Part shown: positions 1-32,264 of the stretch, piece after piece
How the letters are laid out: each line of letters starts with the position of its first letter
How positions within the stretch are numbered: position 1 is the first letter of the stretch
Assembly: GCA_026989035.1 (NCBI GenBank)
Contig: JALSKB010000014.1
Span: forward strand, 1 to 32,264
Length of the DNA: 32,264 nt
Direction: 5' to 3'
DNA from: Saprospiraceae bacterium
GTDB lineage: Bacteria > Bacteroidota > Bacteroidia > Chitinophagales > Saprospiraceae
Translations under genes and position numbers: made by a program
The notes under the pieces: model-generated
Told to the model about the DNA's origin: nothing
The model's database searches: none
The model's input: the letters and a program-made list of their open reading frames with translations, nothing else

Positions 1-1
1 C

Positions 2-1396
2 TTCTGGCTACCCGCTTTGGGCTGGAAGGGCATACAAAAAATGGACTTTTTCAGGCAGGTGCTCATCCTTTCCGGTGCAGGTGTCGGAGGAGGTAGCCTG
101 GTGTATGCTAATACCCATTACCACCCTCCCGATGCGTTCTTTCAACACCCGGCCTGGGCTAAATTTAAAGACTGGAAGTTCACCCTTCAGCCTTATTACG
201 AGAAGGCCCGGCACATGCTGGGCAGCACGCGCAACCCCATTCTGGAGCGAGAAGACCTGTTGCTCCAACAGCTGGCCCGACAAAGGGGGCGTGCAGACAG
301 CTTCGAAGCCGTGGACGTAGGCGTCTATTTTGGCGAAAGCGGAGAAGACATCGACCCCTATTTTAACGGCCAAGGTCCTAAACGCAACAGCTGCATCCAA
401 TGCGCTGCCTGCATGACGGGCTGCCGCCACAACGCCAAAAATACCCTGGTCAAGAACTACCTCTGGTTTGCCGAAAGGCAAGGCGCAGAAATACTGGCCG
501 AAACCCAAGCCGAACGCATCTCATTCGATGGTCAAAGTTATACGGTAGAAACCGTCTCTCCCTTCGGCTTGCGCCAAATAATACCCGGCGTAAAAGCCCG
601 AAAAGGACCGAGTTTTAGAGCCAGAGGAATCATCTTCTCCGCCGGCGTGCTGGGGACTTTACGGCTGCTCTTCCGCCAAAAGCACAAGTACAAAACCTTG
701 CCCGCCCTGTCCGACAAGCTGGGCTACAGCCTGCGCACCAATTCCGAAAGCCTCTGTGCCGTGTTGAGCCAAAGTGAAAAACTCAACCACGGCATCGCCA
801 TCGGAGCAAGTATGCAGGCCGATGAGCACACCCGGGTGGAAATCGTCAAGTATGGAGACCAGGCCGATGTGATGCGCTTTCTGAGTACTGTAGCCACGGG
901 AGCACCTCCCCTGCGTCCGCTCAAATGGCTGGCCCGAATCTTGCGGAAACCCAAAGATCTCTGGCAAATCCTCTTTTCAAAAAATTACGCCCGGCGCAAC
1001 GCCATCCTGCTAATCATGCAAACACTGGACAACGAGCTGCGCATGAAATACCATCCCCTGCGCGGGCTACACATGAGCTACGGGCAGAAAGCCAGGCCTC
1101 CAGCCTATTTACCCATCGGACAACAAGTCATGCAAGACTACGCCCGATTGGCCAATGGCATCCCTCAAAATGCCCTGACCGAAGTGCTATTCAACATGTC
1201 CACCACAGCCCACATCATCGGTGGCTGCCCCATGGGAAGTCGGGCTGAAGAGGGCGTAGTGGACCCTACTTTTAAAGTCTTTCACTACCCCAATATGTAC
1301 ATCCTGGACGGCTCCATCATTCCGGCAAACCTGGGCGTCAACCCCAGCCTGACCATCACCGCCCTGGCAGAATACGCCATGGATCAAATGGAATAA
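2..1396 (+). CDS. GMC family oxidoreductase, cholesterol-oxidase-like (5' end cut by window)
   Basis: FAD-dependent oxidoreductase of the glucose-methanol-choline family, probably oxidising an alcohol or sterol-like substrate; the substrate is not determinable here. The frame is open from base 2, so the FAD-binding N-terminus lies outside the window and the internal TTG at 17 is not a credible start. Visible motifs are LSGAGVGGGSLVYAN near the start, a cysteine cluster CxxCxxCxxxC at bases 392-424 followed by RHNAKNTL, and the C-terminal HIIGGCPMG and NPSLTITALAEYA segments that carry the family's catalytic His and Asn. The cysteine cluster and motif order are those of the cholesterol-oxidase-like branch. 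It ends 66 bases before a lipoprotein gene that has its own promoter. Family confident, substrate unknown. Confidence 0.88.
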   Translation, partial: FWLPALGWKGIQKMDFFRQVLILSGAGVGGGSLVYANTHYHPPDAFFQHPAWAKFKDWKFTLQPYYEKARHMLGSTRNPILEREDLLLQQLARQRGRADSFEAVDVGVYFGESGEDIDPYFNGQGPKRNSCIQCAACMTGCRHNAKNTLVKNYLWFAERQGAEILAETQAERISFDGQSYTVETVSPFGLRQIIPGVKARKGPSFRARGIIFSAGVLGTLRLLFRQKHKYKTLPALSDKLGYSLRTNSESLCAVLSQSEKLNHGIAIGASMQADEHTRVEIVKYGDQADVMRFLSTVATGAPPLRPLKWLARILRKPKDLWQILFSKNYARRNAILLIMQTLDNELRMKYHPLRGLHMSYGQKARPPAYLPIGQQVMQDYARLANGIPQNALTEVLFNMSTTAHIIGGCPMGSRAEEGVVDPTFKVFHYPNMYILDGSIIPANLGVNPSLTITALAEYAMDQME

Positions 1397-1436
1397 AACA
1401 CCTCTCCCTTAGGACAAACTCCACGCCAATTTTTCC

Positions 1437-1444
1437 TATCTTTG
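1437..1444 (+). promoter_or_regulatory. Bacteroidota -7 element (TATCTTTG) for the lipoprotein gene
   Basis: TATCTTTG matches TAnnTTTG exactly and lies 18 bases before the ATG at 1463. A clear -33 TTG at the proper spacing is not seen. Confidence 0.5.
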
Positions 1445-1462
1445 GAACCAAATTGAAAATCC

Positions 1463-1948
1463 ATGAAATACATTTTTTCTCTACTCCTTTGCTCAAGCCT
1501 GCTGTTAGCCTCTTGCCAGCAAGACGAACTAGCCAACTGGCATCCTGTGGACCTCAGTAGCTATGGAGTATCGGCAAGCTTGCTGGTACCCGACAGCAGT
1601 GCGCTGGATATCAAAACCAATGACCTGGGCATTATGCAAGACATCACCGTACAAGACGGAGAGGGGTATTCCATACAAATCTTCGCTTCTCAGGCCGGCA
1701 AGTCCTCCTCCGTGCAAAAGCTGCTCCAAGAACAAAAAGAAGAGGTGAACAAACACCCCTTATTCTCCCGCATGGTAGAAGAATACCCCGATGGATTCAT
1801 TTTTGAAAATCGCATAGATTCCACCACGACCTCCTTCGATTTTCGCAAGGTGAAAATCCATCAGGGACAGGAGTACATCTTCCGAACAGGTTTGCTGGGA
1901 ATTTTTACCGAGGAGCAGGTAAAAAAAATGTACAAGGCCATTCAGTAA
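1463..1948 (+). CDS. Hypothetical lipoprotein (161 aa)
   Basis: A short exported lipoprotein of unknown function. The N-terminus is a signal peptide (MKYIFSLLLCSSLLLAS) followed by Cys18, a good lipobox (LLASC), so it should be anchored to the outer or inner membrane. The mature part (about 143 aa) is mixed alpha/beta with acidic and polar residues and no motif I recognise. The start is supported by the signal peptide and by the TATCTTTG promoter element 18 bases upstream. It follows the GMC oxidoreductase on the same strand, but its own promoter suggests separate expression. Function not assigned. Confidence 0.75.
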   Translation: MKYIFSLLLCSSLLLASCQQDELANWHPVDLSSYGVSASLLVPDSSALDIKTNDLGIMQDITVQDGEGYSIQIFASQAGKSSSVQKLLQEQKEEVNKHPLFSRMVEEYPDGFIFENRIDSTTTSFDFRKVKIHQGQEYIFRTGLLGIFTEEQVKKMYKAIQ

Positions 1949-2045
1949 AGACCGCCGGGCGGCAAATACTGCCAAAGGAATAGCTCACTCGCACAAACTG
2001 ATTGGGGGTACTTCAAACTTGGCAAGCAACTCCCATAAGAAAAGT

Positions 2046-2083
2046 TTGGGCCTGTCCGGCACAGCATAGCCAAACAGACCCAA
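2046..2083 (-). terminator. Probable terminator of the superoxide dismutase gene
   Basis: A 10-bp stem with one G-T pair (TTGGGCCTGT / ACAGACCCAA) lies 28 bases after the sodA stop codon. On the minus strand it is followed by a T-rich run (ACTTTTCTTAT). Confidence 0.5.
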
Positions 2084-2110
2084 CACATTGTCTTTTAAAC
2101 CGAACCTAAA

Positions 2111-2743
2111 TCAAAAGGAAGAAGCTCCTTCATTGGCATCGTTGTAACGCTTGGTTACTTCGTGCCAATTAATGACATTAAAAAAGTTTTCGATGTAGTC
2201 CGGACGCCGATTCTGGTACTTGAGATAATAGGCGTGCTCCCATACGTCCAGGCCGAGAATGGGCTGTCCTTCAAAGTCATTGACATCCATGAGCGGATTG
2301 TCTTGGTTTGGCGTTTTACAGATGAAAAGTTTGTCGTTTTTGTCCACGCATAGCCAGGCCCAGCCGGAGCCAAAGACCGTGGCAGCAGCCTTGCTGAATT
2401 CGTCTTTGAAATTTTCAAAAGAACCAAAATCGCGCTCAATAGCTTTGGAGATGTTCATCTGAGCCGAAGGAACACCTTCTCCGTTGGGCCCCATAATTTG
2501 CCAAAAGAGTTTGTGGTTATAGTAACCACCTCCGTTGTTTCGCACAGCTGCAGAATGCTTGGAAACTTCAGCCAGGTTGTCTTCAATTTTCATGTTTTCA
2601 AGAGCCGTGCCCTCTATTGCGGCATTCAGTTTGTTGGTATAGCCGGCATGGTGCTTCGTGTGATGAATTTCCATCGTTCGAGCATCGATATAAGGCTCCA
2701 AAGCATCGTATGCATAAGGTAAATCCGGAAGTTTAAAGGCCAT
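2111..2743 (-). CDS. sodA: Superoxide dismutase, Mn-type (Mn/Fe family)
   Basis: Cytoplasmic superoxide dismutase converting superoxide to oxygen and hydrogen peroxide. At 210 aa it is full length. The metal ligands of the family are all present: His27 (MEIHHTKHH), His77 (YYNHKLFW), and Asp166 and His170 in DVWEHAYY. The glycine-rich GGGYYNH segment and Gln147 in the PNQDNPLM segment fit the manganese-specific pattern rather than the iron one, although cambialistic activity cannot be excluded from sequence. It is monocistronic on the minus strand, with a hairpin after its stop and a structured repeat between it and the endonuclease I gene. I did not find a clear promoter upstream. Confidence 0.95.
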
Positions 2744-2959
2744 AGTGGTTTTGAATTTGCCGGAAGGAAAAGCTCTATCCTTTCGCCTTCCGCGGTTAAA
2801 AAATAAAGAGAGCTACTCTGCTGTTTCTTCGCATCTCCGTCAAGGCTGTTCGCTTCAGATTCGAACTATCCGATTTTATTTTCGGGTTGGGATGCGCAAG
2901 AAGACACAAGAGCTGCTGCTCGTTAAAAAAACAAATGCACATCAGAAAGGTTTGTTGAA

Positions 2960-3063
2960 TATACCCAAACCGAAATGGTTTGGGATATTTACAACTCGCA
3001 AACGAGCGAAAGGTAGGGAGTTTGGGAGGCTGACGCCTCCCAAACCACTTCGCCATGGGTATA
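2960..3063 (+). repeat. Structured repeat, copy A (104 bp)
   Basis: Reference copy of the window's repeat family. It has TATACCC at the left end and GGGTATA at the right. Hairpin 1 is CCCAAACC-GAAAT-GGTTTGGG (2964-2984). A small CTCG-CAAA-CGAG hairpin lies in the middle. Hairpin 2 has a perfect 11-bp stem, GTTTGGGAGGC / GCCTCCCAAAC (3020-3045), with loop TGAC, and is followed by the conserved CACTTCGCCATG. It begins 6 bases after the endonuclease I stop and is antisense to that gene. The rest of the 2744-3069 intergenic stretch shows nothing I can name. Confidence 0.9.
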
Positions 3064-3069
3064 GTTAAC

Positions 3070-4161
3070 CTATCGGAAGACAAGAACTTTCCAATGTGCC
3101 TGACTTTCTCGTTTTCCCCATAAGCGCAGTTGCAACAAATAAAAACCCGGCGGCAAGTTGGAAAGATCTGCCGTCTGCTCATAGCTACCTGCAGACAGCT
3201 GTTTTTCCATCAACAAGGCTACGGGCTTGCCATACGGGTCGAGCAATTCAAAGCGCAACTTGGCCGGTTCGCTCAAGCTGAAATGCCAGGATAACTGCCC
3301 ATGAACCGGATTGGGATACAATCCCTTCCAGGAAAAAAACTCCGGCTCATCCAAGTTTTCATTTGCCGTAAGGCAAGACATATCCACATCAGCGCAGTAC
3401 GTGCGCTTCGCCAAAGTGCAATCGAGCACAAAGGGATTCGGCTTGTCGTCCTGATATTGAGCTATGAGAAAAGTTCGATCCCATTCCTTTTGATCCACGG
3501 GGTCCAAATAGTGCCAGAGACAAAGCGTTTCTCTTTGGTTTTCAAAATAGGTGTCATCTATTTGGTCAGCGGCTTCGTGGTACATGGTATAGAAGTAAAA
3601 CATGGCTCTTGCCACATTACCTTTGTGGTCTTCCCGCGGTTCAAACAGAACATTTTCTAACAATTCACTCCAGGCATTGATTTGTGAAGCGGGAATAGTG
3701 CTCTGCTCTGTAGCCTGGTAATACCAATTCGTAGTTTGATCATCCGGGCTTTCGCCAAACGGAAGACTACCCCTATCGGCGTTTACTTCTACCCGCGTGG
3801 GAAAGAGGTGATGCATATCGCTTTCCTGAGGGCCTCCTGCAGCGCCTTTGCTTTTGGGATAGGTGTGTTCCAGGTTGACATCTCGGGCAAAAGCTGCCTG
3901 AGAGGGGTCTTCGCCTTGCGGCAAATGGATGGTATAAGCCGTATAAACGGCCCTCAGGCTATCTCCGGGCAGATGGTAAATCACGGCATACAAAGTATCC
4001 TTGGCAGCCGAATTGCCCAGAGTAAAAGCCGGTTTATAGGAGCTTTCCAAAGCATCCAGCAAGGGCTGTCCTTCCAAATCGGGAAACACATCCTGATGTA
4101 ATTGTGCACTACTCACTTTTGCCGAAAGGCAAAGAAAGATGAAAAAGAGTGTTTTTTTCAT
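3070..4161 (-). CDS. Secreted endonuclease I family nuclease with T9SS sorting domain
   Basis: Extracellular DNA/RNA nuclease of the endonuclease I (EndA/NucM-like) family, 363 aa. Residues 1-19 are a signal peptide (cleavage near SSAQ). The catalytic domain runs to about residue 265 and shows NLEHTYPKSKGA (residues 96-107), DMHHLFPT (115-122) and a following N..R...PF stretch, which hold the beta-beta-alpha-metal catalytic His and Asn residues. The last 80 residues are a type A T9SS C-terminal domain (YPNPVHGQLSW, later GSYEQTADLSNLPPGFYLLQL), predicting export by T9SS and release or attachment at the cell surface. A likely role is scavenging extracellular nucleic acids (inference). A structured repeat begins 6 bases after its stop. 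Confidence 0.9.
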   Translation of the reverse strand: MKKTLFFIFLCLSAKVSSAQLHQDVFPDLEGQPLLDALESSYKPAFTLGNSAAKDTLYAVIYHLPGDSLRAVYTAYTIHLPQGEDPSQAAFARDVNLEHTYPKSKGAAGGPQESDMHHLFPTRVEVNADRGSLPFGESPDDQTTNWYYQATEQSTIPASQINAWSELLENVLFEPREDHKGNVARAMFYFYTMYHEAADQIDDTYFENQRETLCLWHYLDPVDQKEWDRTFLIAQYQDDKPNPFVLDCTLAKRTYCADVDMSCLTANENLDEPEFFSWKGLYPNPVHGQLSWHFSLSEPAKLRFELLDPYGKPVALLMEKQLSAGSYEQTADLSNLPPGFYLLQLRLWGKRESQAHWKVLVFR

Positions 4162-4343
4162 AAAAAAGAGGGGTCAAACAGCTGTGGCTGCCAAGTCAAT
4201 AAATCCAATTTGAGTAAGAGGCATACAAAATGCCATTGCACAGGCAAACGGCTCAATTTGTAGGCCTTAAAAACGGCCTTTACTTCCGGCAAAAATAACA
4301 TTTTTTGGTATCCAAATCGGTTTTTACTCCATGTCATCAAAAA

Positions 4344-4369
4344 GGGGCCGGTTCTTTCGAACCGACCCC
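4344..4369 (-). terminator. Intrinsic terminator of the large TonB-dependent receptor gene
   Basis: An 11-bp stem (GGGGCCGGTTC / GAACCGACCCC, one G-T pair) with loop TTTC. On the minus strand it is followed directly by five T residues. It lies about 70 bases downstream of the receptor stop; a second small hairpin (TCTCCG / CGGAGA, 4404-4426) lies between. The 4162-4439 spacer shows no credible gene. Confidence 0.7.
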
Positions 4370-4439
4370 ACGCGTTGGTTTCGCGTTTAGTAAAGAAGAA
4401 AAGTCTCCGTCGGGGGGATACGGAGAAAGGTGTTCTCAT

Positions 4440-7268
4440 TTAGAACGTACCCGTCAGGCGGGTATAGAGGAATGCACCTTGCACACCAAACTGCTGCACG
4501 CGGCGGCTAAAGAGGAAGCGGCCGGAGCTGACGTTGGAAGAGTGTTGGTGCATGTCGGGATAAGTATTCGCGAAATTGCGCATACCTACGGCCAGGCGGA
4601 GGTTCGGGCTGATGCCATAGCTGAACTCAACATCAGGTACGATCTTCGGCGAGAAAGTCTGGTCGCGAGACTCGTTTTTCTCTGTAAATTCATTGAACAG
4701 CCAATCTTTGGGGTCGGTGCTTTCATTGGGATGGATGTACTGCACTTCACCAAAGCGCGTTGCCCGCAGCAATATGGAGAGAGAGCCCATATCGTACTGA
4801 GCGGAGAAGCTGATTTTGCTCCGCGGCTGAGCTACTTCCAAGCGAGAGACCTCTTCGCGATTAAAGACCGTATTTTCGAGGCCTTCGAGCAGAGGTGAGG
4901 TATTGATGATGGGCGTACCGTTGGCGTCTTTGGCCACTTCTGTTTTGGTCAAGTTCCCCACCAGGGTAAAATTCAGGTTTCCATCACCTGCAGCCATGTT
5001 GTAACCCAAGACGAAGTCAATACCTTTGGTCGAGGTAGAAACGGCATTGGTAAAGAACTGAGCTGCACCGGCACCGCGGGGCGTCAGGATATCACCTGCA
5101 TAGAGCGTATCCGTACCGTTGATTTGCAGAATGGTTTCCGGCTTAAAGCGGCCTGAAATCACAATGCGATCTTGGATGTCGATTTTGTAAGCATCCAGGG
5201 TTAGGGTGAAATTGCCAAACTGGCCGGCCATACCCAAAGCCAGGTTAGTGGAAGTTTCCGGCTTGAGCGGCTCAATGCCAAAACCTTTGGCTACGCTGCT
5301 TTCGTTGTTGAAAGTACCCACCTGGATGGCTACTTGTTCGCCATTCACATCTACAAATTGCGTACTCAGGTTATTGAAATACACCTGATGCAAAGAAGGA
5401 GCGCGGAAGCCCGTGCTGTAGGAACCACGAACAGAGAAATTATCCGTGATGGAATAACGCAAAGCGGCTTTCCAGTTAAAGTCGTCGCCAAAATCGTTGT
5501 AGTTCTCATAACGACCGGCAACAGCCAACAGCAAGGCATCCGTCAGGTCAAACTCCAGATCCACATACGCACTGATGCTGTTGCGGTTTTTGTTCAGGGC
5601 ATTTTGCGGTTGGAAGCCCGGGAAAACCTGAATACCTGCAGCACCTGCTACATAAGTGGTATCTCCATTGATCATCCAGACGTTTTGAGCTCCACCGGCT
5701 ACATAAGAAGCCTCTTCTCCGGCAAAGATTTGATAGTTTTCTAAACGGAAAACACCACCCAAGGCGACGTTTACAGGTATGCCGAAGTCAAACTCTCGAG
5801 AGAAATCCACATTGGTCAACTCCTGGCTGTAGGAAAAGCCACCGGCATAAGCCGAAGTGGGTGAAGCCGTTCCCAAAGAGGCGTTGTTGGAGTTCTTGAT
5901 AGTAAAGAGGAATTTGTTCATTCCGTGCGTTTGGCTGAAGTCTGCCTGCCAACCACCGATTTCTCCACGCACACCTACGATAAAAGAGTTGTCAAAGATG
6001 TCGGAGTGAATCTGGGGTGAAAAGCCATGGGGATAGAGCTGCGGTACGACTTTCACTTGCTGGGCCGGAAAGCGATAGAAGCCCCGTGCCATACCGTTGC
6101 GATAATTCACGCCATACATGGCATACAACTCGGCGCCCGAGTTGCCCAAAGGAAAGCCTGCATTGATGAAAGCAGAGGCATTGCGCACGGCAGAGTTTCC
6201 GATTTCCATGACCTGATGCTCGACAAAGCCCTCATTGGCCTGCAAAAGGGCATAAAACTCTTCTACGGGCAGGGCATTGTCGTATCCCTCAGGATAGGGG
6301 TTTCCCGTATAATTACCGGAACGGTTGGTGGATGCCCTGTTGTAGTATTCTCCCGTCACATTGACCCAGCCCTTTTTGCCTACGTCAAAGCCAAAATTGG
6401 TCGAGACTTTGTAGGATTGTCCATCACGTCGAAAAGTAGGCACCAGCGAATCAGGTACCTCGCCTTGAGCACGTACCGGCCCACCCATGAAATTAGGCAG
6501 GTTGGTACCTGTTTCCACATTGATGGTAGCCGTATTGGTGGATTTCTTCAAGACGATGTTCATCACACCGGCAATGGCATCCGAGCCGTACTGAGCGGCA
6601 GCACCATCCCGCAAAATCTCAATGCGATCAATAGCTGCAGCAGGAATGGTATTGAGGTCGGTACCTACCGTACCGCGCCCTACCGTACCGTTCACATTCA
6701 ACAAAGAACTGGAGTGACGACGCTTACCGTTGAGTAACACCAAGGTCTGGTCAGGGCCAAGACCGCGCAAAGTAGCCGGGTCGATGTGGTCCGTACCGTC
6801 AGAAATCGTTTGCGGCGTACTGTGGAAAGAAGGCGCAGAATACTGTAGCATTTGCGTCAAAGGAGCAGGAGGATTGGCCTGCAGAGCCTTAGCTCCGATG
6901 ACATCCACAGGAACGGCCGTTGTCAATTTGGTTCGACCGCCGGAACGAGAACCAACCACAATAACGGCATCCAAAGACTCTCCTGCTACCATGACCACAT
7001 CAACGACATTGCTGGCACCAAGAGGAACTTCCTGTGAAGCATAACCCACATAGCTGAATACCAAAGCCGTAGCTCCTTCAGGGACTTCCAAGGAGTACTT
7101 TCCGTCATAGTCGGTAACGGTACCGGTCATCATGTCTTTAACCCAAACCGTAGCACCAATCAGGGGTGTTCCATCCTGTGCTGTCACCGTACCCGAAACG
7201 GTACGCTGAGCTTCCAGGCCAAAGCTCATGAAGAGCAGTGCCGTAAAAAAAAGTAATAAACGCTTCAT
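4440..7268 (-). CDS. TonB-dependent outer-membrane receptor with carboxypeptidase-regulatory-like domain
   Basis: Outer-membrane active transporter of 942 aa. I place the start at 7268 because MKRLLLFFTALLFMSFGLEAQ is a proper signal peptide; the open frame runs 41 codons further upstream without a signal. Residues 22-95 are a carboxypeptidase-D regulatory-like beta domain (TVSGTVTAQDGTPLIGA ... FSYVGYASQEV), followed by a TonB-box-like SLDAVIVVGSR and a plug domain (about 115-240, with TLRGLGPDQTLVLLNGKRR and IEILRDGAAAQYGSDAIAGVMNI). The remainder is a beta-barrel ending in aromatic Phe. The plug resembles iron-complex/general receptors rather than SusC, and no SusD partner lies next to it, so the ligand is unknown. 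It appears monocistronic with a terminator. Confidence 0.9.
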   Translation of the reverse strand: MKRLLLFFTALLFMSFGLEAQRTVSGTVTAQDGTPLIGATVWVKDMMTGTVTDYDGKYSLEVPEGATALVFSYVGYASQEVPLGASNVVDVVMVAGESLDAVIVVGSRSGGRTKLTTAVPVDVIGAKALQANPPAPLTQMLQYSAPSFHSTPQTISDGTDHIDPATLRGLGPDQTLVLLNGKRRHSSSLLNVNGTVGRGTVGTDLNTIPAAAIDRIEILRDGAAAQYGSDAIAGVMNIVLKKSTNTATINVETGTNLPNFMGGPVRAQGEVPDSLVPTFRRDGQSYKVSTNFGFDVGKKGWVNVTGEYYNRASTNRSGNYTGNPYPEGYDNALPVEEFYALLQANEGFVEHQVMEIGNSAVRNASAFINAGFPLGNSGAELYAMYGVNYRNGMARGFYRFPAQQVKVVPQLYPHGFSPQIHSDIFDNSFIVGVRGEIGGWQADFSQTHGMNKFLFTIKNSNNASLGTASPTSAYAGGFSYSQELTNVDFSREFDFGIPVNVALGGVFRLENYQIFAGEEASYVAGGAQNVWMINGDTTYVAGAAGIQVFPGFQPQNALNKNRNSISAYVDLEFDLTDALLLAVAGRYENYNDFGDDFNWKAALRYSITDNFSVRGSYSTGFRAPSLHQVYFNNLSTQFVDVNGEQVAIQVGTFNNESSVAKGFGIEPLKPETSTNLALGMAGQFGNFTLTLDAYKIDIQDRIVISGRFKPETILQINGTDTLYAGDILTPRGAGAAQFFTNAVSTSTKGIDFVLGYNMAAGDGNLNFTLVGNLTKTEVAKDANGTPIINTSPLLEGLENTVFNREEVSRLEVAQPRSKISFSAQYDMGSLSILLRATRFGEVQYIHPNESTDPKDWLFNEFTEKNESRDQTFSPKIVPDVEFSYGISPNLRLAVGMRNFANTYPDMHQHSSNVSSGRFLFSRRVQQFGVQGAFLYTRLTGTF

Positions 7269-7753
7269 AAAACAAAGAGTTTTGATGAAAAAATCGAATT
7301 CTAATACCAACATGAACAGGGATTCACGACCACACGAATGCCCACACAAGGGGGGGACGGGGTCCGGGCGGCAAAAAGTTTTTTTGCGCAAAGATCAGGT
7401 CTTTGGGGTGCAAAAAGCCCTTGGCGAAGAGCTTTCAAATGGGAGAGTTATGGAATCCCTGAACAATTTCTGTCGGCCAAAAAGCAAAAATCAGTCGCTT
7501 TTTGTGCGGTAAAGTTAAACATTTCCCGAAATATGTCAAATCCACGACTAAAAAATGCCATCGGCTGAAAACATCCTATCTTTGTGCACAAACACCCCTT
7601 TGCCTGCCCACCTACCAACATAGTATGGCATGGCCTGCCTGTAAGGAAATTCCGAACCGGCAAACGACCAAGCATAGGGGAAGTTTGTTCCTGTCTTCCA
7701 TACCGGCAGGATCAAACCGTTTCGACATGAAGTCATACCTAAACACAACCCAA
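7269..7753. other. Divergent intergenic region between the TonB receptor and paaG
   Basis: 485 bases between divergent genes. It holds the TATCTTTG element for paaG (7577-7584) and an AT-rich stretch around 7500-7560. Open frames across it are weak and lack family resemblance. No RNA gene or repeat copy is recognised here. Confidence 0.5.
7577..7584 (+). promoter_or_regulatory. Bacteroidota -7 element (TATCTTTG) upstream of paaG
   Basis: Exact TAnnTTTG match. It predicts a transcription start near 7591 and a leader of about 160 bases before the ATG at 7754. No convincing -33 TTG at the right spacing. Confidence 0.4.
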
Positions 7754-8542
7754 ATGGACAGCATCCTCTTTTCCGTAGAAAACGGCCTGGCCACCCTCAA
7801 GCTCAATCGCCCGAAAGTGTACAACAGCTTTAATCGGGAAATGGCTTTGCTCATGCAACAATATCTCAGGCAGTGTATAGAGGAACAAGAAGGGACTCCT
7901 CCTGTACGCGCCATCTTGATTACCGGAGAGGGTAAAGCTTTTTCCGCCGGCCAAGACTTACAGGAAATTGTCGCGGAAAACGGACCGAATATCTCGACCA
8001 TCCTTTCGGAACACTACAACCCCATCATAAAGCTGATCCGAGAAATCGAAAAGCCCGTCATTTGTGCAGTCAATGGCGTGGCTGCAGGTGCAGGGGCCAA
8101 CATAGCCTTGGCCTGCGACATCGTGCTTGCTGCCGAATCGGCATCTTTTATCCAGGCTTTTAGCAAAATAGGTCTCATCCCCGACAGCGGAGGTACTTTC
8201 TTTCTCCCCAGGCTCATCGGCCTGCAACGAGCAGCCGCCTTGATGATGACCGGTGAAAAAGTCCCCGCCCGAAAAGCAGAGGAGATGGGTATGATTTATC
8301 GCTGCCTGCCCGATAAAAAGCTGATGAAAGAAGCCCTTGCCCTGGCTCAACAACTCGCCCAAATGCCCACCAAAGGATTGGGACTCACCAAACGAGCCCT
8401 CAACCGCAGCCTGGAAAGCTCTCTCGACAAACAACTGGCCATGGAAGAAGAACTCCAAATCGCCGCCAGCCAAACCCAAGACTTTCAGGAAGGGGTACAG
8501 GCTTTTCTGGAAAAACGCAAACCTTCTTTTCAAGGCAAATAA
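7754..8542 (+). CDS. paaG: Enoyl-CoA hydratase/isomerase, PaaG-like
   Basis: Crotonase-fold enzyme of 262 aa, the same length as typical PaaG (ring-1,2-epoxyphenylacetyl-CoA isomerase of phenylacetate degradation). The start MDSILFSVENGLATLKLNRP at 7754 aligns with the family N-terminus. An in-frame ATG at 7727 is the alternative, and the much longer open frame to 7502 is not supported. Visible motifs: GEGKAFSAGQDL (residues 58-69), the oxyanion-hole loop NGVAAGAGANIALACD (about 107-122), and GLIPDSGGT (140-148) with the PaaG-type acidic residue Asp144. No other paa gene is in the window, so it may act in phenylacetate catabolism, lower aromatic steps or general beta-oxidation. Family sure, exact substrate inferred. 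Confidence 0.82.
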   Translation: MDSILFSVENGLATLKLNRPKVYNSFNREMALLMQQYLRQCIEEQEGTPPVRAILITGEGKAFSAGQDLQEIVAENGPNISTILSEHYNPIIKLIREIEKPVICAVNGVAAGAGANIALACDIVLAAESASFIQAFSKIGLIPDSGGTFFLPRLIGLQRAAALMMTGEKVPARKAEEMGMIYRCLPDKKLMKEALALAQQLAQMPTKGLGLTKRALNRSLESSLDKQLAMEEELQIAASQTQDFQEGVQAFLEKRKPSFQGK

Positions 8543-8545
8543 AAA

Positions 8546-8577
8546 AGTTTGCCCGGGCATCAAAGCCCGAACAAACT
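8546..8577 (+). terminator. Hairpin just after the paaG stop
   Basis: AGTTTG-cc-CGGGC pairs with GCCCG-aa-CAAACT around loop ATCAAA, four bases after the stop. No T-run follows on the plus strand (an A-run precedes it), so it is a weak or bidirectional terminator candidate. Confidence 0.4.
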
Positions 8578-8602
8578 GTCGCCTTCGCGGGTTTCATACA
8601 AA

Positions 8603-8697
8603 ACTTTCTTTTCACCGGCGGCAACGACGAGGTTGGGAGCCCGATGATACCGAAATTAAAACAGATCGTGTCGCTGCCAACCGGTGAAAAGAAAACA
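8603..8697. repeat. Imperfect inverted repeat of about 95 bp downstream of paaG
   Basis: TTTCTTTTCACCGG (8605-8618) is matched by CCGGTGAAAAGAAA (8681-8694), and the pairing extends imperfectly inward (CGGCAACGAC against GTCGCTGCC). It is unrelated to the 104-bp repeat family. It could be a small inverted-repeat mobile remnant or a long hairpin. No coding potential. Confidence 0.6.
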
Positions 8698-8753
8698 AAA
8701 ACTCAAGCCCTTTCTACTTTGGATGAGAGGCACACCAGCGTGCACTTCTCATC

Positions 8754-8857
8754 TATAAACCAAACCGAAATGGTTTGCCACTATTTACGACTCGCAAACG
8801 GGCGAAACATAGGAAGTTTGGGAGGCTGACGCCTCCCAAACCACTTCGCCATGAAAA
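8754..8857 (+). repeat. Structured repeat, copy B (about 104 bp)
   Basis: Copy with a degenerate left end (TATAAACC) and right end. Hairpin 1 is shortened (CCAAACC-GAAAT-GGTTTG). Hairpin 2 is intact (GTTTGGGAGGC-TGAC-GCCTCCCAAAC), followed by CACTTCGCCATG. Unlike most copies it is far (270 bases) from the next start codon. The rest of the 8543-9127 spacer is the paaG hairpin, the inverted repeat and an AT-rich run before meaB. Confidence 0.85.
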
Positions 8858-9127
8858 TTATGCATCTCTAAATCACCCAAAGATCTTTCTCCAAAGGGAT
8901 GCCACAAAACAAAAACATCTTCTCCGCTTTCTAAGCATAAACCCTCAAGATTAAATCAAATTTAACCTATGAACTGGCTGCAAAGCTCAAATGTTAAAAA
9001 TGGAACAAATACATGTCACTGATTATCAAAGAGTTACAAAATGTTAAAACCATCATACACTGATTGTTAAAAAATGTAACATCTTTGTACGAACTCCATC
9101 ACATCAAGTTTCAGACAAATCAGAGGA

Positions 9128-10138
9128 ATGCCCGCCTCCAAAAAATCGCGTAAACCCTCATACACGCCGGCTCAATACGTCGAAGGTATTCTGCGCGGGG
9201 ACCGAATCATGCTGGCCCGAGCCATGACCCTGGTAGAAAGCCGCAAACCCGAGCACCAAGCCCTGGCTGCGGAAATCATCGATCGCTGCCTGCCCCATAG
9301 CGGACAATCTCTTCGCCTAGCTGTTACCGGAACCCCTGGAGCCGGAAAAAGCACCTTCATTGAAGCCTTCGGCTTGCAACTCATAGAAAAAGGTCATAAA
9401 GTCGCCGTCCTGGCTATAGACCCTTCCAGTCACCTCAGTGGCGGGAGCATCTTGGGCGACAAAACCCGCATGCAACAGCTAGCCTCCGACTTGCGGGCTT
9501 TTATTCGACCTTCACCTGCAGGGACCAAGCTGGGAGGCGTGGCGCCCAATACCCGCGAACTGATCTTCCTCTGCGAAGCCGCAGGTTATGACCGCATCTT
9601 GGTCGAAACCGTAGGTGTAGGTCAGTCCGAAACCGTTGTACATTCCATGACCGATTTTTTCCTGCTCTTGCTCATCCCCGGTGCCGGAGATGAACTCCAG
9701 GGTATGAAGCGCGGCATAGTCGAAATGGCAGACCTCATCGCCATCAACAAAGCCGACGGACAACGACTCAAAGCCGCGCAACAAGCTCAAAAGGAATATC
9801 AACGCGCGCTCCATCTTTTCCCGCCCAAGCCCAGCCATTGGACGCCCAAAGTACTTATCATCTCCGCTCTGCACAAACGGGGCATTGACGAACTGCTCCA
9901 GCTCATTGAAGTGTTCAAAGCCCAAATGGAAAAGTCCGGCTTCCTCCGCCAAAACAGGCAAAAACAAGCAGTCTATTGGCTGCACGAACGCATAGACACT
10001 GCCCTGCGCAACTACCTCCAGCAACAACCCGAATTCAAAAAGCGAATGCTCAAAGCCGAAGAAAAAGTAGCTGCCGGAACCTGGTCTTCCCTACAAGGAA
10101 GCCTGTATCTGCTCGAAGCACTCATAAAACGCAATTGA
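9128..10138 (+). CDS. meaB: Methylmalonyl-CoA mutase-associated G-protein chaperone MeaB (ArgK family)
   Basis: G3E-family P-loop GTPase, 336 aa, that guards and reloads adenosylcobalamin-dependent methylmalonyl-CoA mutase. Motifs: Walker A GTPGAGKS (residues 68-75), the LAIDPSSHLSGGSILGDKTRM signature, ILVETVGVGQSE (switch/Walker B region), base-specificity NKADG, and the helical dimerisation C-terminus. The ATG at 9128 gives the usual N-terminal helical arm. No mutase subunit gene lies in the window, so the partner must be elsewhere. The upstream 150 bases are AT-rich with a near-consensus CATCTTTG at 9080-9087. The product works in the cytoplasm, in propionate/methylmalonate metabolism. 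Confidence 0.93.
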   Translation: MPASKKSRKPSYTPAQYVEGILRGDRIMLARAMTLVESRKPEHQALAAEIIDRCLPHSGQSLRLAVTGTPGAGKSTFIEAFGLQLIEKGHKVAVLAIDPSSHLSGGSILGDKTRMQQLASDLRAFIRPSPAGTKLGGVAPNTRELIFLCEAAGYDRILVETVGVGQSETVVHSMTDFFLLLLIPGAGDELQGMKRGIVEMADLIAINKADGQRLKAAQQAQKEYQRALHLFPPKPSHWTPKVLIISALHKRGIDELLQLIEVFKAQMEKSGFLRQNRQKQAVYWLHERIDTALRNYLQQQPEFKKRMLKAEEKVAAGTWSSLQGSLYLLEALIKRN

Positions 10139-10149
10139 ACAAGCCGCCT

Positions 10150-10157
10150 TATCTTTG
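10150..10157 (+). promoter_or_regulatory. Bacteroidota -7 element (TATCTTTG) for the MobA gene
   Basis: Exact TAnnTTTG, starting 12 bases after the meaB stop and 46 bases before the ATG at 10203. It argues against the in-frame TTG at 10155 as a start, because that codon lies inside the promoter element. Confidence 0.5.
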
Positions 10158-10202
10158 TTCAACGAAAAACCCGTCTTATACCACATCCCAAGCCTCTTTC
10201 TC

Positions 10203-11369
10203 ATGAGCAGCACACACCAAAAACACGCCAATTTAGCACGCCCTCAAGGTGGAAATTTCGCCCGGCACGAATGGGCCATCCTCGGAACACCTTGCTCCGA
10301 AATCAAACATTTGGCGAAAGCCCTCATCAAAACCCTCTCAAAACAGTGGAGCTGCGCCTACATCGATGCCGACCACCAGGCCAAACCCATAGAAAACCAT
10401 CCTCTGGCCTTCGGAGCACAGGCCACCTATACCGATAAAATCAGCCATGACGAATGGGTTTTCCCAAGCAGCAAAAAAGACGGGAAAACGGATTACAAAA
10501 GCCTGCGTTTTCGGCAAAAGCTCTCCCTCTGCGACTTGGCCATAGTCAATGGCAACCACTTTACAGCCCAACGCCAATTGCTCGTCATCGACGCCCGAAA
10601 AAGGGAATCCCTGCAACGAAAACTCGATAGACTCTCCGCCGTAGATGCCCTGCTCTTTGCAGAAGGGGAAGAAGAAATACCCAACTACCTGACAGAGCGA
10701 TTGCCGGCAATAGAGTCCATCCCCCGCTTTGCCCTCAACGAGCACCAAGCCCTGGCTGATTTTCTGCTCAAAAAAATGGAAGCTCCTCCGGTGCATGGCT
10801 TAGTCCTGGCCGGTGGGCACAGCCGCCGCATGGGGCGAGACAAGGGGCTGCTCGACTTTCACGGCAAACCCCAACGGGAATACCAATACGAATTGCTGGA
10901 AAATGTACTCGGAAAAGGCAAAGTCTTTCTCTCCTGCCGACCCGAACAGCTGAATGAAATGCCTCCCAAGCTGCAAACCCTGCCCGACAGTTTTCTGGAC
11001 TTAGGGCCTTATGGCGCTCTTCTCTCTGCCTTTCGGCAAAATCCAAACGCTGCCTGGCTGGTTCTGGCCGTTGATTTGCCGCTGGCAGATGCCGAAGCGC
11101 TGCACTTCCTCTTGGAAAATCGCCGGGCAGCAGCAGGTGCAACGGCTTTTCGTTCCCCCCTGCCCCCACATTTTCCGGACCCTCTACTCGCCATCTGGGA
11201 ACCCAAAGCCTATCCCGAACTACTCAAGTATCTGGCTCTGGGTTATTCCTGCCCCCGAAAAGTGCTCATCAACACCCCAACCCGGCTACTCACAGCCCCA
11301 CAAGCCGAATGGCTTACCAACGTCAATAAACCGGAGGACCTGGAAAAAATCAAAGCCCGTCACGGGTGA
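10203..11369 (+). CDS. mobA: Molybdenum cofactor guanylyltransferase MobA with degenerate MobB-like N-terminal domain
   Basis: 388 aa. The C-terminal half (about 197-388) is a MobA nucleotidyltransferase that attaches GMP to molybdopterin, shown by LVLAGGHSRRMGRDKGLLDF (200-219), VLAVDLPL with the metal-binding Asp, and DPLLAIW near the end. The N-terminal half (about 22-190) has the layout of MobB, but the P-loop position reads LGTPCSEIKHLAKALIK, lacking the GxGKT core, so nucleotide binding there is doubtful. Start at 10203 is chosen from the promoter position. It converges on moaE, with the two 3' ends overlapping by 10 bases, so the cofactor genes form a small cluster on opposite strands. 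MobA function is confident; the role of the N-terminal domain is inference. Confidence 0.85.
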   Translation: MSSTHQKHANLARPQGGNFARHEWAILGTPCSEIKHLAKALIKTLSKQWSCAYIDADHQAKPIENHPLAFGAQATYTDKISHDEWVFPSSKKDGKTDYKSLRFRQKLSLCDLAIVNGNHFTAQRQLLVIDARKRESLQRKLDRLSAVDALLFAEGEEEIPNYLTERLPAIESIPRFALNEHQALADFLLKKMEAPPVHGLVLAGGHSRRMGRDKGLLDFHGKPQREYQYELLENVLGKGKVFLSCRPEQLNEMPPKLQTLPDSFLDLGPYGALLSAFRQNPNAAWLVLAVDLPLADAEALHFLLENRRAAAGATAFRSPLPPHFPDPLLAIWEPKAYPELLKYLALGYSCPRKVLINTPTRLLTAPQAEWLTNVNKPEDLEKIKARHG

Positions 11370-11791
11370 GCGGAAACCCAAACTTCGCCGTCTTCGTACA
11401 CTTCGCGCTTCCAAATCGGAACCCGCTCTTTTAAGCGGTCAATGGCATAACGACAAGCCCTGAAAGCCGCATCTCGATGGGCTGCCGAAGCAGCAATCAC
11501 CACGGGTAAGGCTCCCGGCTCCAAAATGCCTATAGCATGGTGTATGGCTATGGCCTCCAAACCGAACTTGTCTATGGCCTCACGAGCAATCTCCTCCATT
11601 TCCTTTTTGGCCATAGGCTCATAGGCTTCAAACTCCAAGCGCAGCACCCGCTTCCCATCAGTCTGATTGCGCACACTGCCAACAAAAATCGTTGTGCCGC
11701 CAACTCCTACTGAGGAAACCGCAGCCAAGCAGTCTTCTACAGACAGAGGAGCCTCTGTCAATAAAACAAAAATCTGATCCCTGCCTTCCAT
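11360..11791 (-). CDS. moaE: Molybdopterin synthase catalytic subunit MoaE
   Basis: Large subunit of molybdopterin synthase, 143 aa, which converts cyclic pyranopterin monophosphate to molybdopterin using sulfur carried by MoaD. Recognisable features are GGTTIFVGSVRNQTDGKRVLRLEFEAYEPMA, the IHHAIGILEPG segment, the HRDAAFRACRYAID helix, and PIWKRE with the catalytic lysine. The first ATG is at 11791; an upstream in-frame TTG is ignored. It lies 29 bases after moaD on the same strand and is presumably co-transcribed with it. Its last codons overlap the end of mobA on the other strand. Confidence 0.93.
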   Translation of the reverse strand: MEGRDQIFVLLTEAPLSVEDCLAAVSSVGVGGTTIFVGSVRNQTDGKRVLRLEFEAYEPMAKKEMEEIAREAIDKFGLEAIAIHHAIGILEPGALPVVIAASAAHRDAAFRACRYAIDRLKERVPIWKREVYEDGEVWVSAHP

Positions 11792-11820
11792 CTGCAAACG
11801 TTTTTAGTAGGAACCACCAT

Positions 11821-12063
11821 TCAACCTCCACTTACCGGTGGAATAACAGCCACCTCATCGCTTTCTTTAAGGATTTGCTCATCCTCGGCATAAGAACTGT
11901 TTACAGCTATCATCCAAGAGCGCAAAGTTTCCAAAGTCGGAAAATCGCGACTCAATTGAGCTTTTAAATCGGCTACCGTGGCGCCTTCCGGCAAATGAAC
12001 GGATTGCTCATTGCCCTGGAAAATATCTCGAACGATGCCAAAAGCCAAAACGCGAACTGTCAT
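11821..12063 (-). CDS. moaD: Molybdopterin synthase sulfur carrier subunit MoaD
   Basis: Ubiquitin-fold sulfur carrier of 80 aa ending in the obligatory Gly-Gly (VIPPVSGG), the site of adenylation and thiocarboxylation before transfer to MoaE. The N-terminal MTVRVLAFGIVRDIF strand and the LPEGATVADLKAQL helix are typical. I choose the ATG at 12063, because the promoter element at 12085-12092 puts the transcription start near 12078 and leaves almost no leader for the ATG at 12075. First gene of a moaD-moaE pair. A structured repeat copy (C) lies upstream, between it and the protease gene. Confidence 0.9.
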   Translation of the reverse strand: MTVRVLAFGIVRDIFQGNEQSVHLPEGATVADLKAQLSRDFPTLETLRSWMIAVNSSYAEDEQILKESDEVAVIPPVSGG

Positions 12064-12084
12064 AGACTCCTTCATTTCTTTTGA

Positions 12085-12092
12085 CAAAGATA
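12085..12092 (-). promoter_or_regulatory. Bacteroidota -7 element (TATCTTTG) for moaD-moaE
   Basis: On the minus strand TATCTTTG lies 21 bases before the moaD ATG at 12063. No good -33 TTG at 19-21 bases is seen. Confidence 0.5.
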
Positions 12093-12112
12093 AGCCTTTT
12101 CAAAGGCTCTTC

Positions 12113-12216
12113 CATCCCCAAACCGAAATGGTTTGGTACATTTACAACTCAAAAAGGAACAAAAGTCAGGGAGTTTGGGAGACGTTAGCCTCCCAAACCA
12201 CTTCGCCATGAATATA
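12113..12216 (+). repeat. Structured repeat, copy C (104 bp)
   Basis: Diverged left end (CCATCCCCAAACC). Hairpin 1 is CCAAACC-GAAAT-GGTTTGG and hairpin 2 is GTTTGGGAGac-gtta-GCCTCCCAAAC, with CACTTCGCCATG then AATATA. Its right end is one base from the stop codon of the protease gene (12218) and antisense to it, the same placement as copy A at the endonuclease I stop. Confidence 0.85.
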
Positions 12217-12217
12217 C

Positions 12218-13171
12218 TCAAAACTCCAGGTAAGATGTCAAGGCACTCAACAGCGTACCCTGGTTGACAGCCCGCCCTTTGAGCGAACCGTGATGCAGAG
12301 CTACGACCTGCCAGTTTTCATCGAAAACCGGAGAACCGCTGGAGCCGGGCTCGGTATCGGTGCGATAATTCAAAAACGAACCCTGTGCACCCACTACCCG
12401 ATCAAAGGCCAACTCCTTGGGACGCCCCGAGGGGTGTTGCACAATGGTCAGATAGCGATCTTCTCGGGGCTGGTACTGCAAGTTGGGTTGTAAAAAACCC
12501 CAGTTGGAAAGCGGCACCTCGGCCTCCCCTTCCTCTATCTCGAGCACGGCAAAATCCAGCTTTTGATCGCCTTGAAAGGAATCCGGTTTCAAGCGGTAAA
12601 AATACTGCTTCTTAATCTGACCATCGGCATCAGCCTCATAGTCAAAAGCCAATCGGGCTTCAGCAGCTACATCGGCACCGTTCAAAACGTGGAAATTGGT
12701 CAAAACCCGTCCTCCGCCAATCAAAAAGCCCGTACCCGAAGCTCCATCCGGCAAGAGCACTTTACACACGGCTTTACTCGCCTGTAAACCCTTTTGAAGC
12801 CAGGCAATGGGAGCCAAATTGCTACTGCCTATGATTTTTTCCCGACTCACTTCTCCTCCTTCTTCCTCGGGGATGCGCAAAGCATACGGGGCCGAATTGG
12901 AAAAATCCCTTTTGTAGTATTTGTCCAGCAAATAGAGCAAAGCCCGGTTGATTCGCTGCCGCTCCGTACGATAAGATTCACTCGTCAAAATTCCCAGGTT
13001 AAAATCCTTTTGTGCTTTGTTCAAGCGGGCAGATTGCATGACCAGCTCGTTATAACGACTGCTCTGCATTACGGGTTTGAGAAAGTCCAGTAAGTCCTCT
13101 ATGACTTCTTCGGTTTCCCCCTCAGCTATCTTTTTCTTGGCTTCCGCCAAAATGGCTTGGTCAATACGCAT
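12218..13171 (-). CDS. Trypsin-like serine protease with N-terminal effector-associated domain (EAD11-like)
   Basis: 317 aa, no signal peptide, so probably cytoplasmic. Residues 1-87 match the alpha-helical EAD11-type effector-associated domain: IAEGETEEVIEDLLDFL, then NELVMQSARLNKAQKDFNLGILTSE and RQRINRALLYLLD. Such domains recruit effectors to partner proteins with the same domain. Residues 125-317 form a trypsin/V8-like protease with the triad His161 (LTNFHV), Asp206 (KLDFAVL) and Ser278 (EPGSSGSPVF), plus an oxyanion loop GTGFLIGGGRVL. Families of this architecture are described as conflict/immune or programmed-death effectors. No NACHT, STAND or other EAD partner gene is in the window. 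The ATG at 13171 is used; the TTG at 13177 is discounted. Architecture is clear; biological role is inference. Confidence 0.88.
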   Translation of the reverse strand: MRIDQAILAEAKKKIAEGETEEVIEDLLDFLKPVMQSSRYNELVMQSARLNKAQKDFNLGILTSESYRTERQRINRALLYLLDKYYKRDFSNSAPYALRIPEEEGGEVSREKIIGSSNLAPIAWLQKGLQASKAVCKVLLPDGASGTGFLIGGGRVLTNFHVLNGADVAAEARLAFDYEADADGQIKKQYFYRLKPDSFQGDQKLDFAVLEIEEGEAEVPLSNWGFLQPNLQYQPREDRYLTIVQHPSGRPKELAFDRVVGAQGSFLNYRTDTEPGSSGSPVFDENWQVVALHHGSLKGRAVNQGTLLSALTSYLEF

Positions 13172-13268
13172 GTTCAATTTTTTTTCAATGGCCCCAATTC
13201 CATGGAGTCGGGATCAACAAGCAAAATTCAGAAAATGGCCAAACAGTTGTTCAAATGATTTGTCTCGA

Positions 13269-13374
13269 TAAACTCGCAGAGAAATGGTTTGGGGTGCTGA
13301 CGCATCCCAAATTCCTCATTTCTCGCTGGTTTGCAAGCTCTGAGAATATCCCAAACCCTTTCGGTTTGGGATAT
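13269..13374 (-). repeat. Structured repeat, copy D (about 106 bp, diverged, minus orientation)
   Basis: Read on the minus strand: ATATCCCAAACC-GAAAG-GGTTTGGGATAT, a diverged middle, then a mutated hairpin 2 (TTTGGGATGC-GTCA-GCACCCCAAA) and a CCATTTCTCTGCGAG tail replacing CACTTCGCCATGAG. It lies about 100 bases upstream of the protease start, on the same strand, and forms an inverted pair with copy E. Confidence 0.8.
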
Positions 13375-13415
13375 GGACAAGAGGTATCCTTCTTTTCCAT
13401 GTCTGCACATCCCCT

Positions 13416-13423
13416 TATTTTTG
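13416..13423 (+). promoter_or_regulatory. -7 element (TATTTTTG) immediately before repeat copy E
   Basis: TATTTTTG matches TAnnTTTG. The predicted transcription start (about 13430) coincides with the first bases of repeat copy E, so the repeat would form the 5' leader of the oxidase subunit III gene. The -33 region is only TTTTC-like. Confidence 0.45.
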
Positions 13424-13427
13424 CAAA

Positions 13428-13531
13428 TATACCCAAACCATTTTGGTTTGGGATATTTACAACTCGCAAACAGGCAAAAGATAGAGAGTTTGGGTAGCTA
13501 ACGCCTCCCAAACCACTTCGCCATGAGTATA
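13428..13531 (+). repeat. Structured repeat, copy E (104 bp)
   Basis: Same length as copy A. TATACCC left end; hairpin 1 CCCAAACC-ATTTT-GGTTTGGG keeps its stem with a changed loop. Hairpin 2 is GTTTGGGtaGC-TAAC-GCctCCCAAAC with two mismatches. CACTTCGCCATGAGTATA ends it, 18 bases before the ATG at 13550. Copies D and E together fill nearly all of the 13172-13549 spacer. Confidence 0.9.
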
Positions 13532-13549
13532 TAAAGAAAAAACAACGAC

Positions 13550-14176
13550 ATGTCCAGGCACCCAAACAAACCCAACCCCTACAACGAGTATCAGCAACTG
13601 GCTTTTCACCCCTACAACGTCTTTTTGATGTTGTTGCTGGCCGGCATTAGCGCCCTTTTCCTGACGTTTTTAGGTGCTTTCATCTATACCCGCATCCAAT
13701 CGGGCATGCAGCCCATGCGCATTCCCTTGCTGTTTGTCTTCAACAGCCTTTTACTCTTGGCTGCCAGCTGGGCTATGTGGCGAGCCAAACGCTCTTTTCT
13801 GCTAGACCGAGAGAAACACTACTTGCTGGAACTAAAAGCCGCCATGGGGCTGTCCGTACTCTTTCTCCTTTTGCAAAGTGTAGCCTGGGCCATACTCTTT
13901 TCTCGAAATATTTTTCCGGAAACCGATAACTCGGCTGCTTACCTCTATCTGGTATCAGGTCTTCACCTGTTACACGTACTGGCCGGCCTACCTTTTCTTT
14001 ACTTTTTCACCAAACGCTCTCAAAAACAGCTGGCCGACCCGGTCAGCATGCTCATTTATTTTTCCGATCCGGAAATGAAACTCCGCCTGCGTCTACTCAA
14101 CATCTATTGGCACTTTTTAGATGGCTTGTGGATTTTATTGGTCCTTTTCTTTGGCCTTCAAGGATGGATAAGATGA
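13550..14176 (+). CDS. Heme-copper (cytochrome c) oxidase subunit III-like protein
   Basis: Integral inner-membrane protein of 208 aa with five predicted membrane spans (about 22-46, 58-77, 98-117, 129-153, 184-204). The pattern SGLHLLHVLAGLPFL (136-150) and the C-terminal YWHFLDGLWILLVLFF (186-201) are the hallmark helices of heme-copper oxidase subunit III / NorE-type proteins. The five-helix length is that of the short bacterial form. No subunit I or II gene is near, so it is either a stray subunit or an accessory to an oxidase or nitric oxide reductase encoded elsewhere. Repeat copy E occupies its probable 5' leader. A strong hairpin follows the stop. Confidence 0.85.
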   Translation: MSRHPNKPNPYNEYQQLAFHPYNVFLMLLLAGISALFLTFLGAFIYTRIQSGMQPMRIPLLFVFNSLLLLAASWAMWRAKRSFLLDREKHYLLELKAAMGLSVLFLLLQSVAWAILFSRNIFPETDNSAAYLYLVSGLHLLHVLAGLPFLYFFTKRSQKQLADPVSMLIYFSDPEMKLRLRLLNIYWHFLDGLWILLVLFFGLQGWIR

Positions 14177-14213
14177 CAGCCTGAAAACAAGAAAAAAGCG
14201 ATTACAAACGAAA

Positions 14214-14249
14214 GCGGAGCTTGGGCTATTTTCTCAGCCCAAGCCCCGC
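14214..14249. terminator. Bidirectional terminator hairpin between convergent genes
   Basis: A 14-bp stem with one mismatch (GCGGAGCTTGGGCT / AGCCCAAGCCCCGC) and an 8-base loop, between the plus-strand oxidase subunit and the minus-strand dockerin-type gene. On the minus strand a T-rich run (TTTCGTTTG) follows. Confidence 0.65.
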
Positions 14250-14297
14250 CTCATCTATATATATCAGACAGACAAATCCTCTAAAGGAGATAATTCA

Positions 14298-15599
14298 TCA
14301 CTGGTTCGGAGCTTTGGCAAGTTGCCACATGCTTTTCACCTCTGCAGCATACTCCGTTTCCAAACGATAGTAAAGTTGCCCCTCCGACTGGAGATTAGTC
14401 AGGTCTATGGAATGATGTCCTTTGGGGTAAACGTCTTCGAAGCGATAGATGATTTGTCCCGAGGCATTCACTACCGTCAGCATCACCTTCCCTCCTTGCG
14501 GCAAATCAAAAGTTACTTGCGTAGAACCGACAAAGGGATTAGGGCTGTTCTGATAGAGTTTAAAACCTTCTACCTCTGTCTTCTGTGCTGGAGAAGCGTG
14601 CAGTTCAACAGGAATGATGATTCCGTCTCCATCGTAAGCTTCTGCCGAGATATAAGCCGAATTGATGTCCAGAAAATCGCTAAGCCAGCCACTACCTCTC
14701 GACTTAAATACCAAGCCGAACAAATCCCTGTTGCTCAAATCCGTTACACCCGAATTCGTCCATGCCGTCGTCAAAACGCCATCGGCCGTCCATTGCGTTC
14801 CAAAGTTGTCATCTTGGGATACACCGGGAATCAAGTCCTCAAGCTCCAAGACCCCGACATCAAAGGTGACGGCAAACTGATAGCCCAGCACTTTGCCCTC
14901 TTTTGCGGTAAAATGTACCTCGACAAGCTCTCCTTCGGAAATATAGCGGTCTTTCACCTCAATCAACAGACGCCCTCCTGCGCGATTATCTACAGCCATA
15001 TCCAGGTTCTGTGCTGCCGAATCGTTCAAATCACCCGTTTTAACGACGATGAAATCACCCCAGGTAACGTCTTCCGTCAAATTCAAAAAACTCACTTCCT
15101 GTAGATAATTGCCCTCCTCTCCAAAGTAGAAGAAGTACCAAGGTTTTTTGTAGGGAAAAGCATTTACCTGCCCTAAAATTATTTTAGAAATAACCAGCAG
15201 GTCCAAGGTAGTAAGCGAACCCGAATTGTTGACATCTGCAGCAAACTGTTTGATGGGGCTGGTCAGAGATTGCATACCCAAAATGTGCCAGGTCAGCAAA
15301 ATGGCATCAAAGCCCGTTACACCCAAATTCACTTCATCTTCTTTAACAGGCCGCAAAACGTAATCACCGCCTTCCGGAACACTAAAACTATAAAACCCGT
15401 TTTCATCTGTGTAAGTAATGTACTCACCATCGTTGAGCAAGACCATCACCCCGGCCATGGGATCACCGTCTTCCATTTCCAAAACACCGGAAATACTTAC
15501 TTCTGCCTGGAGAAACGAGGAGAAAAACAAAAGCAGAACCGGTAAAAACAAAGAAGGAGCTTTACAGGGCATGCAAAAAGTAAATTTCTCTTTTTTCAT
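14298..15599 (-). CDS. Secreted dockerin/cohesin-like repeat protein with T9SS sorting domain
   Basis: 433 aa, starting at 15599 (MKKEKFTFC), the signal-peptide start; an ATG nine codons upstream (15626) is the alternative. Order: signal peptide to about residue 32 (SFLQA); a carboxypeptidase-regulatory/Cna-B-like domain (about 35-90, ISGVLEMEDGDPMAGVMVLLNDG); a dockerin-like pair of calcium-binding loops (about 92-147, GVTGFDAILLTWHILG then DVNNSGSLTTLDLLVISKIILG); a cohesin-like beta domain (about 215-345); and a type A T9SS domain (YQNSPNPFVGSTQVTFDLPQ to the end). It should be exported by T9SS and may act in surface adhesion or scaffold assembly (inference). It ends facing the oxidase subunit III gene. 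Confidence 0.8.
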   Translation of the reverse strand: MKKEKFTFCMPCKAPSLFLPVLLLFFSSFLQAEVSISGVLEMEDGDPMAGVMVLLNDGEYITYTDENGFYSFSVPEGGDYVLRPVKEDEVNLGVTGFDAILLTWHILGMQSLTSPIKQFAADVNNSGSLTTLDLLVISKIILGQVNAFPYKKPWYFFYFGEEGNYLQEVSFLNLTEDVTWGDFIVVKTGDLNDSAAQNLDMAVDNRAGGRLLIEVKDRYISEGELVEVHFTAKEGKVLGYQFAVTFDVGVLELEDLIPGVSQDDNFGTQWTADGVLTTAWTNSGVTDLSNRDLFGLVFKSRGSGWLSDFLDINSAYISAEAYDGDGIIIPVELHASPAQKTEVEGFKLYQNSPNPFVGSTQVTFDLPQGGKVMLTVVNASGQIIYRFEDVYPKGHHSIDLTNLQSEGQLYYRLETEYAAEVKSMWQLAKAPNQ

Positions 15600-15680
15600 A
15601 ACGTACGTTTTTGATGAAGAAGGCAAAGCCCATATTCATGGGAATATTTCAAGCCATTCAAAAAAACTGAATAGATGCGA

Positions 15681-15711
15681 CAAAGATCTGTCTTTTGGAG
15701 ATAAAAATCAA
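15681..15711 (-). promoter_or_regulatory. Candidate promoter of the dockerin-like gene
   Basis: On the minus strand TTG (15711-15709), 20 bases, then GATCTTTG, one base off TAnnTTTG. Predicted start near 15674, 75 bases before the ATG at 15599. Confidence 0.35.
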
Positions 15712-16077
15712 GGCTTCAACCTCCTAAAAAGCAAAAAAGAGGAGATAAACCTTAAAAATCCCCGCAAAAATCGAATCATTTCTCACCAAGAAGGCTCCCT
15801 CCCATAGCCTGAGCCTCTCGACTTTTTGCTACTTGAACGCCATACTCCTGGCTGTTGAAACGCCTTAATCATCCGGGATAGCTGGCAGGTCAAACCACCC
15901 GAATGCTTACATCAATCGGCTTAAACGAGCAAAGTATAGCAAACTTATTTTCGGCTAAAAAGGTTTTGAGATAAGACAAGAGGTATGCTTTCGGCCATGC
16001 TGCTCTACAGCATTGACAAAAAACAGTGCATTGTAATAAACGGTCCGAAATTGAAGCAATGCCCGCCAAAAACCAAA

Positions 16078-16180
16078 TATACCCAAACCGAAATGGTTTG
16101 GGATATTTACAACTCGCAAACGAGTAAAAATAGGGAGTTTGGGAGGCTAACGCCTCCCAAACCACTTCGCCATGAGCATA
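16078..16180 (+). repeat. Structured repeat, copy F (103 bp)
   Basis: TATACCC left end, hairpin 1 CCCAAACC-GAAAT-GGTTTGGG, the CTCG-CAAA-CGAG mini-hairpin, and hairpin 2 GTTTGGGAGGC-TAAC-GCCTCCCAAAC with CACTTCGCCATGAGCATA. It ends 23 bases before the TonB receptor ATG at 16204. The rest of the 15600-16203 spacer shows no supported gene; the long open frame through the repeat is not the receptor's real N-terminus. Confidence 0.9.
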
Positions 16181-16203
16181 AAACGACTAACCCCCCCCCA
16201 GCT

Positions 16204-18615
16204 ATGAGAAATACCATGCAGCGCTTTCCTCTCTTACTTCTGTTCTTTTTGACTTTTTTCCATCCGGCTTTCACCCAAAAGACAGCTCGGGTTTACGGAG
16301 AAGTCGTCGATTTCGTCAACCACCACCCCCTGCCCTATGCCACCGTCAAAGTGCAGGGCAGCTCCTATGGAGCTGTTTGCGACAGCCTGGGGCAATTTGA
16401 GATTTCCCTACCACCGGGCCTGTACAATATAGAAGCTTCTTACGTAGGTTACCAGGCCCTGGTTAAGCACGAAGTCAATACTTCCGTGGCCAAGCCGGTC
16501 AGCTTGCTCTTCGAATTGAAAGAAGACCGCTATGCCTTACAAACCGTAGAAGTTTTGGCGGAAGCCTACAGCCAAACTTCCGCTGCTCCACTGGCCTTGC
16601 AAAACATTTCTCTGCATGAACTGCAAAATCGCCCGGGAGCTGTGCTCGACATCTCCCGCTTCGCAAAAACCCTTCCAGGCTTCAGTCCCAAAGTTTCCTT
16701 TGGGTACAACCTCATCGTTCGGGGTGGGGCAGCTTTTGAAAACGGTTTTTACCTCGACGGTATCAAGCTACCTGCCATCACCCATTTCACGGTGCAAGGC
16801 ACCAGTGGCGGTCCCAATGGCCTGATCAATGTACTCTGTCTGCGCAAAGCCCGCCTACAAACCAGCGCCTTCTCTGCCGAGCGAGGCGAAAGCCTTAGCA
16901 GTGTCATGGAGTTGAGCTCGCGCAAAGGTCGTCAAGATCGTTTTGGCGGAAGCCTGTTGCTCGGCGCCACCGATTGGGGGTTCATGCTCGAAGGCCCCAT
17001 GGGTAAAAAATCCAGTTATTTGTTTTCCGCCCGTGAATCCTTCTCCCAGCACGCCTTTAAAGCCATAGGAATTCCCGTTTTACCGACCTATTCCGACGCC
17101 CAATATCACCAACACTTTCAGCTAAACAGTGAAAACGAAATAAAAGTAACCGCCCTGGCCGCTTACGACAAATACGTCCTCAACCTAACGGCCGATTCTT
17201 CCGATGCCCTGCTCTACAACACGGGCTATATACCCGAAGGCCGCCAATTCCTCTATGCCGCAGGCCTGGTGTACACACATTATCTTCAAAAAAGTACTTA
17301 TAGCTTTACCCTTAGTCGCAACCACTTTTTCAATTTTGCCGAAAAATACCGGAACAACACTTATCTGGAAGAAGACCTGTTGCGTCGCTATCGCTCTGCA
17401 GAAACGGAAAACCGGCTCGAACTCAACTACAAAAGCTACCCTCAAAACAAAGAGTGGAGCTTTGGCCTGCTTCTGAATTACAGGCAAGTCGGGATGTCCG
17501 ATTTTGCCATACATGCCCGATCGGCAGCCGGGCCCGACACCACTGATTTTGACAGCCAACTCCAATGGCTGCACTACGCCTTCTTTGCTTCTTACGCCCA
17601 ACAATGGGACAAGAGATGGAAGGTCTATGCAGGTATGCGCTTGGAGGGCAACACCTATTCCGATTTAACGAGCAACCCGATTAAACAGTTTTCTCCCAGA
17701 GTCTCGCTGGCTTACTCTTTTGGTAGAGCTTGGCAATTGAGCTGGCATGCCGGCATTTACTATCAAATGCCACCTGCTGTTCTACTCGCCTTTCGGCAAA
17801 CAAAAAGTGAATCTTCAGATCCTGGCCCGCTCATCAATCGCGATAAGTTGCGCTACATCCAAAGCCGACATGCCGGAATGAGCATAGAACACACTTCCAG
17901 CCGCGGTTATCAGCTTCGCTTGGAAGGCTTTTACAAACAATATCTCAACTATCCCCTGCTGTTGCAAGACGGCATTTCCCTGGCCAACGCTCAAGCTGAT
18001 TACGTGGTAGTAGGCGACCAGGCCGCCGATGCCAGCTCCAAAGGAAGGGCCTATGGCCTGGAGTTTCAGGTGCGGCAAAAGCTGCACAAATCACTTTTTT
18101 GGAACATCAACTTCAGCTGGGTTGTCAGCCAATTCACCAATGCCGACGGGCGCTATGTTTCCTCTTCCTGGGACAACCGCTATTTTGGCAACCTCATCCT
18201 GGGCAAGCGCTTTGGAAAAAACTGGCAAGTGGGTTTACACTGGGTTTTTTCCGGAGGCAACCCCTACACGCCCTATGACGAAGAGCTGTCTGCCCTGAAG
18301 TCCGTCTGGGACATCAACCAACGCGGCCTATTCGACTACCGACGAGCAAACAGTCTCCGCCTGCCCGGCTTCCATCAACTCAACCTCCGTCTCGACAAGC
18401 AATTCGACTTCAAAAAGTGGACGCTCTCTCTTTTTCTGGATTTGCAAAACGTCTATGCCTCACCCATCCCCACCCTGCCCTATCTGACCGTCAGGCGAGA
18501 TGAGCAATTTGCCCCCCTCACCAATCCACAAGACCCGCAAAGGTATTTGATGCAAACCATAGACAACCAAACGGGAAGAATCCTGCCTACCTTGGGCATC
18601 ATAGCGGATTTCTAA
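16204..18615 (+). CDS. TonB-dependent receptor with carboxypeptidase-regulatory-like domain
   Basis: Outer-membrane transporter of 803 aa. The start at 16204 is chosen because a signal peptide (MQRFPLLLLFFLTFFHPAFTQ) begins five residues later; an open frame reaches back to 15985 but runs through the repeat. After the signal comes the regulatory-like domain (about 25-105, VYGEVVDFVNHHPLPYATVKV ... ASYVGYQ). The plug follows (about 120-235), with LQNRPGAVLDISRFAKTLPGF and LIVRGGAAFENGFYLDGIKLP, then a beta-barrel to the C-terminal DF. Shorter than the other receptor in the window and not SusC-like. The ligand is unknown; no partner gene is adjacent. A GC-rich hairpin follows the stop. Confidence 0.88.
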   Translation: MRNTMQRFPLLLLFFLTFFHPAFTQKTARVYGEVVDFVNHHPLPYATVKVQGSSYGAVCDSLGQFEISLPPGLYNIEASYVGYQALVKHEVNTSVAKPVSLLFELKEDRYALQTVEVLAEAYSQTSAAPLALQNISLHELQNRPGAVLDISRFAKTLPGFSPKVSFGYNLIVRGGAAFENGFYLDGIKLPAITHFTVQGTSGGPNGLINVLCLRKARLQTSAFSAERGESLSSVMELSSRKGRQDRFGGSLLLGATDWGFMLEGPMGKKSSYLFSARESFSQHAFKAIGIPVLPTYSDAQYHQHFQLNSENEIKVTALAAYDKYVLNLTADSSDALLYNTGYIPEGRQFLYAAGLVYTHYLQKSTYSFTLSRNHFFNFAEKYRNNTYLEEDLLRRYRSAETENRLELNYKSYPQNKEWSFGLLLNYRQVGMSDFAIHARSAAGPDTTDFDSQLQWLHYAFFASYAQQWDKRWKVYAGMRLEGNTYSDLTSNPIKQFSPRVSLAYSFGRAWQLSWHAGIYYQMPPAVLLAFRQTKSESSDPGPLINRDKLRYIQSRHAGMSIEHTSSRGYQLRLEGFYKQYLNYPLLLQDGISLANAQADYVVVGDQAADASSKGRAYGLEFQVRQKLHKSLFWNINFSWVVSQFTNADGRYVSSSWDNRYFGNLILGKRFGKNWQVGLHWVFSGGNPYTPYDEELSALKSVWDINQRGLFDYRRANSLRLPGFHQLNLRLDKQFDFKKWTLSLFLDLQNVYASPIPTLPYLTVRRDEQFAPLTNPQDPQRYLMQTIDNQTGRILPTLGIIADF

Positions 18616-18622
18616 AAACAGG

Positions 18623-18653
18623 AGAGGCTCCAAACCCAATGGGCGGAGCCTCT
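18623..18653 (+). terminator. Hairpin after the TonB receptor gene
   Basis: A perfect 9-bp stem AGAGGCTCC / GGAGCCTCT with a 13-base loop, 8 bases after the stop, lying between the receptor and the oppositely oriented tRNA-Ser. No strong T-run; probably bidirectional. Confidence 0.6.
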
Positions 18654-18663
18654 GTATTGAGGG

Positions 18664-18751
18664 CGGAGGAGGAGGGATTCGAACCCCCGGTGGGCGTTAA
18701 CCCACGCCGGTTTTCAAGACCGGTGCATTAAACCAGCTCTGCCACTCCTCC
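18664..18751 (-). tRNA. tRNA-Ser, anticodon UGA
   Basis: 88-nt class II tRNA read on the minus strand. Acceptor stem GGAGGAG / CTCCTCC, discriminator G, anticodon stem CCGGT / ACCGG around loop CTTGAAA (anticodon TGA), a long variable arm (GTGGG-ttaac-CCCAC type) and a T-arm with GTTCGAATC. The 3' CCA is not encoded (CC then C follows the discriminator). The long variable arm confirms serine identity. Confidence 0.95.
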
Positions 18752-18763
18752 GGTTTCGAGCTG

Positions 18764-18793
18764 CAAAGATAGGCCTTTTTCCAGAAAAGCAAA
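18764..18793 (-). promoter_or_regulatory. Promoter of tRNA-Ser
   Basis: On the minus strand TTTG (18793-18790), 18 bases, then TATCTTTG (18771-18764), near-perfect Bacteroidota consensus. Predicted transcription start is about 6 bases before the tRNA 5' end. Confidence 0.7.
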
Positions 18794-19019
18794 GAGGTTT
18801 TACACCGGCCAACCTAGATTTTGACATTCGAACAGAAACATCCCGGCACAAACCCGCTCTTGTCCAAGATTGTGAATTTCAAAACAATTGAACACAAACG
18901 TCAACAACCCGACGAAAGACTATGCAAAAAGTACCCAAGTCAACCATGGCCTGTCCAACTTTGTTTTTTCTCAAATTCACTCAAGTCCGTAGAAGCTTGA
19001 AAACCTATGCAACACCGTT

Positions 19020-19181
19020 TATACCCATCGCGAAGTGGTTGGAGAATGGTTCACTTGCCGTTGCGGCCTCCCCCGCCTTGCAAAACCTCGCCACAGCTCA
19101 GGCTGTGCCTACGTTTTGCCTCTTGGTGGCAACTACACCGGCGGTGTGCCTATTTTCCTCAACCACTTCTCTCCGGGTATA
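19020..19181. repeat. Large palindromic relative of the repeat family (copy H, 162 bp)
   Basis: TATACCC...GAAGTGGTT at the left (19020-19040) is mirrored by AACCACTTC...GGGTATA at the right (19161-19181). Symmetry continues inward: GCAAAAC (19080-19086) with GTTTTGC (19113-19119) and CACAGC (19092-19097) with GCTGTG (19102-19107), centred near 19100. Both ends match the right end of the 104-bp family, so it looks like two right ends head to head. It ends 30 bases before the msrA ATG. The remainder of the 18752-19211 spacer holds only the tRNA promoter. Confidence 0.8.
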
Positions 19182-19211
19182 AATTGCCGTGTTTTTACAA
19201 ATTTTTGCCCT

Positions 19212-19886
19212 ATGCGCAGCATACTCCCTTTTTTCAGCTTGCTTATTTTTGCTTGCACTTCCACCCAACCCCCGGAGAAGGTAGGAACAAACCCAAATCT
19301 CATCAAAACCCATACCTCCATGCAATCTCCAAAAGAGACGACAACACCCGAGAAACTCGATACGGCCACCTTAGCCGGAGGCTGTTTTTGGTGCTTAGAA
19401 GCTGTTTTTGAAAAACTCGAAGGCGTCCATCAGGTCGTATCCGGCTATGCCGGAGGAACGGCAGAAACCGCCGACTACAAAACCGTGTGCAGCGGAAAAA
19501 CTAAACATGCTGAAAGCGTGCAAATCACTTTTGACCCCTCTGTAATTTCCTACGAAGAATTGCTGGAGGTATTTTGGCATGTTCACGACCCCACCACCCT
19601 CAACCGCCAAGGCAACGACGTAGGCCCACAATACCGCTCTGTAATTTTTTACCACAACGAAGCTCAAAAAAGCGCTGCTGAAAAGTCCATCAAGGAAGTT
19701 GCCTCGCAAGTTTGGAAAGACCCCATCGTTACCAGTCTGGAACCTTACACGGCCTTCTTCCCGGCCGAAGACTACCACCAAGACTACTACGAACGCGTGG
19801 GTGACGGCAACCCGTATTGCACCTACGTCATTTCTCCCAAAGTGCAAAAGTTCAAAAAGATGTTCAGCAAAAAGCTCAAGGAGTAA
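19212..19886 (+). CDS. msrA: Peptide methionine-(S)-sulfoxide reductase MsrA, lipoprotein form
   Basis: 224 aa. It reduces methionine-S-sulfoxide in damaged proteins. The catalytic motif GGCFWCLE puts the active cysteine at residue 58; EAVFEKLEGVHQVVSGYAGG, the HAESVQITFDP strand, GNDVGPQYRSVIFYH and EDYHQDYYER complete the MsrA core. A further cysteine in GNPYCTYV may resolve the disulfide. Residues 1-15 form a lipoprotein signal (MRSILPFFSLLIFAC), so this copy works outside the cytoplasm, protecting envelope proteins. The start at 19212 is fixed by that signal. The upstream spacer is a large palindromic repeat. It converges on mqnA, with 12 bases between the stops. Confidence 0.93.
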   Translation: MRSILPFFSLLIFACTSTQPPEKVGTNPNLIKTHTSMQSPKETTTPEKLDTATLAGGCFWCLEAVFEKLEGVHQVVSGYAGGTAETADYKTVCSGKTKHAESVQITFDPSVISYEELLEVFWHVHDPTTLNRQGNDVGPQYRSVIFYHNEAQKSAAEKSIKEVASQVWKDPIVTSLEPYTAFFPAEDYHQDYYERVGDGNPYCTYVISPKVQKFKKMFSKKLKE

Positions 19887-19898
19887 ACCCTTTTTCCC

Positions 19899-20666
19899 TC
19901 AGCGAACAAGGCCTGCTGCCCCTTCCTCGACTTTTTGCAAAAACAGGTTCAGCGCTTTGCGCTTTTTGTCATCCAAGACGTATTGAATGTCTTGAGCGAA
20001 GTACTGTTCCAAATCAAACTCATAAGCAGGTTGGGGCAGCAGGCACAAGAGCTCCGAGAGGGAATCCAACCCCAAGCGCAGAGCCTCATCAAAGCGCCGA
20101 ATGAAATTTGGCGAAAGCCGCACCACACTCACCCAGGCAGCAAAGACAAAGGGCAGGCCCGTCATGTCTTTCCATGCTTCCGCCAAATCATAGACATAGG
20201 GATAGCGCCCCGCCAGCCCCATGGTCCGGTCGCCGATGATAAGCCCTGCTCGGGTAAATTCTATTTTGGCTTCGTAGCCCGGCTTGGTCGAAATGAGCTG
20301 AGGAGAAGCGTGCCAATAATCTCTCAATAGGATTTTCACCAACTCCACCGAAGTGCGGGAGTGGTAGTCCAACATCAAATGCGTTACCTCCTCTATGGGG
20401 CAATGGCTGTAAACGCAAACCGTACGCACCGGGCCATCGGCTCCGATACAGAAATCGGAGACAAGCTGAGCCCGGGGGCCTAATTCCGGAATGGCTGCCA
20501 CGGGAATCAAGCCCAAGTCCACTTGCCCTTGTCGAAGTTGATCGGCACAAACCGAAGGAATTTCCAGGCGTAAATCCAACCAATCGGAAGAGCCGGCTTT
20601 AAACAGGCCGTAGAGAAAGGGTTTGGTGTTGAGGTAGCTGACCGCCACCGTTTTGATGCGCTGCAT
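19899..20666 (-). CDS. mqnA: Chorismate dehydratase MqnA (menaquinone, futalosine pathway)
   Basis: 255-aa periplasmic-binding-protein-fold enzyme that dehydrates chorismate to 3-enolpyruvyl-benzoate, the first step of the futalosine menaquinone pathway. The start MQRIKTVAVSYLNTKPFLYGL shows the family N-terminus with SYLNTKPF. DLGLIPVAAIPEL, the SRTSVELVKILL stretch and GDRTMGLAGRYPYVYDLAEAW with LPFVFAAW are also typical. Start 20666 is 10 bases after the mqnE stop; an in-frame upstream extension to 20726 would overlap mqnE and is not preferred. Last gene of the five-gene minus-strand run and next to its pathway partner mqnE. Confidence 0.92.
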   Translation of the reverse strand: MQRIKTVAVSYLNTKPFLYGLFKAGSSDWLDLRLEIPSVCADQLRQGQVDLGLIPVAAIPELGPRAQLVSDFCIGADGPVRTVCVYSHCPIEEVTHLMLDYHSRTSVELVKILLRDYWHASPQLISTKPGYEAKIEFTRAGLIIGDRTMGLAGRYPYVYDLAEAWKDMTGLPFVFAAWVSVVRLSPNFIRRFDEALRLGLDSLSELLCLLPQPAYEFDLEQYFAQDIQYVLDDKKRKALNLFLQKVEEGAAGLVR

Positions 20667-20676
20667 GAAAGCTGCT

Positions 20677-21873
20677 TTAAACGACAGGCAAAGCCGTATA
20701 GCCTTTGAAATCGTCTTCGGCTTCAAAAGTGTGGTTTCGGTAATCCCGCACCCATTCGTAGAGGGAGTTGCGTTCCACGGCTTCCCGGCCGGCCGAGCGA
20801 ATCAGTTCGACCAACTCCCGGGTGCTCATAGCAGGGTTTTGCTCCTCAGCCCCTGCCATGGAATAAATTTTTGTGGTATCGTCTATGGTACCGTCGATGT
20901 CGTTCACCCCCATTCCCAGGGAGATGCGAGCCGTTTCGCGCCCGATCATGGGCCAGTAGGCCTTGATGTGGTTGAAGTTGTCGAGATAAATGCGCGAAAT
21001 GGCGTAATTGCGCAAATCTTCTATGACGGAGACTTCCGGCAGGTACGACATCTCGTTGTTTTGATTGCGAAATTTCAACGGTATAAAGGCCTGAAAACCG
21101 GAGGTTTCGTCTTGTAGGCGGCGCAAACGTTCCAAATGATCTATGCGGTGGGCAAAATTTTCGATGTGGCCGTAGAGCATGGTCGCATTGGAGCGCATGC
21201 CCAAACCGTGCCAAATGCGATGGATGGCCAGCCACTCTTCGGCCGAGCACTTGCCTCCTGCAATTTGGTCGCGTATTTCGCTATCAAAAATTTCCGCTCC
21301 GCCGCCGGGCATGGAATCCAGGCCGGCTTCTTTCATGGCAGCCATGCCTTCTTCATAGCTCAACTTGGCCTTCTTGAAAATGTAGTGATACTCTACGGGT
21401 GTTAAAGCTTTGATGTGCAAATCCGGGCGATGTGCCTTGATGCTGCGAAACAAGGTGGTATAGAAGTCGAAATCGTACTGAGGCATGACACCCCCGACGA
21501 TGTGCACCTCGGTTACCGGTTTGCCGTCGTATTGGCGCAGCATATCCATGATTTCTTCCAGGCTGTACTCCCAACCTTCCTCTCGGCGCTTGTACTTGCG
21601 CGAATAGGAGCAAAAGGCACAGGTGTAGAGGCAAACATTGGTAGGCTCAATGTGAAAATTGCGGTTGAAATAGGTGATGTCGCCATGGCGCTGTTCTCGC
21701 AGGGCGTTGGCCAGTACAGCCAGATAAGAGAGGCTTCCCTCCTCGTAGAGCAGCAGGCCTTCATCAGGCGTAATTCGCCGTTCTTGAGCAACTTTCTCTG
21801 CTATTTGCCGCAAGGCCGGTGAGAGTTGTTCATCGCGCAGCAGACGTTCGACGGAAGAGACGGAAGCGTTCAT
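20677..21873 (-). CDS. mqnE: Aminofutalosine synthase MqnE (radical SAM)
   Basis: 398-aa radical SAM enzyme joining 3-enolpyruvyl-benzoate (from MqnA) to a SAM-derived adenosyl radical to give aminofutalosine. The cluster-binding motif CLYTCAFC has Cys81, Cys85 and Cys88; SYSRKYKRREEGWEYSL, EVHIVGGVMP and GLDSMPGGGAEIFD follow. The C-terminal GMGVNDIDGTIDDTTKIYSMAG points to MqnE rather than MqnC. The ATG at 21873 is preferred over 21909 because the predicted promoter places the transcription start near 21884. It sits between rsmD and mqnA, possibly transcribed both from the upstream operon and from this internal promoter. Confidence 0.92.
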   Translation of the reverse strand: MNASVSSVERLLRDEQLSPALRQIAEKVAQERRITPDEGLLLYEEGSLSYLAVLANALREQRHGDITYFNRNFHIEPTNVCLYTCAFCSYSRKYKRREEGWEYSLEEIMDMLRQYDGKPVTEVHIVGGVMPQYDFDFYTTLFRSIKAHRPDLHIKALTPVEYHYIFKKAKLSYEEGMAAMKEAGLDSMPGGGAEIFDSEIRDQIAGGKCSAEEWLAIHRIWHGLGMRSNATMLYGHIENFAHRIDHLERLRRLQDETSGFQAFIPLKFRNQNNEMSYLPEVSVIEDLRNYAISRIYLDNFNHIKAYWPMIGRETARISLGMGVNDIDGTIDDTTKIYSMAGAEEQNPAMSTRELVELIRSAGREAVERNSLYEWVRDYRNHTFEAEDDFKGYTALPVV

Positions 21874-21890
21874 AAGGCATGGATTTGGGG

Positions 21891-21923
21891 CAAAATTAGC
21901 GAAACTCATCGGCTCCGAACAAA
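21891..21923 (-). promoter_or_regulatory. Promoter for mqnE-mqnA at the end of rsmD
   Basis: On the minus strand TTTG (21923-21920), 21 bases, then TAATTTTG (21898-21891). It matches the Bacteroidota consensus and lies 17 bases before the mqnE ATG, overlapping the last codons of rsmD. Confidence 0.55.
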
Positions 21924-22447
21924 GAAAAGCGCGTCTGCCCGTATTTGCGCTCTTCCAAAAAGCGGGGGTGTTGGCCGAAATCTCGCCGGGCATCGTGTTC
22001 TACCACCAACAAACCGCCGGGATGGAGCAGCTTGCGCCTAAAGATGAAATCGATGAAAAGTTGCATGTCGTCCCGTTCATAGGGAGGATCGGCAAAGATG
22101 TAGTGATAAGGCGGATAAGCGCGCTGCAAGAAGCGCAAGACGTCCTCCCTTACGGCTCGAAAAGTTGAAGTTTCGCCCAGTTTTTCGCTAAACTCACGCA
22201 CGTATTGCACACAGCCCGGATGTCTGTCCACATAGGTCACATCCGGGCAGCCTCGAGACAACAGCTCAAAAGAATGACTGCCCGTACCCCCGAAGAGATC
22301 CAAAGCGCGTATTTCCCGAAAATCCAGTCGGTTCGCCAAAATGTTGAAGAGCGATTCCCTGGCCGAATCCGTAGTCGGCCGCGTAGGCCAGCGATTGACC
22401 GGTGGAAAATACTTACGCCCCCGATGCTTACCTGCAATAATGCGCAT
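21896..22447 (-). CDS. rsmD: 16S rRNA (guanine(966)-N2)-methyltransferase RsmD
   Basis: 183-aa SAM-dependent methyltransferase of the small ribosomal subunit RNA. MRIIAGKHRGRKYFPP is the family's opening strand. TRPTTDSARESLFNIL, the SAM-binding DLFGGTGSHSFELLSRG (residues 50-66) and the catalytic FADPPY (about 118-123) are all in place, and length is normal. It starts 20 bases after the DUF3822 gene, a pairing common in Bacteroidota. Its 3' end overlaps the promoter of mqnE. Confidence 0.94.
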   Translation of the reverse strand: MRIIAGKHRGRKYFPPVNRWPTRPTTDSARESLFNILANRLDFREIRALDLFGGTGSHSFELLSRGCPDVTYVDRHPGCVQYVREFSEKLGETSTFRAVREDVLRFLQRAYPPYHYIFADPPYERDDMQLFIDFIFRRKLLHPGGLLVVEHDARRDFGQHPRFLEERKYGQTRFSLFGADEFR

Positions 22448-22467
22448 AAGCCGTAGTTTTCACAAGA

Positions 22468-23256
22468 TTACAAAACAGAAAGCAGAAAAGTTTTGTACTC
22501 TGCACACTCCGGTCGAATTTCGGCGAAATAAGGCCGAAGAGCGTTCAACAAAGCGGATTGCTCTTCGAGCATCCCACTGAAAAAAATAGGGTTTTTGCTT
22601 CTGTCCAAACCACTTTGCTCAAAGGCCAGCGAGGTGTAGTAGAGGCTGTCGGTGGGTTTTTCCCAGCGAAAAGCATTAAAAAACAGTAGATTCTCGTATT
22701 CCAAGACTGCGAGATAGAGCCTGTGCCCCAGCAAGCTGAAATGCAAGCGAGCCCCTTCTTCCCGGCGCTTTATCCAATGCCTCAGGGTAGCTGCTCCGGT
22801 ATGCGAAAAAACCGCTGTGGGAAAACGAGTAGAGAAGAGGCGCAACAAGTCGTTGTCCAAGGCATAGACAAAGGCCGTTCCCAGCCATTCGATCACTTCA
22901 GCCTGTAAGAGATCGGAAGGCCCCAGGGGCAACAATTTTTGCAGATAGCTGCGCTTGTGTTGCAAACTAAACAGGCGTTTGGGCAAAAGGGTAAAACGCG
23001 GGCTTGCAAAACCTATACGCACCGAAGAAAGCGGCACATTCCAAAAATCTTCTTGTTCCAACCAAGTTCGAAGGTTTACCAAAGAACGGGGGGATTCTCC
23101 CGGCACATCGGTTTCCATTTGCCGCAAGGCTACCCATTGGTTGCCATCCCAAAGCCCATAAAGCAAACTGTCCACCCCAAGCAGGATGGACAGTTTGAAG
23201 GCAGCAGGGCTGTGGGGCGTCGAATCGAGAAATTTGATGTCTTCGACTCGATTCAT
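22468..23256 (-). CDS. DUF3822 family protein
   Basis: 262-aa conserved Bacteroidota protein of unknown function, typically found directly before rsmD, as here. No signal peptide or membrane span; probably cytoplasmic. Visible features include a FKLSILLGVDSLLYGLWDG-like opening strand pair and LHFSLLGHRLYLAVLEYENLLFFNAF in the second half, which resemble the beta-rich core of ASKHA-like (actin/sugar-kinase) folds (inference from pattern). The start codon overlaps the stop of the upstream gene in an ATGA junction (23253-23256), so the two are translationally coupled. No function assigned. Confidence 0.82.
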   Translation of the reverse strand: MNRVEDIKFLDSTPHSPAAFKLSILLGVDSLLYGLWDGNQWVALRQMETDVPGESPRSLVNLRTWLEQEDFWNVPLSSVRIGFASPRFTLLPKRLFSLQHKRSYLQKLLPLGPSDLLQAEVIEWLGTAFVYALDNDLLRLFSTRFPTAVFSHTGAATLRHWIKRREEGARLHFSLLGHRLYLAVLEYENLLFFNAFRWEKPTDSLYYTSLAFEQSGLDRSKNPIFFSGMLEEQSALLNALRPYFAEIRPECAEYKTFLLSVL

Positions 23257-23834
23257 TCCCAGTTGCCACTGAGGTTAGGTGCGTTTCGATCGCCGAACTT
23301 CAGATAAGAATTCGGGTCGTAATTTTTGTCGTATCGCGTATAGGAAGGGTTGCCGTATTTGCCCATGAAGACATAACGCGGAATACCTACTTCGACCACC
23401 GGCACCAGGGTATTCTGATACGTGATGGTATCCGCAAAGATTTCGAACTGGGCCGTATCGTTAAACGGCACTTTGGGTAAGGCAGCCAGGTCTATGCCCA
23501 AAGCTCTTACGGAATCTATGGCCGATTTAAAAATGGTATCGTAGCGAACGGCATCGGCATTATTCGGGTCATCCGGATCGCCGAAGACCTGAACGATTTT
23601 AAACTTTTCGTGCTCCAAGACATAACGCAGGGTATCGAAGTTGGGGGCAAAAGTGCCCGTAATACCTCGATAAAGTTCCTGGGCTGTGCGAATTTGCTGA
23701 AGTTTTGAAATGACGGCCAATTCTCTGCGATTGCGCTCTTTTTGAAATTTAATGGGTTCCTCAATACTGCGGTACAAAACCCATAGGAGAAAAACCGTAA
23801 CCAAAACCAGAATGAGGTTAATAATTGTTTTCAT
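23253..23834 (-). CDS. Membrane-anchored conserved hypothetical protein, pseudopilin-like N-terminus
   Basis: 193 aa. One N-terminal membrane helix (about residues 5-22, LILVLVTVFLLWVLYRSI) is followed by a charged helix ERNRRELAVISKLQQIRTAQELYRGITGTFAPNFDTL. This layout (single helix running into an amphipathic helix, with RTAQELY and a Tyr/Gly turn) recalls type II/IV pseudopilins, but no prepilin peptidase motif is seen, so the likeness is only suggestive. The C-terminal part ends in GIPRYVFMGKYGNPSYTRYDKNYDP, unknown to me. First gene of the run leading to DUF3822 and rsmD, with which it shares an ATGA overlap. A weak promoter-like TATCATTG lies upstream near 23857. Confidence 0.75.
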   Translation of the reverse strand: MKTIINLILVLVTVFLLWVLYRSIEEPIKFQKERNRRELAVISKLQQIRTAQELYRGITGTFAPNFDTLRYVLEHEKFKIVQVFGDPDDPNNADAVRYDTIFKSAIDSVRALGIDLAALPKVPFNDTAQFEIFADTITYQNTLVPVVEVGIPRYVFMGKYGNPSYTRYDKNYDPNSYLKFGDRNAPNLSGNWE

Positions 23835-24046
23835 GTTTCACGTTTGTTTGCTGCAATGATAACACATTTGTCCGAGACCAAAAAATCCCCGCTCAACAGG
23901 TTTGCGCAGTTCGAAACGCAAAAAAAGCAAAAGATTTGATAACAAGGAGCATTTTCAGGGATTTATTTTGTGCCTTTCGGCAAATGTATAGCCACTTTTC
24001 CACAGAGGAGAGCTTCTGCTTCGTTTTCGCTGTTCTTCGGCGGCTC

Positions 24047-25048
24047 TCACAGTGCCCAACGCACTTCCGGGCTTACGTCTTGTCCACAAAATTCACCGGC
24101 CAGATACTTGTAATAAGCAGCTATGCCAATCATTGCGGCATTGTCGGTACAATACTCCAGGCGGGGAATATAGACCTGCCACCCCCTTTTCTCACCTTCT
24201 CTTTGCAAAGCTTTTCGCAAACCGGAATTGGCGGAAACACCCCCTGCTATGGCAATTTCGGAAATAGCCGTTTCGCGAGCTGCCCGCTTAATTTTCGACA
24301 GCAAGATGCTGACGATGCGCTCCTGTACGGAGGCCGCTATATCAGCCAGGTTTTCTTCTATGAAATTTGGATTTTTTGCCGTTTCATCGCGCAAGAAATA
24401 GCGAATGGCCGTCTTCACTCCGCTAAAGCTAAAATCCAAGCCTCTGATTTTGGGCTCGGGAAATGAGAACCTGGCCGTACCTTGTCGAGCCAGTCGGTCT
24501 ATTTCCGGCCCTGCCGGATAGGGCAAGCCCATCATCCGCCCGGCCTTGTCGAAGGCTTCCCCTGCAGCGTCGTCCAGTGTCTGCCCCAAAACTTCCATAT
24601 CCAAAGGCGCCCGCACCAAGACCATTTGGGTATGCCCACCCGAGACGGTCAAACACAAAAAAGGAAAAGAGGGCTTCGGTTCTTCAGCAAAATGAGCCAA
24701 CACATGGGCCTGCAGGTGATGCACTTCAATCAAAGGTATGCGCAAAGACAAAGCCATCGCCTTGGCAAAAGTAACCCCTACCAGCAAAGAGCCCAACAAG
24801 CCCGGCCCTCGCGTAAAAGCCAGGGCGGAAAGCTGCTCCTTCTTTACCGAGGCACGCTCCAAAGCCAAATCCACCACGGGGATAATCTGTTGAAAATGAG
24901 CCCGAGAAGCCACTTCGGGAACAACGCCACCATAGGCCCTGTGCTCCTCCTGACCGGCCGTAACATTGCTCAAAACCTCTCCATCTCGAATGACTGCAGC
25001 AGAAGTGTCATCACAAGAAGACTCTATGGCCAAAAGGTAAATCGACAT
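24047..25048 (-). CDS. tsaD: tRNA N6-adenosine threonylcarbamoyltransferase TsaD
   Basis: 333-aa ASKHA-fold metalloenzyme that transfers the threonylcarbamoyl group to A37 of ANN-decoding tRNAs, together with TsaB/TsaE. Motifs: LAIESSCDDTSAAVI at the N-terminus, GGVVPEVASRAH, TRGPGLLGSLLVG, metal-binding HHLQAH (His111 and His115), LTVSGGHTQMV, the DDAAGEAFDKAGRMMGLPYPAGP signature and IAGGVSANSGLR. Full length, and the ATG at 25048 fits the family. Its promoter is divergent from that of the DUF4230 gene. Confidence 0.96.
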   Translation of the reverse strand: MSIYLLAIESSCDDTSAAVIRDGEVLSNVTAGQEEHRAYGGVVPEVASRAHFQQIIPVVDLALERASVKKEQLSALAFTRGPGLLGSLLVGVTFAKAMALSLRIPLIEVHHLQAHVLAHFAEEPKPSFPFLCLTVSGGHTQMVLVRAPLDMEVLGQTLDDAAGEAFDKAGRMMGLPYPAGPEIDRLARQGTARFSFPEPKIRGLDFSFSGVKTAIRYFLRDETAKNPNFIEENLADIAASVQERIVSILLSKIKRAARETAISEIAIAGGVSANSGLRKALQREGEKRGWQVYIPRLEYCTDNAAMIGIAAYYKYLAGEFCGQDVSPEVRWAL

Positions 25049-25108
25049 GGCACGTTTTTTGGCAGCTTATCAAAAAGGCTTAATAAAATGAGAAACAGTA
25101 TAAGCATG

Positions 25109-25116
25109 CAAAATTA
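25109..25116 (-). promoter_or_regulatory. -7 element (TAATTTTG) for tsaD
   Basis: Minus-strand TAATTTTG, 60 bases before the tsaD ATG. No clear -33 TTG at the usual spacing. Confidence 0.4.
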
Positions 25117-25137
25117 GCCTAATTCGCTAAAAAAAAC

Positions 25138-25145
25138 TACCTTTG
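25138..25145 (+). promoter_or_regulatory. -7 element (TACCTTTG) just before repeat copy G
   Basis: Plus-strand TAnnTTTG match. The predicted start (about 25152) is 5 bases before repeat copy G, which would then make up the whole leader of the DUF4230 gene. Confidence 0.45.
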
Positions 25146-25156
25146 CCAACACCTAA

Positions 25157-25309
25157 TATCCCCAAGCCCTTAGGTTTGGGAATATTAGGACAATTGCAAA
25201 CGCTTAAAGATAAAGTGAAACCTTGGGGATGCCGAGGTATCCTTGCCCGCTTACCTGCCCGTCGATTGGAAAGGCGCAGGTAGCCCCAAGCCACTTCGCC
25301 ACGAGTACA
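25157..25309 (+). repeat. Structured repeat, expanded copy G (153 bp)
   Basis: Starts TATCCCCAAGCC; hairpin 1 is CCCAAGCC-CTTA-GGTTTGGG. The second hairpin is enlarged: an outer CTTGGGG / CCCCAAG stem encloses TACCTGC / GCAGGTA. It ends in the family's CACTTCGCCACGAGTAC, four bases before the ATG at 25314. Confidence 0.8.
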
Positions 25310-25313
25310 AATC

Positions 25314-26549
25314 ATGAGGCCCAAATTGCCCAAGACCCTTTCGAAAAACACTAAGCCCTTACTGCTGATAGCAGGATTAGCCTTTCTCATAGCAGCTTCT
25401 TATCATTGGTTCTTCAAAGGCAACAACAACCAACGCATCCCCCGAGAGGTACAAATCACCTTCAAAGATGCCGAATTCAAGCCCGAAATAGACGAGGACC
25501 TCTCCCTGGAAATACTCTCCCATCCGGAAAACCATCGCAAAGAATTCGACGAGCTGATCTACAGTTTCAACACCCAAATGCTGCAACACGTGAGCAAACG
25601 CATGGGCCTGTCCGACAGTTTACAACTGCTCGTCCTTCAGGAATACGACAAACACCATCCTTATTTGCGCAAGCTCTACTACAAAGACTTCTCCAGCCTG
25701 CAAGACAGCACCTCCGAACTCTACGACAAGTGGTACAGCGACAGATATACCTCTACAGTGGATTTCTTTGAAGAGGTCATGTCCAAATACGCCTGTTTTG
25801 TCGTCAACCAGGTTATGGCTTCCGTGCTCGAAATGACAGACGGCAAAATCACCGTATTGGGCACTAAGTCGGAAACGCCCTGCGGCGTAGCCATGCAAGA
25901 AGCCTTGGCCCCCTTGATTAAGCGCCTGAAAGCCAGTGCCGAAATTCGAGACTTCAGCGAATCCAAAGGCCTGCTAAAAGAACACATAGAAAAAACGGCA
26001 GCTCAACTCATCACCTACGAAGTGAAAAGCAAAAAAGGACTGAACAAACGCATGGTCACTTCGCTTTTTGGCATTGACGTTTCTTCCACCGAAGTGGAAA
26101 TTACTGCCCTAAGCGTAGCTAAAATCGGCTTCGACTTAGACAAATATTTCAACATTTCCATAGACCAAAGAAAAAAGCAGGTGGTAATCTCCCTACCCCG
26201 GCCGGAAATCATCGCCCACGACGTGCATACCCGAATAGACAAACTGGACGTCGGCTGGTGGCAAGGCATAGACAAAGAGGACATCAACAAGGGTACCAAC
26301 CTGCTGCGCAGGGAGTTTCGCCGAGAACTGCGCCAAAGCGATGCCTTCGACAAAGCCAAACAACAAGCCGAAGAAGTGATGAAGAACCTCGTGGGACCTG
26401 TCATACAAGCTCTGGCGCCTGACTACAAGCTGAAGGTACGCTTCAGAGTAGCACCCGATCAATTGATTACAGGACAACCGGACCCCTCCACCAAGCAAAC
26501 TACAAATTCCAAAACCGAAAGCGTTACAGGCAACTCAACGTCTTGGTAA
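25314..26549 (+). CDS. DUF4230-containing membrane-anchored protein
   Basis: 411 aa. A short basic N-terminus is followed by one membrane helix (about 15-35, PLLLIAGLAFLIAASYHWFF), so the rest is probably periplasmic. Residues about 75-200 are a helical region I do not recognise. Residues about 255-385 look like a DUF4230 domain: VEITALSVAKIGFDLDKYFNISID, then VVISLPRPEIIAHDVHTRIDKLD and a helical AFDKAKQQAEEVMKNLVGPVIQ. The C-terminus is a Ser/Thr-rich tail. Function of the domain is unknown. Start 25314 directly follows repeat copy G. It likely forms an operon with the lipoprotein gene 28 bases downstream. Confidence 0.78.
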   Translation: MRPKLPKTLSKNTKPLLLIAGLAFLIAASYHWFFKGNNNQRIPREVQITFKDAEFKPEIDEDLSLEILSHPENHRKEFDELIYSFNTQMLQHVSKRMGLSDSLQLLVLQEYDKHHPYLRKLYYKDFSSLQDSTSELYDKWYSDRYTSTVDFFEEVMSKYACFVVNQVMASVLEMTDGKITVLGTKSETPCGVAMQEALAPLIKRLKASAEIRDFSESKGLLKEHIEKTAAQLITYEVKSKKGLNKRMVTSLFGIDVSSTEVEITALSVAKIGFDLDKYFNISIDQRKKQVVISLPRPEIIAHDVHTRIDKLDVGWWQGIDKEDINKGTNLLRREFRRELRQSDAFDKAKQQAEEVMKNLVGPVIQALAPDYKLKVRFRVAPDQLITGQPDPSTKQTTNSKTESVTGNSTSW

Positions 26550-26577
26550 AAAGTAGTACAAAACTCAAAACAACAAC

Positions 26578-27396
26578 ATGCCGGAACAAATAAAAAAAGT
26601 ATTCGCCATCGGCTTTTTCCTGCCCTTGTTCTTTTCCTTTTTTTCCTGCCAAAACGAACAACCCACAGGCAAAGAACCTGTCTTGGACTTTGTGGACCTC
26701 AGCCGCGTACCGGACAAGGACATTTATTTTGAATGTCAGGACATCACCCAAAAGCAAGATGCTACGGCTCATCACGAATTGTTCCTGATCGTTGCCGACA
26801 ACAAAACCAAGGTGGGGGAAATCGAAATTTGCGAAGTACTCCCACCCGAGCAATACACCCGACATCAAATCCCGACTGAAGCCATTCAAGCCGTAGGCGG
26901 TCTGTCGGGCGACACCTATTCTTTTGTGTATGCCGTTCGGGATAAAGGCGATAAACTGCTGGTGCGACAAGGCAGCTATAGCCCAAATCAAACCGACAGC
27001 AGCTACCATTACCGCACCATTCTCACTTTTTCGGGCAACGAACTCTCCGCCAACCCGGAATTTAACCCTGCTCAACTTACCGGAGTGTACGGCTTCGAAG
27101 AAGACCAACACGCCTGGATGCTCTTCATCAGCATGAATCGACAAACCCTCACAGCTCAACTCTTTGAACTGGACCAAGCCCTCCCCGACTTCGCTGAAAT
27201 TGCCGATGTTCTCAAAGAGGGTCATGCCATTCCCGAACTCCTGCACAGCTTTCGCCTCAACACCCAAGACCTCAGCTTCACCTACAAGGATGGGCAAGGC
27301 AAAATCGTCTTACCGGAAAACGGCCCCATAACCATCGTGTTTTCCGACAAAAAAGACAGCAAGGGAAACCCGCTCACCTTAAAAAAACTAAAATAA
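26578..27396 (+). CDS. Hypothetical lipoprotein (272 aa)
   Basis: An exported protein of unknown function. The N-terminus MPEQIKKVFAIGFFLPLFFSFFSC is a signal peptide with a weak lipobox at Cys24 (FFSC). The mature part is acidic and polar, with alternating strands such as ELFLIVADNKTKVGEIEICEVLP and YHYRTILTFSGNEL, but I recognise no family. It begins 28 bases after the DUF4230 gene on the same strand, so the two products may work together in the envelope (inference). A strong hairpin terminator follows. Confidence 0.72.
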   Translation: MPEQIKKVFAIGFFLPLFFSFFSCQNEQPTGKEPVLDFVDLSRVPDKDIYFECQDITQKQDATAHHELFLIVADNKTKVGEIEICEVLPPEQYTRHQIPTEAIQAVGGLSGDTYSFVYAVRDKGDKLLVRQGSYSPNQTDSSYHYRTILTFSGNELSANPEFNPAQLTGVYGFEEDQHAWMLFISMNRQTLTAQLFELDQALPDFAEIADVLKEGHAIPELLHSFRLNTQDLSFTYKDGQGKIVLPENGPITIVFSDKKDSKGNPLTLKKLK

Positions 27397-27463
27397 AAGT
27401 TCTTCCCGCCTATCCAAACGCTCTCCGTTCAGATAGTCTTAGAGCACACCACTTTTCTCAACG

Positions 27464-27500
27464 AAAGGACTTAGACCCGAAGAACGGGCCTAAGTCCTTT
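27464..27500. terminator. Bidirectional terminator between convergent genes
   Basis: A 15-bp stem with one mismatch (AAAGGACTTAGACCC / GGGCCTAAGTCCTTT) and loop GAAGAAC. TATTATT follows on the plus strand. It lies between the lipoprotein gene (plus) and the propeller T9SS gene (minus). Confidence 0.75.
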
Positions 27501-27524
27501 TATTATTGGGAACACCACATCTGC

Positions 27525-29240
27525 TTACTCACTCAAAACTGCAAACTTAATAAAGTGCAATCCCGATTCTTCTCTCAACTCAAGTACATAAAGACCTGAA
27601 GACCAGCGATACACCGGAATGCGCAACATTTTACCGGAAAAAGCCGGATTAAAATACACCTCCCGACCAGAGCTATCCAATATGCGCACAGCTACAACCG
27701 AAGTTGTTTTATCCAACTGCAAAGTCAGTTCATCTCCAACCGGATTGGGATAAAGTACGGGCTTACGGTTCTGCCGCTCATTTACACCTGTTACGATGAT
27801 TTGCACGCATTCGGAAGTTTCGGAACACATGCCCTGCGTAACAACTACCGCATATGTTCCCGTTGCCGTAGCTGTATAAGTTTGAGCTGTTGCTCCCGGT
27901 ATGGGTGCTCCACTTGTGCAATCTATCCACTGATAGCTGGCTCCTGTCTCTGCCACCGTCATTTCAGCTCCATCTACCTGCAGAGAGACATCAATGTCCT
28001 GCAAAACACAACTACCTTCAAAAACGCGTACCTGGCCGGATTCCAGTCCACCTCCATCGTTACCAAGTGCACCGACTGCGACAATCATACCATTAGCACT
28101 CAGACTTACCGATTCTCCACTCTCATCATAAAGCCATTCTCCCTCTATGGGATCTCCAAAGGATTCCCAGGCTCCGTTTTCATAGTTGAGCAATCTCACA
28201 TAACCGGCATCCTCTCCGTTTCCATCGTGTTTTTTGGCGCCTGTTGCCAGAATCGAACCATCGGCACTCAAAGCCAAAGAATAACCCAGCAAGTCACCGG
28301 CTGCTTCACCCTCTATAGCTTGCCCCTGAGCCACCCAACTTCCACCCTCATAGGCAAAAACTTCTACCCTGCCGGAAGAATTCCCCGCCGCTCCCGTAGA
28401 GCTGGGTGCTCCGGCTGCCAAAATCGTACCATCGGCACTTAAGCTCAGCGAATACCCCAACAAGGTGCTTTGGTTACTGCTTACAGGGGGCCCCGACAAC
28501 ACCCAAGATGAAGAAGTCTGATCGTATTGGTACACATATACTGCTCCTGAATAAGGCCCGCTTATGCTGCTGTAGGGCTCCCCTACGGCTAAGATCATCC
28601 CGTCACCGCTCAAACTCACCGACCAGCCAAAAGTCCCTTCAAACACAAAACCGGAAAGACTTTGACCTCGCTGTACCCATTCACCGCTTTCATAGGCATA
28701 CACCCGCACCTCACCTTCATCTTCGGTCGAACCATCTACGCCGGGCATGCCCACAGCCAAAACGGTTCCCGATGCATCCAAAGCAATGGAGCCTCCCGAA
28801 AAGTCATTCTCGTGTTCTCCTATCCCTGTCAGTCCTATGGACTGCCAAGTATTGTCCTCATACGCATAAATGCGAACATAACCAGCAGCCCCAACACTAT
28901 CTACATAACCTCCCGGCACACCTACGGCTAAGATGCTGCCATCGGCATTCAAAGCTACAGATCTACCCAAAAGGATATCACCGGCTCCTCCTTCAAGAAC
29001 ATCACCCAAAGGTTGCCAAGAACCATTGAAGTAGGAAAAAACACGCACGTAACCCGCATCGTTTAAGCCCTTAGGTGCTCCCACCGCCAAAATCGTCCCA
29101 TCGACATTAAGGCTGCAAGATCGCCCGAAACTGTCACCTCCATGATCGCCGTCTAAATCCTGACCGAGTTGAGCCCACTGGGCCTGTAAACCCAAAACTG
29201 TAAAAGAACAGAAAAACAAAAAAGTAAACCATGCTTTCAT
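27525..29240 (-). CDS. Secreted seven-repeat (FG-GAP/propeller-like) protein with T9SS sorting domain
   Basis: 571 aa, starting at 29240 (MKAWFTFLFFCSFTVLGLQAQ, a signal peptide). About residues 22-405 hold seven repeats of the form GxSxxLxxDGxILAVGxPxxD followed by GYVRVYxYxxGxW, for example GRSCSLNVDGTILAVGAP and GYSLSLSADGTILAAGAP. Seven such units fit a seven-bladed beta-propeller like FG-GAP/integrin-alpha domains. Next comes an Ig-like/PKD-type segment (VAETGASYQWIDC ... TATATGTYAVVVTQGMCSE). A type A T9SS domain closes it (VLYPNPVGDELTLQL ... SSGLYVLELREESG). It should be displayed or released at the cell surface; adhesion or protein binding is a guess. Confidence 0.83.
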   Translation of the reverse strand: MKAWFTFLFFCSFTVLGLQAQWAQLGQDLDGDHGGDSFGRSCSLNVDGTILAVGAPKGLNDAGYVRVFSYFNGSWQPLGDVLEGGAGDILLGRSVALNADGSILAVGVPGGYVDSVGAAGYVRIYAYEDNTWQSIGLTGIGEHENDFSGGSIALDASGTVLAVGMPGVDGSTEDEGEVRVYAYESGEWVQRGQSLSGFVFEGTFGWSVSLSGDGMILAVGEPYSSISGPYSGAVYVYQYDQTSSSWVLSGPPVSSNQSTLLGYSLSLSADGTILAAGAPSSTGAAGNSSGRVEVFAYEGGSWVAQGQAIEGEAAGDLLGYSLALSADGSILATGAKKHDGNGEDAGYVRLLNYENGAWESFGDPIEGEWLYDESGESVSLSANGMIVAVGALGNDGGGLESGQVRVFEGSCVLQDIDVSLQVDGAEMTVAETGASYQWIDCTSGAPIPGATAQTYTATATGTYAVVVTQGMCSETSECVQIIVTGVNERQNRKPVLYPNPVGDELTLQLDKTTSVVAVRILDSSGREVYFNPAFSGKMLRIPVYRWSSGLYVLELREESGLHFIKFAVLSE

Positions 29241-29403
29241 CACGAGATTTTTTAGTGTAAACAAATCAGTAGTTTATTCAAGCCAAAGAGCTTGGAGAAT
29301 AGCCGATCTCCCCCAATATTCAAAGTACAAGAATCCCGGACAACTACAGCCACAGCCCCTTTCTATATTCAACCCGAATCTTAACTTAAACACCTTAAAG
29401 CTT

Positions 29404-29442
29404 AAAAACAACAGCTCTGTATTTTTTCTCACCGCAGCAGCA
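29404..29442 (-). repeat. 39-bp direct repeat, copy 1 (3' end of the type B T9SS gene)
   Basis: Begins AAAAACAACAGCTCTG and runs across the stop codon into the last codons of the T9SS type B gene. It is identical to the last 39 bases of the window (32226-32264). Confidence 0.9.
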
Positions 29443-31720
29443 CCAGCTCGCCATTTCGCATTTCCTCCTCTCCCGACAAAGTATTTACGTAGCGAAACAG
29501 ATACACATAGACAGCTGAGGGTGCGGGATGGCCATGGTGGTCATTGCCATCCCAGGCAAAAGGAGGCTCAAGCGATTCGTACACCATGCCTCCCCAGCGA
29601 TCATATATCTGCAAAGACAAAGCGCGGTAGTCTTTGCCTTGCGGCAAAAAGACATCGTTCAGACCATCTCCGTCCGGGGAAAAAGCCGTAGGAAGGTAGA
29701 TCCGCGAAATACAGTCGCTCAGCTTCAAAACAAAAGTATCCTGCAACGGGCAACCGAAAACTTCAGCAGACACCACATACGACCCTTCATCCTGAAGCGA
29801 AAAAGAGGAGCTGGGGTTTGGTGAAATCTCCGGAAGAAAAAAATTCTCCGTGTACGGACTTTGCGGCAGCAACTCGTAGGGCAAGTGCTGTTTGCAATAC
29901 ACCGTGTCTGCCGGCAAAATCAAAGGCGGGCCTTCTGTCAACAAATCATCCAAAAAGCGCAATTCCACCGTATCCCGCAAAGAGCAATATCCATCCGTGC
30001 CCTCCAACCAGTACAAGCCCGGTTCATTTACTGCCAGCACCGAATCCGTCGAGCCCGTACTCCACATCCAATCTTGCAACGGCCTACTGCTGTGCCCCTC
30101 CAACAAAACCGGAAATCCCTCCTCTTCGCAAACGGACAGCACTTCCTCTTCAAAAAAGTTTTCCAAATCCGGCAGAACTTCTATCTGGCGGCTATAGCTG
30201 TAAGCACATCCCAAAAACCAAACCGTCTGCGTCAACACATAGCTGCCTGGTGTGGTAGTTTTATAGAGAAAAGTCAAAGAATCATGTAAACTAACCGACA
30301 CTCCGGGGCCTGAAAGATGCCACAACAATGCATTAGCATCTTTATTAAAAGTCTCTTCAGTTTTAATGCTATCTCCTACACAAAGTGTATCCGGTAAATA
30401 AAAAAAGGCCGAGGGGGGCTCTGGTGCTTGACAAACCGAAGAAAAGTTTAGATACAAAGTATCCTTAACCATAGGCACATTGACCAATGAATCAAAGGTT
30501 GACTCTTCTACAAAAATAGTATCAAAAGGCAAGTTAATATCCAAAACATTCAAACAGGTAGGATACACATCACAATCATTAAGCAGGCCCAAAGAATCCG
30601 TACGCGCAATAGTCATTTGATAAGAAAGCATTCCATTTGTTTCCACTCGAAAGCTGCTGCCGAGAACAAGTCCACCATTGGGAGCCACGTCGAGTTCCGG
30701 CTCATTAAAAGGATACCCCCGCTGCTCTACTATCTCTCCGTTTTCATCCAAAGAAGCCAGTATAACGGGAAAAATACCCGTAGTCGAATAACCTAAAGAA
30801 AGCCCTCCGTTTTCTTTTACGGCAAAGTCTGCTGCTTGATATTCAAAAGCATCACCATAAAAGAGCTTAGCCCATACAGGTTGTAATGCAGCATTCAATT
30901 TAGCCAAAACAACATTGCTGTTATTTCCCGTCAACTGTTCATATTGGGGTTCATCCGAAACTTTTCCCAAAAGGAACAATTCACCATCTTTTAAAGCTAA
31001 GCGATAAAAAAATCCAAGATCTAAGCTCCTTGCTGCTATGGGAGTACCATCTGATTGAAAACGCACTACAAAACTTTCACCCATCACCTCTGTGCCCGAT
31101 ATGCCAAAATGTAATAAGGCGACAAAAGTGTTTGTCGATTCATCATACTGCAGTTCATCTATAGATGCATTAACCGAAGGGGATTGTGGCCTTGCAAAAT
31201 AAAACCCTCTTCCCCAAAAAACATCTCCTGAAGATCCCATTTGATAAAAGTTGACTTGAGAAGCATTACAAGAAAGAAAGATATTTCCCGATGGATCGAC
31301 GGCAAAAGCACTGGAAAGAATAGTTGTATTTCCCCCTACAGCCTTAGCCCAAAGAGCGCCGCTTAACACATCATAATGTATCAATAACGGAAATCCTCCG
31401 AAAGAATCGTGAAGTAAGATAATTTGGTTCTCCTCATAAACCATCTTCCTCAAAAATTTAAACAAAAAACCATTGCTGTCCATGGGCCTCATACGTATGG
31501 CTGCCGGTTCAAACACATCTGCATCCAAGGGGAACAAGAGTAAAAAAGGTGCATTCAACAAATAGGGAGGATCATAAGAGGCTATAACGATCTCACCACT
31601 TTCATCAAGCGCTACTCCACCCAGACGACGCCCTGTAGCATCAGCACTTAACTGAAAAGGCTGCTGTGCCAAAACAACCGAAGAACAACAAAATAAGAAA
31701 AAAAGGTACAGGCGAACCAT
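29429..31720 (-). CDS. Secreted protein with gliding-motility-associated C-terminal domain (T9SS type B)
   Basis: 763 aa. The ATG at 31720 opens a signal peptide (MVRLYLFFLFCCSSVVLAQQ). The first 390 or so residues are beta-rich with propeller-like strands (GDVFWGRGFYFARP, NVVLAKLNAALQPVWAKLFYGD). They are followed by PKD/Ig-like segments (CVGDSIKTEETFNKDANALLWHLSG; FPVLLEGHSSRPLQDWMWSTGST). The last 85 residues are the CHU_C-type domain: IYLPTAFSPDGDGLNDVFLP, LQIYDRWGGMVYES and WDGNDHHGHPAPSAVYVYLFRYV, the type B T9SS sorting signal. A surface protein, possibly linked to motility or adhesion. It lies 67 bases after a lipoprotein gene on the same strand. An in-frame TTG seven codons upstream is not used. 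Confidence 0.88.
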   Translation of the reverse strand: MVRLYLFFLFCCSSVVLAQQPFQLSADATGRRLGGVALDESGEIVIASYDPPYLLNAPFLLLFPLDADVFEPAAIRMRPMDSNGFLFKFLRKMVYEENQIILLHDSFGGFPLLIHYDVLSGALWAKAVGGNTTILSSAFAVDPSGNIFLSCNASQVNFYQMGSSGDVFWGRGFYFARPQSPSVNASIDELQYDESTNTFVALLHFGISGTEVMGESFVVRFQSDGTPIAARSLDLGFFYRLALKDGELFLLGKVSDEPQYEQLTGNNSNVVLAKLNAALQPVWAKLFYGDAFEYQAADFAVKENGGLSLGYSTTGIFPVILASLDENGEIVEQRGYPFNEPELDVAPNGGLVLGSSFRVETNGMLSYQMTIARTDSLGLLNDCDVYPTCLNVLDINLPFDTIFVEESTFDSLVNVPMVKDTLYLNFSSVCQAPEPPSAFFYLPDTLCVGDSIKTEETFNKDANALLWHLSGPGVSVSLHDSLTFLYKTTTPGSYVLTQTVWFLGCAYSYSRQIEVLPDLENFFEEEVLSVCEEEGFPVLLEGHSSRPLQDWMWSTGSTDSVLAVNEPGLYWLEGTDGYCSLRDTVELRFLDDLLTEGPPLILPADTVYCKQHLPYELLPQSPYTENFFLPEISPNPSSSFSLQDEGSYVVSAEVFGCPLQDTFVLKLSDCISRIYLPTAFSPDGDGLNDVFLPQGKDYRALSLQIYDRWGGMVYESLEPPFAWDGNDHHGHPAPSAVYVYLFRYVNTLSGEEEMRNGELVLLR

Positions 31721-31787
31721 CGCTTTTCTACTTAGTATCAATCAGGTAAGGAGGAGAGTGCTTAAACACCCTCCCCGAACAAGCTCG

Positions 31788-32081
31788 TCAATTAATTAAT
31801 GTTATTCTTGGCTTACAACCACAATCTATTAACTCTACCGAAGCAGAAGCAGTCCCTCCTGTATGTTTCAACGTAAATGGAGGAGATACATACGTTGCAG
31901 GACTTCCCTCCTTAAAAGCATTTTGGTGCCCCACAGTCACTTTTTTATCGCGCCATAGGGCTTCTTGCTTCACTGCTTCATCTCTCATCTGTTCTTGCAA
32001 AGAAACAAGGGGTTTCCCTTCCTTTCCTCCCCTTAGCAGTTCATTTCTTTCCCTACAAGCCGTAAAGACAAACATCAACAA
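31788..32081 (-). CDS. Small lipoprotein gene, start codon displaced by a heptamer tract (possible phase-off state)
   Basis: A frame of 97 codons: LLMFVFTACRERNELLRGG then a charged helix and ELIDCGCKPRITLIN. The stretch GLIGLLLMFVFTAC looks like the hydrophobic core and lipobox of a lipoprotein signal, but this frame has no ATG with a basic N-region; only TTG codons are available. A good ATG (32166, MKNLQSS...) with a strong promoter lies upstream in another frame, separated by seven 7-bp repeats. As sequenced, that ATG reads 20 codons and stops. Deleting one 7-bp unit would join it to this frame and give a complete lipoprotein. Either it is switched off by phase variation or there is a sequencing error. 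Function unknown. Confidence 0.6.
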   Translation of the reverse strand: MLMFVFTACRERNELLRGGKEGKPLVSLQEQMRDEAVKQEALWRDKKVTVGHQNAFKEGSPATYVSPPFTLKHTGGTASASVELIDCGCKPRITLIN

Positions 32082-32108
32082 AAGGCCAATTAATCCATAC
32101 AGCCTAAG

Positions 32109-32157
32109 ACTGAAGACTGAAGATTGAAGATTGAAGATTGAAGATTGAAGATTGAAG
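32109..32157 (-). repeat. Tandem heptanucleotide tract, 7 units
   Basis: Plus strand: two ACTGAAG units followed by five ATTGAAG units, 49 bases, perfect within each type. On the minus strand it codes in every frame for an IFNLQSS-like seven-residue repeat without stops until the downstream sequence. It lies between the ATG at 32166 and the lipoprotein body. Confidence 0.95.
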
Positions 32158-32203
32158 ATTTTTCATAACACCAAGATTTACAGTTAAGCAATAATTACCG
32201 CTA

Positions 32204-32233
32204 CAAAGATAAACAAATTTCGACAAAAAACAA
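32204..32233 (-). promoter_or_regulatory. Promoter of the heptamer-tract lipoprotein gene
   Basis: On the minus strand TTG (32233-32231), 19 bases, TATCTTTG (32211-32204), an exact match to the Bacteroidota consensus. Predicted start near 32197, about 31 bases before the ATG at 32166. Confidence 0.7.
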
Positions 32234-32264
32234 CAGCTCTGTATTTTTTCTCACCGCAGCAGCA
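32226..32264 (-). repeat. 39-bp direct repeat, copy 2 (runs off the window)
   Basis: Identical to 29404-29442 over all 39 bases available. The identity may extend beyond the window edge. Confidence 0.9.
32251..32264 (-). CDS. C-terminal tail of a further gene, probable paralogue of the T9SS type B protein
   Basis: Only the last codons (LLR then stop, TCA on the plus strand at 32251-32253) are inside the window. They and the 25 bases downstream are identical to the end of the 763-aa T9SS type B gene, so a duplicated or gene-converted paralogue probably continues past the edge. Too short to identify independently. Confidence 0.45.

Follow-up and report, generated by a model that had tools for sequence, protein, structure and literature searches.

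The window – the whole 32,264-nt stretch of Saprospiraceae DNA analyzed here – contains eight copies or relatives of a ~104-bp repeat (Table 1). A repeat search of the window and reading of its sequence both located the copies where the initial annotation had placed them. One copy (2960..3063) has a 100% identical twin in the same genome, with different flanks, and another (12113..12216) stops one base short of the stop codon that ends a minus-strand gene (12218-13177). Elements with expansions comparable to that of the 25157..25309 variant occur in a second Saprospiraceae genome (G087). No transposase open reading frame was found inside the short elements.

Repeats of other kinds are also present. 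A 7-bp tandem repeat (AAGATTG) occupies 32106-32160. An identical 39-nt repeat is found at 29404-29442 and 32226-32264; its second copy is the last sequence of the contig, as if the assembly had broken off at a repeat. A further repeat family (28066-29114; ~171-bp spacing, 41-nt cores) lies within a long minus-strand open reading frame and suggests a protein built of repeated units.

Table 1. Features of the window. MITE names follow the interpretation favored in the text.
Feature	Position	Strand	Repeat-search match	Remarks
MITE copy	2960..3063	+	2958-3063	104 bp; the repeat first noted
Left TIR of this copy	2960..2984	+		TATACCCAAACCGAAATGGTTTGGG; encloses hairpin 1 of the initial annotation (2964-2984)
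Inner palindrome (hairpin 2) of this copy	3020..3045	+		GTTTGGGAGGC TGAC GCCTCCCAAAC
Right TIR of this copy	3039..3063	-		TATACCCATGGCGAAGTGGTTTGGG read inward; encloses the CACTTCGCCATG tail
Diverged MITE copy	8754..8860	+	8754-8859	Decayed ends (TATAAACC ... AAAATTA)
MITE copy	12113..12216	+	12111-12216	Left end partly decayed
Decayed MITE copy	13269..13373	-	13345-13370 (minus-strand arms)	105 bp; adjoins the 13428 copy
MITE copy	13428..13531	+	13426-13531	104 bp
MITE copy	16078..16180	+	16075-16180	103 bp
tRNA gene	18664-18751	-		Rfam tRNA, 59 bits
Sibling MITE	19020..19181	+	Recovered	162 bp; TIR of the same class (TATACCCATCGCGAAGTGGTTGG / TATACCCGGAGAGAAGTGGTTGAGG), unrelated interior
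Expanded MITE variant	25157..25309	+	25285-25311 (tail)	~153 bp; hairpin-2 region enlarged, CACTTCGCC end retained

Copy number and host range

The genome that contains the window (G000) spans 3.12 Mb in 215 contigs and is 97.2% complete. A genome-wide count, proposed in the initial annotation, turned up many more copies. BLAST with the 2958-3065 copy returned at least 53 matches (40 of the 259 first-look candidates having been scored), and the end pattern TATACYCAWNNCGAARTGGTTTGG, with up to two mismatches allowed, occurs 191 times on the forward and 182 times on the reverse strand, 373 in all; the reversed control pattern had no match in this genome. Since every element has two ends, these counts correspond to at least ~187 elements, a lower bound based on ends and on stretches fetched around copies rather than on a full census. 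The resulting density is one element per 17 kb, and the window is about twice as dense. Most copies measure 103-105 bp; of 108 elements obtained by pairing ends in the fetched stretches, 67 have a length of exactly 104 bp and another 13 have 103 bp. A twin at ≥98% identity exists for 22 of 90 copies; some of these are tandem neighbors, and identical pairs on different contigs are included.

The same kind of end is present in 18 of the 120 family genomes that we sampled. When all GTDB species genomes were scanned, every match listed whose title is finer than phylum belongs to Saprospirales/Saprospiraceae, and the remaining matches listed are one titled just ‘bacterium’ and one isolate titled just ‘Bacteroidetes bacterium’. 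The family is thus confined so far to Saprospirales. No catalogued repeat family matched; the initial annotation knew of no named one either.

Terminal inverted repeats, TA duplication, and IS630-family transposases

Each element is bounded by imperfect terminal inverted repeats (TIRs) of 24-25 bp (TATAC[C/T]CA...CGAA[A/G]TGGTTTGGG). The initial annotation described TATACCC/GGGTATA as the ends but missed the true extent of the TIRs, and the conserved ‘tail’ noted there proved, along with part of the hairpin arms, to be one end of a TIR. Read inward, the right end TATACTCATGGCGAAGTGGTTTGGG shares 20 of its 25 positions with the left end. Because this agreement takes in the TATAC tip and CGAA block, both outside the hairpin arms, it reflects a TIR rather than a side effect of the hairpins. 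Across 90 copies, the two ends have mean column identities of 0.957 and 0.943, the middle has 0.855, and the hairpin-2 loop has 0.717, which bears out the earlier description of two palindromes around a variable middle, with hairpin-2 mutations concentrated in the loop. The same ends also enclose unrelated interiors, as in the 19020 element and in one found on another contig (G000:C178_12155).

Shorter palindromic forms were observed in another genome, G010, and in isolate BWSM_29 (G010:C644:4320-4371, L274:241-292, and L276:2986-3037). These 52-bp (and 73-bp) palindromes consist of the two ends with a few bases between them, and they are often joined to a second palindrome type (TATACCGCTTCCGAAAAGGTTTGG...) via a common TA.

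Insertion appears to be targeted to TA. TATA stands at the left end of 78 and at the right end of 74 of the 90 copies, and where copies are identical, their unrelated flanks begin exactly at TATA. Two elements (G000:C148_2806 and C168_310) each sit inside another copy, and swapping the inserted TATA...TATA for one TA restored the outer element in both cases; the empty sites obtained in this way are paralogous, derived from nested insertions, and not orthologous. That removal of the nested copy leaves a single TA corresponds to the target duplication of IS630. Head-to-tail neighbors on contigs C43 and C63 have one TA in common.

Two other arrangements were seen. On contig C47 (L189; G000:C47:4399-4733), identical copies stand in tandem with a period of 104 bp and TATATATA joints. 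In genome G030 (L045-L051, L192-L194, and L212-L226), most copies are embedded in a longer repeat unit, ...cttttttacatc[MITE]aatcgaaaatctcggatatttggcc..., frequently close to the end of a contig; a search for an empty version of this unit recognized no clean empty site.

The initial annotation had advised looking for a transposase gene with matching ends, and one was found in the IS630 family. G088 is a complete genome from the same family, a single contig of 7.5 Mb; in it, TATACCCGTCCCTAAGTGGTTTGGG and TATACCCGTCACTAAGTAGTTTGGG are the ends of a 1,112-bp IS that encodes a 351-aa transposase (NF033545 transpos_IS630, E=8.4e-57; PF13358, E=1.8e-29; the Pfam matches are DDE_3 and HTH_33). This genome has eight near-identical transposase copies, seven full-length and one interrupted. 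Each MITE end is identical to the left end of the G088 IS at 20 of 25 positions, a score never reached when the right MITE end was shuffled 200,000 times, and agreement with the transposase end in G003 is 21-22 of 25. In G003 the sequence of a C-terminal transposase fragment runs up to a perfect end of the MITE type; contig C40 of G030 carries a decayed IS that retains both ends, and transposase fragments with ends occur in G087.

In the window's own genome, a transposase protein query identified decayed fragments of the same transposase on contigs C179, C46, and C188; the C188 fragment adjoins a matching end, and the C179 fragment contains one MITE. A PF13358 search of this 97.2% complete assembly gave no match, and the IS630-type transposases found in it are fragments only, none intact. 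Since the assembly is broken into 215 contigs, a multi-copy IS could be missing from it, and the intact helper may have been lost, degraded, or left unassembled. With only fragments of the helper found there, we infer, rather than observe, present-day mobility. An intact helper in the same genome is a common companion of MITEs and not a defining feature. The MITE interiors have no visible derivation from the G088 IS, so an origin by internal deletion of that element is unsupported.

Matching IS630 ends together with TA duplication in the nested copies argue that the repeats are almost certainly a family of IS630-type MITEs, presumably inserted at TA by a transposase acting in trans. The initial annotation had left the choice between a non-autonomous element moved in trans, either MITE or REP-like, and a structured RNA module. 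TIRs, TA duplication, and a matching transposase family favor the MITE option, and with many further copies, paired substitutions in hairpin 2 (below), and no catalogued counterpart, its view of the repeats as a family holds.

Conservation of the hairpins and alternative interpretations

Hairpin 2, whose 3' arm reaches into the right TIR at its inner end, is the better conserved of the two palindromes. We aligned 25 elements from four Saprospiraceae genomes (G000, G030, G087, and NAT133) over 104 almost gapless columns. In this alignment 96% of hairpin-2 cells are paired, and one column pair (68-79) is A-U, C-G, or U-A across genera. Hairpins 1 and 2 jointly have 16 cells changed on both sides, compared with 6.2 in shuffles, though these changes probably represent few events because the aligned sequences are related. 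Hairpin 1 (88.5% of cells paired) is kept in G000 and G030 and not in G087 and NAT133. The initial annotation had suggested testing for compensatory changes, and hairpin 2 shows them. Two further structures were considered and rejected: a conserved RNA duplex joining the TIRs end to end, its covariation being not above shuffles, and a mini-hairpin in the middle (36-47), with just 74% of cells paired.

Hairpin 2, with its paired substitutions, and the length of 103-104 bp are both kept across the four genomes. The hairpin-2 loop occurs in both orientations (TGAC 43 and GTCA 6; TAAC 11 and GTTA 4), a sign that the palindrome may have been inverted or converted as DNA. Upkeep of hairpin 2 may reflect either selection on DNA structure or conversion, whereas selection on RNA has the least support. 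A bolder idea, which we consider unlikely, is that the palindrome and the fixed length are selected as parts of the transposition substrate. For example, the palindrome might form a hairpin or cruciform beside one end, or the length might set the end-to-end distance at about ten helical turns. To our knowledge, no such cis requirement has been described for IS630/Tc1/mariner MITEs. If true, this selection would account for the similar length, ~104-107 bp, of several unrelated IS630-type MITEs.

A structured RNA module multiplied across the genome for its RNA function, such as a terminator or mRNA stabilizer, could be proposed from the same hairpins, as well as from the folding of the 2960..3063 copy, which exceeds that of shuffled sequence (z = -6.8). 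Most of that folding follows from the inverted repeats in the DNA. The paired changes in hairpin 2 between genera would fit an RNA, but hairpin 1 is not kept in G087 and NAT133, relatives differ in their best fold (two hairpins for the window copy, a single end-to-end duplex for G087), and the two loop orientations point to DNA. A copy stands within 10 nt of 11 of the 47 gene stop ends, and of 3 of the 57 start ends (at loci that include L171, L174, and L181 of the window's genome), an excess that would suit an RNA element and that could also arise from TA targets in stop codons or from selection against insertions near starts. Relative to tandem genes, however, 12 copies run in the same direction and 19 in the opposite one, so that neither orientation is preferred, and Rfam models matched nothing at the repeats with E values as high as 1 allowed. 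The copies flagged as overlapping open frames that were checked lie mostly at frame ends. With the remaining features accounted for by transposon anatomy, we regard a structured RNA, as the main reading, as improbable.

The other branches fare worse. REP-like elements, hairpins recognized and moved by a Y1 tyrosine (RAYT) transposase, resemble the repeats in being small, hairpin-forming, intergenic, and high in copy number, and the window's genome does encode one Y1_Tnp gene. A link to this sole gene was rejected, as the 3.3 kb read around it holds no such ends. REP elements are not known to have terminal inverted repeats or TA duplication, both of which are found here, and the ends in question enclose a DDE rather than a Y1 transposase; a REP origin is extremely unlikely. 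We also judge it very improbable that the copies are dispersed recombination products or segmental duplications instead of transposed elements. Tandem arrays of the C47 kind, unlike TA-sharing insertion in their period, and the several G030 copies inside a larger unit speak for this view, yet identical copies meet unrelated flanks exactly at TATA, and the nested insertions have clean TA duplications. For the C47 array itself, the 104-bp period differs from the 102 bp expected from TA-sharing, and amplification by recombination is the probable source.

Taking the repeats as IS630-type MITEs, we propose that each element was cut out and put back at TA dinucleotides, mostly between genes, by an IS630-family (bacterial Tc1/mariner) transposase bound in trans to the inverted repeats. 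The layout would then be a ~100-bp core within 24-25 bp imperfect inverted repeats, with the duplicated TA outside. The copies in the window's genome, where fragments are what is left, would have been moved by a G088-type transposase or by an extinct local version of it. Hairpin 2 may be maintained because the palindrome serves a step in transposition or through conversion between its arms.

Relation to known elements and implications

The closest in kind to this family is RUP of pneumococcus, with ~108 intergenic copies of ~107 bp, IS630-Spn1-like ends, and TA targets, and thought to move in trans (PMC2229807, PMC3049150). The likeness is one of anatomy only: RUP belongs to another phylum and is probably unrelated in sequence. 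The Saprospiraceae elements have longer TIRs (24-25 bp, against the 9 bp listed for RUP) and are more numerous, and unlike RUP they keep an inner palindrome across genera and have no intact helper found in the same assembly. Correia elements of Neisseria (NEMIS/CREE) come in size classes of 104-108, 153-157, and 69-73 bp, with TIRs of 24-26 bp, a TA target, more than 100 copies, and no encoded protein (PMC2649163, PMC2229807). Their size classes and target nearly coincide with those described here, again by anatomy and across phyla. The transposase that mobilizes CREE is not determined in those reports, and promoter, IHF, and RNase III roles are known for CREE. ISY100 has 24-bp imperfect inverted repeats, inserts at and duplicates TA, encodes a single DDE transposase, and needs little more than its minimal ends in cis for transposition (PMC2170065). 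It thus shares with the window elements the imperfect inverted repeats and TA duplication of IS630/Tc1/mariner, but it is autonomous whereas they carry no gene.

In the literature searched, we found no published account of a comparable family from Saprospiraceae or Bacteroidetes; as far as that search reached, this IS630-type MITE family is new to the record, although its kind is well known. The assignment connects a Saprospiraceae repeat of high copy number with a named family of transposases and removes one candidate ‘structured RNA’ from genome annotation. It is also a clear example in which non-autonomous elements are more numerous than a helper now decayed in the genome they share. Natural variants of 52, 73, 104, 128, and 162 bp that carry one type of end may in turn inform what an IS630 transposase needs of its DNA.
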